NCBI RefSeq assembly: GCF_947493125.1
Contig: NZ_CANLQB010000007.1
Coordinates: 186,001 to 250,000 of the forward strand
Direction: 5' to 3'
DNA length: 64,000 nt
DNA from: an uncultured Roseobacter sp.
GTDB taxonomy: Bacteria > Pseudomonadota > Alphaproteobacteria > Rhodobacterales > Rhodobacteraceae
Of the stretch, positions 1 through 64,000 are shown one piece after another (positions within the stretch are counted from its first letter, which is position 1; the number at the start of each line of letters is the position of its first letter). Below the pieces are notes generated by a model. It saw only the letters and a list, made by a program, of their open reading frames with translations, had not been told where the DNA came from and did not search any database. The translations under genes and the position numbers were made by a program.

Positions 1-2
1 TC

Positions 3-464
3 GCGGGCAATCTGCAGCGCGCGCAGGGCTGCGGGCATGGGTTGCTCCAACTGGGTGACAAAGACATCCGCACCGGCGATCAGATCGGCGCGCGCCTCGA
101 TATCGGCCTCCCCGATCAGCGCTGCTGCTCCTGGCGCGATGATGATCGCATTGTCGCCGGAGCTTTCTTCCACAAAGATATAGGCTGCTCCGGTATAGCT
201 GTCGGCGATATGATCCACATGCGGTGTGACCTCCGCTGCCGCCCAGGTGTCGAGCGCCAGCTTGGCAAAGTCGTCCTGCCCGAGCTTGGAGATCATATGG
301 GTCTGCGCCCCGATCTTTGCGCAGGCCACCGCCTGGTTCGAGCCTTTGCCGCCCGGCCCAAGCGCAAAGCTGTTGCCCAGAATCGTCTCCCCCATGCGCG
401 GCATGCGGTCTGCCCGATAGGCGGTGTCGGCCACGAAGACCCCAAGGATAACGACCTTGCCCAT
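3..464 (-). CDS. PfkB-family carbohydrate kinase (ribokinase-like), partial
   Basis: The frame opens with ATG at 464 and runs off the left edge, so only about the first 154 residues are present. The start reads MGKVVILGVFVADTAYRADR, followed by the ribokinase substrate-binding motif GGKGSNQAVA near residue 40. The family phosphorylates sugars or related small molecules with ATP in the cytoplasm. The catalytic DTxGAGD motif lies outside the window, so activity cannot be judged. It begins three bases after the stop of the FucU-like gene, so the two are surely co-transcribed. The exact substrate is unknown: ribose is the family default, but the FucU neighbour suggests a deoxysugar pathway. Confidence 0.85.
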   Translation of the reverse strand, partial: MGKVVILGVFVADTAYRADRMPRMGETILGNSFALGPGGKGSNQAVACAKIGAQTHMISKLGQDDFAKLALDTWAAAEVTPHVDHIADSYTGAAYIFVEESSGDNAIIIAPGAAALIGEADIEARADLIAGADVFVTQLEQPMPAALRALQIAR

Positions 465-467
465 GGC

Positions 468-917
468 CTAGGCCTCCGCATCGGGCGGCACGACACCCTT
501 GCGCAGAGCAAAACAGCCATAGAAACGGCGCTCGCCGGTCTGGATCACCGCATAGGCCTGCTTGGCGCGGTCATAGAAGGCGAAGCGTTCGATCCCAAGC
601 ATCTTTGGCCCCGCAACCGCATCGACTTCTGCCTGCACCTCCTCCATGACCGGAAGAATTGTATCTGGCTCGCCGACCACTTCCATCCGGGCCGCGGCAT
701 CGTCCACGAAGGTGTCGATGGGGTAGACCGAAAGCAAGGCGCGCACCACCTCTGCTGCAGGCCGGTCGATTCGCAGCACCTCGCCCAACACGGTTTCCCG
801 CGCCACGCTGTCGGATGGGAAATTCGTGTCCGCGATGATCAGATCATCGCCATGTCCCATAGCACGCAGCGCATAGAGCACATCCGCATTCAGCAGCGGG
901 TCCAATCCTTTGAGCAT
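468..917 (-). CDS. fucU: RbsD/FucU family sugar mutarotase (L-fucose mutarotase type)
   Basis: A 149-residue protein that starts MLKGLDPLL and carries the family signature GHGDDLIIAD around residues 21-31. The length and the N-terminal form fit FucU better than RbsD. Known members interconvert the alpha and beta anomers of L-fucose (FucU) or pyran/furan ribose (RbsD), feeding the correct anomer to the next enzyme. It lies between an SGNH hydrolase and a PfkB kinase in a tight minus-strand operon. A fucose dehydrogenase-type reductase and a fuconolactonase-type hydrolase are encoded about 10 kb away, which supports a fucose or fucose-like substrate. The substrate assignment is inference. Confidence 0.85.
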   Translation of the reverse strand: MLKGLDPLLNADVLYALRAMGHGDDLIIADTNFPSDSVARETVLGEVLRIDRPAAEVVRALLSVYPIDTFVDDAAARMEVVGEPDTILPVMEEVQAEVDAVAGPKMLGIERFAFYDRAKQAYAVIQTGERRFYGCFALRKGVVPPDAEA

Positions 918-935
918 GTCGTCGTCCTTCCTTGA

Positions 936-1586
936 TCAGTCCTTGAAGATCTCTCGTACGGCCGTGGCCAACGCCGCACCGATGGCGGCATGAGCCGCTG
1001 AGGAGAGATGAACGCCGTCCACCGGATCAACCTCCGCCACGGCGCTCATATCCGCGAAATGTACGCCCTGCCGTTCTGCCACAGCGGCGATCAGGCGCGG
1101 CACCTCGACAGACTTGGCCTCCGCTCCCGCAAAGGTCTGCGCCAGCACGCCCGCTTCCCTGACACACGCCGGCGCCGCCAGCAGGACCTCGGGTGCAGCC
1201 GCGCCCGGCCCGCTGTCCGATGCCTGAATGTCGCACGCAAGCCGTCGCACCCCCAGGGCCACATCATACGCGGACTGCCCGAAGCGTGCCTTGAGGTCAT
1301 TCGTCCCCAGCATGACGATCACCAGATCCAGGGGCCGATGCGTCTCCAGAAGCACCGGCAGCGCAGCCTGCCCGTTTTTGTGTGGCCCCTCGATGGGGTC
1401 CGCAAAAATCGCTGTGCGCCCGGGATGGCCTTCGGCGATGACCTCCCAGTCAGCTTCCAGATCCGCCGCCATCACAGTGGGCCAGCGCTCTGCCCGCGGA
1501 TGGCGTCGCCGGTCACTTGCCGTGCGCATTGCGCAGGTGCCATGGGTGTTGCTGTCGCCGAAACAGAGGATGGTGCGGGCGGCCAT
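936..1586 (-). CDS. SGNH/GDSL-type hydrolase
   Basis: A 216-residue protein using the ATG at 1586, five bases after the ABC ATPase stop; a longer upstream frame would overlap that gene. The SGNH blocks are present: CFGDSNTHG with the nucleophile serine near residue 10, a block I-III region with GHPGRT, LGTNDLK supplying the Asn, and DGVHLS supplying the Asp/His pair. These enzymes are esterases or deacetylases. Beside a sugar importer, removal of acetyl groups from an imported oligosaccharide or sugar is plausible. There is no signal peptide, so it should act in the cytoplasm. The substrate is not known. Confidence 0.85.
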   Translation of the reverse strand: MAARTILCFGDSNTHGTCAMRTASDRRRHPRAERWPTVMAADLEADWEVIAEGHPGRTAIFADPIEGPHKNGQAALPVLLETHRPLDLVIVMLGTNDLKARFGQSAYDVALGVRRLACDIQASDSGPGAAAPEVLLAAPACVREAGVLAQTFAGAEAKSVEVPRLIAAVAERQGVHFADMSAVAEVDPVDGVHLSSAAHAAIGAALATAVREIFKD

Positions 1587-1591
1587 GGCCG

Positions 1592-2641
1592 CTATCCAAT
1601 CCGCCGCCCGGTGCCGGCATCGAAGCAATGCAGATGTGCCGGATCAGGCCGAAGGGAGATAGTCTGTCCCGGCGCAAACTCATGGCGTTCACGGAAGACT
1701 GCGGTGATGTCCTGGCCGCCAAAGGTGAGAAACACCATGGTCTCGGAGCCGGTCGGCTCCACCACCTTGACCTGCATGGGCAGACCCTCACCCTCCCCCA
1801 CCAGCCGGAGATGCTCCGGACGTACACCAAGGCGCACAGGCCCCGAAGCGATACTGTCGGGGTACGGCAGCTCATGTCCGCCGAGATCGATGACCCCGGT
1901 CTTGAGCTGGCCGTCGATCAGGTTCATGGAAGGCGCACCGATGAAGGTGGCGACGAATTCGTTGGCGGGGTGATCGTAAAGCTCGAGCGGCGTGCCGACC
2001 TGTTCGATCCGGCCCGCCTGCATCACGACGATGCGGTCTGCCAGGGTCATCGCCTCGATCTGATCATGCGTGACAAAAACGGTTGTCGTCTTGAGCCTCT
2101 GGTGCAACTCCTTGATTTCCGTGCGCATTTGAATGCGCAGCTTGGCATCGAGGTTCGACAGCGGCTCGTCGAAGAGAAACACCTGCGGGTCGCGCACGAT
2201 GGCGCGGCCCATGGCCACACGCTGCCGCTGCCCGCCGGAGAGATGCCGGGGCTTGCGATCCAGATATTCCGTCAGGCTCAAGATCTCCGCCGCCTCCTTG
2301 ACGCGGCGCGCGATCTCACCCTTGTCCGTCTTCGCAACCTTCAGGGCAAAGCCCATATTCTCGGCCACGGACTTGTGCGGATAGAGCGCATAAGTCTGAA
2401 AGACCATGGCGATATCCCGCTGGGCGGGTGGCAGATTGTTCACCACCCGGCCCCCGATGGCGATGGTGCCGCCGTTGATCGGCTCCAGCCCCGCAATCAT
2501 CCGCAGAAGTGTGGATTTGCCGCATCCGGAGGGGCCCACGAGAGCCACGAATTCGCCATCCTGGATATCGATATTGACCCCATGAATGACCTGCACAGCA
2601 CCGTAGGATTTCGTGATGTCCTGAATTGTGACACCGGCCAT
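1592..2641 (-). CDS. ugpC: sugar ABC transporter ATP-binding protein (UgpC/MalK type)
   Basis: A 349-residue ATPase of the CUT1 class. Walker A is GPSGCGKST near residue 37, the Q-loop region reads FQTYALYPHKSV, the ABC signature is LSGGQRQRVAMGRA, Walker B is VFLFDEPLSNLDAK, and the switch histidine is in FVTHDQIEAMTLADR. A C-terminal regulatory (TOBE-like) domain follows, as in MalK and UgpC, so the length is normal. It probably energises the two permeases at 4922-6936 that work with the binding protein at 2859. It heads the minus-strand operon with the SGNH hydrolase, FucU and kinase genes, and is divergent from the binding-protein gene. The ugpC symbol names the subfamily, not the substrate. 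Confidence 0.93.
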   Translation of the reverse strand: MAGVTIQDITKSYGAVQVIHGVNIDIQDGEFVALVGPSGCGKSTLLRMIAGLEPINGGTIAIGGRVVNNLPPAQRDIAMVFQTYALYPHKSVAENMGFALKVAKTDKGEIARRVKEAAEILSLTEYLDRKPRHLSGGQRQRVAMGRAIVRDPQVFLFDEPLSNLDAKLRIQMRTEIKELHQRLKTTTVFVTHDQIEAMTLADRIVVMQAGRIEQVGTPLELYDHPANEFVATFIGAPSMNLIDGQLKTGVIDLGGHELPYPDSIASGPVRLGVRPEHLRLVGEGEGLPMQVKVVEPTGSETMVFLTFGGQDITAVFRERHEFAPGQTISLRPDPAHLHCFDAGTGRRIG

Positions 2642-2718
2642 GTCCTGCCTCCCCCGCCTTCGAATTTCGATGCTAGAGAAAGGGGTTTGCCTTGTCTACG
2701 CCCGGCACGAGGCATTTG

Positions 2719-2746
2719 TTGACTTGAGGTAAATCTCGACCATAGT
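2719..2746 (+). promoter_or_regulatory. possible sigma-70 promoter for the binding-protein gene
   Basis: TTGACT at 2719-2724 is followed after 16 bases by CATAGT at 2741-2746, a moderate match to -35/-10 boxes. It sits about 110 bases before the chosen start at 2859 in the divergent intergenic stretch. This is only a consensus match by eye. Confidence 0.35.
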
Positions 2747-2858
2747 GACATTTCGTGGGGGGATCATCTGGCACTGCGACCAAGAACGCGACACATCAAA
2801 ACCGCGCGGCCATCTGCCCACCGACAAGACCTGTCACAGAAATCCAGGGAGGATGGAT

Positions 2859-4487
2859 ATGAAAGTAGAGCTCTACAACTACATCAGAGCGGCCCAGAAA
2901 ATGAACCGGCGTCAGTTGCTGAAAGGCAGTGCCGCGCTGGGTGCCGTGGCGATGATGCCGAAGGGCGCGGCCCAAGCTGACGGGCACGGCAACGTGCGGG
3001 CGGAGATCCTCAAGATCCCCGGTGTGGGCGCAGGCTCGCCGACCGACAGCGACTGGCAAAAGGTGGGCGAGCTGTGCCTTGGCGCCACCAGGGAGAACGT
3101 GGCCGAGGGGGAGTTCGCAGGGGTCGAGCTCACCTTCATGGGGCTCAACAACCAGAACCTGCACAACTTCCTGTTTCGTGGCTTTCTGAAACCCTGGGAG
3201 GCTTACACCGGCGCCAAGATCAACTGGATCGACCTGGCCCAAGCCGACTACAACGCGCGCCTGCAGCAGTCGATTGCGACCGGCACGGTGGATTTCGACA
3301 TCATCGAAATGGGTGCCCCGTTCGAGGGTGACGTGCTCGGCCGCGGCATGGCCTCCGAGATGCCCGACTGGGTCAAGGAGCAGATCGACATGGATGACTA
3401 TGTCGACTACCTCAAGGATCCCGTGGGCACCTGGGACGGCAAGACCTATCGGGTCTCCATCGACGGTGATTGCCATTCGTTTGCGTATCGTAAGGATTAC
3501 TTCGGCCCCGATGGCATCGGCGGCGCTGAGGTGCCGACCACCTGGCAGGAGATCAACGCGGTCAGTAAGGAATTGATTGGCAAGGAAGATCCGCTCACCG
3601 GCCTGCCCGCGCATGGCTATCTCGACCCCCTGAAAGGCTGGGGGGGTTTCGGCTTCTACTTCCTCGAAAACCGGGCGGCCGCTTACGCCAAGCATCCGAA
3701 CAGCCCCGCATGGCTCTTCGATCCGGAGACCATGACGCCGATGGTCAACAACCCCGCGTGGGTGCAGGCGATCCAGGACGTGATGGACCTGATCGAAGCG
3801 GGCGCCTACCCCGCAGACCAGATCAACGCGGACCCGGGCACCACCGCGTTCCAGCAGTTCCTCGCCGGCACCGGCTCGATGCTGATGTGGTGGGGTGACG
3901 TGGGCTCCTCGGCGCGCACGTCCGACACCTCGGTGGTCGGCGACGTGGTGGGCTTTGGCATCAACCCGGCCTCCGACCGCGTCTACAATGCGCAAGCGGG
4001 CGCATGGGAAGAGACCCACAACGAGGCGCCCAACATGGCCTATATCGGCTGGGGCGTTTACGTGATGGCGACGGTCGAAGGCGATGAGACGAAGAAGAAG
4101 GCGGCCTGGTCTGCGGCGGCCCATCTGGGCGGCAAGGACCTGTCGCTCTGGGCCTCGGCCTACCCCTCGGGTTTCCAACCCTACCGCCAGTCGCATTTCC
4201 AGTTCGAGGAGTGGGAAGAGGCCGGCTACGACCGCGCCTTCATCGAGGACTATCTCGGCTCGAACGCGGACAGCTACAACCACCCCAATGCCGCCATCGA
4301 GCCGCGCATTCCGGGCATCTTCCAATACTACTCGGTCGCTGAGGACGAGCTCGCGAAGGGCTATGCGGGACAGTATGGGTCGGCCCAGGAAACGGCCGAT
4401 GCCATCGCAGCCGCCTGGGAGAAGATCACCGACCAGATCGGACGCGAGAACCAGATCGCGCTCTACAAGGCGTCGCTGGGTCTCTGA
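2859..4487 (+). CDS. extracellular solute-binding protein of an ABC sugar importer, Tat-exported
   Basis: A 542-residue periplasmic binding protein. ATG at 2859 is preferred because AGGGAGG ends about six bases upstream; a second ATG at 2853 lies too close to it. The N-terminus holds a twin-arginine-like signal, MNRRQLLKGSAALGAVAMM, after a short lead, suggesting folded export by Tat. The body carries family-typical stretches (WIDLAQADYNARLQQSIATG; GTGSMLMWWGDVGSSA), and the length is at the upper end of the UgpB/MalE-type range. Two permease genes follow after a terminator and a 430-base gap. The ligand is probably a sugar or oligosaccharide, with the fucose-type neighbours as a hint only. 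Confidence 0.9.
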   Translation: MKVELYNYIRAAQKMNRRQLLKGSAALGAVAMMPKGAAQADGHGNVRAEILKIPGVGAGSPTDSDWQKVGELCLGATRENVAEGEFAGVELTFMGLNNQNLHNFLFRGFLKPWEAYTGAKINWIDLAQADYNARLQQSIATGTVDFDIIEMGAPFEGDVLGRGMASEMPDWVKEQIDMDDYVDYLKDPVGTWDGKTYRVSIDGDCHSFAYRKDYFGPDGIGGAEVPTTWQEINAVSKELIGKEDPLTGLPAHGYLDPLKGWGGFGFYFLENRAAAYAKHPNSPAWLFDPETMTPMVNNPAWVQAIQDVMDLIEAGAYPADQINADPGTTAFQQFLAGTGSMLMWWGDVGSSARTSDTSVVGDVVGFGINPASDRVYNAQAGAWEETHNEAPNMAYIGWGVYVMATVEGDETKKKAAWSAAAHLGGKDLSLWASAYPSGFQPYRQSHFQFEEWEEAGYDRAFIEDYLGSNADSYNHPNAAIEPRIPGIFQYYSVAEDELAKGYAGQYGSAQETADAIAAAWEKITDQIGRENQIALYKASLGL

Positions 4488-4508
4488 GCGACCTCACCGG
4501 ACAGACCG

Positions 4509-4538
4509 AAAAAGGCGCGGGACCCCTCGCGCCTTTTT
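4509..4538 (+). terminator. rho-independent terminator after the binding-protein gene
   Basis: The arm AAAAAGGCGCG (4509-4519) pairs perfectly with CGCGCCTTTTT (4528-4538) around an 8-base loop, 22 bases after the stop codon. The T-run gives a textbook terminator. It would let the binding protein be made in excess over the permeases. Confidence 0.85.
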
Positions 4539-4652
4539 CACGGTCGCGCCCTCTGCATGAAAGGTTAACGCCGCGCCCGCGCAACGGGGCAAGCGCCCGA
4601 AATGCCAAACCTCCTGGATCCCCCGCACATCCCTTGTTTTCCTGAAAATCCG

Positions 4653-4707
4653 ACGTCGGTATCATGTCGGTATTACGTCGGTATTGCGTCGGTGTCCGTG
4701 TCGGCAT
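4653..4707. repeat. tandem 11-bp direct repeats (about 4-5 units)
   Basis: Units ACGTCGGTATC, ATGTCGGTATT, ACGTCGGTATT and GCGTCGGTGTC follow each other without gaps (4653-4696), and a degenerate fifth unit, CGTGTCGGCATC, ends near 4708. All share GTCGGTAT or a close variant. The 11-base period is close to one helical turn, so bound proteins would sit on one face of the DNA. The array lies in the 434-base gap (4488-4921) between the binding-protein terminator and the permease genes. No gene was found in that gap. Confidence 0.7.
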
Positions 4708-4921
4708 CGGAACCGCTTTGCGCGGTTTCAGCGCCCATCGGCGCCGTTTCTGAAGACCTCGTAACCCGGGCGCGCGCAACGCTGACACAGAGCCACCGCC
4801 CGCAGCAGAGCGGACCCCCGGGGGGTGCAGGTCCGGTGGGGCTTGCGCCACCGCCTCGGGCGCCATCCCGCGCTGCCGAAAGGGGGTTAACAGCTTCCCC
4901 CGACAGCGCTAACGTCGCCCC

Positions 4922-6025
4922 ATGAGCACTGAAGGCGACCTGCTGCACACCGTCACGGCGGATGATATCTCTGACACACGCAGGCGTCTGGGCCGGGTCA
5001 TGGTCTGGGGCACCGCCGCGCTGGTGCTGGGGCTCGCCGGTCTGCAGTTCGCGCATGAGACCGGACGGACAGAGCTGGGGTTCGCCACCTGGCGGCCCGT
5101 GCTCTACGCCTATCTGCTCTGGGCCACCGCGCTCTGCTGGGCACAGGTTCTGGTGCGCGGGGAAAGCGGCAAACGCGCGCTTTTCGTGCTGCCCGCCGCC
5201 CTCTTCGTGATCAGCCTCGTGATCTTCCCGCTGCTCTTTGCGCTCTATATTTCCTTCACCGACTGGAACCTCGCCTCGCTCGACGGCGCGCGCCCCAATG
5301 GCTGGGACAACATGCGCCAGATGTGGGGCGATGCCTTCTACTGGAACGCGCTGAAGAACATGGTCTACTACGTGGCCGCCGTCAGCGTGGAATATGTGAT
5401 CGCCTTTGGCCTCGCGCTTCTGCTCAACGCGCAGATCCGGGCGCGCAAGTTCTTTCGGGTGGTCTTCCTGTTGCCCTTGATGCTGAGCCCCGTGGCCGTC
5501 AGCTGGATGGTTGGCAAGTCGATGCTGGAGGTGCGCTTTGGCCCGGTCTCGCGCGTCGTGCGCGAGATGGGCTTCGAGCCCAGCTTCTTCGGCACGCCCG
5601 AGATGGCGCGTTTCATGATCATGGCGATGGATGCCTGGACCTTCATTCCCTTCATGATGATCATGCTGCTCGCCGGCCTGCAGGCCCTGCCGCGCGAGGT
5701 GATCGAGGCCAGCAAGGTCGATGGCGCCAGCGGCTGGCAGAGCTTCAAGGAGGTGATCTTCCCGCTGATGCTGCCCGTGTCGGTCACGGCCATTGTGATC
5801 CGGATCATCTTCAAGCTGAAGCTGGCGGATATCATCATCAACGTCACCTCGGGGGGGCCCGGAGGCGCCACGGACAGTGTGACAAGCTTCATTTTCCGCG
5901 AGTACCGTGACCGGTCGAATGTGGGCTATGGCACCCTGCTGGCGGTCATCTACCTCATTCTCATCATCCTCTTCGTGACGGCTTTCCTGAAGCTGGTGAG
6001 CCGCTGGATGGAGCGCCCGGCATGA
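4922..6025 (+). CDS. ABC sugar transporter permease (MalF/UgpA type)
   Basis: A 367-residue inner-membrane protein. About eight hydrophobic segments can be seen, including two extra ones in the first 90 residues (MVWGTAALVLGLAGL; VLYAYLLWATALCWAQ) before the usual six. The cytoplasmic EAA loop that contacts the ATPase reads EVIEASKVDGASGWQSFKEV with the family Gly. No strong ribosome binding site precedes the ATG, so the start could be slightly different. Its stop overlaps the next permease start by four bases (ATGA), the usual coupling in CUT1 importers. The partner ATPase gene is on the opposite strand at 1592. Confidence 0.9.
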   Translation: MSTEGDLLHTVTADDISDTRRRLGRVMVWGTAALVLGLAGLQFAHETGRTELGFATWRPVLYAYLLWATALCWAQVLVRGESGKRALFVLPAALFVISLVIFPLLFALYISFTDWNLASLDGARPNGWDNMRQMWGDAFYWNALKNMVYYVAAVSVEYVIAFGLALLLNAQIRARKFFRVVFLLPLMLSPVAVSWMVGKSMLEVRFGPVSRVVREMGFEPSFFGTPEMARFMIMAMDAWTFIPFMMIMLLAGLQALPREVIEASKVDGASGWQSFKEVIFPLMLPVSVTAIVIRIIFKLKLADIIINVTSGGPGGATDSVTSFIFREYRDRSNVGYGTLLAVIYLILIILFVTAFLKLVSRWMERPA

Positions 6026-6936
6026 GTGCGATTTTCAAGGATGACGCTGCGGACCGGACAGTGCAGGTCAAATGGTGGTCGAGCCGTGTGGCGATCTATG
6101 CGGCTCTCCTCCTCTGGGCCTTTGTCTGTCTTTTTCCGATCTACTGGACGCTGACGACCTCCTTCAAGCTGGCGCCGGATGTCATGCGCGGCAATATGAT
6201 CCCCTTCGTGGACTACACCCCGAAGTGGAAGGGCTGGGAGAGCCTGGGGCTGTCGCCACGCCTCATCGGCGAGGTCTCGACGGTGCGCGAGGAGTTCCTG
6301 AAGCGGTTCTGGAACTCCGCCGTGGTGGCGCTCTCGGCGTCCACACTGGCCGTTGTGCTGGGCTCGCTGGCGGCTTACGGGCTGTCGCGCTTCAATTACC
6401 GCTTTGGCGTCATGAAGAATTCCGACATCTCGTTTTTCTTCCTCAGCCAGATGATCCTGCCGCCGGTGGTGCTCGCGCTGCCGTTTCTGGTGCTCTACCG
6501 CTCGCTCGACCTGCTCGACAGCCGCATCGGGCTGATCCTGCTCTACACGCTGATGGTGCTGCCCATCGTGATCTGGATCATGCGCGATCAGTTTCAGGGC
6601 ATTCCCGTCGAATTGGAAGAGGCCGCCCTCGTCGACGGCCTGGGCATCTGGGGTGCGTTCCTGCAGATCGTATTGCCCATCGCGCTGCCGGGCATGGTGG
6701 CGGCCTTCATCCTCAGCCTGGTGCTCTGCTGGAACGAGTACTTCTTTGCCGCCCTGCTGAGTTCCACCAATGCCACGACGCTGCCCGTGATGGTGGCGAG
6801 CCAGACCGGATCGCAGGGGATCAACTGGTGGTCGATGGCAGCGCTGTCCTCTGCGGCAATCCTGCCTTTGATCGTGGTGGCGATCTTCCTGGAAAAATAC
6901 ATCATCAAGGGTATGGCGGCAGGCGCAGTGAAGTGA
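6022..6936 (+). CDS. ABC sugar transporter permease (MalG/UgpE type)
   Basis: A 304-residue inner-membrane permease with about six transmembrane helices. The first is near residues 20-45 (AIYAALLLWAFVCLFPIYW), and a large periplasmic loop follows. The EAA loop is ELEEAALVDGLGIWGAFLQIVLP near residues 195-217. The C-terminus ends EKYIIKGMAAGAVK, as is typical for MalG-type subunits. It is translationally coupled to the upstream permease through an ATGA overlap. It completes the transmembrane channel of the importer whose ATPase is divergent at 1592-2641. Confidence 0.92.
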   Translation: MSAIFKDDAADRTVQVKWWSSRVAIYAALLLWAFVCLFPIYWTLTTSFKLAPDVMRGNMIPFVDYTPKWKGWESLGLSPRLIGEVSTVREEFLKRFWNSAVVALSASTLAVVLGSLAAYGLSRFNYRFGVMKNSDISFFFLSQMILPPVVLALPFLVLYRSLDLLDSRIGLILLYTLMVLPIVIWIMRDQFQGIPVELEEAALVDGLGIWGAFLQIVLPIALPGMVAAFILSLVLCWNEYFFAALLSSTNATTLPVMVASQTGSQGINWWSMAALSSAAILPLIVVAIFLEKYIIKGMAAGAVK

Positions 6937-6988
6937 GGGGACTCAGCCGTGGTTGTGATATGTCTGGCGCAGCAAGGGAGGGTGGATC

Positions 6989-7342
6989 ATGTCCTATGTG
7001 GATGGCTTCGTGGCCGCTGTGCCAACTGACAAGAAGCAGGCATTTCTGGAGCACGCGCGGATCTCGGGCGAGGTGTTCAAGCGGCACGGCGCGCTGAAGA
7101 CCGTGGAAAACTGGGGAGATGACGTGCCCGCCGGAGAGGTCACCTCCTTTCCCATGGCGGTGCAGTGTGGCGCGGACGAGACCGTGGTGTTCTCCTGGGT
7201 GGTCTGGCCGTCGAAAGACGCGCGCGATGCAGGCTGGGCGAAGATCATGGAAGACCCGGAGATGGCCCCGGATGTGAACCCGATGCCATTTGACGGCAAA
7301 CGCCTGATCTTCGGCGGCTTCGAGACCGTCCTGGACGTCTAG
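6989..7342 (+). CDS. DUF1428 family protein
   Basis: A 117-residue cytoplasmic protein that starts MSYVDGFVAAVPTDKKQAF and ends LIFGGFETVLDV. Both are recognisable ends of the DUF1428 family, a small ferredoxin-like alpha/beta-fold protein of unknown role. AGGGAGG lies about eight bases before ATG at 6989. It follows the permease gene by 52 bases and may be read from the same transcript. Two strong hairpins follow it. Nothing in the sequence ties it to sugar uptake. Confidence 0.85.
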   Translation: MSYVDGFVAAVPTDKKQAFLEHARISGEVFKRHGALKTVENWGDDVPAGEVTSFPMAVQCGADETVVFSWVVWPSKDARDAGWAKIMEDPEMAPDVNPMPFDGKRLIFGGFETVLDV

Positions 7343-7366
7343 AGCGAAACCTCTGTGCGGGGGGTG

Positions 7367-7418
7367 GCGCCGCTGCCGGGCGGGCCGCGCCTTGGCGCGG
7401 CCCGCCCGGCAGCGGCGC
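7367..7418. terminator. long perfect hairpin between convergent genes (25-bp stem)
   Basis: The arm 7367-7391 pairs perfectly with 7394-7418 around a 2-base TT spacer and is almost purely G and C. It lies 24 bases after the DUF1428 stop and, with the next hairpin, separates convergent genes. It probably acts as a bidirectional transcription stop, though there is no U-tract. Its near-cruciform perfection is unusual. Confidence 0.6.
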
Positions 7419-7421
7419 TCC

Positions 7422-7469
7422 GGTCCGGTTGCGCGCCGGCCCCTTTCGGGGCCGGCGCGCAACCGGACC
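7422..7469. terminator. second perfect hairpin between convergent genes (22-bp stem)
   Basis: The arm 7422-7443 pairs perfectly with 7448-7469 around a TTTC loop. It starts three bases after the first hairpin ends and stops 17 bases before the stop of the convergent kinase gene at 7487. Both hairpins are symmetric, so either strand would fold when transcribed. Confidence 0.6.
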
Positions 7470-7486
7470 TCTCTCTGCACCTTCCG

Positions 7487-8974
7487 TCAGGGGAGTTCGA
7501 CCGCGATGTCCCTGGTTTGTTGATAAAGACGGCGAAAGAGCGCGTAACCCTTTTCATAGACCGGATCAGGCGTCGCCGCGACCGTCTCTGCAGCGGGGTT
7601 CCACGCGGCGATGTCGGCGCGGCGCACCGCCCCGATGGCCAGCGCGGCCAAGAAAGCATCTCCATAACTTGCGCCGGTGGTCTTGTCACAGACTTCCTGG
7701 TCGATCCCGGTGATATCGGACGTCGCCTGCAGCCAGAGCCGGTTGTTCGTGCCGCCACCCACAGCACGCAGCCGCGCCGGTCTTTGGCCAAGATCGGCGA
7801 AGGTCTCCATCACATGGCGCGTGCCATAGGCAATGCCCTCGATCAGCGCGCGGTACATGTCGCCGCGGGTCTGCGTGAGGTTCAGCCCGAAGAACGCCCC
7901 TTTGGCATGCACATCATGAAGTGGCGTGCGCTCGCCCGAAAAATAGGGCAGCAGGAGCAGCCCATTGGCGCCTGGAGGTGACGCGGCTGCTTCCGTTGCC
8001 AGTTGTCGGAATGCCTCCGCCGGGTCCAGATCGCGCGCGAGCTGATCGCGGAACCAACGGGTCAGCGTGCCGGAGGTCGCCAGCCCCGCCATGGAGCCGT
8101 GCTCGCCCTCGAAGAGCCAGGGCGCGTACCAGATCCGCCGATCCGCCACACGTTCAGCGGCGCGCAGGATGATGAAGATGGTCGAGCCGTACATCATCAT
8201 CATGTCTCCCGGGCGATCCACGCCGACGGAGAGTGCTTCAGCCGCCGCGTCGATGGTTCCGGCGGTCACCGGCGTTCCGGGCGCCAGCCCGGTCGCCGCG
8301 GCCGCCCGCCCGGTGATCTCGCCGGCAATCTCGTTCGACCACATGAGCCGCGGCAGCCTCTCCAGCGGCAGGATGTCCTCCGCCAGATCGTCCACCCACC
8401 CTTGGGTCTGCACATCATAGAGCGGTGCGAAGTTCGCAGCTGTGTAGTGGTCGATCACCACTTCGCCGGTGAGGCGCTGCACGAGGAAGCTCGTGGAGGT
8501 GAGCACATGAGCGGTCTGCGCGTAAAGTTCCGGCCGCTGGCGTTTGAGCCAGAGGATCTTCGGGCCCACGGATTGTGAGGTCAGCGCATTGCCGCAGCGC
8601 GCGATCAACACGTCCTCGCCGATGCGGTCGGTGAGGTCGCGCACCTCGGCCTCGGCGCGGCCATCGACGCCGTAGAGCACACCGTTCATCAGGGGCGCGC
8701 CCATCACATCGACGGGCAGCATGCAGGGGCCGATGGCGCTGCAGCCCACCGCCTTGATGGCGCGCGGATCGACGCCACTCTCACGCAGCAGCGTCTGGCA
8801 GACAAAGACAAAATCGCCCCACCAGTCCTCTTCGGGGCGATGTTCGGCCCAGCCGGGCCGGGGCACCAGCATCTGGTGCCCGCGGGCGGCCTGGGCGACC
8901 ACGGCCCCCGCATGGTCGACCAGAATGCCCTTGGTCTCATAGGTGCCGATGTCGATGCCGAGCGTATACGCCAT
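7487..8974 (-). CDS. FGGY-family carbohydrate kinase (xylulokinase-like)
   Basis: A 495-residue kinase with the two-domain FGGY architecture. The N-terminal phosphate loop is GIDIGTYETKG (residues 5-15), the substrate-site motif with the catalytic Asp is YGVDGRAEAE near residue 107, and the C-terminal FGGY signature region reads AVGGGTNNRLWLQ near residue 412. The length is normal for xylulokinases and related ribulose or fuculose kinases. The gene starts with ATG overlapping the upstream stop (TGATG), so it is translated from the same message as the M42 peptidase and BtpA genes. The sugar is not decided by the sequence; D-xylulose is only the closest named example. Confidence 0.85.
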   Translation of the reverse strand: MAYTLGIDIGTYETKGILVDHAGAVVAQAARGHQMLVPRPGWAEHRPEEDWWGDFVFVCQTLLRESGVDPRAIKAVGCSAIGPCMLPVDVMGAPLMNGVLYGVDGRAEAEVRDLTDRIGEDVLIARCGNALTSQSVGPKILWLKRQRPELYAQTAHVLTSTSFLVQRLTGEVVIDHYTAANFAPLYDVQTQGWVDDLAEDILPLERLPRLMWSNEIAGEITGRAAAATGLAPGTPVTAGTIDAAAEALSVGVDRPGDMMMMYGSTIFIILRAAERVADRRIWYAPWLFEGEHGSMAGLATSGTLTRWFRDQLARDLDPAEAFRQLATEAAASPPGANGLLLLPYFSGERTPLHDVHAKGAFFGLNLTQTRGDMYRALIEGIAYGTRHVMETFADLGQRPARLRAVGGGTNNRLWLQATSDITGIDQEVCDKTTGASYGDAFLAALAIGAVRRADIAAWNPAAETVAATPDPVYEKGYALFRRLYQQTRDIAVELP

Positions 8975-10068
8975 CAGGGGAGTAGATCGCGCTCGAGGGA
9001 GAACGCAGGCGTGATGCGCGCCAGCATCTCTTGCAGAAGCGCGGAGAGCTGTGCGAGATCGGTGAGATCACAAAGCTCGCGGGCGGAGTGCGAATAGCGC
9101 ATGGGGAATCCCAGATCGAGGCTCGCGACGCCCTGCCCCACCAGTTGCACATAGCTGAGATCGGTCAGCACGCCGGTCTGGGCGGAGCGTTGCAGCGGCA
9201 AGTTTGCCACTTTTGCGCTCTCTTCCGCGAGGCGCACCAGCGCGGGGTGCGGGATCACCCCGTTCAGCGTGCCGCGCCCATGGAAGCTGTAGAGGCTGAT
9301 GCCCGGCCCCTGCCCCAGCGCCATCTCGCCGCGCGCGGCCATATCCGGCGTATCGGTGGCGAGCATCAGGTCGATCTGCAGTGCGATCTCGGGCTGCAGC
9401 TGCTGGGCCAGGGGCTGGGCACCGCGCAGGTTGAACTCCTCCTGCACCGTGAAGCAAAGATGCACGGGCGGCCCGCCTGTGCGCGCCGCAAGCGCCGCTG
9501 CCACGTCGAGCAGCACGGCGCAGCCTGCGCGGTCATCGACGCTGGTGCCCATCACGCGGGTCTCGCCCAGCTCCACCGCGCGCGGGGCATAAACCACAGG
9601 CGTGCCGATGCGGACACCCGCCGCCTCCGCCGCCGCCTGGGAGGCAAGACCTGCATCCACGAAGACCTCGGCGTAGCGCAGCACACGGTACTTTTCGTCC
9701 GGCATCGTCGCGTGGTGGCTCTTGTTGGCGATCACGCCCGGCAGATCGCGGCCGTCGCCGAGACAGATCAGCACCTCCTGCGCGGCCAGGGCCCGCTCCG
9801 GCACGCCACCGAGGCGTTCGAGGCGGATCAGCCCATCCGCTTCGATCTTGCGCACCACAAAGCCGAGCTGATCCATATGGGTGAAGAGCATGACGGACGG
9901 CCCCTCCCCCTCGAAGCTGACCCAGAGATTGCCGAGCACATCGGTCTCAGCAGCGCATCCCATGGCGTCAAGGCGGGCGGCGATCGCGCGCCGGACGCGA
10001 TCCTCATGGCCCGAGAGTCCGGGCAGACGCATCAGCGTCATGAGGTCCTGCCTGATCCGGTCGGTCAC
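8974..10068 (-). CDS. M42-family metallopeptidase (aminopeptidase/endoglucanase-like)
   Basis: A 364-residue protein that starts at GTG 10068, overlapping the BtpA stop by four bases (GTGA). Two metal ions should be bound by His in THMDQLGF, Asp in VDDRAGCAVLLD, the Glu pair of TVQEEFNLRGA, Asp in ATDTPDM and His in RYSHSARELCDL. All are present and in the family order. M42 enzymes are cytoplasmic dodecameric aminopeptidases, and some were first described as endoglucanases. Its place between BtpA and a sugar kinase is seen in several carbohydrate operons, so a role in sugar use cannot be excluded. An internal ATG at 10041 is a weaker start. Confidence 0.87.
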   Translation of the reverse strand: MTDRIRQDLMTLMRLPGLSGHEDRVRRAIAARLDAMGCAAETDVLGNLWVSFEGEGPSVMLFTHMDQLGFVVRKIEADGLIRLERLGGVPERALAAQEVLICLGDGRDLPGVIANKSHHATMPDEKYRVLRYAEVFVDAGLASQAAAEAAGVRIGTPVVYAPRAVELGETRVMGTSVDDRAGCAVLLDVAAALAARTGGPPVHLCFTVQEEFNLRGAQPLAQQLQPEIALQIDLMLATDTPDMAARGEMALGQGPGISLYSFHGRGTLNGVIPHPALVRLAEESAKVANLPLQRSAQTGVLTDLSYVQLVGQGVASLDLGFPMRYSHSARELCDLTDLAQLSALLQEMLARITPAFSLERDLLP

Positions 10069-10865
10069 GCCCGGGCCGCCCTGACGCGGGCCATGAAATC
10101 GGCGGCGCGGTCGGGGTCGACCGCCTTCCAGGTGTCGCCGTCCACTTTCAGGGACGAGCCGACGATGCACCCGTCGGCCACGCGCAGCACATCCGCAACG
10201 GTCTCGTGCTTGACGCCCGTGTTGGCCAAAACTGGTGTCTCGGGCAGCACCGCCTTGACCGCTTCGAGATCGCTCATCGCGGCGGCCTCGCCGGTGATCT
10301 GGCCCGAGACCAGCACCGCATCGGGGATCGAGGAGAAGACGGCGGAGCGCGCCCGGTCGGGCAAGGGCCGCGCGTCGAGCGAATGCGCGAACTCCGCCGA
10401 GACGTTGTAGAGCATCGCCATATCCGACCGCCCGAGCCGGTCGCGGTAGCGCATGGCCTTGCCCGCATCGGGCGCCCAGACCCCCATGTCGGAGGCATAG
10501 GTCCCGGTGAAGATTTCCCGCACAAAGCGCGCACCCGTGGCGGCTCCCACGGCAACGGAGGCCATCGGATCCCACAGCATGTTCACGCCGAAGGGGATGG
10601 TGATGTCGCCTCTCAGCTGCCCGATGACATAGGCCATCATTGCCGTGGACGCGGTATCGACGGTAAACTCGTAGGGCCGGTCATTTTCATTGCCGAACAT
10701 CACCGCATCGAAGTCGGCCGCCTGCAGGGCCTGAAGATCGGCACGAGCCGCCGCGACCAGATCGACCCCGGGGTCGTGGAGCGGGCTGCCCGGCAAAGCG
10801 CCCAGATGCACCATGCCGATGACCGGTTTGTCCGACCCGAAGATCGCGTTGAATCGCTCGCTCAT
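10065..10865 (-). CDS. BtpA/SgcQ family TIM-barrel protein
   Basis: A 266-residue protein that starts at ATG 10865 behind a GGGAGAGGGG ribosome site; an earlier ATG at 10913 lacks one. The start SERFNAIFGSDKPVIGMVHLGALPGSP and the end-region motif DGCIVGSSLKVDG mark the BtpA family. Members were named for photosystem I biogenesis in cyanobacteria, while others such as SgcQ sit in sugar operons as putative nucleosidases or aldolase-like barrels. Here it heads a three-gene operon with an M42 peptidase and an FGGY kinase, so a carbohydrate role is the better guess. It is divergent from the aldo/keto reductase gene across 97 bases. Confidence 0.85.
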   Translation of the reverse strand: MSERFNAIFGSDKPVIGMVHLGALPGSPLHDPGVDLVAAARADLQALQAADFDAVMFGNENDRPYEFTVDTASTAMMAYVIGQLRGDITIPFGVNMLWDPMASVAVGAATGARFVREIFTGTYASDMGVWAPDAGKAMRYRDRLGRSDMAMLYNVSAEFAHSLDARPLPDRARSAVFSSIPDAVLVSGQITGEAAAMSDLEAVKAVLPETPVLANTGVKHETVADVLRVADGCIVGSSLKVDGDTWKAVDPDRAADFMARVRAARA

Positions 10866-10962
10866 GCCCCTCTCCCCTTTGTCATCGGAGCTTAGGTTTT
10901 GCGACCTGTTCACGCAAAGGGAAACTCGCTAATGATAGCGCCAACGGACCGGGGAGGCTGGC

Positions 10963-11991
10963 ATGGCGCTGAAGACAAGACATTGGGACCGCATCGGAAA
11001 CGGCGGGGTCACCTTCACCGAATTGGGCTTCGGCACGGCGCCGCTGGGCAATCTTTACCGCGCCATTTCGGATGAGGAGGCGCGCGCCACGCTGGATGCC
11101 GCCTGGGACGGCGGCGTGCGCTATTTCGACACCGCGCCGCTCTATGGCATGGGGCTGTCGGAGACGCGGCTGAACCCGTTTCTGCGCGGCAAGCCGCGCG
11201 AGGACTATGTGCTCTCGACCAAGGTGGGGCGGCTCATGCAGCACTGCGCGCCCGAGTATCGTTCGGGGGAGGGCAAGTGGTTCGAAGTGCCCTGCCGCCG
11301 TGAGCAGTACGATTACACCTATGACGGGATCATGCGCTCGGTCGAGCATTCGTTTTCGCGGCTGGGGGTCGACCGGATCGACATTCTTTACGTGCATGAT
11401 CTGTGCATTTTCAGCCATGGCTCGAAAGAGATCTCGGACATGCGCATCGAGGAGTTCTTTGGCGGGCGCGGCTATGACGCCATGGTTTCGCTGCGCGATC
11501 AGGGGATGGTGCAGGCCATCGGCGGTGGGATCAACGAATGGGAGGTCTGCCAGACGCTGGCGGAGCGGGGCGACTTCGACCTCTTCCTGCTGGCCGGGCG
11601 CTATACGCTGCTTGAGCAGGAGGCGCTCAACAGCTTCCTGCCGCTGTGCGAGCGCCGCGGGATCGGAATTGTCACGGGTGGGCCCTACAACTCCGGCATT
11701 CTGGCCACAGGCGCCAAGCCGGGGGCCTATTACAACTATGATGTAGCGCCGCAGGAGATCCTCGACCGGGTGAGCGCCATTGAGGCGGTCTGTCGCGATC
11801 ACGGCGTACGGTTGGTGGATGCGGCCTTCCAGTTCCCGCTGTTGCATCCGGCGCATGTGGCGGTGATCCCCGGTGGGCAGGGCGTGTCGGAGATGGCGGG
11901 CAATCTGCAGGCGGCGCAGGCGGAAATCCCCGCGACGCTCTGGGATGACTTGAAGGCCAGGGGGTTGATGCGCGAGGATGCGCCGACATAG
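10963..11991 (+). CDS. aldo/keto reductase, L-fucose (D-threo-aldose) 1-dehydrogenase type
   Basis: A 342-residue NAD(P)-dependent oxidoreductase. The AKR tetrad is visible: Asp and Tyr in YFDTAPLYGMGLSE near residues 52-65, Lys in LSTKVGR near 85, and His in LYVHDL near 145. The long insert SGEGKWFEVPCRREQ is typical of the D-threo-aldose 1-dehydrogenase branch, which oxidises L-fucose and related aldoses to the lactone. The next gene encodes a lactonase, giving a direct product-to-substrate hand-off. GGGGAGG precedes ATG 10963 by about six bases. The substrate is inferred from family and context. Confidence 0.85.
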   Translation: MALKTRHWDRIGNGGVTFTELGFGTAPLGNLYRAISDEEARATLDAAWDGGVRYFDTAPLYGMGLSETRLNPFLRGKPREDYVLSTKVGRLMQHCAPEYRSGEGKWFEVPCRREQYDYTYDGIMRSVEHSFSRLGVDRIDILYVHDLCIFSHGSKEISDMRIEEFFGGRGYDAMVSLRDQGMVQAIGGGINEWEVCQTLAERGDFDLFLLAGRYTLLEQEALNSFLPLCERRGIGIVTGGPYNSGILATGAKPGAYYNYDVAPQEILDRVSAIEAVCRDHGVRLVDAAFQFPLLHPAHVAVIPGGQGVSEMAGNLQAAQAEIPATLWDDLKARGLMREDAPT

Positions 11992-12040
11992 TTTGCGCCG
12001 CTGCGGTGCGGCGACCATCTGACAACAGGGGAGCCAGAGC

Positions 12041-12880
12041 ATGAAAATCGACGCGCATCAGCATTACTGGCAGGTGGAACGCGGCGACTATGACTGGATG
12101 CCCGATCTCGCCACGCTCAACCGGGGCTATGGGCCCGCAGATCTGGAACCGGCGCTGGCGCGGCATGGCATTGCGGGCACGGTGCTGGTGCAGGCAGCCG
12201 CGACCGTGGCGGAGACGGAGTACCTGTTGGGTCTGGCCGAGGCGACGCCCAGCGTGAAGGCGGTGGTCGGGTGGATCGATTTCGAGGACCCCGGGCAGCT
12301 GGACGTTCTGAAACGCCTGGCGCGGCATCCGAAGTTCGTGGGCGTGCGCCCGATGATCCAGGACATCCCGGATGTGGGCTGGATGCTGCGGGAGGAGGTT
12401 CAGTGGGCCTATCGGGCGCTGATGGATCTGGACCTGACCTTTGACGCGCTGGGGTTTCCGCGGCATCTGGAGAATTTTCACGTGCTGTTGACCCGCTATC
12501 CGGAGATGCGGGTGGTGATCGATCACCTAATGAAGCCGCAGATCCATGAGCAGATGGCGGGCAAGGACGCCTTCACCGACTGGGCCGCGGGCATGACCCG
12601 ACTGGCGGAGGAGACCGGTGCCTTCTGCAAGTTCTCGGCCATGATCACCGAAGCGCGGGACGGCTGGACGCCCGAAGATCTGCGGCCCTTCTCCGACCAC
12701 ATCCTGCAGGCTTTCGGGGCACGGCGGGTGATGTGGGGCTCGGACTGGCCAGTGGTGCGGGTCTTTGCGGAATACGGCGATTGGCTCGACGTGGCGCAGG
12801 GGCTGACGGATGGGTTGAGCGAGGCTGAGCGCGCGGAGGTCTTCGGCGGAACGGCGCGGCGCTTCTATCGGCTGGAGTGA
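12041..12880 (+). CDS. amidohydrolase 2 family, L-fuconolactonase type
   Basis: A 279-residue TIM-barrel hydrolase. It opens with MKIDAHQHYWQVERGDYDWM, the metal-site HxH region and the fuconolactonase-like start, and near the end has GSDWPVVRVF with the catalytic Asp. Family members hydrolyse L-fucono-, L-rhamnono- or galactaro-lactones to the acids. It lies 49 bases after the aldose dehydrogenase gene, so the pair should convert an aldose to its aldonate. The dehydratase and later steps of the fuconate route are not in this window. The 3' end overlaps the convergent kinase gene by 16 bases. Confidence 0.87.
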   Translation: MKIDAHQHYWQVERGDYDWMPDLATLNRGYGPADLEPALARHGIAGTVLVQAAATVAETEYLLGLAEATPSVKAVVGWIDFEDPGQLDVLKRLARHPKFVGVRPMIQDIPDVGWMLREEVQWAYRALMDLDLTFDALGFPRHLENFHVLLTRYPEMRVVIDHLMKPQIHEQMAGKDAFTDWAAGMTRLAEETGAFCKFSAMITEARDGWTPEDLRPFSDHILQAFGARRVMWGSDWPVVRVFAEYGDWLDVAQGLTDGLSEAERAEVFGGTARRFYRLE

Positions 12881-13704
12881 TCTTGCAGGAAGGCTGTGAC
12901 GGCCGCGCGGCTGAGCTGGGCGCGCGCCTCTGGCGCCATGCTGACATGCAGCGCGGCGGCGGCCTGCGCAAAGGGGATGGCATCGGCGATCCGGACACCA
13001 CGGGTCACGTCTGCAGCGAGGGCGCCGACGAAGACATCTCCGGCGCCGTGGGTTGAAATCACGTCGACTGCGTAGCCCGGTGCCAACACATCCTCGAACA
13101 CCACGCCGTCGGCGCCGCGGGTCTCCAGCTTTGGGACGGCAAGATCGCTGTATGCCGCCGCCTCGACCCGGTTCACGATCAGCAGATCAAGCGCATCGGT
13201 CAGAGCGGGGGGCAGCGGGCGCGCGGGTCCGGCGTTCAGCCAGACCCGCGCGCCCGCTGCCTTGGCGCTCCGTGCCACCGTCAGGTTCACCTCTTCCGGT
13301 ATTTCGTTTTGAAGAAGCACAAGCGCGGTGCCCTCCGGGACGTGGATGCGCGCAGCGTCGATGTTGAGGTTCGCGGCGGAGACGATCACCGCGCCATATT
13401 CACCCTGCGCATCGACGATGGCGGCACTCATACCCGACGGGCCGGGATCGTCTTGAAGCTGGCGGGTCTCCACGCCGCTCTCCGTCAGGGTGGCGCGCAG
13501 AGCTGCGCCAAACCCATCCGCGCCCGTCCGCCCGGCGAACTCAACCTTGGCCCCAAGACGTGCTGCGGCGACCGCCTGATTGCCACCCTTGCCACCGAAG
13601 ACGTAGTCCACCGCGGAGCCCGTCACCGTTTCGTCCAGGCCCGGCAGATGCGGCGCCCGCAGCACGACGTCGAGATGCAGCGCACCGACGACCAGCAGGC
13701 TCAC
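12865..13704 (-). CDS. PfkB-family carbohydrate kinase (ribokinase-like)
   Basis: A 279-residue kinase with GTG start at 13704 overlapping the upstream isomerase stop (GTGA). It carries the substrate motif GGKGGNQAVAAARLGA near residues 38-53 and the catalytic anion-hole motif STHGAGDVFVGAL near 218-230, where Asp is the base. At 279 residues it is slightly shorter than most ribokinases. Its substrate is unknown; coupling to a TIM-barrel sugar isomerase suggests it phosphorylates the product of that enzyme. Its end overlaps the convergent lactonase gene, so read-through in either direction would make antisense RNA. Confidence 0.87.
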   Translation of the reverse strand: MSLLVVGALHLDVVLRAPHLPGLDETVTGSAVDYVFGGKGGNQAVAAARLGAKVEFAGRTGADGFGAALRATLTESGVETRQLQDDPGPSGMSAAIVDAQGEYGAVIVSAANLNIDAARIHVPEGTALVLLQNEIPEEVNLTVARSAKAAGARVWLNAGPARPLPPALTDALDLLIVNRVEAAAYSDLAVPKLETRGADGVVFEDVLAPGYAVDVISTHGAGDVFVGALAADVTRGVRIADAIPFAQAAAALHVSMAPEARAQLSRAAVTAFLQDHSSR

Positions 13705-14687
13705 GCGGCCAGAGCCCGGTGCACGATGCGCATGGCCGCGGGGGCGTCCTGTGCTGCAATGGCGGCCTGAAGCGCGGCATCGTCCACCAGCCCGGCAGCA
13801 ACGGCACGCAGGCGCTCGGCCACCGCGATATTGGTGCGGGCTTCGGCCACCGGGTCGAGCCCCGAGTGATCGGGGAAGGTATCGAAGTAGATCGCCCCGT
13901 CGTAGCCAGCGCGCTGCAGTTCCACCAGAAGCTCAATGGTTTGAATGGGATGCACGGCTCCCACCATCAACCCGTTGTCCCATTTACCGTACCCGTCATT
14001 GAGGTGCACGCCCAGGATCCGGGAGTGCCGTGCCACAAGGGCCGCCGCAAAGGCGGGCATCTCATCGGCATAAAGCACATGGGCAAAGTCGAGCGTGACG
14101 CCGGTATTGGCCCGCCCCAGATCTTTCAGCGCGAGCAGGGTCGTCGCCGCATCGGGCATCAGCGCAAAGGCGCGGGGTTCGTTGGGTTTATACTCCACTG
14201 CGATATCGATGTCGGGATCGTGGTCGGCGACCTCCGCCATCGCCTCCAGAGTGTGATCCCAGGCCGCGGCGTAATCCATCTGGAAAGAGTAGTCGAACCC
14301 GTCCTGCCCCATCCAGAGCGTCATCAGGCGCCCGCCCATCTCACCCAGTGCGTCGAGCCCGCGTTTGGTCTCGTTGATCGCCGCGCGGCGGATTGCGGCA
14401 TCGGGATGGGTAAAGGCGCCGAGCTTGTAGCCGGGGTCGGTGTAGTACCGCATGGCCAGACCGTTCAGCGCCATGCCGGTCTCTGCCAGGGCGCGGCTCA
14501 GATCCGCGGGCGTGTCCTGCACGAAGTGATCGGGATAATTCAGATCCGCCGCGGTCAGCCCGGCGGTGGCGGCCCGCGAAAGCAGATCCGCCGTCGTCAC
14601 CGTGTTCTTCCCGGGCCAATAATCTGCCGCTCCGATCTTGAAGGCATTGAGACGGGCGGCGTAGTGGGGAGGGTTTGGGGCGGTCAT
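13701..14687 (-). CDS. sugar isomerase/epimerase, xylose-isomerase-like TIM barrel
   Basis: A 328-residue protein starting at ATG 14687. The divalent-metal ligands typical of the AP-endonuclease-2/xylose-isomerase-like fold appear as Glu in AVEYKPNEP, Asp in TLDFAHV, His/Asp in GVHLNDGYGKWD and a late acidic site in YFDTFPD. It lacks a signal peptide. It is probably the first gene of a two-gene operon with the PfkB kinase, which would fit isomerisation followed by phosphorylation. L-rhamnose or other deoxysugar isomerases are possible comparisons, but the substrate is not readable. Confidence 0.82.
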   Translation of the reverse strand: MTAPNPPHYAARLNAFKIGAADYWPGKNTVTTADLLSRAATAGLTAADLNYPDHFVQDTPADLSRALAETGMALNGLAMRYYTDPGYKLGAFTHPDAAIRRAAINETKRGLDALGEMGGRLMTLWMGQDGFDYSFQMDYAAAWDHTLEAMAEVADHDPDIDIAVEYKPNEPRAFALMPDAATTLLALKDLGRANTGVTLDFAHVLYADEMPAFAAALVARHSRILGVHLNDGYGKWDNGLMVGAVHPIQTIELLVELQRAGYDGAIYFDTFPDHSGLDPVAEARTNIAVAERLRAVAAGLVDDAALQAAIAAQDAPAAMRIVHRALAA

Positions 14688-14795
14688 GCGGGCAAACCTA
14701 ACCGCAAGGTCCGAGCGGTGGCAAACCGGTTTTCGCTCCGCGCCAGCCCGTGGCGCGAGGGGCGCATTCCGTACAATCGGGTGGCAGCGGGGCGC

Positions 14796-14842
14796 GGCCC
14801 GCGTCTGGCGGCGGGGGTTGCCCCCGCCGCCAGACGCGGGCC
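14796..14842. repeat. perfect GC-rich inverted repeat (22-bp stem)
   Basis: The arm 14796-14817 pairs perfectly with 14821-14842 around TTG. A second, looser hairpin (CCCACCCGG 14841-14849 with CCGGGTGGG 14867-14875) follows at once. They fill the 228-base gap between the sulfatase stop and the isomerase start, both on the minus strand, and probably end the sulfatase transcript. No gene was seen in the gap. Confidence 0.6.
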
Positions 14843-14915
14843 CACCCGGATCCACCCAACCGGGCACCGGGTGGGCAGCCGCTGTCCGCACACTGGCGGC
14901 ACCGGCGGTGTGGGA

Positions 14916-16538
14916 TCAATTCCCGCTGTGCCCGGCCTCCCTTGCCTCCCTCACATCGGTCTGATCCCAGAAGCCGATGAACACACCCTGATCGACCTCA
15001 CGCCCCTGCCCGGCCTCGATCTCGGCATCGGATATCGTCGTCCGGTTGTGATGCCGCAGCGCCCAGCGGTGCAGGAGGGCCGCAAGGCGCTGGCGCTCGG
15101 TCTCGCAGGCGGGATCGGCTCCCAGATCATGAAACTCCGACGGGTCGGTTTCGAGGTCGAAGAGCATCGGGCGAAACCCCTCGCAATGGATGTACTTCCA
15201 GCGTCCGTCGAAGACCATCACGAGGCGGCAGTCGGGGATAGGCTGGCCGAGCATGCGCTGCGCGCGGCGCCCGGAGTAGTCGTATTCGCTGATCACCGCG
15301 CCGCGCCAGAGCGGTGCCTCGCCACGGATCAGCGGCAGCAGCGAATGCCCTTCCAGGATATGCGGGCATGGCGCGCCCCCGGCCCAGTCCACAAAGGTGG
15401 GCGCAAGATCAATGGCCTCGACCAGATGCGGCAGCACCTCTCCGCGCGTGGCGTCGGCCTCCGACGAAGGATCCACCACAATCAGCGGCACCTTGACGGA
15501 GGGGTCGTGGAACAGCTCCTTTTCCCCCAGCCAATGATCGCCCAGATAATCGCCGTGATCGGAGGTGAAGACGATGAGCGTGTCCGCACTGCGGCCCGTC
15601 TCGTCGAGCCAGCCGATCAACCGCCCGATCTGGTCATCGAGCTGCGCGATCAGCCCCATGTAGGCGGGGATCACGCGGGCGCGGACCTCCTCCCGCGCAA
15701 ACACTCTGGAAAAGCGGTGCTCGAAATAGGCGGCGAGCAGCGGGTGCGGATCCTCGCGCTCCGCCTCCGAACGCTCCACTGGACGCACGTGCTCGGGCCC
15801 GTAGAGCGCGTGGTAAGGTGCAGGCACGATGTAGGGCCAATGCGGCTTGATATAGCTGAGGTGCAGGCACCAGGGCTGGTTGCCCGCCGCGTCGATGAAC
15901 TCCATGGCACGGGTGGTGGTATAGGGCGTTTCGCTGTCCGCTTCGGCCACGCGCGCGGGCCTGTCGGCATGCTGCATCAGCCAGCCGGAGAGGATCTCGT
16001 CGTCGTCGCCTTCCGCCGAATTGGCCCATTGCTCCCAGGGGTTGGGCCCGCCGTAGCCCAGGCCTGCGAGGTGATCATTGTAGTGCGAGGGCGGTTTGCC
16101 CCCGGTTGGATGCACCCCGTCGAGCCGGTCCCAGACTTCGAAGCCGCATTCGGCGATGCGCGCGCCGATGCCCGAGGCCGGGTCGATCCCCAGCCGCTGC
16201 ATGCCGTCGAGATCGGGCGCCATATGGGTCTTGCCGCAGAGCGCCGTACGCAGGCCCAGCGGCGCCAGATGATCGCCCAGCGTCATCTCTCCCACGCGCA
16301 GGGGCGTCTGGTTCCAGGTGGCGCCGTGGCTGCGCACATACCGTCCCGTATAGGTGCTCATCCGGCTCGGACCGCAAATGGGCGACTGTACATAGGCATT
16401 GTCGAACCGCACGCCCCGCGCCGCCAGGGCGTCGATATGCGGTGTTTTCAGGTGCGGGTGGCCGGTGCAGCCGAGATAGTCGAACCGCAGTTGGTCGCAC
16501 ATGATGAAGAGGATGTTTTTCGCGGTCACAGGCCACAC
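14916..16538 (-). CDS. type I sulfatase / phosphonate-monoester-hydrolase-like enzyme
   Basis: A 540-residue alkaline-phosphatase-superfamily hydrolase. The formylglycine motif is CGPSR at residues 55-59 (Cys converted to formylglycine), followed by MSTYTGRY. Metal ligands include the Asp in IMCDQLR near residue 15 and the pair in FTSDHGDYLGDHW. The overall pattern also fits phosphonate monoester hydrolases, so the ester hydrolysed is uncertain. No clear signal peptide is present, suggesting a cytoplasmic enzyme that desulfates imported compounds. GTG at 16538 is used; a second in-frame GTG three codons later is possible. It starts nine bases after the stop of the DUF1513 gene and may be part of that operon. 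Confidence 0.85.
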   Translation of the reverse strand: MWPVTAKNILFIMCDQLRFDYLGCTGHPHLKTPHIDALAARGVRFDNAYVQSPICGPSRMSTYTGRYVRSHGATWNQTPLRVGEMTLGDHLAPLGLRTALCGKTHMAPDLDGMQRLGIDPASGIGARIAECGFEVWDRLDGVHPTGGKPPSHYNDHLAGLGYGGPNPWEQWANSAEGDDDEILSGWLMQHADRPARVAEADSETPYTTTRAMEFIDAAGNQPWCLHLSYIKPHWPYIVPAPYHALYGPEHVRPVERSEAEREDPHPLLAAYFEHRFSRVFAREEVRARVIPAYMGLIAQLDDQIGRLIGWLDETGRSADTLIVFTSDHGDYLGDHWLGEKELFHDPSVKVPLIVVDPSSEADATRGEVLPHLVEAIDLAPTFVDWAGGAPCPHILEGHSLLPLIRGEAPLWRGAVISEYDYSGRRAQRMLGQPIPDCRLVMVFDGRWKYIHCEGFRPMLFDLETDPSEFHDLGADPACETERQRLAALLHRWALRHHNRTTISDAEIEAGQGREVDQGVFIGFWDQTDVREAREAGHSGN

Positions 16539-16547
16539 GCCTGCAGG

Positions 16548-17612
16548 TCAGATTGCGACCAGATGATTGTCGAAGGCCAGATCATGCTGGCCAATCCGTG
16601 TAAGCCGCTCTCCCACATGGTGCACCCCTCCCAGCCCGTCGGTGGCAAGGCCCGCGCCCCCGCTGGCCGCAACCCCGCAGATGTCAGCTTGCGGGCTTTG
16701 GCTGAGAAAGCCAAGGGTCGGATCAAACACCTGCACCACCCCGCCGCGCGGCGAGGTCACGGCGATGCGCCCGTCGGGCAGGCCCGCAACCGAGCCCACG
16801 TAGGCATTCAGGCGCCGCGTGGCCTGTGGCGGGCTGTCGAGCAAGTGCAGGGCGCCGTCCCGGTAGAGACCGACCAGCGCGGGGCTGTCAAACGGGTCGC
16901 CCTCCCACTGGAACCCGCAGGCAACGCTGCCATCGGCGCGGCCCGCGATGTGGCGCAGGGAGCTGTGATGCAGCGCCTCGGGCAGCGCCGCCTGAGCCAT
17001 GATCTCCCCCTCCTCCCGCATCAGGGTCAAGTTGGGGCGCATGGTGCCGAGGTTCAGCTTCTCGCGCCCGGTCTCGGGCCGGGTGAGCAGGCCACCGTTG
17101 GCCACCGCGAGCGTGGCTTGCCCCGGCAGACGCAGCATCTCATGCGGACCGATGCCCCCCGACGACATGTCGCCGACCCGGGCATAGCCGTCCTCGCGCG
17201 CCCAGATGCCGATACGACCTTGCCCACTCGCGATGTGATTCTCCGTGGTGAACAGCCGCAGCCCATCGGCGGAGAACGCTCCATGGCCGTAGAAATGGTG
17301 CCCCGCAGGCGCCGACAAGTGTTGCAGAACCCGGCCGGACACACAGTCGATCACCAGCGCATATGTTCCCGGACGCCGGGCAAAGGCGACGGCCTCGGGT
17401 CTGGCGGGATGGGCCACCGCAGCGTGGCCCCGGCCCGGCAAGGGCTGGGTGAAAGCCAGTTCGCCGCCGGGCCGCACCCCCACCAGAACATAGGTCCCGT
17501 CCGGTCGCATCGCCGCCGTCAGATGGCTCGGGCCGCCCGCATCGGCCCAGCTGAGCTCGGCGGTCATACCGCTCGCGAGCAGCCCGGCCAGAAAGGCGCG
17601 CCGGTTGGGCAT
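16548..17612 (-). CDS. DUF1513 domain protein, beta-propeller-like, exported
   Basis: A 354-residue protein with a Tat-like leader MPNRRAFLAGLLASGMTAELSWA. The rest is made of short repeated strands (LPDGRIAVTSPRGGVVQVFDP; GRIGIWAREDG) consistent with a WD40/propeller fold. DUF1513 proteins usually sit beside imelysin and di-heme thiol-oxidoreductase genes, as here, and are thought to help periplasmic iron acquisition. Their biochemical role is unknown. The ATG overlaps the end of the imelysin gene, so the two are translationally coupled. Confidence 0.85.
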   Translation of the reverse strand: MPNRRAFLAGLLASGMTAELSWADAGGPSHLTAAMRPDGTYVLVGVRPGGELAFTQPLPGRGHAAVAHPARPEAVAFARRPGTYALVIDCVSGRVLQHLSAPAGHHFYGHGAFSADGLRLFTTENHIASGQGRIGIWAREDGYARVGDMSSGGIGPHEMLRLPGQATLAVANGGLLTRPETGREKLNLGTMRPNLTLMREEGEIMAQAALPEALHHSSLRHIAGRADGSVACGFQWEGDPFDSPALVGLYRDGALHLLDSPPQATRRLNAYVGSVAGLPDGRIAVTSPRGGVVQVFDPTLGFLSQSPQADICGVAASGGAGLATDGLGGVHHVGERLTRIGQHDLAFDNHLVAI

Positions 17613-18583
17613 CAGTCGCCGTCCAGCGCATTGAACCCGGCGCGCACGCCGAGGGCCGCGCCGATCTCTTCCGCCACGGCCCGCTGAATCGCCGCGACCC
17701 CCTGCTGCAGCACTTCGATGCGGAACCGGGCAGCCGGGTCCGCCACGCCCTGCAAGGCCGGATCATCCAGCGCCCCGGCCCGCGCCAGCGTGTCGGCAAA
17801 GGCCATTTGGGACTTCGGAATATCCTCGCCCGCCAGAGCGATCGCAAGCGCCTGCAGCGCCTGCAGGCTGAGGGTGATGTTGCGCAGACTGCGCTCGGAC
17901 CGGCGCGCCTCGGCGCGCTTGGGCCGGGGGCGGTCGAATGTGCCCAGAGGCCGTCCAAGCCGCTGATCATGCAGGAATTCCAGCCCTGTCGAGAGCGCCG
18001 TGTAGAGCACCCGCTGCGCTTCGGCCTGCGACTTATAGGTGTCATTTTCAGGGCCCGGGTCGGTCAGCAGATCTGCGTGGCTTTCGCGCCAGGCCGTCTC
18101 GAGACGCGTGGCGTTCCGGGCCAGGTGCCCCGCGACCGCCTGCGTCAGCGCACAGGTGTAGGCGGTCTCTTCCCGCTCGGTATAGAGCAGGCTCTCCAGA
18201 GCCATCAGACCCTGGGCGGCGACCGACACCTCTGCGAATTGCGCGGGGTCGTGCACTGCCGGATCCTCTGCCGCAATCAGCCGCGCCAGCGCCTTTTCGG
18301 TCTGGTTTTTCGGGTCCGGCCAGAAGGCAATTGCAAGCGACAGGCCTTCGGCTTCGATGGGCCCGAACTGGATATGGTTGACGCCCATCCAGGCATCGAA
18401 CGCCGCGTGATAGCCCGCCCGCATCTCTGTCTGGTCACAGGCCTCCGTCGCGGCGGCCAGATCCTGCGTGGCCGCCGCGAAACGCGCATGGGCCGGCAGG
18501 ATGTGATCCGTCACCACGGTGCTGACGCCCGCCGCCAGTGTTGTCGGGATCGCAACGAGGGCGGCCCATAGAAGATGTTTCAT
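17612..18583 (-). CDS. imelysin-family protein (EfeO/IrpA-like), periplasmic
   Basis: A 323-residue protein starting at ATG 18583, one base after the di-heme gene stop, with the signal peptide MKHLLWAALVAIPTTLAAG. The imelysin core includes AFDAWMGVNHIQFGPIEAEGLS near residues 60-81 and ALESLLYTERE near 133. It does not show the GxHxxE motif as cleanly as the other imelysin in this window. Imelysin-like proteins take part in iron uptake in several proteobacteria; peptidase activity is doubtful. Position between the di-heme cytochrome and DUF1513 genes is the standard arrangement. Confidence 0.87.
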   Translation of the reverse strand: MKHLLWAALVAIPTTLAAGVSTVVTDHILPAHARFAAATQDLAAATEACDQTEMRAGYHAAFDAWMGVNHIQFGPIEAEGLSLAIAFWPDPKNQTEKALARLIAAEDPAVHDPAQFAEVSVAAQGLMALESLLYTEREETAYTCALTQAVAGHLARNATRLETAWRESHADLLTDPGPENDTYKSQAEAQRVLYTALSTGLEFLHDQRLGRPLGTFDRPRPKRAEARRSERSLRNITLSLQALQALAIALAGEDIPKSQMAFADTLARAGALDDPALQGVADPAARFRIEVLQQGVAAIQRAVAEEIGAALGVRAGFNALDGD

Positions 18584-18584
18584 A

Positions 18585-20111
18585 TCACAGGCTTTCGAGG
18601 AACCGGACAAGCGCGTCCCGGTCGGGCTTGGGCATCTTCACGACGCGATCGCGCGCGGCGTCGGCCTCGCCGCCATGCCAGAGGATCGCCTCCATCAGCG
18701 AGCGCGCCCGCCCGTCGTGCAGGAAATAGCTGTGCCCCGAGACCTGCTGCGTCAGCCCGATGCCCCAGAGCGGCGCGGTGCGCCATTCGCGGCCGGTGGC
18801 GCGGGCTTCGGGGCGGTTGTCAGCCAACCCCTCGCCCATGTCGTGCAGCAGCATATCGGTGTAGGGCCAAATGAGCTGGAAGCTCTGCTCCGGCTGGCCA
18901 CCGAGCCGATGCGTCACGAATTTCGGGGTGTGGCAGGAGGTGCAGCCGGTCTCGTAGAACATCTGCTTGCCGCGCAGGACCTGCGGGTCGTCATAGTCGC
19001 GGCGGGCGGGCACGGCGAGGTTCGATGAATAGAAGCTGACCAGTTCCAGCCCAAGCTGCCCGATCTCGGCGTCGTCGTGATCGGCCGTGTTGCCATCGGG
19101 CGCGGCCCGACAGTTGGCCTGCGTTTTGGTACAATCGCCGTACCCTGTGGGGTGCAGCGGCGTGGAAATGCCGATGTCGCCGTGGAAGGCCGCTGCGGAT
19201 TGCTCCCAGACGCTGGGCTTGCCCGCCTTCACGCCGAAGCGGCCCAGCATCGGCTGGTCATGGACATCGGACCAGACGATGTTCGGACGGCCCGAGATGC
19301 CATCGCCATCGGTATCGTCGGGGTCGGCCCGGGCGAGAATATCCGCTGCAGGAATGGCATCGAGCAGGCCCAGCCCGATCATCTGCGGGGCCACGCGCGC
19401 GCTGGTCATCGTCTCAGGGTGCAGCGGGCCATAGCCAAGGTTGTCCAGCGCCAGCGCCGGCTTGCGCAGGCGCACGACCTCGCCGCCCGCGAGCTCTACC
19501 TCATGCTCCTCATAGGTGATCGCGATGCGCGCCTCCGCCGGGTGACCGGCGATGCCGAAGTCCTGAATTTGCCCGCCATAGGTGGGCTCGGGCGCCGTGG
19601 CGATATAGTCTTCGATGACCTCTGACAGCGCGCTGTCATCGGCGGGGATGGAGACGCGCACGAGCATGGAGACCGCCGAATCATCGGGGCTTTCGGGGGG
19701 GTGTCCGCGCCCGTCCTTGAGGTGGCAGCGCTGGCAGGACCGTGCGTTATAGAGCGGGCCGAGACCGTCCGAGGCCAGCGTGGAGGACGGCGCGGAGACC
19801 CAGAGCTTCTTGAAGAGCCCGTTGCCCACTTTGAACTCCAGCTCGCGCTCGAAGCTGATGTTGGCGGAGGGCTGGCTGAAGGCATCCCCCGTAGGCCGGA
19901 CCCGCACGGTGGCAGCGCCCGCAGAATTCGCCTCGAACCGCTCGGGCTGGGAAAAATCGGTCGTCGGCGCGGTGATCTTCGCGATGCGGGCGGCCTCGTC
20001 TTCGGTGCGGGGGATCACGGGCAAGTGGAGATCGGAGAGCTCTGCCGCCGCCCCCGTGGCCAGACCAGCGGCCAGAACGGGGCCAAAAAACTTATAAAGC
20101 GTGCGCACCAT
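18585..20111 (-). CDS. di-heme oxidoreductase family protein (DUF1111, thiol oxidoreductase-like)
   Basis: A 508-residue periplasmic cytochrome. The signal peptide is MVRTLYKFFGPVLAAGLATGAAA. Two c-type heme sites are present, CQRCH near residue 125 and CTSCH near residue 395, in the order typical of the di-heme peroxidase-like DUF1111 family. The family accompanies imelysins in iron-linked operons and may carry out redox chemistry on iron during uptake; this is not proven. It is the first gene of the operon with imelysin, DUF1513 and possibly the sulfatase. A candidate iron-response motif lies about 32-49 bases upstream of its start. Confidence 0.9.
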   Translation of the reverse strand: MVRTLYKFFGPVLAAGLATGAAAELSDLHLPVIPRTEDEAARIAKITAPTTDFSQPERFEANSAGAATVRVRPTGDAFSQPSANISFERELEFKVGNGLFKKLWVSAPSSTLASDGLGPLYNARSCQRCHLKDGRGHPPESPDDSAVSMLVRVSIPADDSALSEVIEDYIATAPEPTYGGQIQDFGIAGHPAEARIAITYEEHEVELAGGEVVRLRKPALALDNLGYGPLHPETMTSARVAPQMIGLGLLDAIPAADILARADPDDTDGDGISGRPNIVWSDVHDQPMLGRFGVKAGKPSVWEQSAAAFHGDIGISTPLHPTGYGDCTKTQANCRAAPDGNTADHDDAEIGQLGLELVSFYSSNLAVPARRDYDDPQVLRGKQMFYETGCTSCHTPKFVTHRLGGQPEQSFQLIWPYTDMLLHDMGEGLADNRPEARATGREWRTAPLWGIGLTQQVSGHSYFLHDGRARSLMEAILWHGGEADAARDRVVKMPKPDRDALVRFLESL

Positions 20112-20142
20112 GGTGTGACTCCAATTGCACGGGAGGACTAAT

Positions 20143-20160
20143 TCCGATAAATATACTCGG
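20143..20160. promoter_or_regulatory. candidate iron-response operator before the di-heme/imelysin operon
   Basis: TCCGA (20143-20147), six bases, TACTCGG (20154-20160). The same arrangement recurs exactly at 20630-20647 and in weaker form at 24363-24380, each next to iron genes. It lies 32-49 bases before the di-heme start (20111, minus strand). It may correspond to the Iron-Rhodo-box attributed to IscR in Rhodobacterales; that link is from memory and unverified. Confidence 0.55.
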
Positions 20161-20203
20161 GAATTCAGCGCGTCGAGTCTTGAGGCGCCCGGGAGCAGGA
20201 AAA

Positions 20204-20653
20204 GTGATTGGACAGATGATCTCAGCCAGACAGGCCCCCCATGTCCCTGCCCCCCGGCACGATGCCGCGACCCTGAGCGCCTTCAGTTCCGAGGCAGCGG
20301 GCGTGTTGAACGAGTTGCGGCGGGTCGCGCTCAAATGCCGTTCGGCGGCGCGCACCGATCTCTTCGAGGCCTGCGCAGTGCTGTCGCAAACGCCGAATGT
20401 GGCACGGGACGCCTTTGCGGAGGTGTTGATGAAGAGCCTCGCGCAGGCACTTGGCACGGCACCGGTGCTGCACAGCCCGGGCGTGGCGGAGGTCTCCTTT
20501 GATGAGGCCTGGCTGCTGCGGACGATCACGGCGGCACAGGCGGAGGATCGGGGCAGCTTTCTGTTCCTGATGCGGTCGCGCGTGCCCCATGCGGCGCGGC
20601 GCAATCTGGGCTTTCTGATCCTGTCGCTGTCCGAGCGTTTTACTCGGACTTAG
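20204..20653 (+). CDS. conserved-looking hypothetical protein
   Basis: An open frame of 149 residues from GTG 20204, eight bases after GGAG; ATG 20216 is the alternative start. The product is mostly helical and Ala/Leu/Arg-rich (AAGVLNELRRVALKCRSAARTDLFEACAVL), with no signal peptide or membrane segment. I do not recognise a family. Codon use looks like that of its neighbours. It is divergent from the di-heme operon, and its last codons contain the putative iron-response motif that precedes dps. A gene is likely, but its function is unknown. Confidence 0.6.
   Translation: MIGQMISARQAPHVPAPRHDAATLSAFSSEAAGVLNELRRVALKCRSAARTDLFEACAVLSQTPNVARDAFAEVLMKSLAQALGTAPVLHSPGVAEVSFDEAWLLRTITAAQAEDRGSFLFLMRSRVPHAARRNLGFLILSLSERFTRT
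20630..20647. promoter_or_regulatory. candidate iron-response operator before dps (TCCGA-N6-TACTCGG)
   Basis: TCCGA at 20630-20634, six bases, TACTCGG at 20641-20647. It is identical in fixed positions and spacing to the motif before the di-heme operon. It overlaps the last codons of the hypothetical gene and ends three bases before the Irr-type palindrome, about 112 bases from the dps start. Confidence 0.5.
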
Positions 20654-20664
20654 AATTGTTCTAA
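20650..20664. promoter_or_regulatory. Irr-type operator (iron control element) upstream of dps
   Basis: TTAGAATTGTTCTAA is a perfect 6-3-6 palindrome and matches the known Irr/ICE consensus TTAGAA-N3-TTCTAA of alphaproteobacteria. It lies 95 bases before the dps ATG. Irr responds to haem and iron status and regulates iron storage and uptake genes, so placement before a ferritin-like gene is as expected. Confidence 0.8.
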
Positions 20665-20758
20665 TTTTCTGTTGGACTTTTTGCCGGTGGCGTTAAATAA
20701 GACGTATCGCCAGCCAGCCCTTTGCCAGCCAGCCGATGTTTCAATTGGGAGACCGCAA

Positions 20759-21229
20759 ATGACACAGACTGCCATGGCGCTGTCCACGGACGCACAAACT
20801 CAGATCGTTGAAGCGCTGAACCAATCGGTGGCCGAGACCGCCGTCACCACGATGCTGGCGCAGAATTTTCACTGGAACGTGACGGGTATGGCCTTTGGGC
20901 CGCTGCACGATTTGTTCCAGAAGATCTACGAGGACCACTTTGTCGCCCAAGATGATCTGGCCGAGCGCATCAAGGCGCTGGATGGGCATGCCGAGGGCAC
21001 GCTGGCGGGCATGATCAAACGCTCGAAGGTGAGCGAGCACGACGGGGATGCGTCGGACAAAGAGATGATCAAGATGATGATGGAGGCGCAGGAGACGCTG
21101 GCCAAGACGCTGGCGGGCTGTGGCGAGCTGGCCGCAGAGCATGGCGACACGCTGACCGAGGATCTGTGTATCGCGCGCGGACAGGAGCACGAGAAATTCG
21201 CGTGGTTCCTGCGGGCGCACCTGCGCTGA
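20759..21229 (+). CDS. dps: Dps ferritin-like DNA-protection / iron-storage protein
   Basis: A 156-residue protein starting at ATG 20759; the longer upstream frame has no support. The ferroxidase site at the dimer interface is visible in NFHWNVTGMAFGPLHDLFQKIYEDHFVAQDDLAERI: His, a second His and the Asp/Glu pair in the standard spacing. Dps forms 12-mers that oxidise Fe(II) with peroxide and store the ferric mineral, protecting DNA. It is preceded by an Irr-type box and a second iron-linked motif, and followed by a clear terminator, so it is a single-gene unit under iron control. Confidence 0.93.
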   Translation: MTQTAMALSTDAQTQIVEALNQSVAETAVTTMLAQNFHWNVTGMAFGPLHDLFQKIYEDHFVAQDDLAERIKALDGHAEGTLAGMIKRSKVSEHDGDASDKEMIKMMMEAQETLAKTLAGCGELAAEHGDTLTEDLCIARGQEHEKFAWFLRAHLR

Positions 21230-21249
21230 AGCGCTGAGCCAGAACACGA

Positions 21250-21276
21250 AGCCGCCCTTTGGGGCGGCTCTTTCTT
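21250..21276 (+). terminator. rho-independent terminator after dps
   Basis: AGCCGCCC (21250-21257) pairs with GGGCGGCT (21262-21269) around TTTG and is followed by CTTTCTT. It starts 20 bases after the dps stop. Confidence 0.8.
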
Positions 21277-21336
21277 AGCACTGCATCATCGAAAGTCGCG
21301 CGCCCTGACCAAATTTCCCGGCGGAGCAGTTGGTGC

Positions 21337-21391
21337 GCCCGGCTGACAGGCCGGGCAGCCCCCGATCCCCCTCGATGGGGATGAGGGGGCT
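21337..21391. repeat. paired GC-rich hairpins, possible dispersed intergenic element
   Basis: GCCCGGC (21337-21343) pairs with GCCGGGC (21350-21356). A second stem-loop follows, formed by a C-rich arm from 21358 and the G-rich arm ending 21391. The stretch GGCCGGGCAG also occurs in the hairpin region at 49682-49691, hinting at one repeat family. It fills the gap between dps and the minus-strand secreted-protein gene. Confidence 0.45.
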
Positions 21392-21435
21392 TAGCCTCCC
21401 CCCCGCATCAGCCGCGCTGGTCGTCAGCTGCCAAG

Positions 21436-21837
21436 TCAATCCAATGGGGTTGCGGTTCCAAAGGGCGCGGTCAGCGCCATGCGGTCGGCACAGATGGCCT
21501 TGTCTGCGAAAGAGCTGCCGAGACGGCAGGCCCCGATCACCATATCGTAGCGCTCGACCTCGCCGCAGGGCGCGTTGGGCGTCTCGAAGGTGGCCGTAGC
21601 GGAGGCCCCCGGCGCGACATTGAAGAAGGAGGCCCCCTTGGAACGCCCGACTTGCTGCTCACCGATATAATTGAGGAAAAACGCGTTGATCTCGGTCAGC
21701 GGCTCGGCGCTGTCGTTGGTGAGAGCCACGGTGATCGTGCAGTAGTAGTCGCGCTTGCCGATCTCGGTGATCTGGAGTGTGTAGTCGGCGACCGCAGGCG
21801 TGGCGCAGATCAGAAAAACTGTGGCAAGACGCAGCAT
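21436..21837 (-). CDS. small secreted protein of unknown function
   Basis: A 133-residue protein starting at ATG 21837 with a clear signal peptide, MLRLATVFLICATPAVA. The mature part is strand-rich (YTLQITEIGKRDYYCTITVALTND) and has three cysteines that could form disulfides. It resembles an immunoglobulin-like or periplasmic beta domain, but I cannot assign a family. It lies 17 bases after the DUF1289 gene stop and is probably the last gene of the hemP/imelysin transcript. A role in iron uptake is only suggested by this position. Confidence 0.7.
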   Translation of the reverse strand: MLRLATVFLICATPAVADYTLQITEIGKRDYYCTITVALTNDSAEPLTEINAFFLNYIGEQQVGRSKGASFFNVAPGASATATFETPNAPCGEVERYDMVIGACRLGSSFADKAICADRMALTAPFGTATPLD

Positions 21838-21854
21838 GGGTGCTTCCTTGAGGA

Positions 21855-22112
21855 TCACGCGGCGTCCCGGACCGCGGCGATGGGTTTGGCCTTTTTCTTC
21901 AGACATTTGCGCAGGTATTGCGGGACCCAGTGTTTGTAACGCCCCAGGGTTTTCTGCTGCGCCACAAGCATCTCGACGAAGGCCTGGCGGTGGCTGTCCT
22001 TCTTGAGCCTCTTGAACATCGACTTCTGCGCCTTGGTCATGGAACAGCCGATGCAATGGCCTTGGCGTTTGAATTTGCAAACGTCGATACAGGGGCTGGG
22101 TGTTTTGCTCAT
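21855..22112 (-). CDS. DUF1289 domain protein (Cys-rich, Fe-S-like)
   Basis: An 85-residue protein starting at ATG 22112. The DUF1289 motif is SPCIDVCKFKRQGHCIGCSMT, with cysteines spaced C-x3-C-x7-C-x2-C, likely binding zinc or an Fe-S cluster. A basic C-terminal helix (RKCLKKKAKPIAAVRDAA) follows. The biochemical function of the family is unknown. It lies 65 bases downstream of the imelysin gene on the same strand. Confidence 0.85.
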   Translation of the reverse strand: MSKTPSPCIDVCKFKRQGHCIGCSMTKAQKSMFKRLKKDSHRQAFVEMLVAQQKTLGRYKHWVPQYLRKCLKKKAKPIAAVRDAA

Positions 22113-22177
22113 GCGACCTCTCGCGGTGGGGAGAGAGGCGACCACCCGCCTCTCCGTCTATGTAGGAACAATCCCAA

Positions 22178-23437
22178 TTACTGGAAGACCGCCTCCGGAT
22201 CATCGAGGCTGTCGGAACCTTCAAAGGCGATGGCCGCCACGCCAAGCACGTCCACAGCCCGCTCAATCGACCGGGTCTGATCCACCAGTGCATCGACGGC
22301 ACCCATGATCAGCGCCTCGCCCTTCTCATTGCCGCGCTCCAGCATCATGTCATAGGCGAACCCGGCCTCGGCCGCGGCCTTCATCTCGGCCATTTCGATC
22401 ATGGTGGTGTTGAGCTTTGCAGTCAGCTCCGCGTCAACGCCCGCATCTGCCTCGGCCACCAGCGACGACAGCGATGCGCCCGAGGTCACCGCGCCGTCGA
22501 TGCCGGTGTAGCTGCCAAGATAGACATTGCGGATGCCCATAGCGTCATAGAAATGGCTGTTGTGCGTGTTGTCGGAGAAGCAATCATGCTCTTCCTCGGG
22601 GTCGTTCAGCAACACGCCAAGCTTCATCCGCTCGCCCGCCTGCTCACCGTAAGAGAGTGAGCCCATGCCGGTCAGGATCGCAGTGATGCCGGCGTTTTCG
22701 TCTGCGATGAGTTGGGCGCGGGCCTCCCCGCCCTCCTGCCATTGCGCCGCCATCCACTCCAGATCGGACACCAGAAGATCGGTGGCCGCCTGCAGATACG
22801 CGCCGCGGCGGTCGCAGTTCCCGCCTGTGCAGGCCTCGCCAACAGCGTAATCCGTCCAGGGACGGTTGCCTGCACCGGGGCCGTGACCGTTCAGGTCCTG
22901 CCCCCAGAGAAGAAATTCAATGGCGTGATAGCCGGTGGCCACATTGCTCTCGACCTCGTCCGCCTCATGCAGCACCTCTTCCAGCAGGTCCGCCGTGATG
23001 TCGGAGGCGTCCACCGTCTCGCCCGAGAGCGTGAACGACGGGTTGGCGATCACATTCAGCACCGCGTATTCGTTTTCATCGGTAGCGCCGCCATAGGTCG
23101 GGTCCACGTAGTCGATGAGTCCCTCGTCGAGCGGCCAGGCGTTCACCTTGCCCTCCCAGTCATCGACGATGGCATTGCCGAAGCGGTAGACCTCGGTCTG
23201 CTGATAGGGCACGCGGGACGCGATCCAGGCCTCCTTCGCGGCCTGCAAGGCTTCGGCCGAGGGCGCTTCGATCAGCGCGTTGACCGCCGTCTGAAGCGCC
23301 TGCGCGGTGACCAGACTGTCGGTGTATTTCGCGGCGGCAATATCGGCGTAAGTGTCGAGAACCGCTGCCTTGTCCGCCAAAGCGGGGGCCGCGATCAGCA
23401 TCGTTGTGCCGAGTGCGGCGGCCAGTGTCGTCTTCAT
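22178..23437 (-). CDS. imelysin-family iron-regulated protein (IrpA-like), periplasmic
   Basis: A 419-residue protein starting at ATG 23437, with signal peptide MKTTLAAALGTTMLIAAPALA. The imelysin signature GxHxxE appears as GYHAIEFLLWGQDLNG near residue 140, and other family blocks include EAWIASRVPYQQTEVYRFGN near 70 and NTHNSHFYDAMGIRNVYLGSY near 285. Such proteins bind or handle iron at the cell surface or in the periplasm. It follows the 159-residue gene by 27 bases in the hemP operon. It is a full-length, distinct paralogue of the shorter imelysin at 17612-18583. Confidence 0.92.
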   Translation of the reverse strand: MKTTLAAALGTTMLIAAPALADKAAVLDTYADIAAAKYTDSLVTAQALQTAVNALIEAPSAEALQAAKEAWIASRVPYQQTEVYRFGNAIVDDWEGKVNAWPLDEGLIDYVDPTYGGATDENEYAVLNVIANPSFTLSGETVDASDITADLLEEVLHEADEVESNVATGYHAIEFLLWGQDLNGHGPGAGNRPWTDYAVGEACTGGNCDRRGAYLQAATDLLVSDLEWMAAQWQEGGEARAQLIADENAGITAILTGMGSLSYGEQAGERMKLGVLLNDPEEEHDCFSDNTHNSHFYDAMGIRNVYLGSYTGIDGAVTSGASLSSLVAEADAGVDAELTAKLNTTMIEMAEMKAAAEAGFAYDMMLERGNEKGEALIMGAVDALVDQTRSIERAVDVLGVAAIAFEGSDSLDDPEAVFQ

Positions 23438-23464
23438 GGGGTGCTGTCCCTTTATCTGCAATCG

Positions 23465-23944
23465 TTAGTGAAGTCGGATGACGTTGTCGGAATATGCGGC
23501 CTGCTCGGCCGCACGGGTCCGGGTGATGGATTTGCGGGCACAGCCCACTTGCGCAGCGAGGATCGCCACATGCTCGGCCTGCGCGGCGGTGACCAGCAGG
23601 GTGGCCACCTGTGCGGCCTCTCCCAGATCGCCATCGCAGGCGACGCGGACCAGATGGGCAAAGACCCCCTCGTCGGCTCCGACGCAGGCGCAGCCGACGC
23701 CATGGCGCACCAGCGGACGGTGCGCATACGCCGCAACGGTGGACACAAGCTGTTCAAAGGCGCGCATCTCATCTGCCGCCTTGCCCTTGGGCAGGGTCAT
23801 GGCGAATTCGTTCCAGACCTTCGCCTGCCCTTCCGGGCTGTCGCACCAGAGCCGCAGGGTGACGATCAGATCCGCTTCCCAGGGCTCCAGGTGCATCAAC
23901 ACGCCCACGGAGGCCCCGCCACGGTTTTGGACATTCGGCGTCAT
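23465..23944 (-). CDS. conserved hypothetical protein in the hemP operon
   Basis: A 159-residue cytoplasmic protein with ATG 23944 overlapping the hemP stop by four bases (ATGA). It has a hydrophobic helical pattern and two cysteines close together (GVGCACVGADEG). I do not recognise the family. The tight coupling to hemP and to imelysin suggests a role in haem or iron uptake or its control. No metal-binding motif is convincing. Gene status is well supported by the overlaps and codon use. Confidence 0.7.
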   Translation of the reverse strand: MTPNVQNRGGASVGVLMHLEPWEADLIVTLRLWCDSPEGQAKVWNEFAMTLPKGKAADEMRAFEQLVSTVAAYAHRPLVRHGVGCACVGADEGVFAHLVRVACDGDLGEAAQVATLLVTAAQAEHVAILAAQVGCARKSITRTRAAEQAAYSDNVIRLH

Positions 23945-24117
23945 TTCGTGAGGATCAGCTTGCCGGCGCGGGTGATGCGCAGGAAATAGGGTTGCCCGTC
24001 GAGCACGAGGCGCGCTTGCACCCCTGTCTCGATCAGGTCGCGCACGTCGTAGGTGACGATATCGGCTGCGGCACTTTCGGTCGGATCCATGCGGGTGGGT
24101 TGCGCCATCGCGTTCAT
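23941..24117 (-). CDS. hemP: hemin uptake protein HemP
   Basis: A 58-residue protein that starts at ATG 24117, overlapping the stop of the small upstream gene (ATGA). The HemP core TYDVRDLIETG-QARLVLDGQPYFLRITRAGKLILTK covers residues 22-58, including the typical YxLRIT/GKLILTK end. In other bacteria HemP is a small regulator or accessory of haem uptake. It sits between a 50-residue reading frame and the 159-residue gene, all overlapping. The longer frame up to 24210 is not needed. Confidence 0.87.
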   Translation of the reverse strand: MNAMAQPTRMDPTESAAADIVTYDVRDLIETGVQARLVLDGQPYFLRITRAGKLILTK

Positions 24118-24266
24118 GTCCGTGCCTCCACGTGATCCAGCATGCTTTCCAGACGGTGATCGAGCGGCACGAGGCCGTTCAGCGCGGATTGCAGGATTTC
24201 GATGCGGCATAGGGTTGGCGCCTTGCGCGGTGTCGTCGGTCGAACAGGTGTTGGACGGTGCTCCAT
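24114..24266 (-). CDS. small 50-residue protein translationally coupled to hemP
   Basis: ATG 24266 follows GGAGG with a five-base spacer, and the stop TGA overlaps the hemP start (ATGA). The product starts MEHRPTPVRPTTPRK and continues with an amphipathic stretch (IEILQSALNGLVPLDHRLESMLDHV). It is the first gene after a good promoter with a perfect TATAAT box. No family is recognised. It could be a regulator or a leader that sets hemP translation. A good ribosome site plus coupling make it likely to be translated. Confidence 0.65.
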   Translation of the reverse strand: MEHRPTPVRPTTPRKAPTLCRIEILQSALNGLVPLDHRLESMLDHVEART

Positions 24267-24341
24267 GTTGGCCTCCAGTGCACTCGATGGCTCCGTGCTG
24301 CCCGATACGGGGTGGCTAGGACTGTGGGTTAATTCTTGACC

Positions 24342-24370
24342 ATTATAGTCGGGCAAGTCAATCCAGACAA
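24342..24370 (-). promoter_or_regulatory. sigma-70-type promoter of the hemP operon
   Basis: On the minus strand, TTGTCT (24370-24365) is followed after 17 bases by TATAAT (24347-24342), a perfect -10 box. It lies about 75 bases before the 50-residue gene. The candidate iron-response motif overlaps its -35 region, suggesting repression when iron is plentiful. Confidence 0.65.
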
Positions 24371-24380
24371 AAATACTTGG
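24363..24380. promoter_or_regulatory. weaker copy of the iron-response motif over the hemP promoter
   Basis: CCAGA-CAAAAA-TACTTGG matches 9 of 12 fixed positions of TCCGA-N6-TACTCGG with the same spacing. It covers the -35 box of the hemP promoter. Confidence 0.45.
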
Positions 24381-24428
24381 CTACTTTTTTCCGGTTTTGC
24401 ACATGGTTCAACCCAAACCGCCGCGCAC

Positions 24429-24460
24429 AAAAAAAGGGGCGCGCAAAACCGCGGCGCCCC
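24429..24460 (-). terminator. rho-independent terminator after the Fe3+-binding protein gene
   Basis: On the minus strand, GGGGCGC (24460-24454) pairs with GCGCCCC (24442-24436) and is followed by a run of seven T (24435-24429). It starts 24 bases after the stop of the gene at 24484 and isolates it from the hemP promoter. Confidence 0.85.
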
Positions 24461-24483
24461 TGTCCAGTCTGCGGGGAACTTGA

Positions 24484-25512
24484 TTACTTCCAACCCACCT
24501 CGTTGAAGATCTTCTGGGCTGCGGGCACGTTCTTGGCCACGGCGGAGAGATCCACCTCGTCGCCCTTGTACTCACCCAGCTTGGCCACGCTGTCGCTGAC
24601 CGACACGCCGGGCACGGCGGGGAACTCATCGTTGCCGGCCGAGAAGTACTGCTGTGCCTGATCGGAGGCGAGATACTCCAGGAAGGCAATCGCATTGTCG
24701 CGGTTCGGCGCATGCGCTGCCACACCGCCACCCGAGAGGTTCATATGGGCGCCCTCGGCCTCTTGTGCCGGGAAGACCCAGCCGATCTTGTCGAGATCGG
24801 AGGAGAGCCCATCGACATCCTTGCGGATCGCGCGGGCGAAGTAATAGGTGTTGGAGATCGAGATGTCGCACTGACCGGAAACGAGGCCGCGCAGCTGATC
24901 GGTGTCGCCGCCTTCGGGCTCACGCGCGAAGTTGTCGACAACGCCCTGCGCCCAGGATTTCGCCGCCTCTTCCCCGTGATTCTCGATCACCGCGGCGAGC
25001 AGCGTCTGGCTGTAGACGTTGGACGAGGAGCGGTGGCAGACCATGCCTTTGTATTTGGGATCGGCCAGCGCCACATAGTCCATCGGCGGCTCGGTCACGT
25101 CGGCTTTGTCATAGAAGATGATCCGCGCGCGCTGCGAGAAGCCGAACCACTGGTTGTCGTTGTCCTGCAGGTTGGCGGGGATGCGCTCTTCCAGCACAGC
25201 GCTGTCGATGGATTGCAGCACGCCGGCGTCCTTGGCGCGCTCCAGCCGGGAGGTGTCGACGGTGAGCAGAACATCCGCGGGCGAGTTGGCGCCTTCGGCC
25301 TGCATCCGGGTGATCAGCTCGTCGGCCTTGCCTTCGATCCGGTTGATGGTGATGCCGGTGGCCTCGGTGAATTCGGAGTAGAGGCGCTCGTCGGTGTCGT
25401 AATGACGTGAGGAGTAGAGGTTGAGCTCGCCATTGGCCTGGGCCAGCGAGGCGGTGCTGATCGCGGTGCTTGCGGCCAGAACGAAGAGCAGGGGTTTGGA
25501 GTGTGTCGGCAT
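24484..25512 (-). CDS. fbpA: Fe(3+) ABC transporter substrate-binding protein (FbpA/FutA type)
   Basis: A 342-residue periplasmic protein with signal peptide MPTHSKPLLFVLAASTAISTASLAQA and GGGAG six bases before ATG 25512. The start of the mature protein, ELNLYSSRHYDTDERLYSEF, and the tandem tyrosine iron-ligand site SNTYYFAR near residue 222 mark the FbpA/FutA class of ferric-iron binding proteins. The permease and ATPase genes are not adjacent; it is bounded by its own terminator and a 442-base upstream gap. It therefore works with transporter parts encoded elsewhere. It belongs with the surrounding iron genes. Confidence 0.92.
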   Translation of the reverse strand: MPTHSKPLLFVLAASTAISTASLAQANGELNLYSSRHYDTDERLYSEFTEATGITINRIEGKADELITRMQAEGANSPADVLLTVDTSRLERAKDAGVLQSIDSAVLEERIPANLQDNDNQWFGFSQRARIIFYDKADVTEPPMDYVALADPKYKGMVCHRSSSNVYSQTLLAAVIENHGEEAAKSWAQGVVDNFAREPEGGDTDQLRGLVSGQCDISISNTYYFARAIRKDVDGLSSDLDKIGWVFPAQEAEGAHMNLSGGGVAAHAPNRDNAIAFLEYLASDQAQQYFSAGNDEFPAVPGVSVSDSVAKLGEYKGDEVDLSAVAKNVPAAQKIFNEVGWK

Positions 25513-25842
25513 TGGGGTCTCCCAGAAGGTTAATCCTTATTGTTTTACTCAATTAAAGATTTCCACGAGGAAGGCAATATAGTTGATAAAAATAATTAGG
25601 TACTTCGGTCGGGTTTCCCGAATATTTTTGTAAGTCTTGGGGCGGCGCGCAAACTCCCACAGGCTATGGTTGTACGCGGATCTGCTTGTCCGCGCTGTTG
25701 TCTGCTCCCGCCGCGCTGTCCCGGTTGCGGAGAGCTGTTTGTGGTTACCCACCTGAGCCACCGCTCCTACTGATTTGTTTAGGCTCATATTTTCACAAAT
25801 GCGCGCCGCCGTCTGGAAGCAGATGGCGTGTCGTAAATCCAA
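25513..25842. other. intergenic stretch between the divergent fbpA and rbs units
   Basis: No supported gene. The stretch is AT-richer than its surroundings (notably 25530-25640), as expected for promoters. Near fbpA, CTTATTGTTTTACTCAA (about 25538-25554) keeps the TACTC half and spacing of the iron motif but is otherwise degenerate. I would not call it an operator without an alignment. Confidence 0.4.
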
Positions 25843-25860
25843 ATATGAAACGTTTCATAT
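25843..25860. promoter_or_regulatory. LacI-family operator of the ribose-type operon
   Basis: ATATGAAACGTTTCATAT is a perfect 18-bp palindrome with the central CG typical of LacI/PurR-type operators. It lies 95 bases before rbsB, and the LacI-family regulator is encoded at the end of the same operon. A -35-like TTGACA abuts its right end (25860-25865). No convincing -10 box was found. Confidence 0.8.
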
Positions 25861-25954
25861 TGACAAGAATCGGTTTTACTGGCCTGCTGAGCTCAGGTTG
25901 AACAGGTCGCGGACAGTGCGCTTGCCCAACCATTGATGACTTAGGGAGGCTCAC

Positions 25955-26875
25955 ATGAAGCTCATGAAATTCGCTGCCGCGGCAGCGACCAGTATCTTAT
26001 TGTCCACGTCCATGGCAGCAGCGGAAGACAAGCCCGTTGTCGGTCTGATCATGAAGTCGCTGGCCAATGAATTCTTCCAGAACATGCTCGCCGGAGCCGA
26101 GGCCCATGAGGCCGAACGCGGTGATTATGAGCTGCGCGCGGTTGGTATGCAGAACGAGACCGACTTCGAAAGCCAGATCAACGCGGTGGAGAATTTCATC
26201 ACCCAGGGCGTCGATGCCATCGTGGTGGCCCCGGCCGATTCCAAAGCGATGGTGCGGCCCCTGAAGCGGGCCATGGAGGCCGGGATCGTGGTGGTGAACT
26301 TTGATGTGGCGCTCGATGAAGGCGCCAAGGAGCAGCAAGGGGTCGAGCTGGCCTTTGTCGGCCCCGACAACCGCGGCGGCGCCAAGATGGCCGGTGACGC
26401 GCTTGGCGCGGCGCTGGGTGAAGGCGCCAAGGTGGTGATCATCGAAGGTAACCCCGGCGCGGACAATGCCACGCAGCGGCGTCTGGGCTTCGAGGATGCG
26501 GTGGCCGAGCACAAGCTCAACCTGCTCGACAGCCGCACGGCCCATTGGGAGACCGAAGAGGCGAACCAGGTGTTCTCCACCATGCTGACCGCGAACCCGG
26601 ACATCCAGGGGGTGATGGCGGCCAATGATTCCATGGCCATCGGCGTTGTGAAGGCGCTGGAATCGGCGGGGCGCGACGACATCAAGGTCGTGGGCTTCGA
26701 CGCGATCCCGGCGGTGATGCCGATGATCGAGGACGGGCGCATGCTGGCCTCGGTCGATCAGTTCGGCCAGCAGATGGCAGCGAACTCCATCGACCTCGCA
26801 CTCGAAGTGCTGGCCGGTGGCCCGCAGCTGGAAGGCTGGGTCAAGACCCCCATCGAACTGGTCGCCGGCGAGTAA
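25955..26875 (+). CDS. rbsB: ribose-type ABC transporter substrate-binding protein
   Basis: A 306-residue periplasmic binding protein of the type 1 (RbsB) fold. The signal peptide is MKLMKFAAAAATSILLSTSMAAA. Typical RbsB blocks follow: VGLIMKSLANEFFQNMLAGAEA near residue 30, VVAPADSKAMVRPLKRAMEAGIVVVNFD near 90, and ANDSMAIGVVKALESAG near 225. GGGAGG lies seven bases before the ATG. It is the first gene of the rbsB-A-C-K-R operon. Ribose is the best guess; allose, xylose or other monosaccharides are possible within the family. Confidence 0.92.
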   Translation: MKLMKFAAAAATSILLSTSMAAAEDKPVVGLIMKSLANEFFQNMLAGAEAHEAERGDYELRAVGMQNETDFESQINAVENFITQGVDAIVVAPADSKAMVRPLKRAMEAGIVVVNFDVALDEGAKEQQGVELAFVGPDNRGGAKMAGDALGAALGEGAKVVIIEGNPGADNATQRRLGFEDAVAEHKLNLLDSRTAHWETEEANQVFSTMLTANPDIQGVMAANDSMAIGVVKALESAGRDDIKVVGFDAIPAVMPMIEDGRMLASVDQFGQQMAANSIDLALEVLAGGPQLEGWVKTPIELVAGE

Positions 26876-26935
26876 GCCTGCCCCACGGCATCCGGCGCGC
26901 GGCGTCGGGTGCCCCCTCTCAGCAGGATCGGATCC

Positions 26936-28468
26936 ATGACCGTCTCTCCCCTTCTTTCCGTGACCCATCTGCGCAAGTCCTTCGGCGGCATTCACGCACT
27001 CGACGGGGTCAGCTTTGAACTGCTGGCCGGCGAGGTCCACGCGCTGGTTGGCGAGAATGGCGCCGGAAAATCCACCCTGATCAAGGTGCTGTCGGGCGTG
27101 CATATGTTCGAGGCGGGCGAGATCACGCTAGATGGCGCGCCGTTCCGCCCCGCATCACCCCATGCCGCGAAACTCGCCGGGATCCAGGTGGTGCATCAGG
27201 AATTCAATCTGCTGAACGATCTGAGCGTGGCCGAGAATATCTCCATCGAAGCGATGCCGAAGACGCGGCTGGGGTTGCTTGACCGGGCAGAGATGAACCG
27301 GCGGGCGCGGGCGGCCCTGGATGCCATCGGGCTCAGCGATGTGGATGTGACGACGCCCGTGCGCAGCCTCGGCATTGCACACCGCCAGCTCATCGAGATC
27401 GCGCGGGCGCTGCAGAGCGAGAGCCGCATTCTGATCCTCGATGAACCCACCGCGACCCTGACCGAGCGCGAGACGGAGCGGCTGTTTGAGATTGTCGCAG
27501 GCATCAAGGCCAAGGGTGTGACGGTTGTCTTTGTCTCGCACCATCTGGAGGAAGTCTTTGGCATCTGTGACCGGGTGACCGTGTTCCGCAACGGCGAGAC
27601 GATTGCCACCCGCGAGATTGCCGATGTGACCCCCGCGGATGTGGTCCGCTTCATGGTGGGGCGCACGTTGGAAGAGGCCCAGCACGCGGGCTCGGAGGCG
27701 CATCTGGGCGCCGGGGTCGCGCTGAGCGTGGAGGCCTTGCGCACCACGGCGAACCCCGCCGGCGCGCCGGTGAGCTTCGACCTGCGGCGCGGTGAGATCC
27801 TCGGGATTGCCGGGCTGGTAGGCGCGGGCCGGACGGAAGTGCTGCGCGCGATCTTTGGCGCCGATCCGAAACTGGCGGGCGAGGTGCGCCTGGACGGCAG
27901 CCCCGTGCAGATCACGGGACCGCGCGATGCGATTGCGGCGGGCATCGGGTTTGTGACCGAGGACCGCAAGGAGGAAGGGCTGATCCTCGATATGCCGATC
28001 AGCGCCAACGCCTCGCTGGTGGATCTGGGGGCGGTGTCGCGGCGCGGGCTGCTGAACTTCGGACGCGAGCGCGAGATGGCGGCCCAGGGCGGCGCGCGGC
28101 TCAAGCTGAAATACGGCAGGCTCTCGGACCACGCAGCGAGCCTGTCAGGCGGCAACCAGCAAAAGGTGGTGCTGGCCAAATGGCTGGCGGCCACGCCAAA
28201 GGTGCTGCTGCTCGATGAGCCCACGCGCGGGGTCGATGTGGGGGCCAAGGCGGAGATCTACGGGATCCTGCGCGATCTGGCAGCCCAAGGTGTGTCGATG
28301 CTGGTGGTGTCCTCGGAGATGCCGGAACTGATCACCCTCTGCGACCGGATCATGGTGATGGCCGGTCAGGAGATTCAGGGCACGCTGGCGCGGCCCGACT
28401 ACTCCCAGGAACGCATTTTGCACCTGGCCTATGGGCAGGAGCAGACCGAGGAAAGGATCCCCGCATGA
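26936..28468 (+). CDS. rbsA: ribose-type ABC transporter ATP-binding protein (two ABC domains)
   Basis: A 510-residue protein with two tandem ATPase domains. The first has Walker A GENGAGKST near residue 40 and Walker B ILILDEPTATLT near 165. The second has the degenerate P-loop GLVGAGRTEVLRAIF near 290, signature LSGGNQQKVVLAKWL near 400 and Walker B LLLDEPTRGVDVG near 425. This asymmetry is normal for RbsA/MglA. ATG 26936 is used; GTG 26909 is an alternative. The stop overlaps the permease start (ATGA). Confidence 0.93.
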   Translation: MTVSPLLSVTHLRKSFGGIHALDGVSFELLAGEVHALVGENGAGKSTLIKVLSGVHMFEAGEITLDGAPFRPASPHAAKLAGIQVVHQEFNLLNDLSVAENISIEAMPKTRLGLLDRAEMNRRARAALDAIGLSDVDVTTPVRSLGIAHRQLIEIARALQSESRILILDEPTATLTERETERLFEIVAGIKAKGVTVVFVSHHLEEVFGICDRVTVFRNGETIATREIADVTPADVVRFMVGRTLEEAQHAGSEAHLGAGVALSVEALRTTANPAGAPVSFDLRRGEILGIAGLVGAGRTEVLRAIFGADPKLAGEVRLDGSPVQITGPRDAIAAGIGFVTEDRKEEGLILDMPISANASLVDLGAVSRRGLLNFGREREMAAQGGARLKLKYGRLSDHAASLSGGNQQKVVLAKWLAATPKVLLLDEPTRGVDVGAKAEIYGILRDLAAQGVSMLVVSSEMPELITLCDRIMVMAGQEIQGTLARPDYSQERILHLAYGQEQTEERIPA

Positions 28469-29463
28469 GTGCCGTCGACAACATCCCCCATATCCCGGAG
28501 AAATCCCCCATGTCCTTTCGGTCCGTGATCAACAATGCCGGGATCGGTATCGCGCTGCTGCTGATGATCCTGTTCTTTTCGGTGGCGAGCGAGCATTTCC
28601 TCTCGGCCAACAACATCACCAATATTCTGACGCAGATCACCATCAACCTGATCCTCGCGGTGGGCATGACCTTCGTGATCCTGATCGGTGGCATTGATCT
28701 CTCGGTGGGTTCGGTCATGGCCTTTGCAGCCGTGGTCGCCGGCAAGGCGATCACGCTGCCGGGGCTCGGGGCCACGGAGCTGATCATCCTCGCGGTGCTG
28801 GCGGGGGTGATTGCGGGCATGGTCTGCGGCATTCTCAACGGCGTGGTCAGCGCCTATTGGTCCCTGCCCTCCTTCATCATCACGCTGGGGATGCTGAACA
28901 TCGCGCGCGGGGCGGCGCTGCAGATCTCCGAGGCGCAGACGATCTATTCCTTTCCCTTCGCCTTCGAGGAGTTCGGCTCGATGCTGATCTACGGGGTGCC
29001 GGTGGTGTTCCTCGTTGCCCTCGCGCTGGTGGTGATCGCCTGGTTCGTGCTGAACCGCACCGTCTTTGGCCGGCTGATCTATGGCATCGGCAACAATGAG
29101 GAGGCCGTGCGCCTCGCCGGGCATCCGGTCTTCTGGTACAAGGTCGCAGCCTTTTCGATCTGCGGGCTGACGGCGGGGATCGCGGCGATCATCTATATGG
29201 CACGGCTGAACATTTCTTCGCCCATCGCCGGTATCGGATTTGAACTGAACGCGATTGCGGCGGTGATCATCGGCGGGACCAGCCTCTCGGGCGGACGTGG
29301 CTCGGTGATCGGCACGCTGCTGGGCGCCTTCATCATCGGGGTGCTGGCCAATGGGCTCATCCTGATCGGGCTTTCCGATTTCGTGCGGCAGATGATCACC
29401 GGGCTGGTGATCGTGATCGCCGTGATCCTGGACCACTACCGTGCAAAGTATTCCGCATCATGA
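28465..29463 (+). CDS. rbsC: ribose-type ABC transporter permease
   Basis: A 332-residue membrane protein with about nine or ten hydrophobic helices. Family signatures include ILIGGIDLSVGSVMAFAAVV near residue 72 and AAVIIGGTSLSGGRGSVIGTLLGA near residue 265, the latter being the cytoplasmic motif of RbsC/AraH-type permeases. It starts at ATG 28465 overlapping the rbsA stop; an internal ATG at 28510 would remove a short hydrophilic lead. Its stop overlaps the rbsK start, so all four genes are coupled. Confidence 0.93.
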   Translation: MSAVDNIPHIPEKSPMSFRSVINNAGIGIALLLMILFFSVASEHFLSANNITNILTQITINLILAVGMTFVILIGGIDLSVGSVMAFAAVVAGKAITLPGLGATELIILAVLAGVIAGMVCGILNGVVSAYWSLPSFIITLGMLNIARGAALQISEAQTIYSFPFAFEEFGSMLIYGVPVVFLVALALVVIAWFVLNRTVFGRLIYGIGNNEEAVRLAGHPVFWYKVAAFSICGLTAGIAAIIYMARLNISSPIAGIGFELNAIAAVIIGGTSLSGGRGSVIGTLLGAFIIGVLANGLILIGLSDFVRQMITGLVIVIAVILDHYRAKYSAS

Positions 29464-30404
29464 GTGACGTCGTCGTTGTCGGCAGTGTGAACATCGACCT
29501 GACCAGCCACCTGCCCCGCTGGCCGGAGGTGGGCGAGACGGTCACCGCCCTGCGGACGGATGTCGGTCTCGGTGGCAAGGGGGCGAACCAGGCCGTGGCC
29601 GCCGCGCGGCTGGGTGCCGGTGTCAGCCTGATCGGAGCCGTGGGCACGGATGCCTTCGGGCAGCAGGCGGTGCGGATGCTGGGCGGGGACAACCTGCAGC
29701 TTGCCATCGAGACGCAGGCGCAGGCGGCGACGGGCATGGCCTTCATCGACGTGGGGCCGGAGGGCGACAACATGATCCGGCTCGCACCCGGGGCAAACGC
29801 CACGCTGACGCCCGAGATCATCCTGCGGCATGCACCGCTGATCGCCAAGGCCAAGGTGCTGCTGCTGCAAAACGAGATACCGCTGGCCGCATCGCTGCGC
29901 GCGGCGCGGATCGCCCGGCAGCATGGGGCCACGGTGGTGATGGACCCCGCCCCGGCGCCGCAGCCCGTGTGGGACGCCGAGACGCTGGCGGCCTTCGATA
30001 TCCTGACACCAAACGCGCATGAGGCCGCGCTGATCGCCGGGTCGGCGCCAAGCGGGCTGCAGGCGGCGGAGATGACGGCCACGGCGCTGACCACGCTGGG
30101 CCCACGCGGCGCGATTGTGACCATGGGGGCGGCGGGCGTCGCCTGGCAGATCGGTGAGGCGGTCGGGCATCGGCCCGCGCGCAAGGTCGCGACGGTGGAT
30201 ACGGTCGGCGCCGGCGATTGCTTCAATGGCGCGCTGGCGGTGTTCCTCTCCCAAGGTTGCGCTGCAGAGCAGGCCATCGACCTGGCCGCAGATGCGGCAG
30301 CACTTGCCACCACACGGCCGGGTGCGGCCGCCGCGGCACCGCGGCTTTCGGAGGTGCTGGAGTTCCGGGAGGCGCAGGCGACCCCCGATCTGACACCCCA
30401 TTGA
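29460..30404 (+). CDS. rbsK: ribokinase
   Basis: A 314-residue PfkB kinase. It starts MSDVVVVGSVNIDLTSHL, has the substrate motif GGKGANQAVAAARLGA near residue 40, and the catalytic motif TVDTVGAGDCFNGALAVF near residue 250 with the Asp base. All features match ribokinase, which makes ribose 5-phosphate in the cytoplasm. It overlaps rbsC by four bases (ATGA). No RbsD pyranase is present in this operon; the only RbsD/FucU-type gene in the window is at 468-917. Confidence 0.92.
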   Translation: MSDVVVVGSVNIDLTSHLPRWPEVGETVTALRTDVGLGGKGANQAVAAARLGAGVSLIGAVGTDAFGQQAVRMLGGDNLQLAIETQAQAATGMAFIDVGPEGDNMIRLAPGANATLTPEIILRHAPLIAKAKVLLLQNEIPLAASLRAARIARQHGATVVMDPAPAPQPVWDAETLAAFDILTPNAHEAALIAGSAPSGLQAAEMTATALTTLGPRGAIVTMGAAGVAWQIGEAVGHRPARKVATVDTVGAGDCFNGALAVFLSQGCAAEQAIDLAADAAALATTRPGAAAAAPRLSEVLEFREAQATPDLTPH

Positions 30405-30457
30405 CATCAAAGCCGACCGGTCGGAGAAGCCAGACGGATGCAACGCACTGAGGACAT

Positions 30458-31429
30458 ATGTCGACTGTCAAGGATGTAGCGCGGGAAGCCGGCGTATCGG
30501 TGGGCACTGTCTCCAAGGTGCTGTCGAACAACACCACGGTGAAGACGGCGCTGCGCGACCGCGTCCTGAAGGCGGCCTCCGATCTCAACTATCGCCCGAA
30601 CATGGCCGCCCGCGCCCTGCGCACCAACAAGATCAACATTCTCGGCCTCGTGGTGCCGGACATCACCAATCCCTTCTTCGCCCAGCTGGCCCTGCGGATC
30701 GAAACCGAGGCCGCGGACCGCGGGCATACGGTGATGCTGACCAACTCCCATGACGACGCGGCGACCGAAGAACGGCAGATCGCCGCCTTGCTGGAACAGT
30801 CGCCCCGGGGGCTGATCATCGCGGCCTCCAATGATTCCAGCGCGCGGCTGCATCGCAGCGACATCCGCGTCGTCTCGCTCGACCGGCGATTTCATTCCAG
30901 CCCGCTGGTCAGCACCGACCACGCCAAGGGCTCGGAACGGGGGGCGGCGCATCTGATCGGTCTCGGCCATCGGCGCCTTGCCTATCTGGCCGGGCCGCAG
31001 AACACCGAGGTTGGACGGCAGCGACGGCTGGGGTTCGAACGCTGCGTGGCCCGCGCCGGACTTTCGCTGGAGGTCCGCGAGGGGCTGTTCGACTACGAAA
31101 GCGGCGAACAGATGGCGCGCGCGCTGCTCTCGGGTCCGGCACCGCAGCGGCCCACCGCGATTGCCGCGGCCAGCGACCAGATGGCCATCGGGGTCTTGAG
31201 GGCGGCGCGGGACATGGAGATCCCCGTGCCGGAGGCGCTGTCGGTTGTCGGGTTTGACGACATCACGCTCGCCGCGTTAGTGGTGCCGCGCCTGACCACA
31301 ATCGCGCAGCCGACGGAGCGGCTGGCCAAGGAGGCGGTGCGGCGCGTGCTCATGGACGGGGAAGCGCCCGCCCAGGATGCGCTGATCCAGGGTGAGCTGG
31401 TCATTCGCGGCTCGACCGCGGCACTGTGA
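30458..31429 (+). CDS. rbsR: LacI-family transcriptional regulator of the ribose-type operon
   Basis: A 323-residue repressor. The N-terminal helix-turn-helix reads TVKDVAREAGVSVGTVSKVL (residues 3-22) with the hinge NYRPNMAARAL near 48. A periplasmic-binding-protein-like sensor domain follows, ending VVGFDDITLAALVVPRLTTIAQP, a typical LacI segment. It is 53 bases downstream of rbsK. It should bind the palindrome at 25843-25860 and release it on binding the sugar. A 12-bp palindrome CCGACCGGTCGG (30413-30424) in the short gap before it may be chance. Confidence 0.92.
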   Translation: MSTVKDVAREAGVSVGTVSKVLSNNTTVKTALRDRVLKAASDLNYRPNMAARALRTNKINILGLVVPDITNPFFAQLALRIETEAADRGHTVMLTNSHDDAATEERQIAALLEQSPRGLIIAASNDSSARLHRSDIRVVSLDRRFHSSPLVSTDHAKGSERGAAHLIGLGHRRLAYLAGPQNTEVGRQRRLGFERCVARAGLSLEVREGLFDYESGEQMARALLSGPAPQRPTAIAAASDQMAIGVLRAARDMEIPVPEALSVVGFDDITLAALVVPRLTTIAQPTERLAKEAVRRVLMDGEAPAQDALIQGELVIRGSTAAL

Positions 31430-31436
31430 CGGGCGT

Positions 31437-31751
31437 TTAGGGCACGACGCCGGTGTTGGGCAGGAACCTCGGTGTGCCTGCCGGGCATTGAATGACGCCG
31501 TAGACGTCGATCTGCTTGCCGCCAGAGCGCTGCTCGCCCGCGCCGAGGCCGGTGCCACCGCCCACGCTGATCAGGCTGCAGCCGTGGCTCGCCGCGGTGC
31601 GGCTCACGGCGAGGTTGAGTTCCTGTACCGCCTCGTCCGTCGAGGCGAAGGAGGAGCCGTAGAGAACCTGTCGATTGCTGCCACCGGGGAAGGCCGTGCA
31701 TGCGCTGAGGAGCACCGCTCCGGCGGTGAGGGCGAGGCCAAATCGGACCAT
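31437..31751 (-). CDS. small lipoprotein of unknown function
   Basis: A 104-residue protein starting at ATG 31751, with lipoprotein signal MVRFGLALTAGAVLLSAC, where LSAC is the lipobox and the Cys would be lipidated. The mature part has two more cysteines, one in SHGCSL and one in VIQCPAG, that could form a disulfide. A Gly-rich turn follows (SVGGGTGLGAGEQRSGGK). It is convergent with rbsR, eight bases apart. I do not recognise a family. It is probably anchored in the outer or inner membrane. Confidence 0.7.
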   Translation of the reverse strand: MVRFGLALTAGAVLLSACTAFPGGSNRQVLYGSSFASTDEAVQELNLAVSRTAASHGCSLISVGGGTGLGAGEQRSGGKQIDVYGVIQCPAGTPRFLPNTGVVP

Positions 31752-32155
31752 GATCTTATTCCTTTCTGAAATGGCCGGCGCTGTGGCTGGCACAGGCCGG
31801 GGCGGGCAAATACAGCGCCCGCGCATTGGAAAGTTTACCATAAAACCGGCTTCTATGCACGTCCCGGCATCTGCGCTGTCCCCGAACCGTGCGGCTCCGG
31901 TCAGGTCGGGTTGATCCTCTGCCCCGCGCAATGCGACAGGGGCAGGCACGGGTTAACCCGACGGCCTGCGATTAACCCGGTGGTAACGTTCGGCGGATGC
32001 GTCAGATGACTGGTCCGGAAATCCCATCATTTTCAAGGCCTAAGCCGCTTCAAACCTGCATCTGAGGCGGCGCGGGCAAGGAGCAGGAAAATGTCATCGG
32101 GGGTGTTGCAGCAGGGCGGTGGGCTGTGCCAAGGTCCGCACCGGGGGACCAACCT
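31752..32155. other. intergenic stretch upstream of the G8-domain gene
   Basis: No supported gene. Several GGTTAACC/TTAACCC-type words occur (about 31951-31978). The stretch separates the lipoprotein gene (minus) from the G8 gene (plus). Confidence 0.4.
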
Positions 32156-32184
32156 ATGGTAGTGTGATTCTACCATGCTACCAT
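32156..32184. promoter_or_regulatory. inverted repeat plus extra half-site before the G8-domain gene
   Basis: ATGGTAG (32156-32162) and CTACCAT (32170-32176) are perfect inverted arms around TGTGATT, and a third CTACCAT follows at 32178-32184. It ends 24 bases before the G8 gene ATG. It may be an operator, or a hairpin that controls translation. Confidence 0.5.
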
Positions 32185-32208
32185 GTAGCTGCGCTGGAGA
32201 ACCGCGAG

Positions 32209-35067
32209 ATGTTTTCATTCCTAAAATGGCTTTATGACACCGAGGGCCTGACCGACTTCTTTCAGAAGTTAACAGAGTACTTCGAGGCGACGAAAGAGAC
32301 GCCTGCGGACGAGGCTCCGACCACGCCCGAGACCGGCCAGGACGACCCGCCCGAGGCGCCGGTCTGTGAAGATCATCCGCAGGACCCCGAGACACCGCCG
32401 GAGGACACCCCGAACGATCCGCCCCAGGACCCGGTGACGCCCCCCGATCACGGCCAGGGAGACACGCCAGAAGACCCGGTGACACCGCCGGAGGACGCGC
32501 CGGACATGCCGCCGGATCACGGCCAGGGCGATGATCCGGACGGCCCGGACGCACCGCCTGAAGACGGGCATGGCGACCATCCGCAGCATCCGGGAACGCC
32601 ACCGGAGGACGGGCATGGCGATCACCCCGAGGAGCATGACAGCCACCTGCCCCAGACCCCGGAAGAGATCGAGGCCTTCGTGGCCGATGTGCTGGCCGGT
32701 CAGGATCACCATCACGATCATGATCCGGGCTCGCCGCAGGGGATGGAGCACATGGCGGCGCTCTCCCTCGTCACACCGTCGGAGGCCACGCATATCGCCA
32801 TCGGTAATGGCAGCTGGTTTGACGCAAGCAACTGGTATCAGGGTCAGATCCCCGATGAGGGTGCGCGCGTGGTGATCCCGGACGGCGTGCATATGACCTA
32901 TGACGGGGTCAGCGCGACAGAGCTCTTCACCGTGCGGGTTGACGGGCATCTGGAGTTCGCCACGGACACCGACAGCGAGATGCGGCTCGACACCATGGTG
33001 GTGACGCCGGACGGGCAGTTGACCATCGGGACGGAAGCGACGCCGGTGCAGCCGGATGTGAGTGTCGATATCGTCTTTGCCGATGGGCCGATTGATACGG
33101 AGTGGGACCCCACCCTGCTCAGCCGCGGGCTAATTGCCCATGGGCAGACCACCATTCACGGTGCCGAGACGGAGGCCCATGAGAAGGTGATCGACGACCC
33201 GATGGCGGGCGACACCTGGGTCGAGTTCGCCAGTGCGCCGAACGGCTGGAACGTCGGCGACACCATCGTGATCGCGGGCACGCATTACCGCGGGCACGAC
33301 TGGAACGGCGTGAACGGGGTACAGCCCTACCCCTCGCAGGACGAGGTGCGCACGATCACCGACATTCAGGATGGCATGGTCTATTTCGAAGAGCCGCTCC
33401 AGCATGATCACGACGCACCGCGGGATGACCTGAGCACCTCGATTGCGAATTACTCGCGCAATGTGACCTTCTCCTCCGAGGAAGGTGCGGAGGCCGAGAT
33501 TTACGAGCGCGGACATGTGATGTTCATGCATAACGACGATGTGGACGTGCGCTATGCCGCGTTCCACGAGTTGGGACGTACGGATAAATCGGAGCCTGCG
33601 CAGGATGCCAGCGATATCACCGACATCGCCTTTGATGACAATGTGAAGGGCCGCTATCCGGCGCATATCCACAAGGCAGGCGTCGGCGATCTGGAGAACC
33701 CCGCCGTGCTGATGGGCAATGCGGTCTTCGGCTCACCCGGCTGGGGGATCGTGCATCACGACTCCAATGCGGTTGTGGACGGCAATGCCACCTTCGACAC
33801 CTTCGGCGCGGGCTATGTCGCGGAATCCGGCAATGAGACCGGCGTCTGGAGCAACAACATCGCCATCTATGCCGAGGGCAACAGCTGGGCCGCGCCGAAG
33901 GATGGCAATGACATCGCCAACTTCGATCTCGGTCAGACCGGCGATGGCTTCTGGTTCCAGGGGCGCATGGTGGAGTCGACCGGGAATATCGCGGCCAGCG
34001 TGAACCACGGGTTCGCCTATATGCACCGCGGGTTCGAAGAGGGGCTCTATACGGCGGATTCGGATGTCTTTGCCGCACCGGATGCGTTCTTTGGCGATGA
34101 CACCGTGTTCCTCGATCACTTCCCGGTGCTGAGCTTTCACGACAACGAGACCTTCGCCGCCAAGGAGGGGCTGCATGTGGTGAAGTCGAACCCGAACCAA
34201 GGCCATGATCTGCACAGCGTCTTCAGCGATTTCACCGCGTGGAACGTGCGCTCGGGCGCGCATTTCGAATACACCTCGCACTACATCATCGAAGGCTTCG
34301 ATCTGATCGGGGAAGGCCCGGGCGTGAGCTATTCGGAGGCGGATGTGGGCATCAGCTTTGGGCCCAACACCACGGATATGACCATCATCGACGCGCAGAT
34401 TGCGGATTTCGACACCGGGATGGACCTCTTCAAGTGGTTTACGCCGAACAATCCGGGCACGCCCGAGCAGTTCCAGCACACGATTGTGGATCCGGTGTTT
34501 CTCAACGTCGATCAGGACTATGAGAACTACAACCCGGCCATCGACGAGATCGTGAATTCGGCTGACCTGCCGCAGGAGGTGCAGCCCGATCTGGTGCTGG
34601 ACCCGATGACCTACCGGGAAGGCTGGCCCGACCCGGGCGCGCGGATCGTGGAGATCAGCGGGACCAAGACGGACAGCCTCGGCCAGACCACGTTCCCTGC
34701 AGGCACGGACAGCTACAACATGGATTTCGAAGATGTCGTGCGCACGCTGGAGACGGACGGGTACTATGCCACCTCGGACGGGCAGAACTATTTCATGGTC
34801 GATCTTTATTTCTCAGACCGGCTCACGGGCGACATCTATACCGAGAGCCATCCGGTGATGATCGACCCGAATGTGCCTCTGGGCAATCAGTTCACCTCCT
34901 ACGGTGACGCGGTGTTCAACGGCGTTGTCGACCTCGACCAGAGCGAGAGCGACCCGACGCAGGAGGCGGCAGAGCTCTTTGCCGAGCTGACCGAAGGCCA
35001 GGTCGTGCTGGCCGAGGACCCGCCCGCACCCGAGGAGGAGGAGTTGCCGGAAGACGCCGCAGCCTGA
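32209..35067 (+). CDS. G8-domain protein with CEMIP-like parallel beta-helix and Pro/Asp/His-rich N-terminus
   Basis: A 952-residue acidic protein; ATG 32209 follows GGAG by about ten bases. Residues 1-30 (MFSFLKWLYDTEGLTDFFQK) look amphipathic rather than like a signal peptide. Residues 35-150 are a low-complexity stretch of PPEDxPDxPPDHGQGD-type units. A G8 domain follows (about 195-300: GNGSWFDASNWYQGQIPDEGARVVIPDG). A beta-helix region (about 440-640) has YPAHIHKAG and SPGWGIVHHDSNAVVDGNAT, resembling eukaryotic CEMIP/TMEM2 hyaluronan-degrading proteins. The C-terminus is acidic. No RTX repeats were seen, so the export route is unclear. It may bind or cut a polysaccharide. Confidence 0.8.
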   Translation: MFSFLKWLYDTEGLTDFFQKLTEYFEATKETPADEAPTTPETGQDDPPEAPVCEDHPQDPETPPEDTPNDPPQDPVTPPDHGQGDTPEDPVTPPEDAPDMPPDHGQGDDPDGPDAPPEDGHGDHPQHPGTPPEDGHGDHPEEHDSHLPQTPEEIEAFVADVLAGQDHHHDHDPGSPQGMEHMAALSLVTPSEATHIAIGNGSWFDASNWYQGQIPDEGARVVIPDGVHMTYDGVSATELFTVRVDGHLEFATDTDSEMRLDTMVVTPDGQLTIGTEATPVQPDVSVDIVFADGPIDTEWDPTLLSRGLIAHGQTTIHGAETEAHEKVIDDPMAGDTWVEFASAPNGWNVGDTIVIAGTHYRGHDWNGVNGVQPYPSQDEVRTITDIQDGMVYFEEPLQHDHDAPRDDLSTSIANYSRNVTFSSEEGAEAEIYERGHVMFMHNDDVDVRYAAFHELGRTDKSEPAQDASDITDIAFDDNVKGRYPAHIHKAGVGDLENPAVLMGNAVFGSPGWGIVHHDSNAVVDGNATFDTFGAGYVAESGNETGVWSNNIAIYAEGNSWAAPKDGNDIANFDLGQTGDGFWFQGRMVESTGNIAASVNHGFAYMHRGFEEGLYTADSDVFAAPDAFFGDDTVFLDHFPVLSFHDNETFAAKEGLHVVKSNPNQGHDLHSVFSDFTAWNVRSGAHFEYTSHYIIEGFDLIGEGPGVSYSEADVGISFGPNTTDMTIIDAQIADFDTGMDLFKWFTPNNPGTPEQFQHTIVDPVFLNVDQDYENYNPAIDEIVNSADLPQEVQPDLVLDPMTYREGWPDPGARIVEISGTKTDSLGQTTFPAGTDSYNMDFEDVVRTLETDGYYATSDGQNYFMVDLYFSDRLTGDIYTESHPVMIDPNVPLGNQFTSYGDAVFNGVVDLDQSESDPTQEAAELFAELTEGQVVLAEDPPAPEEEELPEDAAA

Positions 35068-35092
35068 GCCTTATCGTCGACCCGAACCATCA

Positions 35093-35122
35093 GGCGGGGC
35101 GCAGCACGCGGCCCGCCTTTTT
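35093..35122 (+). terminator. terminator after the G8-domain gene
   Basis: GGCGGGGC (35093-35100) pairs with GCCCGCC (35111-35117; one bulge) and is followed by five T. It begins 25 bases after the stop codon. Confidence 0.7.
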
Positions 35123-35343
35123 CCATGCAGAAATTCGTCAGAAACGTGTTCCAGATCACAGACGCCCCCCGCACAGCTGCGCTAGGGCGGAAGAGCCGAG
35201 CCCGCAAAATCGTTGCTTTTCCGAAGGGTACGGTAGTAACAACTGTAGTTAACGAACGCATTGTAGTTTCATGCGAGGCCCTTGTTCCGGCACAGTCGAT
35301 TGGCCCGGGAGACTTTCGGGCCGCGGCTGGTAGGAAATTTGAT

Positions 35344-35961
35344 ATGGCTGATGAAACTACAAAAGTAATTACGTGGCGCCCCATGGGGCTCGATGACATA
35401 CCCCGGATTTCGGACTGGTTCTGGAACTTTACGGATGCCGCACTGTTCGACCGGACCCTTCCGGTGCCGGTCAGTGTCGATGCCCTGCGTGAAAGCTGGC
35501 GCGACTCGATTGTGCAGAAATCGCAGCCGGGAGCCTATTGGTTCATCGCCGAGGACGATGCCACACCCGTGGGGGTCGCGGGGCTGGAGTCGGTCAACTA
35601 CATTCAGGGGGACGCGGTGCTGCCGTTCTTTGTCACAGATGGGTTTCGCAAGAAGGGTCTTGCCACGGCGATGACCGTCGCGATGCTCGATCTGGCGTTC
35701 AAGCGTCTGCGGCTGCACCGGGTGACCACCTATTACCGTTCGGACAATGCGGCGACGGCACGCGTGCTGGAAAAATTCGGCTTTGCCGAGGAAGGCCGCT
35801 TTCGCGAAGCCTGGTTCGTCGACGGCAAGCGGCAGGATACGGTGATCGCCGGCATTTTAGAAGCGGAATGGATTGCAACTCGCGACAAGGTCATCGAAGA
35901 TGTGGCGGGGTCCTGCAATCTGTCGTTTTCGCCAACCTGTTGGAAAGAAAGTCTTGGCTGA
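35344..35961 (+). CDS. GNAT-family N-acetyltransferase
   Basis: A 205-residue protein starting at ATG 35344 behind GTAGGAA; the longer frame back to 35125 has no ribosome site. The acetyl-CoA binding motif A appears as VTDGFRKKGLATAMTVAMLDLAF near residues 98-120, followed by RLHRVTTYYRSDNAATARVLEKFGFAEEGRFRE, typical of RimJ/RimL-like enzymes. The acceptor, a protein N-terminus or small molecule, is unknown. Its last eight bases overlap the cyclase gene, implying joint translation. The C-terminal 20 residues are not conserved-looking. Confidence 0.82.
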   Translation: MADETTKVITWRPMGLDDIPRISDWFWNFTDAALFDRTLPVPVSVDALRESWRDSIVQKSQPGAYWFIAEDDATPVGVAGLESVNYIQGDAVLPFFVTDGFRKKGLATAMTVAMLDLAFKRLRLHRVTTYYRSDNAATARVLEKFGFAEEGRFREAWFVDGKRQDTVIAGILEAEWIATRDKVIEDVAGSCNLSFSPTCWKESLG

Positions 35962-37744
35962 TACTGCGAAAATACCTGAAGCGCGCGAGCAGCTGAAACG
36001 ACGCCTGGTGGCGATCGTCTTTGCCGATGTGGCCAATTTCAGCACGATGATGAGCGTCGATGAGGTGCGCACGACCATCTCGGTCACCGAACGGCTGGAG
36101 AAATTCCGCAAGGCGATCCGGTCCTACTCGGGTGAATTCAAGGGATCGGCCGGCGACAGCGCCTTCATGATCTTCGAAAGTGCCGTGGACGCGGTGACCT
36201 TCGCGGTTGAGATGCAAAAGACGCTGGAGAAGGAAAACAAGGATTTGCCGGAAGAGGAGAAGATCCACTTCCGCTTTGGCATCAACCTCGGGGAAATTCT
36301 GGTCAGCGGCAATGAGATGACCGGCGAAAGCATCAACATCGCCGCACGGATCGAGGCCTTCGCCGCCCCGGGGCAGGTCTGTATTTCGGGCGCGGCCTAC
36401 GACCACGTCTGCACCAAGCTGAAGTACGGCTATGAGTACCTTGGCGGGCAGGATTTCAAGAACATCGGCCGCACCATCGACGTCTTCCAGGTGCATGAGA
36501 ACCCCACGACGGCGGCGATGACGCCGGGTCTGCGGCGCAATCTGGAGAACTCCGCGGAGTTCAAGGAGCGCCCGATTGCGAACCAGTCCATCGTGGTGCT
36601 GCCCTTCGGGTTTCAGGGCAGCGATCTTGGGGACCAGTGGTTCGCGGATGGCCTGACCGAGGATGTGACCACGAACCTGTCGCGCTTTCAGGAGTTCTTC
36701 GTGATCGCGCGGGGCTCGGCCAATATGTTTGCCGATCGCGCGAAATCACCGGCACAGGCCGCGCGCGAATTGGGCGTGCGCTATGCCGTCGATGGCACCG
36801 TGCGAAAGGCTGGCTCGCGCATCCGGATCACGCTGCAGTTGCTCGATGCGCTGCAGGATCGGACGATCTGGGGCGAGCAGTACAATCGCGACGTCGAGGA
36901 TATCTTCGATCTGCAGGACGAGATCACGCAGATCATCGTGACCGCCACAGCCGCGCGGATCGAGGCCACCGAACGCGAGCGCATGCGTCTGTTGCCGCCC
37001 GCGAACCTGATGGCCTATGGCTTTGTGCTGAAAGGTCACCGGCATGTGCTGAAGTACACGCAGCCGGAAGTCCGGCGGGCGCGCGATCTCTATGAGAACG
37101 CCATCGGCAGCGATGCGCGCTATGCCCGCGCCTATGCCGCCAAGTCGCGGACGTTCAACCTCGATTGGCGCTATGACTGGACCGACCAGCCGGAGGTGGC
37201 GCTGGACGATGCGCTCAACTTCGCGCGGGAGGCGATCGAGCTTGACGCCGCCGATGCGCGCGGATTTGGCGAGTTGGGCTTTGCACATCTTTACCGCAAG
37301 GAACATGATCCGGCGATCAATGCCTATGATCGCGCGCTGAAGCTGAACCCGAACGACGCCGATCTGATGTCAGACATGGGCGACGCGCTGGTGCATATGG
37401 GTCGGTCCGACGAGGCGGTGGAGCTCTTGCAGAAGGCGATGCGGCTGAACCCGTTCTATCCAGATCAGTACATCTGGCATCTGGGCGGCGCGTATTTCGC
37501 GCTCAAGCAATATGAGGACGCCATCGACACGATCCAGAAGATGCAGAACCCGACCGAAGGCCGCCGGATCCTCGCGGCGAGCTATGCCTATCTGGACCGG
37601 CTGGCCGAAGCGCGCGAGCAGGCGGATCTGGTGCGTCAGGCGCACCCGAATTTCTCAGTGGATCGCTGGGCGGCTGTCCAGCCCGACAAGTTCGAGGATG
37701 ACGTGGAGCATTTCTTCGAAGGGCTGAAACGCGCAGGCCTCTGA
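35954..37744 (+). CDS. class III adenylate/guanylate cyclase with TolB-like region and TPR repeats
   Basis: A 596-residue protein. TTG 35954, preceded by GGAAAG, is preferred; an ATG at 35873 would add residues with no family similarity. The cyclase domain (about 15-190) keeps both metal-binding Asp residues (VFADVANFS and AGDSAFMIF) and the Asn/Arg pair in SINIAARIEAFAAPGQ, so it should be active. A TolB-like segment follows (IVVLPFGFQGSDLGDQWFADGLTEDV), then about five TPR-like units (ALKLNPNDADLMSDMGDALVHMG; AMRLNPFYPDQYIWHLGGAYFAL). This architecture is common in alphaproteobacteria. Whether it makes cAMP or cGMP cannot be read. Confidence 0.85.
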   Translation: MADTAKIPEAREQLKRRLVAIVFADVANFSTMMSVDEVRTTISVTERLEKFRKAIRSYSGEFKGSAGDSAFMIFESAVDAVTFAVEMQKTLEKENKDLPEEEKIHFRFGINLGEILVSGNEMTGESINIAARIEAFAAPGQVCISGAAYDHVCTKLKYGYEYLGGQDFKNIGRTIDVFQVHENPTTAAMTPGLRRNLENSAEFKERPIANQSIVVLPFGFQGSDLGDQWFADGLTEDVTTNLSRFQEFFVIARGSANMFADRAKSPAQAARELGVRYAVDGTVRKAGSRIRITLQLLDALQDRTIWGEQYNRDVEDIFDLQDEITQIIVTATAARIEATERERMRLLPPANLMAYGFVLKGHRHVLKYTQPEVRRARDLYENAIGSDARYARAYAAKSRTFNLDWRYDWTDQPEVALDDALNFAREAIELDAADARGFGELGFAHLYRKEHDPAINAYDRALKLNPNDADLMSDMGDALVHMGRSDEAVELLQKAMRLNPFYPDQYIWHLGGAYFALKQYEDAIDTIQKMQNPTEGRRILAASYAYLDRLAEAREQADLVRQAHPNFSVDRWAAVQPDKFEDDVEHFFEGLKRAGL

Positions 37745-37761
37745 CGACCTGCGCGGATCGG

Positions 37762-38268
37762 TCAGTCCCGTGCGCCGCTGATCCGGGTTCCGGACATCTT
37801 TGCGCCGGACACCTTGGCACCGGAGACCTTCGCCCCCGACACCTTCGCGCCGGAGACCTTGGCCCCGGCCACGCGGCCAGCAGCTTCAAGCCCGTCCGCC
37901 GCCGCCGCGAGCAGGACGTCTTCGAACTTGCCCACATCGACGTCGAGCCTGACGGTCTTGACGTCTTTGTCCACAGTCCAGGCCTTCAGCGAGTCGAAGA
38001 ATTCCTTGTCGCGCGGGTTTGGGCCGGGAAGACGCTCCTTATTTGCATCTTTGCTATCGTTCCCGACGAGAAACAGAACCGGCGTGCCAAATTCAATGTA
38101 GGCGCCGTCATAGGTAAAGCCGTAGATCCGAGCCAGCTGTTTATCGGCTTTCTTCAGAGCGGCATCGGTGGAGTCGTCGGCCAGAACCGCCAGGTCGTCC
38201 ACTTCACGTCCAAAAAGGACAATTTTTTCAGATGCGTAGATTGATTCTTTGTAAATCGCTTCGGTCAT
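37762..38268 (-). CDS. protein with C-terminal GAKVS pentapeptide tail; candidate substrate of the YcaO-TfuA system
   Basis: A 168-residue protein starting at ATG 38268. Residues 1-132 look like a folded acidic alpha/beta domain (EKIVLFGREVDDLAVLADDS; GAYIEFGTPVLFLVGNDSKD) that I do not recognise. Residues 135-164 are six pentapeptide units: GAKVS four times, then GAKMS and GTRIS, ending GARD. The tail is basic, Gly/Ser-rich and probably disordered. It is the last gene of a minus-strand series with YcaO, TfuA and a metallopeptidase. A leader-like domain plus a repetitive tail suggests a modified substrate (RiPP-like), but no modification can be seen from DNA. A structural pentapeptide-type tail is the alternative. 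Confidence 0.75.
   Translation of the reverse strand: MTEAIYKESIYASEKIVLFGREVDDLAVLADDSTDAALKKADKQLARIYGFTYDGAYIEFGTPVLFLVGNDSKDANKERLPGPNPRDKEFFDSLKAWTVDKDVKTVRLDVDVGKFEDVLLAAAADGLEAAGRVAGAKVSGAKVSGAKVSGAKVSGAKMSGTRISGARD
37777..37866 (-). repeat. six 15-bp coding units for the GAKVS tail
   Basis: Six in-frame 15-base units encode the pentapeptides. Third-codon bases differ among units (Val GTC or GTG, Ser TCC or TCG, Ala GCC, GCG or GCA, Gly GGC, GGG or GGT), while the amino acids of the first four are identical. This is not a CRISPR array. Confidence 0.85.
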
Positions 38269-38340
38269 AATGTTGGTCCTTCTGTGAGGAAAAACAGTCC
38301 TCATGCTGCAGCTGCCTTGTTGTTATCCTATTCCTCGTTT

Positions 38341-39597
38341 TCAGTCCATTGGAAGCATCGTTCTGACGGAGTTCGCGTGGCTGTCCTCGCCCAGCGGCTC
38401 CAACTGCGGGCCGACGTCGACCAGACCGATGTCGCGCAGGTGGAAGTTGCCGCGAATGATGGTGGCGAAGCGCCCGCCCGTATGCGCCTGATCGACCTCC
38501 ATAAAGGCCTCGGCCACGTCGATGAAATTCAGATCCTGACGGCTCAGCAACTGCCAGGTATCGGCGAGGTAGGTCCCCATGATGTCGCGCGCGTCGAGCA
38601 GCGCCCGTTTGAACTGATCCGGGTGGTCCGCATAGGCCGCGTCAAACATGTCCTGCATCACAGGCGCGTACTCGGCCGTTGCGAGCAACTGGTCGGAGAG
38701 ATCCTCCATCTCGGGCGAAATCGCCCCGTAGTCGAGCAGCATCTCGTGGAAGATATCGACGAGGATGTCGAAAAAGGCGCCGGTCAGCGGCTGACCCAGG
38801 TGATGCTCCTTCCTCCAGCCTTCGGCGAACTGGCACAGGCGCGTGTCATTCGCCGCGATGCGGATCTGCTTGTTGTCGGACAACTCCGCGATCCGGTTCG
38901 CCGCATTGAGCGTGTAGAGATTGCCGCGTGTGTTGGCGAGCAGGCGATCCACCAGCGAGTTGAAATGCAGCGAGGAGATCAGCGCCACGAGGTCCGCCGC
39001 ACTTTCGTGGAACCCGAAATACTCGCCGGTGACATTCTGGGGGTCGGGCACACCGATCTCGGAGTAGATGATGGCGTGCCCCAACTCATGGGCGATGACA
39101 TCGAAATTGAGCGCGAAGGGCTTGAGCGTTCCGGTGCTGGCGTCCGCCCCCATTTCGATGAATCCGAAGCCCGAATAGGCGTTGTCGAGCGAATGCAGGA
39201 TCGTCAGCTCCTGCCGCTCATAGACCGCATCCGCCTGCCAGGGAATTTCGCGACCGAAATAGTCCTCCCAGATGTCCATGACAAAGCGCACGGTGCCGAA
39301 GAGATGGGCCGCCTCGAACTGCGGAGTGCCCGGTTCGAGATAGTCGAAATGGCCCTCTTCATCGGGCATGGCCGGCGCTTCGATATCGCCGGTCCAGGGC
39401 GGCGCCATGGGGTCCGAGCCATCGGGCGAGATGCCATAGGGCTGCGGCTTGCCGATGGGAAAGATGGTGTACATGCGGGCGTCTTGTGGCCCGGGCCCGA
39501 GACTGCCGGGCGGAGAGGAGACCTCGACGATCTCGGGCTCCTCGAACTCGTCCAGAAACTGAGGCTGCGGAAACAGTTTGAACCGCGTTCCTTGCAT
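38341..39597 (-). CDS. HELGH zinc metallopeptidase (gluzincin-like) in the YcaO-TfuA locus
   Basis: A 418-residue protein. The zinc site is H170-E171-L-G-H174, and a likely third ligand is E198 in GFHESAADLVALISSL, the M4/thermolysin-like arrangement. There is no signal peptide, and the first 90 residues are Pro-rich and loop-like. The C-terminal region is helical (LLDARDIMGTYLADTWQLLSRQDLNFIDVAEAFMEV). It lies between TfuA and the GAKVS-tail gene, in the same direction, 57 and 72 bases away. In RiPP loci such a peptidase often removes a leader. Whether it does so here is inference. Confidence 0.82.
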   Translation of the reverse strand: MQGTRFKLFPQPQFLDEFEEPEIVEVSSPPGSLGPGPQDARMYTIFPIGKPQPYGISPDGSDPMAPPWTGDIEAPAMPDEEGHFDYLEPGTPQFEAAHLFGTVRFVMDIWEDYFGREIPWQADAVYERQELTILHSLDNAYSGFGFIEMGADASTGTLKPFALNFDVIAHELGHAIIYSEIGVPDPQNVTGEYFGFHESAADLVALISSLHFNSLVDRLLANTRGNLYTLNAANRIAELSDNKQIRIAANDTRLCQFAEGWRKEHHLGQPLTGAFFDILVDIFHEMLLDYGAISPEMEDLSDQLLATAEYAPVMQDMFDAAYADHPDQFKRALLDARDIMGTYLADTWQLLSRQDLNFIDVAEAFMEVDQAHTGGRFATIIRGNFHLRDIGLVDVGPQLEPLGEDSHANSVRTMLPMD

Positions 39598-39654
39598 GGC
39601 GGAGACCCCTTACCGAACACTGCCCTTGTTGTTAGCGCAGATTGCGCTCTGCGT

Positions 39655-40458
39655 CTATTCCTGCAACAGCGACAGACCGGCGGTGAGGCGGTAGCCGCCC
39701 TTCTCCGCCGTCGCCCGCGCCTGCGCCGCGGCCCGTTGCCGCCAGAGGCCGACGCCTTCGTGCCAAAGCGCCGTCTCCTCGAAATGGGTCTCCGTCCGGG
39801 CAGGTGCCGGGGCGCCCTGCGCGAGATGTTGCAGCAAGGCCTCGGCATCCAATCGCTTTTGATCGACCGCATGGGTCGCGATCCAGTGGCGCAGATCCGT
39901 CAGCCTGCTGTCGCCGAGCCGAGGCGCCGCGGGATCGGACAGGACGCTGTCCCAACTGCGGGTCTTGTAGAATTGCGCCTTGGCAGATGCCACGAGAGCT
40001 GCCTCTTCAGTGGCCTCTATCAGTCCAGCGGCACTTGCAGCGGCCAGCGTCGCGCGGGCGTTGACCATGGCAAGGCTCAGGTTCGGATAGCCCAGGTCGG
40101 CCGGGCCATGCAGCAAGGCAACCTCGTCGTCATCGTCCAGCACGCCGTCGCGATAAGCTTCGAAAATCCCACCAACGCCCTGCATGCCGAAGCGCTCCAT
40201 CTCGGCGGCGCGCAGAGCGCCCATGCTGGAGGCGCCCAGCACCGCGATGCCACGGGTCAGCGCCCAGAGGATCTCCTTGTGCCAGACCGCCGGTGCGCCC
40301 TCGAAAAACCCGTCGATGATGGCGATGGCTCCCGGCGCCTCCTGGGCGGCCAGGTAAACGTCGCCCTGCTGGACGGGCGGGCGCAGATCGACGGGCTTCA
40401 GCAGCGCGCTGTCCACCCCGGTGATCGACGGGCCCGCAAAGAGGATGATCTCAGGCAT
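39655..40458 (-). CDS. tfuA: TfuA-like protein
   Basis: A 267-residue protein starting at ATG 40458, overlapping the YcaO stop by eight bases. It has the TfuA core: FAGPSITGVDSALL near residue 6, WHKEILWALTRGIAVLGASSMGALRAAEMERFGM near 58-92, and DDDDEVALLHGP near 110. TfuA proteins accompany certain YcaO enzymes. In methanogens the YcaO-TfuA pair thioamidates a glycine of methyl-coenzyme M reductase, with TfuA thought to supply or handle sulfur. In bacteria the pair is found in trifolitoxin and thioamide-type clusters. Its coupling here to YcaO makes joint action very likely. Confidence 0.92.
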   Translation of the reverse strand: MPEIILFAGPSITGVDSALLKPVDLRPPVQQGDVYLAAQEAPGAIAIIDGFFEGAPAVWHKEILWALTRGIAVLGASSMGALRAAEMERFGMQGVGGIFEAYRDGVLDDDDEVALLHGPADLGYPNLSLAMVNARATLAAASAAGLIEATEEAALVASAKAQFYKTRSWDSVLSDPAAPRLGDSRLTDLRHWIATHAVDQKRLDAEALLQHLAQGAPAPARTETHFEETALWHEGVGLWRQRAAAQARATAEKGGYRLTAGLSLLQE

Positions 40459-41683
40459 CCGCACCTCCGGTGTCTGCGACGGCAGCGGCGCGGGGTCCGG
40501 GCACATAGGCGTCGTCGTCGTGGGGCGCTTCCAGGCCGGGGATGATCACGCGCACGACCGGAATGTCGAAGGGCGCGCGCGTGAGATCGACGACGCAGAT
40601 CTCCTCGATGCCCGCGCCCTGCAGCCGGGATTTGAGCCAGGCCAGATCGGCGTGGAGGTCAGCGTGTCGCGCCCCGGCCCCGCTGTCAAAACGCCTCTGG
40701 TGCGGCGGCGGCGGCAGCAGATCGGCAAAGGCGTTGGTTTTGGCAGCACGTCCCGCGGCGGTGAATTCGGCGTGAAAGAGATCTTCGCGGGCGCCGGAGA
40801 TGTAATTGAGCCGGGTCTGCGCCGCCTCATTCAGCGTGCGATGCAGCGCGATGGTCGGATCCGGGTGGGTGCCGGAGCCAAGACCGAGGTGGCCGGTCTC
40901 GCTCTGCGGCTCCTGCACCACCGCCATGAAGCTCGGCACGCCAAGATCGGTGGTGATCTCCCAGATCGCCACGGCGAGCCCGGCCTGTGCAAAGCGCGCC
41001 AGAGAGGCGCGCAGGGGCGCGTCCGTGATGCTCTCGGCATCCAGCCGCGTCCGGGCGCGATGCGCGACGGGCCTCGCATGCCAGAGCGCCAGCGCATCGC
41101 GCTCGATCACCTCGCAGATGCCGTGGCAGATCGCCTCCATCACGTGGTTGCCGGAGGCCAGACCATTTGTGCTGGCCGGATAGCAGCCCGCCTCCCCGAT
41201 CGCAGGATAGGTATAATCCGCATGCACCATCTCGAAGGGGACAAGCCGGTCCTCATCGCTCAGAATGTCGCGCGCGGTGATCCAGTGCTGCCGTTCTGTG
41301 CGGGGTGGCTGCGGGCGCGGGGTGCGCGGCAGGCGCGCGAGATCGACAAAGCGGTGCCGCGGCGCCAGATCGGCGACGCTGGCATAGTAGAGGGGGCGGT
41401 CGATATGCTCGGCATGCCAGATCTCGATGGATTCCATCAGCGCCGAGGCCTTGGCGTGCGCCAGCGACATGCCCTTGCCCTGAGACACCGCGATGGAGCG
41501 GGCGTTGGGCCGGATGGCGATCACCACCGGCAGGCCCACCCGGTCGAGCCCGGTCACATTCGCCAGCCGGGTGATCCCGAAGGCGTCCTTGTGCGGCAGG
41601 ATGCGCGCCAGCGTCTGTTCTGCGGGGCAGATGCGTTGCGAGCCACCCAGCAGTTGTTTTTCGATATGCGCGGTCAGGTCCAC
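40451..41683 (-). CDS. YcaO-family ATP-dependent backbone-modifying enzyme
   Basis: A 410-residue protein with GTG start at 41683 behind GGGAAGG. YcaO ATP/Mg-binding blocks are clear: SQGKGMSLAHAKASALMESIEIWHAE near residues 67-92, NGLASGNHVMEAICHGICEVIERDALALW near 172-200, and HRTLNEAAQTR near 280. The C-terminus has YVPGPR rather than the PxPxP end of azoline-forming YcaOs. YcaO enzymes activate a peptide amide oxygen with ATP for cyclodehydration, or for thioamide or amidine formation. With TfuA the thioamide route is favoured. No E1-like or dehydrogenase partner is nearby. Confidence 0.92.
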   Translation of the reverse strand: MDLTAHIEKQLLGGSQRICPAEQTLARILPHKDAFGITRLANVTGLDRVGLPVVIAIRPNARSIAVSQGKGMSLAHAKASALMESIEIWHAEHIDRPLYYASVADLAPRHRFVDLARLPRTPRPQPPRTERQHWITARDILSDEDRLVPFEMVHADYTYPAIGEAGCYPASTNGLASGNHVMEAICHGICEVIERDALALWHARPVAHRARTRLDAESITDAPLRASLARFAQAGLAVAIWEITTDLGVPSFMAVVQEPQSETGHLGLGSGTHPDPTIALHRTLNEAAQTRLNYISGAREDLFHAEFTAAGRAAKTNAFADLLPPPPHQRRFDSGAGARHADLHADLAWLKSRLQGAGIEEICVVDLTRAPFDIPVVRVIIPGLEAPHDDDAYVPGPRAAAVADTGGADA

Positions 41684-41782
41684 CCGGACACCTTCCCTAG
41701 ATGAAGCCCCTGTTTCAAATCACATCGCGGCGCTCAGCGGAATGGGCATTCCGCCTGCAGTGCACGCGCGCGGCACCGGTTC

Positions 41783-44700
41783 TCAGGCGTCCTGCGGCAC
41801 CGTCTCGGCCTTGAAGATCCGGCGCAGCGTGACGTAGAAGACCGGTGTCAGGAACAACCCCAGGAAGGTCACGCCGGACATCCCGAAGAAGACCGCCGTG
41901 CCCAGCGCCTGCCGCATTTCGGAGCCCGGACCCGTCGCGATCATCAGCGGGATGACCCCGAGGATGAAAGCAAAGGCCGTCATCAGGATCGGGCGGAACC
42001 GCAGGCGCGCGGCGTCAAGCGCGGCATCGACCGGGCCGAGCCCTCGCTCCTCCTGCGCCTGTTTGGCGAACTCCACAATCATGATGGCATTCTTGGCCGC
42101 GAGCCCCACCAGCACGATCAGCCCCACCTGGGTCAGCACGTTGTTGTCCATGCCGCGAAACATCACCCCCAGAAGGGCCGCAAGGACCGACAGCGGCACG
42201 ATCAGGATGATCGCCACAGGCAAGACCCAGCTTTCATAGAGTGCGGCGAGGAAGAGAAACGCAAAGAGCACGGAAAAGGCGAAGATGTAGCTCGCCGTGT
42301 CACCCTGGTTGCGCTCCTGGAAGGCCAATTCGGTCCATTGGTAGTCCACCCCCGGCGGCAGCAGGGACTCGGCCAGCTGCTCCATCGCGATGAGCGCTTC
42401 ACCGGTGGAGACGCCCGGCGCGGCGTTGCCCTGCACCGGCACCGAGACCTGCTGGTTGTAGCGCTGCACCAGTGCCGGCCCCGCCGTGTCCCGCATGGAG
42501 ACCAGCGTGCCGAGCGGCACCAGCGCGCCCGTGGCCGAGCGCACGCGCAGCGCGGAGATGTCGTCCTCCTCGAGGCGGAACTGCTCATCCGCCTGCGCCC
42601 GCACCTGGAAGAGGCGTCCATAGGCATTGTAGTCGTTCACGTAGGATGAGCCGAGATTGATCGCCAACGTCTCGAAGATCGCGCCGATGGGGACGTTGAG
42701 CATCTGCGCGCGGACCCGGTCGATTTCGAGGAACACCTGCGGCGAACCTGCGGAGAAGGTCGTGAAGACCCCCTGCACCTGCTCGGACTGCTGCGAGGCG
42801 CCCATGATCGCATAGGCCGACTGCAGCACCCGGGTCATGTCGGCGCTTTCGTTCTCGCGCAGCTGCAGCTTGAAACCGCCGCCAGTACCCACGCCCCGAA
42901 CGGCGGGCGGCGCTATCGCGATGATGAAGGCCTCGCGCAGGCTTTGCATCCGGCCGAAGAGCTGGCCGATGATGTCGCCCGAGGTCAGGCCGCTCTCGAT
43001 CCGGTCGTCGAAGCTTTCAAAGGTGGTGAAAATCACCCCCTGATTGGTCGCATTGGTGAAGGTCGCGCCCGAAAACCCGGCGAAGGCCACGGCATTCGTC
43101 ACCCCTGGCGTCTCGAGCGCCACTTCGGTTGCCTGACGGATCACCGCATCGGTCCGCTCCAGCGAGGCACCATCGGGCAGCTGCACAACGACGATGGCAT
43201 AGCCCTGATCGGCTTCGGGAATGAAGCCCGTAGGCACCTTCTGACTGATCCAGTAGGTCGCGCCCAGCAACCCTACGAACACCGAGAGCGACAGGCCGAG
43301 CATGGCCTTGGAGCAGACAAGCCGTTTCACCACGGCCATGTACCCGCGTGTGAGCGCATCGAACCCGCGGTTGAAACCGGAGGCGAGCGGCCCGAACACC
43401 CGCGTCCCGATGCTCGGACGGTCGCGGGCCTCTTTCGATTGCAGCAGGATCGCAGCCAGCGCCGGAGACAGGCTGAGCGAATTGATCGACGAGATGACGG
43501 TCGCAACCGAGATGGTCACGGCAAACTGGGTATAGAATTGCCCGGTGATGCCCGGCACGAAGGCCGAGGGCACAAAAACTGCAATCAGCACCAGAGTTGT
43601 GCCGATGATCGCGCCCTGCACCTCATCCATGGTCCGCGCCGAGGCCTGTCGGGGGGTCATGCCGTCGGCGATGTTGCGTTCGACGTTTTCGACCACGACG
43701 ATGGCGTCATCCACGACAATCCCGATGGCGAGGATCAGACCAAAGAGCGTGAGCAGGTTCAGCGTGTAGCCCAGCGCCAGCATCACGGCAAAGGTGCCGA
43801 TCAGCGAGACGGGGATCGCCAACAAGGGAATGAGGGCGGTGCGCCAGTTCTGCAGGAAGACGACGATCACGATGACCACCAGCAGAACCGCCTCGAAAAT
43901 CGTCTCGTAGACCGCACTCACCGAGGATGCGATGAACTCCGTCGGGTTATAGACCACCTGGTATTCGAGGCCTGCGGGGAAGTCCTCGGCCAGTTCATCC
44001 ATGACGGCGATGATCTCATCCGCCGAGGCGAGCGCGTTTGATCCCGGCCTCTGGAAGATGCCCAACGCCACGGCCGGCTTGTTGTTCAGGTAGGAGTTGG
44101 TGATGTAGGAGCGCGCACCGATCTCGACCCGCGCCACATCACGCACGCGCACAACGCGTCCGTCATCCGACGCCCGCACGATGACGCGCCCAAACTCGCG
44201 CGGTGTTTGCAGACGGCCTTGGGTCGTGATCGTGACCTGGAAGGCGCTTTCGCTGTTGTTCGGCGGTGCGCCCAGCGATCCGCCCGACACCTGCACGTTC
44301 TGCTCGCGCAGGGCACCGACCACATCACCTGCAGTGAGGCCGAGCGAGGCCAGCCTGTCAGGGTCAAGCCACACGCGAGCAGAAAACTCGCGTTCGCCGA
44401 AGATCTGCAGATCCCCAACCCCGTCGAGCCGCACCAGCCTGTCGCGCACCCGCGCGCGGGCATAGTTGGACACGTAGAGCTGGTCGAAACTCTCATCCGG
44501 CGAGAGCATGTGCACGACCATCATCAGGTCGGGCGAGGATTTCGTGGTGGTCACGCCCAGCGCGCGCACCTCTTCGGGCAGCCGCGGCTCGGCAATGGCC
44601 ACGCGGTTCTGCACCAGAACCTGTGCTGCATCAAGGTCGGTGCCAAGCTCGAAGGTGATGGTCAGGCTCATCGCTCCATCTGCCGTCGCGTAGGACGACA

Positions 44701-44932
44701 GGTAGAGCATATTCTCCACCCCGTTGATCTCCTGCTCCAGCGGTGTGGCGACCGTTGCGGCCACCGTGGCGGCATCGGCGCCCGGGTAACTGGCGCGCAC
44801 GACGATGGAGGGCGGCGCGATCTCGGGGTACTGCTCCACCGGCAGTTGAAAGTAGGACACGATGCCGACAATGGTCAGCAGGATCGAGATGACGGCAGCG
44901 AAGATCGGGCGCGTGACGAAGAAGCGGCCCAT
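41783..44932 (-). CDS. RND multidrug efflux transporter (AcrB/HAE1 family)
   Basis: A 1049-residue inner-membrane antiporter of full family length. It starts MGRFFVTRPIFAAVISILLTIVGIVSYFQLPVEQYPEI, the typical HAE1 opening. The proton-relay Asp pair is in GIVVDDAIVVVENVERNIADGM near residue 410, and a second repeat begins near 540 with the fold's internal symmetry. Large periplasmic loops lie between TM1-2 and TM7-8. It starts one base after the membrane-fusion-protein stop, so the two are coupled. No outer-membrane TolC partner gene is adjacent. Confidence 0.95.
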   Translation of the reverse strand: MGRFFVTRPIFAAVISILLTIVGIVSYFQLPVEQYPEIAPPSIVVRASYPGADAATVAATVATPLEQEINGVENMLYLSSYATADGAMSLTITFELGTDLDAAQVLVQNRVAIAEPRLPEEVRALGVTTTKSSPDLMMVVHMLSPDESFDQLYVSNYARARVRDRLVRLDGVGDLQIFGEREFSARVWLDPDRLASLGLTAGDVVGALREQNVQVSGGSLGAPPNNSESAFQVTITTQGRLQTPREFGRVIVRASDDGRVVRVRDVARVEIGARSYITNSYLNNKPAVALGIFQRPGSNALASADEIIAVMDELAEDFPAGLEYQVVYNPTEFIASSVSAVYETIFEAVLLVVIVIVVFLQNWRTALIPLLAIPVSLIGTFAVMLALGYTLNLLTLFGLILAIGIVVDDAIVVVENVERNIADGMTPRQASARTMDEVQGAIIGTTLVLIAVFVPSAFVPGITGQFYTQFAVTISVATVISSINSLSLSPALAAILLQSKEARDRPSIGTRVFGPLASGFNRGFDALTRGYMAVVKRLVCSKAMLGLSLSVFVGLLGATYWISQKVPTGFIPEADQGYAIVVVQLPDGASLERTDAVIRQATEVALETPGVTNAVAFAGFSGATFTNATNQGVIFTTFESFDDRIESGLTSGDIIGQLFGRMQSLREAFIIAIAPPAVRGVGTGGGFKLQLRENESADMTRVLQSAYAIMGASQQSEQVQGVFTTFSAGSPQVFLEIDRVRAQMLNVPIGAIFETLAINLGSSYVNDYNAYGRLFQVRAQADEQFRLEEDDISALRVRSATGALVPLGTLVSMRDTAGPALVQRYNQQVSVPVQGNAAPGVSTGEALIAMEQLAESLLPPGVDYQWTELAFQERNQGDTASYIFAFSVLFAFLFLAALYESWVLPVAIILIVPLSVLAALLGVMFRGMDNNVLTQVGLIVLVGLAAKNAIMIVEFAKQAQEERGLGPVDAALDAARLRFRPILMTAFAFILGVIPLMIATGPGSEMRQALGTAVFFGMSGVTFLGLFLTPVFYVTLRRIFKAETVPQDA

Positions 44933-44933
44933 C

Positions 44934-46061
44934 TCAGTTGCCCGCGATCAGGGGCAGATCAATCTTCTCCGGCGTCACGACGCTGCCGGGCCGGGCACGC
45001 ACAACCCCTTCAACCACAATGACTTCCGAGCCATCGAGCCCGTCGCGGATCACGCGGTAGCCGTCGATGCGCGGCCCCGGGCGCACCTCCAGCGGAACGA
45101 CGTTGCCCTCGCCGTCGACGCTCATCACCAGGCGCCGGTTCTGATCGGCCACGATGGCCTCGTCGGGGACCAGGATGCCTTCGTAGGGCAAGGAGCCGGG
45201 CACGTTCACGCGCCCGAAGAGGCCCGGGGTCAGCACCTCATCGGGGTTGTCGAGGACGGCGCGGATGCGCATGGTTCCGGTGTTCTGGTCTATCCGGTTC
45301 TCGGAGAAGTCCAGAACGCCCGTCTGCGGCGGAATGCTGTTGTCGGAGAGGGTGACCTTGACCTCCAGACCACCGCCGCCTTCCTGCAGCGAGACGCCGC
45401 GCGCCCGGGCATCGCGCGCGTAGGCAAGGAAATAGCGCTCGTCGATGTCGAAGTAGAAGTGGATCGGGTCGGAGGACACGATGCTGGTCATCACGCTCTC
45501 ATTGGCCGTCACCAGATTGCCGGGGTCGATCTGGCTGCGGTCGATGCGTCCGGCCATTGGCGCGCGGATCTGAGAGTATTCCAGGTCAAGCTCGGCCAGC
45601 TCCACCGCGGCGCGCGCCTGTTCGAGCCCGCCTTGCGCCGCCAGATAGGCCTCGCGCCGTTCGTCCACCGTGCTCTGCGGAATATTGCCGTTCTGGATCA
45701 GCGATTGCGCACGCTCGAGCTGCTCGGAGGCAAAATCATAGGTCGCCTCAGCCACGTCGATCTGTGCCTGCGCCTGACGCAGGGCGGTGTTGAACTGCCT
45801 GGGGTCGATTGTGAAGAGGATCTGCCCCTCGTCCACCAGGCTGCCGTCGTCGAATTGCACCGTTTCGAGATAGCCCGACACGCGGGAGCGCACGACAACC
45901 TCGGCACGCGCCTCGAAACGCCCGACAAACTCGTCATCCTCGACGATGGTCTTGACCACGGGGTTTGCGACGGTGACCGGAGGCGGCTCCTGCTGCGCTG
46001 TCGCGGGTATGGAAATCACGATCATGCCGAGGGCCAGAAGCGATGCGGTAAAACGTTTCAT
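44934..46061 (-). CDS. efflux RND transporter periplasmic adaptor (AcrA/MFP)
   Basis: A 375-residue adaptor starting at ATG 46061 with signal peptide MKRFTASLLALGMIVISIPATAQ. The lipoyl-like half motifs are RVSGYLETVQFDDGSLVDEGQILFTIDPRQF near residues 60-90 and YSQIRAPMAGRIDRSQIDPGNLV near 160. A helical hairpin (LRQAQAQIDVAEATYDFASEQLERAQ) lies between them. It joins the RND pump to an outer-membrane channel. No cysteine follows the leader, so it is not a lipoprotein. It is the first gene of the two-gene operon; the 175 bases upstream hold no gene or recognised operator. Confidence 0.93.
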   Translation of the reverse strand: MKRFTASLLALGMIVISIPATAQQEPPPVTVANPVVKTIVEDDEFVGRFEARAEVVVRSRVSGYLETVQFDDGSLVDEGQILFTIDPRQFNTALRQAQAQIDVAEATYDFASEQLERAQSLIQNGNIPQSTVDERREAYLAAQGGLEQARAAVELAELDLEYSQIRAPMAGRIDRSQIDPGNLVTANESVMTSIVSSDPIHFYFDIDERYFLAYARDARARGVSLQEGGGGLEVKVTLSDNSIPPQTGVLDFSENRIDQNTGTMRIRAVLDNPDEVLTPGLFGRVNVPGSLPYEGILVPDEAIVADQNRRLVMSVDGEGNVVPLEVRPGPRIDGYRVIRDGLDGSEVIVVEGVVRARPGSVVTPEKIDLPLIAGN

Positions 46062-46236
46062 AAAAAGAATCCGCCAAATTGTGTCACGCGTCGCCAGATT
46101 AATCTGGACGAAGGCAAATGAAAGCAATTTATTGAAAAGCGGAGGAAATAAGCCGGTCGGCTGATGCGAGTGGTGCAAACGCGACCGGGCGGGCGATGAT
46201 CGTCAGACATTGTGGCCCGAGGCCGTCGGAAACGCG

Positions 46237-49200
46237 CTAGTGGAAGTCGCGTGACTTGGGAATGATGCGCACATCACGGGGGTGGCGTTGCGCATGGGCG
46301 GACACGGGCTTGACCACCTCATCCGCCCGGGCAAGCGGCACTTCGAAGGGGTCCTTCGAGAGCCGGACAAGCGCATCGGTCCGGTCTGACATATGATGCG
46401 CGACCACGTGGATCACATTCTCGTCGCGCTGCACCATCCCGCGCACCTCCATCAGCCGCGCCTGCATGATCACCTTGCGGAAGGCGACCATGACCTTGGG
46501 CCAGACCACTAGGTTGGCGACACCCGTTTCATCCTCCAGCGTGATGAAACAAACGCCCTTGGCGCTGCCCGGGCGCTGGCGGATCAGCACGATCCCGGCC
46601 AGCGATACCGGTTGGCCATTGTCCATGCGTGCCAGATCAGCCGTGGGCGTATAGCCTTGCCGTGTCATGCTTTTGCGCAGGAAGGACATGGGATGTGCCT
46701 TCAGGGACAACCGCAGGGTCTGATAATCCGCCACCACATGTTCGCAGGTGGGCATCTGCGGCAGGACAAAGCGGGTCTCGGGCCCTTCATCGCGCGTCTC
46801 GGAGAACAGCGGCAAATCGGGCGCATCGCGCAGCGCGCGCGTATCCCAAAGCGCTTGCCGCCGGTCGAGCCCCATGGAGCGGAAGGCATCCGCCGCCGCC
46901 AGCTTGCGCAGGGTACCCGCATCGACCCGGGCGCGTTTTTTCAGGTCTTCGATGTCATCAAAGGGGGTCTGGCGCCGCGCCATCATGCGCTCAGCCACCT
47001 CCTGGCCCATGCCGTCGACCTGCCGCAGGCCCAGCCGCACGGCAAAGCGCTTCGGAGCGATGGGCTCCAGCGTGCTGTCCCAGTCGCTGTAGTTCACATC
47101 CGGCGCGCGCACCTCCACGCCGTGTTCGCGCGCATCGCGGACGATCTGCGCCGGCGCATAGAAGCCCATGGGCTGGGAATTCAAGAGCGCAGCGCAGAAC
47201 ACATCCGGGTAGTAATGCTTGATCCAGCTCGAGACATAGACCAGATGCGCAAAGCTCGCCGCGTGGCTTTCGGGAAAGCCGTAATCGCCGAAACCCTTGA
47301 TCTGGTTGAAGCATCGCGCGGCAAACTCCGCGTCATAGCCACGGTTGATCATGCGGCCCACCATCTTCTCTTCCAGCTCTCCGATGGTGCCGCGCGAGCG
47401 GAAGGTGGCCATCGCCTTGCGCAACTGGTTGGCCTCGTCGGGTGAGAACTCGGCGGCCACCATGGCGATCTTCATCGCCTGCTCCTGGAAAATGGGCACG
47501 CCCTTGGTGCGCTTGAGGATGTTCTTCAACTCATCCGGATCGTGCTCCGGCCCCGGTGAGGGGTATTCTTCGTCTTCCTTGCCACTGCGGCGCCGCAGAT
47601 AGGGATGGACCATATCACCCTGAATGGGCCCAGGCCGTACAATTGCCACCTGAATCACGAGATCATAGAATTTGCGCGGCTTCAGACGCGGTAGCATGTT
47701 CATCTGCGCCCGGCTTTCAACTTGAAAGACGCCAATACTGTCGCCCTTGCAGAGCATGTCGTAGACCGCTTGGTCCTCCTGTTCGATGCTGGCGAGGCTA
47801 TGGGTTTCTCCGTAATGCGCCGCGATCATATCAAAGGCCTTGCGGATGCAGGTCAGCATCCCTAGCGCCAGCACATCCACTTTCAGAATACCCAACTCGT
47901 CGATGTCGTCCTTGTCCCATTCGATGAAACTGCGATCGGTCATCGCACCATTGCCGATGGGCACGGTGCGCGTCAGCGGCGTCTCGGTCAGAATGAAACC
48001 GCCTACATGCTGGGAGAGATGCCGCGGCATCCCGATCATCTGATCGGCCAGCTTGATCGTGCGCGCCATCAGCGGGTCCTTAAGGTCCAGCCCCGCCTCT
48101 TTCGCCTCCGCAGCCCCCACCTCGCGCCCCCAGCTGCCCCAGATCGTCTTGGCCAGCGCCGAGGTTATATCTTCGCTGAGCCCCATCACCTTGCCCACCT
48201 CCCGCACCGCCATCCGCGGGCGGTAGTGGATCACGGTCGCGCAAAGCCCGGCGCGGTCGCGCCCGTATTTCTCATAGATATGCTGGATCACCTCTTCGCG
48301 CCGTTCATGTTCGAAATCGACGTCGATGTCAGGCGGTTCCTTGCGCTCCTCACTGATAAAGCGCTCGAACAGCAGGTCATTGGTGGCCGGGTCCACGGCC
48401 GTGATCCCCAGCACGTAGCAGACGGCGGAATTGGCCGCAGACCCCCTGCCCTGACACAGGATCGGCGGGTCACACTCGTATCGGGCGTAGTTCACAACCT
48501 GCTGAATCGTCAGAAAATATTTGGCGATCTCCAGCTTGCCGATCAGGGCCAACTCTTTGCGCAGCACATCCTGCGTCTTCCGTGGAACGCCCTCCGGATA
48601 GCGCTGTGCGGCGCCCTGCCATGTCAGCTCTTCCAGATAGTCCTGCGGGCTGCGGCCTTCGGGTACGGTTTCACGTGGGTATTCATAGCTCAGGTCGCGC
48701 AGATCGAAGGTGCAGGCATCCGCGACCTCCCGCGTCGCGGCAATCGCATGGGGCCAATCCGCAAAGAGCCGTTTCATCTGCGAAGGCGACTTCAGGTGCC
48801 GCTCGGCATTGGCATGAAGCAGGAACCCGGCCCGGGTGATCGTTGTCTTGTGCAGGATGCAGGTCATCACATCCTGCAGCGGGCGCCGGTCGGGCGCGTG
48901 GTAGTGCACGTCGTTGGTCGCCAGAATCGAGAGGCCATGCGATCTAGCCAGATCATCGAGACGATTGATCCGCGCGCGGTCGTCCCCGCGGTAAAGATAG
49001 CTCGCCGCAATATGGCGCAGGCTGGGCAGCATACGGGTCAGCAGCCGCAGCTCTGCGGCAAAATGGTCCAGATTTGGGCCCGGCAGAGCAATGAGGTGTA
49101 CATCCTCGGAATGGGCCGCCAGATCGGCGCGCGTGATGTCGCAGCGCCCCTTGGCCTGCCACTCGCCCTGCGGATCCGTCATCTTGCCTTTCGAGAGCAG

Positions 49201-49536
49201 TTCGCAGAGGTTGCCATAGGCGGCACGGTTGCGCGGGTAGGCGAGGAATTCCTCGCCCGTAACCAGCTGCAGCCGGCAGCCGATGACCGGACGCAGCTTG
49301 GCTTTGCGCGCCTCCGCATGGATGCGGACAACGCCTGCCATGGTGTTGAGGTCGGCCACCCCCAGCGCGTCATAGCCCAGGTCATTTGCGGTCCTGGCCA
49401 GATCCACCGCATCGGACGCCCCGCGTAGAAACGAAAAACAGGTGGTGACGCCAAGCTCCACGAAGTCGCTGTGCGGATTGGCGGTGAACGCCTCTTCCAG
49501 CGTGCGCCGGGGGCGCTGGTTGTCCATCTCAGGCAT
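46237..49536 (-). CDS. dnaE2: error-prone DNA polymerase DnaE2 (ImuC)
   Basis: A 1099-residue C-family polymerase. The PHP domain is at the N-terminus (FVELGVTTCFSFLRGASDAVDLA), and the polymerase core has ILCQGRGSAANSAVCYVLGIT near residue 380 and PPDIDVDFEHERREEVIQHIY near 425, with the catalytic Asp residues. An OB-fold region is near the end. Length matches DnaE2 rather than the replicative DnaE1, and the context (imuA, imuB upstream) confirms this. It carries out mutagenic translesion synthesis with ImuB after SOS induction. It is separated from imuB by a 321-base hairpin-rich gap, which is unusual for this cassette. Confidence 0.95.
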   Translation of the reverse strand: MPEMDNQRPRRTLEEAFTANPHSDFVELGVTTCFSFLRGASDAVDLARTANDLGYDALGVADLNTMAGVVRIHAEARKAKLRPVIGCRLQLVTGEEFLAYPRNRAAYGNLCELLSKGKMTDPQGEWQAKGRCDITRADLAAHSEDVHLIALPGPNLDHFAAELRLLTRMLPSLRHIAASYLYRGDDRARINRLDDLARSHGLSILATNDVHYHAPDRRPLQDVMTCILHKTTITRAGFLLHANAERHLKSPSQMKRLFADWPHAIAATREVADACTFDLRDLSYEYPRETVPEGRSPQDYLEELTWQGAAQRYPEGVPRKTQDVLRKELALIGKLEIAKYFLTIQQVVNYARYECDPPILCQGRGSAANSAVCYVLGITAVDPATNDLLFERFISEERKEPPDIDVDFEHERREEVIQHIYEKYGRDRAGLCATVIHYRPRMAVREVGKVMGLSEDITSALAKTIWGSWGREVGAAEAKEAGLDLKDPLMARTIKLADQMIGMPRHLSQHVGGFILTETPLTRTVPIGNGAMTDRSFIEWDKDDIDELGILKVDVLALGMLTCIRKAFDMIAAHYGETHSLASIEQEDQAVYDMLCKGDSIGVFQVESRAQMNMLPRLKPRKFYDLVIQVAIVRPGPIQGDMVHPYLRRRSGKEDEEYPSPGPEHDPDELKNILKRTKGVPIFQEQAMKIAMVAAEFSPDEANQLRKAMATFRSRGTIGELEEKMVGRMINRGYDAEFAARCFNQIKGFGDYGFPESHAASFAHLVYVSSWIKHYYPDVFCAALLNSQPMGFYAPAQIVRDAREHGVEVRAPDVNYSDWDSTLEPIAPKRFAVRLGLRQVDGMGQEVAERMMARRQTPFDDIEDLKKRARVDAGTLRKLAAADAFRSMGLDRRQALWDTRALRDAPDLPLFSETRDEGPETRFVLPQMPTCEHVVADYQTLRLSLKAHPMSFLRKSMTRQGYTPTADLARMDNGQPVSLAGIVLIRQRPGSAKGVCFITLEDETGVANLVVWPKVMVAFRKVIMQARLMEVRGMVQRDENVIHVVAHHMSDRTDALVRLSKDPFEVPLARADEVVKPVSAHAQRHPRDVRIIPKSRDFH

Positions 49537-49659
49537 AGTAACACACCGGGGCCGCGCCCGACGCGAACCAGCGGAGCGGTTGAAGCCGTAGAATGCGCTG
49601 AGCGCGCCCTATAGCATTGCAAGATATCCCCCATTGGCTGGTGGAGCAAAGTCCATGCT

Positions 49660-49780
49660 TACACGCCCCGCCCGGCCAATAGGCCGGGCAGCGCCCGACC
49701 TCCCCGTCAAACCGGAGGTTTGCCTTCGGCAAAACGAGGGCGATTTTAACGTGAGCAAGGAGCCAGTCGCTGGCTTTTTT
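49660..49780. repeat. hairpin-rich intergenic element between imuB and dnaE2
   Basis: A run of stem-loops: GCCCGGCC (49670-49677) with GGCCGGGC (49682-49689); an inner TTGCC-TTC-GGCAA near 49720-49732; and AGCCAG-TCG-CTGGCT (49761-49775) followed by a T-run to 49780. The last is a terminator for plus-strand transcription, although no plus-strand gene precedes it. The rest of 49537-49857 has no supported gene. A dispersed repeat or a small RNA is possible. Confidence 0.5.
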
Positions 49781-49857
49781 GGAGATGGCAAAAGCAGCTT
49801 TGGTGTTGCAAACGCCCTCCGGGTCGGGTGATGCCCTCAGCACGTTGACCCACCCAC

Positions 49858-51390
49858 TCACGCAAAACACCCGTGCACGAACCAGCGCGGATCGCCCCCG
49901 CGCCCATCCTCATGCAACCCTTCACGGTAGAGCCAATAGCGGCAGCCCGCCTGATCCTCGATCCGGAAGTAATCGCGCAGCCGCGTGCCGGGCCGGTCGC
50001 ACCACCACTCCGGCGCGATCCGTTCAGGGCCCGCATAGCGCACCACCCGGTGGGTCTGGCGCCGCCAGACGAACTGCGCAGGCGGACCTTCGGGCACCGC
50101 ATAGAGCACGCGGATTTCCTCGGTCGGCTGCAAAAGACGGAGGGGGCGCTCCTGCGCGGCCGTGACGGCATCGGCCCCTGCCCCCGCCATCGCGGGCGCC
50201 CAGTCTGCCGCCCGTTCCGGCACATGGCTTTGTGTCAGCACCGGCGTCTTGACCGCCTTCGGGCCAAGCCGCGCCGTCAGCCGGTCGATCAGATGGGTCA
50301 GCGGCACACCGGCGTCTGAGCCACCATTCAGATGCCGCTGCACCGTCTGGATGGGCTCGATCATCCCCGCCTCCAGGGTGATCAGATCAAAGCCAAAGCC
50401 CGGGTCGAGACGCTCCAGCCGATCCTCGAAGAGCCGCGCAAGATGCGCAGGCTCCCGGCTCGGAGCAGCCGTGGCGACCTGCAGCCGGCTGACCTCGCCA
50501 TCCGTGCGGTAGATCACGAGCGTGAGCCGGCGGCAGCCTGATCCGTCCTGCTCCAGCTGCGCACAGACGTCTTCGCAGAGCTGCGGCAGGTAGGCGGTGG
50601 GGTCCTCGATGGGCTCCGGCAGCTTTGCCTGCGCGACGATCCGCGGGCGCGCCTCCACGCTGGCGACCGGTTCGGCCAGATGCCCCATGGCCTGATCAAG
50701 CCGCATCAGCGGGTTCGCGTCCAGAGCGCTGCGGGCAAACCGGCGTGTCAGAGAAAGTCTCGGAACTTCAGAAAGTTGCCCGATGGTCTTCAACCCCAAT
50801 CGCGCCAACAACAGCACCGTATCTGCCTGCAGGCGCAGCGCGGCGACAGGCAAGGGCGCCAGATCGGCGGCACAGGTCTGTTCCGTGGACATCGCGCGCA
50901 CGGGCCCATAGCGTGCGAGCGCCCAGGCCGCGCCCCAGGTGGGGGCGACTGCCAATCGGGACGTCAGCCCCAGCAGCGACAGGCGCGTTTCCATCTCGAT
51001 GAGCATCTCGGCTTCTCCGCCCATCAGGTGATCACTGCCGGTGGTCTCGAGGATCAGGCCATCCGCCCCATCCACCACCGTCCAGGGGCACCAGCGCTGC
51101 GCCCAGAGCGACAGGCGTTTCAGAGCCTGCGCATCTCCGGAGAGATCGGCATACTCCACCCGCAACGCAGGGCACACCGCGCGCATGTCGACCACGCGCG
51201 CACCGATGGCGATGCCGGCCAGACGTGCCGCCCGGTTGGTGGCGTGGATCACCTGCCCGTGCGCCCCTTCCGCCACGAGCGCCACCGGCACGTCTTCAGA
51301 GGGCGCGTTTCCGGCGCGCGCCATCGCTTTCTGCCACCGCTCCATCGCGAACTGGGGCAAGGATATGGACACGATCCGCCGCGCGGTCAT
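49858..51390 (-). CDS. imuB: ImuB-like Y-family DNA polymerase homologue
   Basis: A 510-residue protein that starts MTARRIVSISLPQFAMERWQ, the usual ImuB start. It has Y-family fold segments (VDGADGLILETTGSDHLMGGE near residue 110; LARLGLKTIGQLSEVPRLSLTRRFA near 205) but, as known for ImuB, lacks the full set of catalytic acidic residues. ImuB recruits DnaE2 to the sliding clamp. It overlaps imuA by 95 bases, a long overlap that appears real because the conserved start lies inside imuA. Together with imuA and dnaE2 it forms the SOS mutagenesis cassette. Confidence 0.92.
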   Translation of the reverse strand: MTARRIVSISLPQFAMERWQKAMARAGNAPSEDVPVALVAEGAHGQVIHATNRAARLAGIAIGARVVDMRAVCPALRVEYADLSGDAQALKRLSLWAQRWCPWTVVDGADGLILETTGSDHLMGGEAEMLIEMETRLSLLGLTSRLAVAPTWGAAWALARYGPVRAMSTEQTCAADLAPLPVAALRLQADTVLLLARLGLKTIGQLSEVPRLSLTRRFARSALDANPLMRLDQAMGHLAEPVASVEARPRIVAQAKLPEPIEDPTAYLPQLCEDVCAQLEQDGSGCRRLTLVIYRTDGEVSRLQVATAAPSREPAHLARLFEDRLERLDPGFGFDLITLEAGMIEPIQTVQRHLNGGSDAGVPLTHLIDRLTARLGPKAVKTPVLTQSHVPERAADWAPAMAGAGADAVTAAQERPLRLLQPTEEIRVLYAVPEGPPAQFVWRRQTHRVVRYAGPERIAPEWWCDRPGTRLRDYFRIEDQAGCRYWLYREGLHEDGRGGDPRWFVHGCFA

Positions 51391-51967
51391 GGGTCAGAGC
51401 CCAGGTACCGGGTTTGCGCATACGGGATTTGAAAAGCTCCGCCTGCCAGCGCGGCGCGCCCGGCGCCTGCGGGTCGTGCGCATGTGCGGCGGACGGCAGC
51501 GAGCCCACGCGCCATCGCTCCCGTGCCGCGCTGAGCCCAGGCTCTGCCGCGCGCCGGATCAGCCAACAGGCCACACCCGCCGCCTCGGCCCGCAAGGCCA
51601 GCCGCTTTGTTGCCGTGAAGCTGAGCGCAGGCGGTGCGCCCCAGACCTCGCCGATCACAGCCGACAGCGCATGGCACCTCAGCCCCTCTTCCATCGCCCA
51701 GAGCACATCGGCAGGGCGGCTCACGGTCACCCAGATCAGCTGCGACTGCTCCCGAATCCCGGGAAGGTAGGGCCGCCCGGCCTCCTTGCACGACACGTGA
51801 TCCTGCACCCACAAGACAGGCGCGGAGGTTTTCGGCAAGCGCGACAGCACGAACCCGATTGCACCCGCATCGCTCACGGTTTGAGGGAAGACCTCCGACA
51901 GGCTGACCTGCTGCACGCGAGGGCGCGCCTGCCCCTTCAGCCGTTTTATGGAGAGATGTGCAGACAT
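51296..51967 (-). CDS. imuA: ImuA-like SOS mutagenesis protein
   Basis: A 223-residue protein starting at ATG 51967, 25 bases from a LexA box. It has a RecA-like shape (VSLSEVFPQTVSDAGAIGFVLSRL; APVLWVQDHVSCKEAGRPYLPGI) and typical ImuA segments such as RCHALSAVIGEVWGAPPALSFTATKRLALRAEAAGVACWLIRR. ImuA is needed for DnaE2-dependent mutagenesis in Caulobacter and mycobacterial-type systems; its exact action is not settled. It is the first gene of the cassette. The last 95 bases overlap imuB in another frame. Confidence 0.88.
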   Translation of the reverse strand: MSAHLSIKRLKGQARPRVQQVSLSEVFPQTVSDAGAIGFVLSRLPKTSAPVLWVQDHVSCKEAGRPYLPGIREQSQLIWVTVSRPADVLWAMEEGLRCHALSAVIGEVWGAPPALSFTATKRLALRAEAAGVACWLIRRAAEPGLSAARERWRVGSLPSAAHAHDPQAPGAPRWQAELFKSRMRKPGTWALTHDRAADRVHILAPVRDGAVAESDGARRKRAL

Positions 51968-51992
51968 GATTCACATAACAACCTTACCAAAT

Positions 51993-52007
51993 GTTCCTGT
52001 TATGTTC
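51993..52007. promoter_or_regulatory. LexA (SOS) box upstream of imuA
   Basis: GTTC-CTGTTAT-GTTC is an exact match to the alphaproteobacterial SOS box GTTC-N7-GTTC. It lies 25 bases from the imuA start and 158 bases from the divergent Hsp70-like gene. Damage-induced control of imuA-imuB-dnaE2 follows from known LexA biology. Confidence 0.88.
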
Positions 52008-52164
52008 TACTCGATTCGATCCGGGTTTTCCACTGCTCTCCCGCATATCACCGGCAAGCGCGCCGCAGTCTGGCTTGAGACCTCGCGGATCACGGCACAC
52101 TGCCCCTTCTCTTCCGCGACCGTCCGCTGTATGTGGAGCGCCCCACTCCACCCTGGTCTCTCCC

Positions 52165-53439
52165 ATGTCGTCCTCCACGCCCCTGGCCATTGATTTCGGC
52201 ACCTCCAACTCCGCCGCCGCCCTTCTGCGGCAAGGCGCCGTCCACCGCATCCTGATCGAGCGCGGCCAGCCCACTCTGCCCACCGCCGTCTTTTTCCCGG
52301 CTGACGAGGGGCCGATGCGGATCGGCTCCGCCGCGGTCGAGGCCCTGATTGCGGGGGAGGAAGGCCGCTTCATGCGGGCGCTGAAATCGGTGCTCGGGCT
52401 GCCCTTGATCCAGGAAAGGCGCCTGATCTCGGGCCGTCGCCGCAGCGTGCAGGAGATCATTGCGGCTTTTCTCGAACAGATCCGGCTGCGCGCCGAAGCC
52501 CAGACCGGGCACAGGATCACCCGCGCGCTCTCCGGGCGCCCGGTCCATTTCCATTCGGCAGATGCCGCTAAGGATGCCGCTGCGGAACGTGACCTCCGCG
52601 CCTGCTATCACGCCGCCGGGTTCGAGGAGGTATCCTTTCTTGCAGAACCCGAAGCCGCCGCACTCGCCGCCGCACGCGGATGGCGGCAGGGTCAGATCGG
52701 CCTGATCGTCGATATCGGGGGCGGCACCTCGGATTTCACGATTGTGCGCCAGGACGGCACGCACCCTCGGGTTCTGGCCAGCCATGGCGTTCGTCTCGGC
52801 GGCACGGATTTTGACCACGCCCTCTCGCTGTCGCATGTCATGCCGTCTCTGGGTCTGGGGACAGAGGTGCGGCGCGAGATGGGCCCGGGCCTCTTGCCTG
52901 TTCCGGTCGCACCTTTTGCCGATCTTGCGACATGGGCGAAAATTCCGTTTCTCTACACACCGGAAACGCGCCGGATGGTGGCAGAGCTGCTGCGGCTCTC
53001 CGTCGCGCCGGACCGGCTCGGCCGCCTGGCACAGGTGCTTGATCTCGAGCTCGGTCATGACATCGCCTTCGCAGTCGAGGCCGGGAAAATCGCCGCAAAC
53101 GCGGGTGAGAAGGGGGCCGCCATCGACGTGTCCTTCATCGAGAGAGATCTTGCGCTGCCACTGACCCGCACCGCTCTCTCGGCCACGCTTCGGCCCCACA
53201 AAACGACAATCGCCGCTGCCCTGCACACCACGGTGGAACGTGCTGGCCTCCGGGCTGCGGAGGTCGATCACGTGGTGCTTGTGGGCGGCTCCAGTCTGAT
53301 GTCGCTGGTCTTGGAGGCTGTGCGCGACCTCTGCCCGGACGCCGAGATTGAGCATGCGGAGGCCTTCACCGCCGTTGTCGATGGGCTGGCCCTCGCCACC
53401 GAGATGCGGGCACCCTCCGGCGCGCCGCACCCCTCCTGA
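52165..53439 (+). CDS. Hsp70-family protein (YegD-like), short form
   Basis: A 424-residue actin-fold ATPase starting at ATG 52165. Phosphate and adenosine motifs are LAIDFGTSNSAAAL near residue 8, LIVDIGGGTSDFTIV near 177, and DHVVLVGGSSLMSLVLEAV near 370. The length stops at the end of the ATPase domain, so the C-terminal peptide-binding domain of DnaK is absent, as in YegD. Its partner or client is unknown. The gene is divergent from imuA; the LexA box is nearer to imuA, so SOS control of this gene is uncertain. Confidence 0.87.
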   Translation: MSSSTPLAIDFGTSNSAAALLRQGAVHRILIERGQPTLPTAVFFPADEGPMRIGSAAVEALIAGEEGRFMRALKSVLGLPLIQERRLISGRRRSVQEIIAAFLEQIRLRAEAQTGHRITRALSGRPVHFHSADAAKDAAAERDLRACYHAAGFEEVSFLAEPEAAALAAARGWRQGQIGLIVDIGGGTSDFTIVRQDGTHPRVLASHGVRLGGTDFDHALSLSHVMPSLGLGTEVRREMGPGLLPVPVAPFADLATWAKIPFLYTPETRRMVAELLRLSVAPDRLGRLAQVLDLELGHDIAFAVEAGKIAANAGEKGAAIDVSFIERDLALPLTRTALSATLRPHKTTIAAALHTTVERAGLRAAEVDHVVLVGGSSLMSLVLEAVRDLCPDAEIEHAEAFTAVVDGLALATEMRAPSGAPHPS

Positions 53440-54025
53440 CGTGGGCGCTCTTCGACATAATAGCCCCAAATTGAGTCAATCCTGACAGGCTTGAGCCACC
53501 GCTCCACCACCAAGGCCGGCACAGCCCTGCCCGGTCAGGATCTCAGGAAAAGCCCCGACAGCCATAGCCACTGCGGGTCGTAGCACTCTGGTATCAAATG
53601 GAAAAACGGCATTCCAACGACGCACGCACCGACGCGCCATCCGTCCCAAAGCCCTGACATGGCCGACGGCTGTGCCTCTCTGCAGAGCACGGCCGCCCGA
53701 CCGACCGCACCCGGATGCCGCGGATCAGGGCCAGCTCACTTCACAACGCCTTAACCGCGCGCTGGTAGCCATCTGGTCAGTCGTTATACGTCGTTGGTTC
53801 GGGGTTTTGAGGGAACGCATGCACAGCTCAGCGCGACAGGTGCAGCAGCACATCGGGCTGCCCTCCGGGTATCGCCGCAGCACATCGCTGCGCGGTGCCC
53901 TGCCCCGAACCACCGCCTCCCGGCGCGCCACGCCGCGCGACGGTTGGGCTGTTCTCATCTTCGATCTCTGGCGCACTCTCACCCTCAGGCCTCGGCCTGC
54001 CCGGTCGGGCGCGAACTGACGGCGC
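53440..54025. other. 586-base stretch without a supported gene
   Basis: Both strands were read. Open frames here (for example 53672-54019, plus) are Arg-rich and without domain signs, and look like GC-driven noise. No hairpin, repeat or promoter stood out. It could hold the promoter of the GGDEF-EAL gene. Confidence 0.5.
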
Positions 54026-56638
54026 ATGCGGCAAATCAGCTTCACCACCCGGTTTCTGAAACTGACGTTCATCGGGTATGTCTTTTCGGTCATGTGCGTC
54101 GCGGCGGCCATCTGGTTCGCCTCGGCGCCGGCCCTGCACCAGATGCAGCAGGACGCCAAGCGGGCGCATCTGGAGACAAAAGCAAACGTCATCGGCAGCA
54201 TTCTTGACAGTCTCCTCGACGACGGTGAGTTTGTCGCCCGCTCGCCTGATCTCATCGACTATCTGATGGGGTTTGAAAGCCGGCCTGCCCGCGCCACAAG
54301 CGCTCTGCTGCGGCTGCAGAACGCCACCAACGTCCGCCTGATCAATTCAGCTGGCAGGGTGATGTTGTCCGTTGGCGAAGATGAGGCCCCGTCGCCGTTT
54401 CTCCCCGTCGAAGCGCTCGAGGGTATGGCCGCAATCAAGGAGGGGCGCGCGCCCATCGCGCCGCGGATCTCCTACCGGCCTGCGGGCAGCCCCTATGTCG
54501 CGCATTTTCTCATCACAATTCCGGTTGTTTCCACCGGGATCTTCGAAGGTCTGCTGGCGTTCGAGCGTCGGCTGGATCTGACCCATGTTCTGAGCGCGGG
54601 CGAAGATGCGCCCAAGACGATCATCGCCACCACCTTTCAGAAGACATACTGGGAAGAGTGGCATCGCGGCACCGGCTCAACGGTATCGACACAGATGCCG
54701 GGGGCTGATTTTCACCTGATCGTCGACACCGATGCGGCGGCCATCCAGACCGTCGGCCGCAACCTCGTCCTGACGGGGATTCTCGTGGCTCTGCTGGCCC
54801 TGATCCTGCCCTTTGGATTGATGGCCGCCTCGGGCATGCGCGCCATCGTGCGCCCGCACCAGGAATTGGAGAGGTCGCGCAAGGTGCTCGCCATTCAACA
54901 AGGTGAGCTGGCCGAACTGGCCCAGATCGCACAGCTGGCACGCGAAAGCATCATCGTGACCAACGAGGAGGAGCGCATTCTGTGGGTCAACAATGCGTTT
55001 ACGGAACTCACCGGATATACTCAGGACGAAGCCGTCGGCAAACGCCCGGGAGAGCTTCTGCAAGGTCCGAAAACAGATGCGGACACACGGCACGCCCTGC
55101 GCAAGGCCATCCATGCGGGACATGCGGTTCAATCCGAAATACTCAACTATCACAAAGACGGCACGCCCTATTGGATCAATCTCGGCATTTCACCGCTCGA
55201 CGTCTCCGCAAAAACCGGGCGCCGCTTTGCCTCCATTGCCACCGACATCACCAGCGCCAAGGAGGCCCAGAACAAACTGGCCGAAGCAAAGGCGGCCATA
55301 GAGAAGCAATCTCTGCATGACGCGCTGACCGGCCTGCCCAACCGCCGCTTTCTCGACGGTATACTGGAGACCGAGGTCACAGATGCCGACCCGCCACGCA
55401 CGTTGATCCGCGTCGACCTCGATCATTTCAAAAACGTGAACGACACCCTCGGCCATGGCGCCGGGGATTTTGTTCTACAGCAGGTCGGCGCCATCCTGCG
55501 AAACGGGATACGGCCCGGAGACATCGCCGTGCGGATCGGTGGCGACGAGTTCGTCATCCTGCTTGCGGCGGGCGCTAGCACCTCGGAGGCCACGCAGATG
55601 ACGGAGCGGCTGCTGGAGCAGATCCGCGAGGAGATGAATTTCGAGGGCAGGATCTGCAGGGTCGGGGCGAGCTTCGGCGTCGCCTCCGCCATCGGTGGCC
55701 TGATCGGAAACGGCGATCTGCTCAAAAGTGCGGACTCCGCGCTCTATACGGCCAAGGAACTCGGGCGTAACACCACAACCGTCTACACACCCCAGCTGCA
55801 CAGCATCGTGAACGAAAAGCGGATGCTCTCGGCGGAAATCGAAGGGGGACTCAAAACCGGAGAGTTCCAGCCCTTCTTTCAGCCCCAATTCGACGCGCAG
55901 AGCCAGGAGTTTGTCGGGGTCGAAGCCCTTGCACGCTGGCATCACCCCACCCGCGGTCTGCTGACACCTGCCCAGTTCTTGCGGGTGGCCAACCAGCTGC
56001 GGCTCACCCCGGACATCGACCGGCAGATCTTCCGGGCCGGGCTCGACGCGCTCTGCCGTCTGAACGCGGAAGAGCTCTTCATCCCCAAGATCGCCTTCAA
56101 CATGGACGTGCATCAACTGGTCAACACCCGGATCGAGGACATCGTGACCGGATATGATCTCGGCGGCTCCCGCATCGCGCTCGAAGTGCTGGAAAGTGTT
56201 CTGGTCGAGGAGCAGGATCACAACTTTCTCGAGCGCATCGACAGCCTCCGCAAGCAAGGATTCCAGATCGAGGTGGATGATTTCGGGTCCGGACACGCCT
56301 CGGTCATCGGGCTCAAGCACCTCCGTCCGCATGTGATGAAGCTCGACCGTATGCTCGTGCAACCCGTCGACAGGGACCCGACCGCGCGCGCCCTGGTCAG
56401 GAAGATGATCGAAATGGGCAAGGCGCTCGGAATCTCGGTGACAGCCGAAGGGGTCGAGACGGCGGAGCACGCCGCGATCATGGCGGATCTGGGCTGCGAC
56501 ACGCTGCAGGGCTTTTACTTCGCAAAACCGATGGATTTCGATCAGTTTCGCACCTTTGCCCTCGACGCCTGCGCCGATCTGAGAGAGCGGGCCCCCTCCG
56601 TCGCGGCCCATCGCGAGACGCGGCAAGACAGCGGCTAG
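54026..56638 (+). CDS. PAS-GGDEF-EAL cyclic-di-GMP signalling protein with membrane sensor
   Basis: An 870-residue protein. A transmembrane helix (FLKLTFIGYVFSVMCVAAAIWFA, about 9-31) leads into a periplasmic sensor region, then a second helix (LVLTGILVALLALILPFGLMAA, about 248-269). A PAS domain follows (IIVTNEEERILWVNNAFTELTGYT, about 310). The GGDEF domain is intact (RIGGDEFVIL near 503), and the EAL domain has GVEALARW near 632, DDFGSGHASVIGL near 751 and AEGVET near 808, so both diguanylate cyclase and phosphodiesterase activities are possible. The net activity is not readable. Confidence 0.93.
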   Translation: MRQISFTTRFLKLTFIGYVFSVMCVAAAIWFASAPALHQMQQDAKRAHLETKANVIGSILDSLLDDGEFVARSPDLIDYLMGFESRPARATSALLRLQNATNVRLINSAGRVMLSVGEDEAPSPFLPVEALEGMAAIKEGRAPIAPRISYRPAGSPYVAHFLITIPVVSTGIFEGLLAFERRLDLTHVLSAGEDAPKTIIATTFQKTYWEEWHRGTGSTVSTQMPGADFHLIVDTDAAAIQTVGRNLVLTGILVALLALILPFGLMAASGMRAIVRPHQELERSRKVLAIQQGELAELAQIAQLARESIIVTNEEERILWVNNAFTELTGYTQDEAVGKRPGELLQGPKTDADTRHALRKAIHAGHAVQSEILNYHKDGTPYWINLGISPLDVSAKTGRRFASIATDITSAKEAQNKLAEAKAAIEKQSLHDALTGLPNRRFLDGILETEVTDADPPRTLIRVDLDHFKNVNDTLGHGAGDFVLQQVGAILRNGIRPGDIAVRIGGDEFVILLAAGASTSEATQMTERLLEQIREEMNFEGRICRVGASFGVASAIGGLIGNGDLLKSADSALYTAKELGRNTTTVYTPQLHSIVNEKRMLSAEIEGGLKTGEFQPFFQPQFDAQSQEFVGVEALARWHHPTRGLLTPAQFLRVANQLRLTPDIDRQIFRAGLDALCRLNAEELFIPKIAFNMDVHQLVNTRIEDIVTGYDLGGSRIALEVLESVLVEEQDHNFLERIDSLRKQGFQIEVDDFGSGHASVIGLKHLRPHVMKLDRMLVQPVDRDPTARALVRKMIEMGKALGISVTAEGVETAEHAAIMADLGCDTLQGFYFAKPMDFDQFRTFALDACADLRERAPSVAAHRETRQDSG

Positions 56639-56670
56639 CACACTACGACCGCCTCGCCCGGCAGCGCAGG

Positions 56671-57990
56671 TCAGTCGCCACCCTCCGTCGCGAGGCGCGC
56701 GACCTCCTGCAGCGCAAAGCGCCAGGTCGCCAGATCCACAGCCGAGAACGCAATCCGCACCCCCGAGGGCGCAGCCCCCGGCGTCACTGCAAAGGCGCGC
56801 CCCGGCGCGACCGCAATGCCGACCTCGGCACAGGCAGCGGCAAAGCTCTCCCCGCGCCACCGAGGCGGCAGCGCGATCCACCCGTGCAGGGCGTCCGGCC
56901 CGCCGGTGAACGCCAGGCGCGACAACGCCGTCTCGGCAATGGCAAACATCTGCTCCGCCTCGCGCCGCTTCGCCGCCTCGATGCGGGCAACGAGGCCCTC
57001 GTCGATCCAATGCTGCGCAAGAGCAACCGAGAGCGCCGGCGCCATCCACCCGCCTGCCCGCAACGCCCGCGCCACCGCCGCATGGTGGCGGTCCGGTGCG
57101 GCGATCAAACCGACCGACAGGCCGGGCATGAGGCGTTTGGAGAGGCTGTCGATCTGGATCACATGGTCCGGCGCCAAGGCGGCCAGCGGCGCGGTTGGTC
57201 GCAGAAACCCATAGACCCGGTCCTCAATCGCGGTGAGATTCTCCCGCCGGAGCACATCGGCAACAGCGGCCCGCCGCGCCTGTGACATGGTCAGGACCAG
57301 CGGGCTCTGCAGGGTCGGCTGCAGATAGACCGCATCCACACCACGCCGCGCGGTCTGCGCCAGCGCGTCGGGCATCACCCCCTCCTCATCGAGCTGCAAA
57401 GGAACCAGCTCGATCCCCATCAACCGGGCCGTGGCAATCGCATAGGGATAGGTGAGCGCCTCGACGGCTATCCGCCCGCCGCGGGGTGCAAGGGCGGAAA
57501 AACAGGCGGAGATAGCCTGTTTTCCGTTTCCGGCGCAGAGCAGACACTCGGGTGAAACCGAATGCCCGCGCGTGCCCATCAGCCCGGCCAAGGCCCTCAT
57601 GGCGCCCATCGGTCCAGTCACCGACGAGGGAGCCGCGGCCCAGTCCGGCAGCTCCGATCTGAAGAACTGCGCTGTCGAGGCCGCGATGTCGCACCGCGCC
57701 TGCGCACTCAGTCGGAACATGATTTCAAGGTCTATTCCGGCCCGCGAGGGTTCCTGAACCGCCGGATCCAGCGGCGCAAACCGGTTCGCCACATAGGTCC
57801 CGCGCCCCACCTCCCCCGAGACGAGCCCGCGGTTGCGCAACTCTTCGTAGACCCGGCTGGCGGTGGACACCGCAATCCCCTGCTCATAGGCGAACCGGCG
57901 CTGCGGCGGCAGGCGCGCCCCGATGGGCAACTCACCGGTCGCAATCCGGGCGGCGATCCGATCGGCAAGACGCGCATAGGGTTTGGGCAT
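56671..57990 (-). CDS. MocR/PdxR-type GntR regulator with aminotransferase-like domain
   Basis: A 439-residue protein from ATG 57990 (GGAG eight bases upstream). A winged helix-turn-helix of the GntR type covers residues 1-70 (LPPQRRFAYEQGIAVSTASRVYEELRNRGLVSGEVGRGTYV). A fold-type-I aminotransferase domain follows with the PLP-binding Lys in QIDSLSKRLMPGLSVGLIAAP near residue 285 and the Asp region IEDRVYGFLRP. Such proteins control nearby genes in response to PLP or amino compounds. It is divergent from the DinB gene over 80 bases, so that gene is a likely target. Confidence 0.9.
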   Translation of the reverse strand: MPKPYARLADRIAARIATGELPIGARLPPQRRFAYEQGIAVSTASRVYEELRNRGLVSGEVGRGTYVANRFAPLDPAVQEPSRAGIDLEIMFRLSAQARCDIAASTAQFFRSELPDWAAAPSSVTGPMGAMRALAGLMGTRGHSVSPECLLCAGNGKQAISACFSALAPRGGRIAVEALTYPYAIATARLMGIELVPLQLDEEGVMPDALAQTARRGVDAVYLQPTLQSPLVLTMSQARRAAVADVLRRENLTAIEDRVYGFLRPTAPLAALAPDHVIQIDSLSKRLMPGLSVGLIAAPDRHHAAVARALRAGGWMAPALSVALAQHWIDEGLVARIEAAKRREAEQMFAIAETALSRLAFTGGPDALHGWIALPPRWRGESFAAACAEVGIAVAPGRAFAVTPGAAPSGVRIAFSAVDLATWRFALQEVARLATEGGD

Positions 57991-58070
57991 CAAATTGCTC
58001 CGAGAACAATGTAACTGTTGATCGGTGCAATATGATTTGTCAAACCGGGCCCACCTAAGGAGGCCACACC

Positions 58071-58637
58071 ATGCCCGATCTGTCTCTGGTACACCGCATG
58101 ACCGCCTATATGGCATGGGCAGACGATGTGATGCTCAAGAACGCCGAACAGCTCGACGAAAGCGCCCTCATGGCCCCCCATGACACGCTCTTCGGCAGCA
58201 TCTCGGGCACCTTCGACCACACGTTGGTGGTTGCCGAGATGTTCCGTGCGCACCTGGACGGCGGCACCCATCCTCATGTCGCGAGGCGCCGCAGCGACGC
58301 GCTGCCCTTCCGGGAGGTGGCCCGGCGCCTGCGGGAGATGAACGCTCATTATGTCGATCTGGCCCGCCGATGGACCGAGGCAGAGCTGTCCCAGATCATT
58401 CACTTCGAGTTTGTCGGCGGTGGCACCGGGGCGATGTCGCGCGAAGACATCCTGCTGCACCTGGTCAACCACGCCACCTATCACCGCGGCTTCGTCAGCA
58501 CATTGCTGTTTCCGCAGCGGATCGCCTTCGCACCCAACGATCTGACGGTTTTTTTGCGCGACGTCTGGCCAGACCTGGCCGAAACCGCACAAGGACAACC
58601 GCTCAGGCCGGCAGAAAATCCGCGCGGCGCGGCGTAA
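58071..58637 (+). CDS. DinB-family metal-dependent four-helix protein
   Basis: A 188-residue protein with AAGGAGG eight bases before ATG 58071. The DinB pattern is clear: MTAYMAWADDVMLKNAEQL at the start, a first His in SGTFDHTLVVAEMF near 47, and HLVNHATYHRGFVSTLL near 132-148 with two more His, together the three-His metal site. Members act as thiol-dependent S-transferases or have unknown roles. The name comes from a DNA-damage gene in Bacillus, and no damage link is implied here. The 3' end overlaps the convergent cupin gene by 35 bases. Confidence 0.88.
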   Translation: MPDLSLVHRMTAYMAWADDVMLKNAEQLDESALMAPHDTLFGSISGTFDHTLVVAEMFRAHLDGGTHPHVARRRSDALPFREVARRLREMNAHYVDLARRWTEAELSQIIHFEFVGGGTGAMSREDILLHLVNHATYHRGFVSTLLFPQRIAFAPNDLTVFLRDVWPDLAETAQGQPLRPAENPRGAA

Positions 58638-58929
58638 AGCAATCGATCAACTCGCCCGGCGCTTCACACAGGCACCCATGGCGCGCGCCCGAGGGGATCA
58701 CGAAACTGTCTCCCGGCCCGACCACACGGTGCTCACCACCGATGGTGAAGCGAAAGCGGCCGGATTTCACATAGGTGGACTGCACGTGCGGGTGCGCATG
58801 CAGCTGCCCTTCGGCCCCCTCTTCAAACCGGAAGGACACCACCATCAGGTCCGGGTGATCGGCCAGCACCTGACGGGTCACGCCGGGATCGGTGGCGACA
58901 ATCGCAAAATTCTGATGACATGGGAACAC
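58603..58929 (-). CDS. kdgF: KdgF-like cupin (unsaturated uronate linearising)
   Basis: A single-domain cupin of 108 residues from GTG 58929, preceded by AAGGACAGG; ATG 58980, overlapping the regulator gene, is the alternative. Metal ligands are in LHAHPHVQSTYVKSGRFRFTIGG (H, H and Q) and SGARHGC (H), and the end GELIDCFTPRRADFL matches KdgF closely. KdgF opens 4,5-unsaturated uronates released from pectin or alginate to a linear keto form. This fits the neighbouring SDR and TRAP transporter. It lies 31 bases after the GntR regulator gene on the same strand. Confidence 0.8.
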   Translation of the reverse strand: MFPCHQNFAIVATDPGVTRQVLADHPDLMVVSFRFEEGAEGQLHAHPHVQSTYVKSGRFRFTIGGEHRVVGPGDSFVIPSGARHGCLCEAPGELIDCFTPRRADFLPA

Positions 58930-58960
58930 CTCCTGTCCTTCTGCGAGGAACCCTGGCCCT

Positions 58961-59641
58961 CTAGTCGAAGAGATCCGCATGCTTGCGGTGGATCTCGGCA
59001 ATGGTGTCGTCGAGACGGGCCAGATGCCGCCGTGCCGCTGCCGTCGCCCGCGCCGCATCCCGCTCCATCAGCCCGCTGGCGATCTCCTGATGATCCGCAA
59101 AGAGGGTCGCGGCCTCGCTTGCACGCCCCAGACTGAGGACACAGAGCCGGTCGATCCTCTGCTTGCATTCCTCGATGGTATCAAAGGCCAGAGGATGCCC
59201 CCCCAATTCGCAGATCAGCTTGTGAAACTCATAGTCCAGCACATGGAACGCCTCGGGATTGCCGGTCTCGATCACCCGCTGCTGCTGATCGAGATTGCCC
59301 TGCAGAGCCGCCTGCCGGGGGCTGTCCCAGACCGCGCAGGCGCTCCGGATCACCTCGAGTTCGACGGCGAGCCGCACGAACCGCGCATGATCAATCCGCT
59401 CCCGTGAAAACCCCCGGACCTTGGTGGCTTTCTGCGGTCGGATGACCAGCAGATCCAGACTTTCCAGACGGGTGAACGCATCGCGCACGGGTTGGCGCGA
59501 CACACCGAACCGGCGGGCGATCTCGGCCTCGGACAACTTGGCCCCCGGCAAAAGCGCCAACGAAACGATTTCGTCCCGCAATTGATCAAACACCAGATCC
59601 GTGGTGGTCCGTCGCTCCAGTACGTCAGAGATGTCCGGCAT
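58961..59641 (-). CDS. FadR/FCD-type GntR transcriptional regulator
   Basis: A 226-residue regulator starting at ATG 59641. The winged helix is GAKLSEAEIARRFGVSRQPVRDAFTRLESLDLL (residues 34-66). The FCD ligand domain follows with the metal-binding pattern FHKLICELGGH near 138-148 and two further His downstream (ADHQEIASGL; RRHLARLDD). FCD-type regulators often control uronate and sugar-acid genes. A palindrome inside the promoter of the divergent SDR-TRAP operon is its likely site. It is co-oriented with kdgF and probably drives it as well. Confidence 0.9.
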   Translation of the reverse strand: MPDISDVLERRTTTDLVFDQLRDEIVSLALLPGAKLSEAEIARRFGVSRQPVRDAFTRLESLDLLVIRPQKATKVRGFSRERIDHARFVRLAVELEVIRSACAVWDSPRQAALQGNLDQQQRVIETGNPEAFHVLDYEFHKLICELGGHPLAFDTIEECKQRIDRLCVLSLGRASEAATLFADHQEIASGLMERDAARATAAARRHLARLDDTIAEIHRKHADLFD

Positions 59642-59764
59642 TCCGATCCTCGTCGTTTGCGGCGTTCCAAGCAGGAGGCCCGATCTTGCAGAGCCCGCGC
59701 CTGCAGTACCTTGCGCCTGTGGCCCTTCGATGACCGCATCGGTGATCCTGGCCAACAATACGTC

Positions 59765-59794
59765 TTGACAATACTAGTATACTAGTCGTCTAAA
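59765..59794 (+). promoter_or_regulatory. promoter of the SDR-TRAP operon
   Basis: TTGACA (59765-59770) is a perfect -35 box; TCTAAA (59789-59794) at 18 bases is an acceptable -10. The GntR operator lies in the spacer, so binding there would block RNA polymerase. Confidence 0.6.
59773..59786. promoter_or_regulatory. palindromic operator, likely for the FCD-type GntR regulator
   Basis: ACTAGTATACTAGT is a perfect 14-bp palindrome with a GTATAC centre, similar to sites known for uronate regulators of the FadR family. It lies between the regulator gene (minus) and the SDR-TRAP genes (plus). Confidence 0.75.
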
Positions 59795-59932
59795 TTAACC
59801 AAGGCCATTTTCACATTGATCGCGAGTGGCCAAACCAAGGTGGGTCCCAAGGGGGGAGCCAGGCAACCTCCGCGCCTGCGGAGAGGAACGGGCCGCATCA
59901 CTGCGGCACCGGATGGATGGAAAGGACCGGCC

Positions 59933-60718
59933 ATGAGCCAAGCAGCACCCGCCCCGGAGACCACCGCCCGCACGCTTGCGGGGAAAGTGGCGCTCGTCAC
60001 CGGCGGAGGGCGCGACATCGGGCGGGCCTGCGCCATGCGCCTGGCCGCCGCCGGCGCCGCCGTTGCCATCAACTATCACAGCTCTGCCGAGGGCGCCGAC
60101 AGCGCCGTCGAAGAGATCCGTGGCCGGGGCGGGCAAGCGCTGGCGCGGCAGGGCGATATGACCTCGGACACGGATGTGGCCGCGCTAGTAGAGGATACGG
60201 CACAAGCCTTCGGCGGAGTCATCGACATTCTGGTGCATGTCACCGGCGGGCTTGTCGCCCGCAAGACCATCGCCGAGATGGACGTGGCGCATTGGAACCG
60301 CGTGATGGATCTCAACACCACCTCTTTCATGCGCGTGATCAAGGCGGCCTTGCCATATATGTCGGACGGCGGGGCCATTGTCAGCTTGGCCAGCCAGGCC
60401 GGTCGCGACGGCGGTGGGCCCGGCGCCGTGGCCTATGGCGCGTCAAAAGGCGCGGTCATGACGATGACCCGAGGACTGGCAAAGGAGCTGGGGCCCAAGA
60501 TCCGCGTCAACTCCGTCTGCCCCGGGATGATCGACACCGATTTTCACAATGTCTTCACCAAGGACGAGGTGCGCAGCCACGTGGCCAACATCACCCCGCT
60601 GAAACGCGAAGGCACCTCGGAGGATGTGGCCAATCTGGTCGCCTATCTCGCCTCGGAGGAGGCCGCCTTCATCACCGGGGCCAATATCGACATTAATGGA
60701 GGGCTCGTCTTTTCATAA
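59933..60718 (+). CDS. short-chain dehydrogenase/reductase, possible uronate (DEH-type) reductase
   Basis: A 261-residue SDR from ATG 59933 behind AAGGA. The cofactor loop is [10 protein letters not shown] near residues 24-33, NAD-site Asp/Asn segments follow, and the catalytic Ser-Tyr-Lys are in [25 protein letters not shown] near 150-175. The end [11 protein letters not shown] is standard. In alginate-using bacteria an SDR reduces 4-deoxy-5-hexoseulose uronate; in pectin users KduD has a similar fold. The KdgF and TRAP neighbours favour one of these roles, but the substrate is inference. It is the first gene of the plus-strand operon. Confidence 0.8.
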
Positions 60719-60775
60719 TCGGCTTCGGCCAACACTCTGAGGCCATTGGCCCAGGATCCAAAGGGAGGAACCAAC

Positions 60776-61759
60776 ATGTATCAGAAACTATCAACAACCT
60801 TGCTCGGGGCCGCGGCGGCGGTCTCTCTGCTCTGCAGTGTCGCCAGCGCCGCCGATTGGCGCGGCTGGAACATCCACGCGGACGGCTATCCCAATACGGT
60901 CGCCATGGACAAGTTTGCCGAGCTTCTGGAGGAGAAGACCGGCGGCGAGATCTCACTGCAGATGTTCCACGGCGGCACATTGGGCAGCCAGCCCGACGCC
61001 ATCGAACAGGTCCGGCTGGGCGGGCTGGAGATCGGCAACTTCAATCTTGGGCCCATCGGCCCGATCGCGCCGGAGGCCAACGTCGTCTCGCTGCCCTTCA
61101 TCTTCAAGGACGTGCCGCACATGTTCCGCGTGCTGGAGGGCGAAGGCGGGCAAGCCATCGCCGACGGTATGGCCGCCAAGGGGCTTGTGCCGCTGGCCTG
61201 GTATGACGCCGGCGCGCGCTCCTTCTACAATGGCGCCAAGCCGATCAATGCCCCCGAAGACGTCTCCGGCATGAAGGTACGGGTCATGAACAACGACCTC
61301 TACTCCGGCATGATCTCGGAACTGGGCGGGAACCCCTCGCCCATGGCCTTCGCCGAGGTCTATCAGGCGCTGAAAACCGGCGTCGTGGACGGGGCCGAAA
61401 ACAACTGGCCGTCCTACGAATCCACCGGGCATTTCGAGGTCGCGGGCTACTACTCGCTCAGCCAGCACCTCATCATCCCGGAGTGCATCTGCATCAACGC
61501 CGACGTCTACAACGGCCTCTCTGATGAGATGAAGGCGGCGGTGACGGAAGCGGCGGTGGAGTCAGCAGCTCTGCAGCGCGATCTCTGGGCAGCGCGCGAA
61601 GCGACCAGCCGCAAGATGGTCGAAGACGGTGGCGTCGTCGTGAACGAGATCGCCGACAAGGGCCCCTTCCAGGAGGCGATGACGCCGGTCTACGAGACCT
61701 ATCTCGCCAGCAATCCGGACTTGCGCCCGCTGGTCGAGATGATCCAGACGACCGACTAG
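60776..61759 (+). CDS. dctP: TRAP transporter substrate-binding protein DctP
   Basis: A 327-residue periplasmic protein with GGGAGG nine bases before ATG 60776 and signal peptide MYQKLSTTLLGAAAAVSLLCSVASA. Typical DctP blocks include NTVAMDKFAELLEEKTGGEISLQMFHGGTLG near residue 40 and the Arg-containing ligand motif MKVRVMNNDLYSGMISELGGNPSPMAFAEVYQALKTGVVDGAENN near 165-210. The conserved Arg binds the carboxylate of the ligand, so a uronate fits. It sits 57 bases after the SDR gene. Confidence 0.93.
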   Translation: MYQKLSTTLLGAAAAVSLLCSVASAADWRGWNIHADGYPNTVAMDKFAELLEEKTGGEISLQMFHGGTLGSQPDAIEQVRLGGLEIGNFNLGPIGPIAPEANVVSLPFIFKDVPHMFRVLEGEGGQAIADGMAAKGLVPLAWYDAGARSFYNGAKPINAPEDVSGMKVRVMNNDLYSGMISELGGNPSPMAFAEVYQALKTGVVDGAENNWPSYESTGHFEVAGYYSLSQHLIIPECICINADVYNGLSDEMKAAVTEAAVESAALQRDLWAAREATSRKMVEDGGVVVNEIADKGPFQEAMTPVYETYLASNPDLRPLVEMIQTTD

Positions 61760-61777
61760 GCACCCGGCCTGCCTCTC

Positions 61778-61808
61778 GCGTCCGCAGCCTGGCTGCGGGC
61801 GCTTCTTT
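61778..61808 (+). terminator. terminator-like hairpin between dctP and dctQ
   Basis: GCGTCCGCAGCC (61778-61789) pairs with GGCTGCGGGCGC (61791-61802, one G-U pair) and is followed by TTCTTT. It would reduce read-through so that DctP is made in excess over the membrane subunits. Confidence 0.6.
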
Positions 61809-61826
61809 CACATCAGGAGAGACGTG

Positions 61827-62363
61827 ATGACGGACCAGCCTGCCCGCCCGAAGCCGCCGGCCATGCTCTCTTCGATGGATCGGGTCCTCGACGCGATCGC
61901 TGCACTCTGCCGGCTGATCACGGGGCTGTCTCTGGTCACGCTGACCGTCATCTTCGGCTGGCTGGTTTTCGGCCGCTACGTCCTGAACGCGACGCCCACC
62001 TGGGTCGAGCAGGCCGCGCTGCTGCTGGTCATGACCATCGCCTTTCTCGGCGCCGCCGTCGGCATTCACGAAAGCACGCATCTCTCCGTCACCGCCTTTC
62101 GCAGCATCGTGCCGCGCTGGATGCGGACGGTGTTTGTCGTCACGACGGATCTGCTGCTTGCTGGCTTCGGGCTCCTTTTGCTCTGGCAGGGCACCAAGCT
62201 GACGCTGTTCAAATGGGGCTCCATGATCCCCCTCATCCAGTTGCCGGAAGGGCTGCGCTCGCTGCCGCTCACGGTGGGCGGCGGGCTGATCCTGCTCTTC
62301 ACGGTGGGCCATCTCCTGCGCCTCGCCACAGGCCATGACAATCGCAGCGACACCATAGGGTAG
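61827..62363 (+). CDS. dctQ: TRAP transporter small permease DctQ
   Basis: A 178-residue protein with four membrane helices: about 29-50 (ALCRLITGLSLVTLTVIFGWLVF), 62-80 (VEQAALLLVMTIAFLGAAVG), 100-120 and 145-165. The motif GRYVLNATPTWVEQ between the first two is diagnostic for DctQ. ATG 61827 or GTG 61824, one codon earlier, follows AGGAGA. It forms the transporter with DctM and DctP. Confidence 0.92.
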   Translation: MTDQPARPKPPAMLSSMDRVLDAIAALCRLITGLSLVTLTVIFGWLVFGRYVLNATPTWVEQAALLLVMTIAFLGAAVGIHESTHLSVTAFRSIVPRWMRTVFVVTTDLLLAGFGLLLLWQGTKLTLFKWGSMIPLIQLPEGLRSLPLTVGGGLILLFTVGHLLRLATGHDNRSDTIG

Positions 62364-62372
62364 GATTTTTCG

Positions 62373-63656
62373 GTGGGCCTTTTTGTTCTTCTGGGCATCT
62401 TCGCCCTCTGCGTGATCATCGGTGTGCCGGTGGCCTTTGCGCTTGGCATCTCGGCTCTGGCCGCCTTCTGGTTCGAAGGGCTGCCGCTGATGATCGGGGT
62501 GCAGCGGATCATCTCGGGCATCAACGTCTTCTCGCTGATGGCGATCCCCTTCTTCATCTTCGCGGGCGAGCTGATGTTTCACGGCGGCATCGCCGCGCGC
62601 CTCGTCCGCTTTGCCTCTGCCGCGGTCGGAGCCGTGCGCGGGGGCCTCGGCATCGTGAATGTCTTCTCCTCCATGCTCTTCGGCGGCATCTCCGGCTCCG
62701 CTGTCGCCGATATCTCGGCGCTGGGGTCGATCCTGATCCCGGTGATGAAGGAAAAAGGGTATGACGCCGATTACGCGGTGAACGTAACCGTCACATCCTC
62801 CATCGCGGGCATCATCATCCCGCCCAGCCACAACATGATCATCTTCGCCATCGCGGCGGGCGGTGGCATTTCGATCTCGAAACTTTTCCTCGCGGGCGTT
62901 CTGCCGGGCCTGCTGATGTGCCTCTGCCTCGCGGTCGCTGCCTATCTGGTCGCGGTGAAACGCGGCTACCGCGCCGAAGTGTTCCCGGGCTGGAGCAGCC
63001 TCGCGCTCAGCTTTATTGCCGCCATCCCGGGCCTCTTCACCGCCGTGATCATCGTCGGCGGCGTGCTCTCCGGCATCTTCACCGTCACCGAATCCGGCGC
63101 GTTCGGCGCGATCTATGCCTTCGTCGTGACCCTGTTCGTCTACCGCAGCATCACATGGGCCAGCTTCCGCACCGCGGTGGCGCAATCGGTGCGCACGACC
63201 GCGATGGTGATGATCCTGATCGCCTGCGCCGGGGCCTTTGCCTATATGCTCACCTTCTACCGCGTGCCCGACAAGACCGCAGCCCTGCTCACCGGGCTCA
63301 CCGACAACCCGATCCTGATCCTGCTGATGATCAACGCGGTGCTGCTGATCCTCGGCATGATCATGGATATGGCCGCACTGATCCTGATCTGCACGCCGAT
63401 CTTCTTGCCGGTGGCGACCAGCCTCGGGATCGACCCGCTGCAATTCGGCATGATCCTGATGGTCAACCTGGGCCTCGGGCTTTGCACGCCGCCCGTCGGC
63501 TCCTGCCTCTTTGTCGGCTGCGCCGTGGGCAAGCTGCCGATGGAAACCGCCGTGCGCACCATCTGGCCGTTTTACCTCGCGATCTTCGCGGCGCTGATGA
63601 TGATCACCTTCATCCCCGCCGTGTCGATGAGCCTGCCGACCCTGCTCAGCCCCTAG
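62373..63656 (+). CDS. dctM: TRAP transporter large permease DctM
   Basis: A 427-residue membrane protein with about 12 helices, GTG start at 62373 after AGGA, nine bases after the dctQ stop. Family signatures include MAIPFFIFAGELMFHGGIA near 56, FGGISGSAVADISALGSILIPVMKEKGYD near 108-136, IIPPSHNMIIFAIAAGG near 150 and LGLCTPPVGSCLFVGCAVGK near 367-386. It is the Na+-driven channel subunit. Full length, no anomalies. Confidence 0.95.
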   Translation: MGLFVLLGIFALCVIIGVPVAFALGISALAAFWFEGLPLMIGVQRIISGINVFSLMAIPFFIFAGELMFHGGIAARLVRFASAAVGAVRGGLGIVNVFSSMLFGGISGSAVADISALGSILIPVMKEKGYDADYAVNVTVTSSIAGIIIPPSHNMIIFAIAAGGGISISKLFLAGVLPGLLMCLCLAVAAYLVAVKRGYRAEVFPGWSSLALSFIAAIPGLFTAVIIVGGVLSGIFTVTESGAFGAIYAFVVTLFVYRSITWASFRTAVAQSVRTTAMVMILIACAGAFAYMLTFYRVPDKTAALLTGLTDNPILILLMINAVLLILGMIMDMAALILICTPIFLPVATSLGIDPLQFGMILMVNLGLGLCTPPVGSCLFVGCAVGKLPMETAVRTIWPFYLAIFAALMMITFIPAVSMSLPTLLSP

Positions 63657-63964
63657 AACTGCGCGGACATCCGCAGCGAGATCCGGGCCTCGGTGACGAA
63701 GTCATGCGTGAGAAGCGTCTCCCCCGCAGCCCGGCTCTGCGGCCAATCCGGATGGCGACGCCCGCGCCGACCAGAAGATAGCTGCGATCCACCAGCGTAC
63801 CAAGAAAGCGGAAGGCCGAAGGCCGCGCCCGGCCATCTTCGACAAATCGCGCGCTCAAACGCGACTGAGACCTGGTGCCCAGCACACAGCCGCCTCTCGA
63901 CCCCATCGGCTGCAAAGAGCGTTTCGCTTTTCTCACGGGAGGCATAGCTGATAAAGGCTGCAAA
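63653..63964 (-). pseudogene. possible decayed fragment of an outer-membrane beta-barrel gene
   Basis: A minus-strand frame of 103 codons without any start codon ends TAG at 63653. It reads FISYASREKSETLFAADGVERR at one end and HDFVTEARISLRMSAQF at the other. Alternating residues and a terminal Phe are typical of beta-barrel C-termini. The middle reads poorly, while another frame gives LVDRSYLLVGAGVAIRIG there, suggesting frameshifts. No family was recognised. It overlaps the end of dctM by four bases. It could also be a chance frame at the window edge. Confidence 0.35.
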
Positions 63965-64000
63965 CTACGATTCCACCGGTATCGAACGGGCACATAAAAC

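What the first reader, a model, noticed from the sequence alone, without database searches (positions are those of the whole stretch)
37762..41683. Four-gene YcaO-TfuA-metallopeptidase locus with a pentapeptide-tailed candidate substrate
YcaO (41683-40451) and TfuA (40458-39655) overlap, and an HELGH metallopeptidase and a 168-residue protein with a GAKVS-repeat tail follow on the same strand. Known YcaO-TfuA pairs make thioamides on McrA or on RiPP peptides. Here no usual RiPP precursor, E1 partner, dehydrogenase or exporter is present; instead the only companions are a peptidase and a protein whose tail repeats a short motif. The inference is a new backbone-modification system whose substrate is the repeat tail. 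The protein's folded N-terminal domain would be unusual for a leader.
Basis: partly seen in the sequence, partly recalled or inferred. Interest (0 to 1): 0.92.

Follow-up and report, generated by a model that had tools for sequence, protein, structure and literature searches.

The report
Repeat-tailed substrate of thioamide-making enzymes
A conserved gene set in marine and soil bacteria probably adds sulfur to the backbone of a protein tail made of short identical repeats, with a protein-cutting enzyme and a signalling enzyme encoded beside it; this has not been tested in the laboratory.

Summary
YcaO, TfuA, a thermolysin-like peptidase (PEP) and a 168-residue repeat-tail protein (TAIL) form a tight operon.
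TAIL looks like a leader-core precursor: the N-domain is predicted mostly folded, the tail disordered. The C-terminus changes by lineage: SGARV/SGAKV/SGSRV, RAVMAS, DLVGRS, GMNV, SRSGGxx, or non-repeated. Units differ in DNA but little in protein. The GMNV unit has no Ser, Thr or Cys, so it could carry thioamides but not azolines.
Against: two opened Rhizobium plasmids keep cyclase, PEP and TAIL with no YcaO or TfuA, and 49 of 135 plasmid records carry that PEP type. SGARV tails weakly resemble pentapeptide repeats.
Most likely an undescribed class of thioamidated, multi-core RiPP-like system. No chemistry was tested.

The parts
40451..41683 (-). YcaO (410 aa), TfuA-associated type; SQGKG, ESIE and EVIERD present, no C-terminal PxPxP
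   Evidence: PF02624 E 7.7e-79; nearest solved structure MJ1094 (6pe3) E 1.1e-32; best NCBIfam model TIGR03266 (McrA-glycine thioamidation YcaO) 227.3 bits, under its cut-off of 365. Only YcaO found in the window's genome
39655..40458 (-). TfuA (267 aa), start overlaps the 3' end of YcaO
   Evidence: PF07812 E 1.7e-46; solved TfuA 6xp8 E 1.2e-32; NF033432 204.7 bits, under its cut-off of 235.2
38341..39597 (-). PEP: thermolysin-like (gluzincin) metallopeptidase, no obvious signal peptide by eye; H170-E171-H174, E198, D202 and H265 invariant in 17 aligned members
   Evidence: PF01447 only at E 0.048 (14.6 bits, cut-off 22.4), so a remote relative at best
37762..38268 (-). TAIL: candidate precursor (168 aa), conserved N-domain about residues 12-126 plus repeat tail; single copy in the genome
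37765..37869 (-). Repeat region of TAIL, residues 134-168 (AGAKV, 3x SGAKV, SGAKM, SGTRI, SGAR, D); proposed modified core
   Evidence: (pLDDT about 30-35)
35873..37744 (+). Convergent class III nucleotide cyclase-TPR protein (true start probably later in the ORF)
   Evidence: PF00211 E 6.2e-9; conserved in 12 of the 14 TAIL-bearing loci
35125..35961 (+). GNAT acetyltransferase upstream of the cyclase (true start probably later in the ORF)
   Evidence: conserved in 12 of the 14 TAIL-bearing loci (in L024 a 96-residue match only)

Best explanation
A thioamide-forming YcaO-TfuA pair modifies the protein TAIL. TAIL has a conserved folded N-terminal domain that acts as a very large leader, and a flexible C-terminal tail carrying the modification site, amplified in many lineages into 3 to about 12 tandem core units. 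YcaO activates a backbone amide with ATP and TfuA brings the sulfur, giving a thioamide in each unit. The thermolysin-like peptidase then cuts the modified tail from the leader domain or processes it. The neighbouring class III nucleotide cyclase regulates the system, and in the SGARV group a GNAT may acylate the product. Shown here by sequence: gene linkage, leader-core architecture, few protein changes between units that differ in DNA, variable unit length, lack of Ser/Thr/Cys in one unit type, and the cyclase association. Inferred: that TAIL is the substrate, that the chemistry is thioamidation, which residue is modified, and the roles of the peptidase, cyclase and GNAT.
For: Linkage: 14 of the 16 loci found with YcaO have TfuA, PEP and TAIL in the same order; of the other two (35% identical, actinobacterial) L028 lacks PEP and TAIL, and L027's contig ends about 0.5 kb after TfuA. 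Of 18 genomes with a PEP match at E <= 1e-80, TfuA is adjacent in 18, YcaO in 17, TAIL in 17 of 17 evaluable (16 by BLAST or in the window, L065 by profile comparison at 95.6% probability, E 1.2e-8); in G463 the contig ends at PEP. In the odd one, G624, YcaO lies on another contig about 2 kb from a cyclase homologue. Of 10 plasmid records that appear in both partial row listings (PEP; TfuA), PEP and TfuA are adjacent in 9. Architecture: a shared N-domain with C-termini of different repeat types, nearly uniform within most proteins; mean pLDDT of 10-residue blocks 30-35 for the tail against 66-88 for most blocks from residue 11 to 120. Units: pS 0.30-1.04 against pN 0-0.34 with units picked by pattern; pS 0.31-1.23 against pN 0-0.39 with equal-length blocks picked as the most self-similar stretch; 22 proteins each. 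The GMNV unit has no Ser/Thr/Cys and 32 of 35 C-termini (last 45 residues) have no Cys. YcaO and TfuA are closest among solved structures to MJ1094 and 6xp8; the window YcaO has no C-terminal PxPxP (its link to azoline formers is recalled). Precedents: thiovarsolin VarA, a repeating precursor with a thioamide in APR (PMC6511847, passages), and thioamidated Asn in the std system (PMC13174530, passages).
Against: No chemistry was tested. Two opened Rhizobium plasmids (L029, L030) carry cyclase, PEP and TAIL with no TfuA and no YcaO anywhere on the record, and 49 of 135 plasmid records have a PEP at least 80% identical to that type (only these two were opened), so TAIL and PEP can persist without a linked pair. 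The one record of 10 where PEP and TfuA are both listed but not adjacent (NZ_CP021032) has a PEP about 51% identical to the window's. No residue motif is common to all unit types. SGARV-type tails hit pentapeptide-repeat models: 10 of 25 members at E <= 0.01, best 1.3e-5, up to 3 of 25 for single NCBIfam pentapeptide models, and the profile hits designed pentapeptide beta-helices. The window tail and L024 are less uniform than the rest. L063 and L040 have tails unlike the main groups. Both repeat measures choose their units and so favour uniformity. No conserved exporter was seen. No cyclase was found in the stretches held for L019, L026 and L056.
Confidence: 0.62

Rival explanations
1. The core system is cyclase-PEP-TAIL: TAIL is a regulatory partner or substrate of the peptidase (inhibitor, activator or degradation target), and YcaO-TfuA is an optional layer that modifies the peptidase or only tunes TAIL.
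For: R. etli-type plasmids have cyclase, PEP and TAIL without TfuA or YcaO on the record; 49 of 135 plasmid records carry this PEP type (two opened). On the midpoint-rooted PEP tree they fall beside the SGARV clade inside a 23-row group whose other 21 rows have TfuA beside them, so the pair was lost, moved or gained.
Against: YcaO is beside PEP in 17 and TfuA in 18 of the 18 strong-match genomes. The R. etli-type units (SRSGGxx) lack the K/R-V step of the SGARV unit, as expected if the enzyme that reads it is gone; the chromosomes of these strains were not checked.
Confidence: 0.18
2. The tail is a short pentapeptide-repeat beta-helix with a structural or nucleic-acid-mimic role; YcaO-TfuA acts on something else.
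For: ARVSG fits the pentapeptide-repeat consensus (recalled); 10 of 25 TAIL homologues hit PF00805 at E <= 0.01, some hit NCBIfam pentapeptide models, and the profile hits designed pentapeptide beta-helices in the PDB.
Against: The window protein itself is under the Pfam cut-off (15.3 against 20.2 bits). AlphaFold2 leaves the tail at pLDDT 30-35 (15 sequences). Seven units would make fewer than two coils. C-termini at the same place in relatives have 4-, 6- and 7-residue units or none.
Confidence: 0.1
3. It is a cyclic-nucleotide signalling or defence module (Pycsar-like) with YcaO-TfuA and PEP as effectors.
For: The cyclase accompanies most loci and has weak Pycsar-cyclase hits, best E 1.5e-6.
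Against: No PADLOC hit at E <= 0.01 for YcaO, TfuA, PEP, TAIL or GNAT, so no Pycsar effector among the six proteins scanned. Cyclase-TPR proteins are generic regulators (recalled). Nearby defence genes were not searched for systematically.
Confidence: 0.06

Closest known systems
Thiovarsolin pathway (VarA/VarY/VarT), Streptomyces varsoviensis (PMC6511847, passages)
   Same: YcaO-TfuA pair with a precursor whose C-terminal part is a tandem array of core units; thioamide established there
   Different: Here: a folded leader-like domain of about 120 residues, 4- to 7-residue units, an M4-like peptidase, a cyclase and often a GNAT; no heme-oxygenase-like protein, ATP-grasp ligase, amidinotransferase or MFS exporter among the nine proteins scanned. 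[quoted passage not shown]
McrA glycine thioamidation by YcaO-TfuA (PMC5589413, search listing and start of abstract only; details recalled)
   Same: Best NCBIfam models and closest solved relatives belong to this kind; stand-alone YcaO with TfuA; the substrate is a protein, not a small peptide
   Different: McrA is a large folded enzyme modified at one glycine; here the proposed site is a repeated, disordered tail; scores are under the NCBIfam cut-offs
std cluster (StdA, StdGH), Streptomyces thermodiastaticus (PMC13174530, passages)
   Same: YcaO-TfuA acting on a conserved C-terminal motif (Asn thioamide) plus a cluster-encoded peptidase domain
   Different: Single non-repeated core motif, MNIO and carbamoyltransferase partners, S8/S53 peptidase, actinobacterial
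E. coli YcaO thioamidation of ribosomal protein uL16 (PMC13063428, passages)
   Same: Shows that a YcaO can modify a protein in its folded context
   Different: No TfuA, no dedicated substrate gene or peptidase, single Met site
NCBIfam TIGR04510, putative peptide modification system cyclase
   Same: The window cyclase matches it at E 1.4e-13, over residues 277-591, in line with such cyclases marking peptide-modification loci
   Different: Far under the model's cut-off (50.2 against 400 bits), so not a member; a MamA-like TPR model scores slightly better

Membership tests
TfuA-associated (thioamide-type) YcaO | YcaO domain with ATP-binding motifs, gene adjacent to tfuA, no C-terminal PxPxP | tested here: met
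   window protein:
TfuA-associated (thioamide-type) YcaO | Forms a backbone thioamide | not testable with these tools
   needs mass spectrometry
RiPP precursor (leader plus core) | Conserved leader with variable or repeated core encoded beside the modifying enzyme | tested here: met
RiPP precursor (leader plus core) | Core is enzymatically modified and released | not testable with these tools
   no experiment possible
Thiovarsolin family | Partner genes (heme-oxygenase-like, ATP-grasp, amidinotransferase, MFS) beside YcaO-TfuA | tested here: not met
   Pfam scan of nine proteins from 32.1 to 46.2 kb found none of them
McrA thioamidation proteins (TIGR03266, NF033432) | Score over the NCBIfam cut-off | tested here: not met
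   227.3 against 365 bits and 204.7 against 235.2 bits
Pentapeptide-repeat proteins (PF00805) | Pfam score over cut-off | tested here: not met
   window TAIL 15.3 against 20.2 bits; 10 of 25 homologues hit at E <= 0.01, their scores against the cut-off not shown
Pentapeptide-repeat proteins (PF00805) | Beta-helix fold of the repeats | tested here: inconclusive
   AlphaFold2 leaves residues 127-168 under pLDDT 50; only 15 sequences in the alignment
M4 (thermolysin) peptidases | HExxH, downstream ExxxD and catalytic His | tested here: met
   H170, E171, H174, E198, D202 and H265 invariant in 17 members; equivalence to thermolysin residues is recalled
M4 (thermolysin) peptidases | Pfam score over cut-off | tested here: not met
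   14.6 against 22.4 bits; 1 of 17 members at E <= 0.01
Pycsar defence | Pycsar cyclase with a dedicated effector | tested here: inconclusive
   weak PycC hits for the cyclase, none for the other five proteins

The most novel reading that the evidence does not exclude
[quoted passage not shown] Its core repeats switched unit length and sequence (SGARV, RAVMAS, DLVGRS, GMNV) while the leader domain was kept, and Rhizobium etli-type relatives may use the same leader and peptidase without thioamidation.
Probability: 0.3. Interest if true: 0.86.

Novelty: new variant of a known kind. Interest (0 to 1): 0.7.

Why it matters
It gives a specific, testable substrate for a group of uncharacterised alphaproteobacterial YcaO-TfuA pairs; one survey counted over 500 putative thioamidated-RiPP clusters in Rhizobium (PMC8120280, passages), of which an unknown share is of this kind. 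The unit without Ser, Thr or Cys is a natural test that separates thioamide from azoline chemistry. If true, it also ties nucleotide-cyclase signalling to a backbone modification and offers a multi-site thioamidation substrate for enzymology.

Tried and rejected
Pentapeptide-repeat protein: considered seriously, down-weighted. Exporter: the RND pair upstream is not conserved; of 22 loci scanned, only distant homologues in L025 and a distant HlyD in L058. Cyclase-YcaO fusion: L040 has one open frame of 1370 aa over both, but it stops matching the cyclases of L078 and L064 about 100 residues before their ends, so it looks like a frameshift and is not used as evidence. Azoline chemistry: not favoured because the GMNV unit has no Ser/Thr/Cys and only 3 of 35 C-termini hold a Cys; the YcaO of that genome is unlinked, which weakens the point. 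Distant peptidases (G575, G1030, G171, G153, G082; E 1e-22 to 1e-4) were left out of the 18-genome count; BLAST with the known proteins found no YcaO, TfuA or TAIL near them in what I held: 7.3 kb for G575, 14 kb for G1030, only 3.3 kb each for the others. In one search, two of the seven genomes (G353, G102) match TAIL over the repeats only, inside frames of over 1200 residues, and were not counted as TAIL. Fold of the N-domain: no Foldseek match at E <= 0.001. The peptidase model was too poor to use (mean pLDDT 51.4). Papers searched. No paper held the four repeat motifs or YcaO, repeat, precursor and Roseobacter together, or YcaO, adenylate cyclase, peptidase and rhizobi together; each gave only the graspetide survey PMC8939145 (passages read), which reports YcaO-TfuA and adenylate cyclases in ATP-grasp loci. 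PMC4603692 (passages) left out TfuA-associated YcaOs as of unknown substrate. The library holds few subscription papers.

Full report
What is there. On the minus strand, YcaO (41683-40451), TfuA (40458-39655), a metallopeptidase with HELGH (39597-38341) and a 168-residue protein (38268-37762) lie head to tail. YcaO and TfuA are clear members of PF02624 and PF07812. Their best NCBIfam models are the McrA-glycine thioamidation pair, below the cut-offs, and their closest solved relatives are MJ1094 (6pe3) and a TfuA-domain protein (6xp8). It is the only YcaO found in the window's genome. The peptidase, here called PEP, is a remote thermolysin-like enzyme (14.6 bits against a cut-off of 22.4), but the residues expected for catalysis are invariant in 17 aligned members (the thermolysin equivalence is recalled). 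The 168-residue protein, here called TAIL, has no Pfam family over cut-off and no NCBIfam hit at E <= 0.1. It ends in AGAKV, three SGAKV, SGAKM, SGTRI, SGAR and D.

Is the association real? A scan of genome contigs with YcaO gave 16 loci. Fourteen (L013-L026) carry TfuA, PEP and TAIL in the same order. The other two are 35%-identical actinobacterial YcaOs: L028 lacks PEP and TAIL, and L027 cannot be judged because its contig ends about 0.5 kb after TfuA. PEP was then sought in 394 family, 385 class and 398 phylum genomes (samples of larger groups that overlap). Eighteen distinct genomes have a match at E <= 1e-80. TfuA is adjacent in 18 and YcaO in 17. TAIL is adjacent in 17 of the 17 that can be judged; L065 was found by position and then confirmed by profile comparison (95.6% probability, E 1.2e-8), and in G463 the contig ends at PEP. 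In G624 the system is split: TfuA-PEP-TAIL on one contig, and its only YcaO on another, about 2 kb from a cyclase homologue, which links both to the system. Five weaker PEP matches (E 1e-22 to 1e-4) showed no YcaO or TfuA in the stretches held and were left out. PEP also matches 132 plasmid records, mostly Rhizobium, and 135 with a Rhizobium PEP as query; I opened the surroundings of six records. Of 10 records that appear both in the listed PEP rows and in the listed TfuA rows (60 of 353 records), PEP and TfuA are adjacent in nine; the tenth (NZ_CP021032) has a PEP about 51% identical to the window's.

Architecture of TAIL. Aligned homologues share an N-domain (LFGRxVxDL ... ARIYGFSYEG ... LFLVHG ... 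W ... TIRLD ... FExVLL). AlphaFold2, on window and sequences only (15), gives most 10-residue blocks from residue 11 to 120 a mean pLDDT of 66-88 (50 for residues 31-40) and residues 131-168 about 30-35; overall mean 62.7. No solved fold matches at E <= 0.001. The C-terminus differs by lineage: SGARV, SGAKV or SGSRV units, RAVMAS units (11 counted by pattern), DLVGRS x4, GMNV x4, SRSGGxx x3, or non-repeated. The non-repeated group of ten loci ends mostly in ...RSP..YA..M..(A/G)HR(G/N)G(K/R)L. A [GA][KR][VLIMF] step is found in the last 45 residues of 9 of these 10 and of 18 of the 25 other proteins, so the SGARV array may be an amplified version of one ancestral site; this is inference, and the other unit types lack the step. 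Of the 25, 24 end in an acidic residue, against 6 of 10 in the non-repeated group.

Few protein changes between units. With units picked by a residue pattern, units are distinct in DNA in 21 of 22 proteins (8 of 11 distinct in L065), with pS 0.30-1.04 and pN 0-0.34 by a simple count. With equal-length blocks and no residue pattern, but choosing the most self-similar stretch, pS is 0.31-1.23 and pN 0-0.39; 13 of 22 proteins have no amino-acid difference at all among the blocks, and the window (0.75 identity) and L024 (0.53) are among the least uniform. Both choices favour uniformity, but synonymous sites far exceed the others in nearly all. So the repeats are not fresh copies and their amino-acid sequence is largely held by selection, as expected of enzyme-read core units. 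The pentapeptide-repeat reading is not excluded: 10 of 25 homologues match PF00805 at E <= 0.01, up to 3 of 25 match single NCBIfam pentapeptide models, and the profile matches designed pentapeptide beta-helices. It does not explain the 4-, 6- and 7-residue units in the same place.

Chemistry. The GMNV unit has no Ser, Thr or Cys, and 32 of 35 C-termini have no Cys (the 35 include near-identical pairs). If that unit is the modified part, azoline formation is not possible there, whereas thioamidation does not depend on a side-chain nucleophile; Asn thioamidation by a YcaO-TfuA pair was reported in 2026 (PMC13174530, passages). The caveat is that in this genome YcaO is unlinked. The closest functional parallel is thiovarsolin: a repeating precursor, a thioamide between Pro and Arg of APR, and no specific protease in the cluster (PMC6511847, passages). 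According to PMC13174530, characterised YcaO-TfuA RiPPs are thioviridamide-like, thiovarsolins, thioamidated thiopeptides and chimeric lanthipeptides, plus its own std class; the gene content here resembles none of these as far as I could compare. The global survey PMC8120280 (sections 11 and 12 and passages) reports over 500 Rhizobium clusters and does not contain the word repeat in its main text; some loci of the present kind are probably in its set. Its supplements could not be read.

A class III nucleotide cyclase accompanies the system in three architectures. Cyclase-TPR, convergent with TAIL, is in 12 of the 14 TAIL-bearing loci, in L055, L057 and partly in L058. A form with an added transcription-activator domain is convergent in L063. 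A large cyclase-AAA protein lies upstream of YcaO in L059, L060, L061, L064, L065 and L067 (Pfam), in L075 to L078 (BLAST to the L067 protein only), in L041 (annotation) and, with a broken frame, in L040. Over the 17 genomes that can be judged, it is linked in 15, unlinked but beside YcaO in G624, and not seen in G054 (L056); it is also not seen in L019 and L026. The window's genome holds only five PF00211 matches in 4.8 Mb, so chance proximity is unlikely. A GNAT gene follows the cyclase in 12 of the 14 loci (a partial match in L024) and in L055 and L057. The upstream RND pump is not conserved.

Evidence that cuts the other way. R. etli CFN 42 p42c and Rhizobium sp. NLR16a p5 carry cyclase, PEP and TAIL with no TfuA and no YcaO anywhere on those plasmids; the chromosomes could not be checked. 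This PEP type is not rare: 49 of 135 plasmid records are at least 80% identical to it, though only two were opened. The PEP tree puts the two beside the SGARV clade inside a group whose other 21 rows have TfuA (support 91/82 and 100/99, midpoint root), which suggests loss or relocation, but it also shows that PEP and TAIL make sense together without a linked pair. The Nostoc plasmid PEP lies with two ferritin-like proteins and a radical SAM enzyme, with no TAIL found by BLAST and no TfuA or YcaO on the record.

Verdict. Most likely an undescribed class of thioamidated, RiPP-like system with a folded leader domain and multi-core tail (0.62), a new variant of a known kind. Substrate identity, chemistry, site and the roles of peptidase, cyclase and GNAT remain to be tested.

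Noticed in passing
L029 5028-9312 and L030 5027-9349: Rhizobium etli-type loci: cyclase-TPR, PEP and a TAIL with SRSGGxx units plus a small unknown protein, without YcaO or TfuA on the plasmid
   Followed up: partly
L039 / L069 (Nostoc plasmid): PEP homologue beside two ferritin-like proteins and a radical SAM protein, without YcaO or TfuA on the record and without a TAIL found by BLAST: the peptidase may serve other modification systems
   Followed up: partly
L057, L062, L063, L066: TfuA open frames of 443-514 aa; in the three scanned (L057, L062, L066) Pfam covers only the TfuA domain, leaving a long C-terminal part unnamed
   Followed up: partly
L040 21-4133 (Sinorhizobium meliloti Ak57): Cyclase-AAA and YcaO in one open frame of 1370 aa; the match to the cyclase stops early, so probably a frameshift rather than a fusion. 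TfuA there is present but unannotated
   Followed up: yes
L052 (Rhizobium phaseoli N161 plasmid): A second TfuA-YcaO pair on the same plasmid as the PEP-linked one
   Followed up: no
L024 9380-10318 and L058 8284-9162: TAIL homologues of 313 and 293 aa with long insertions inside the N-domain; L024 has degenerate repeat units
   Followed up: no
window 32119-35067: 982-aa protein with G8 and CEMIP-like beta-helix domains next to the GNAT gene; 88-89% identical partial neighbour at the edge of L014 and L015
   Followed up: no
window 41783-46178: RND efflux pump and membrane-fusion protein directly upstream of YcaO on the same strand; not conserved with the system
   Followed up: yes
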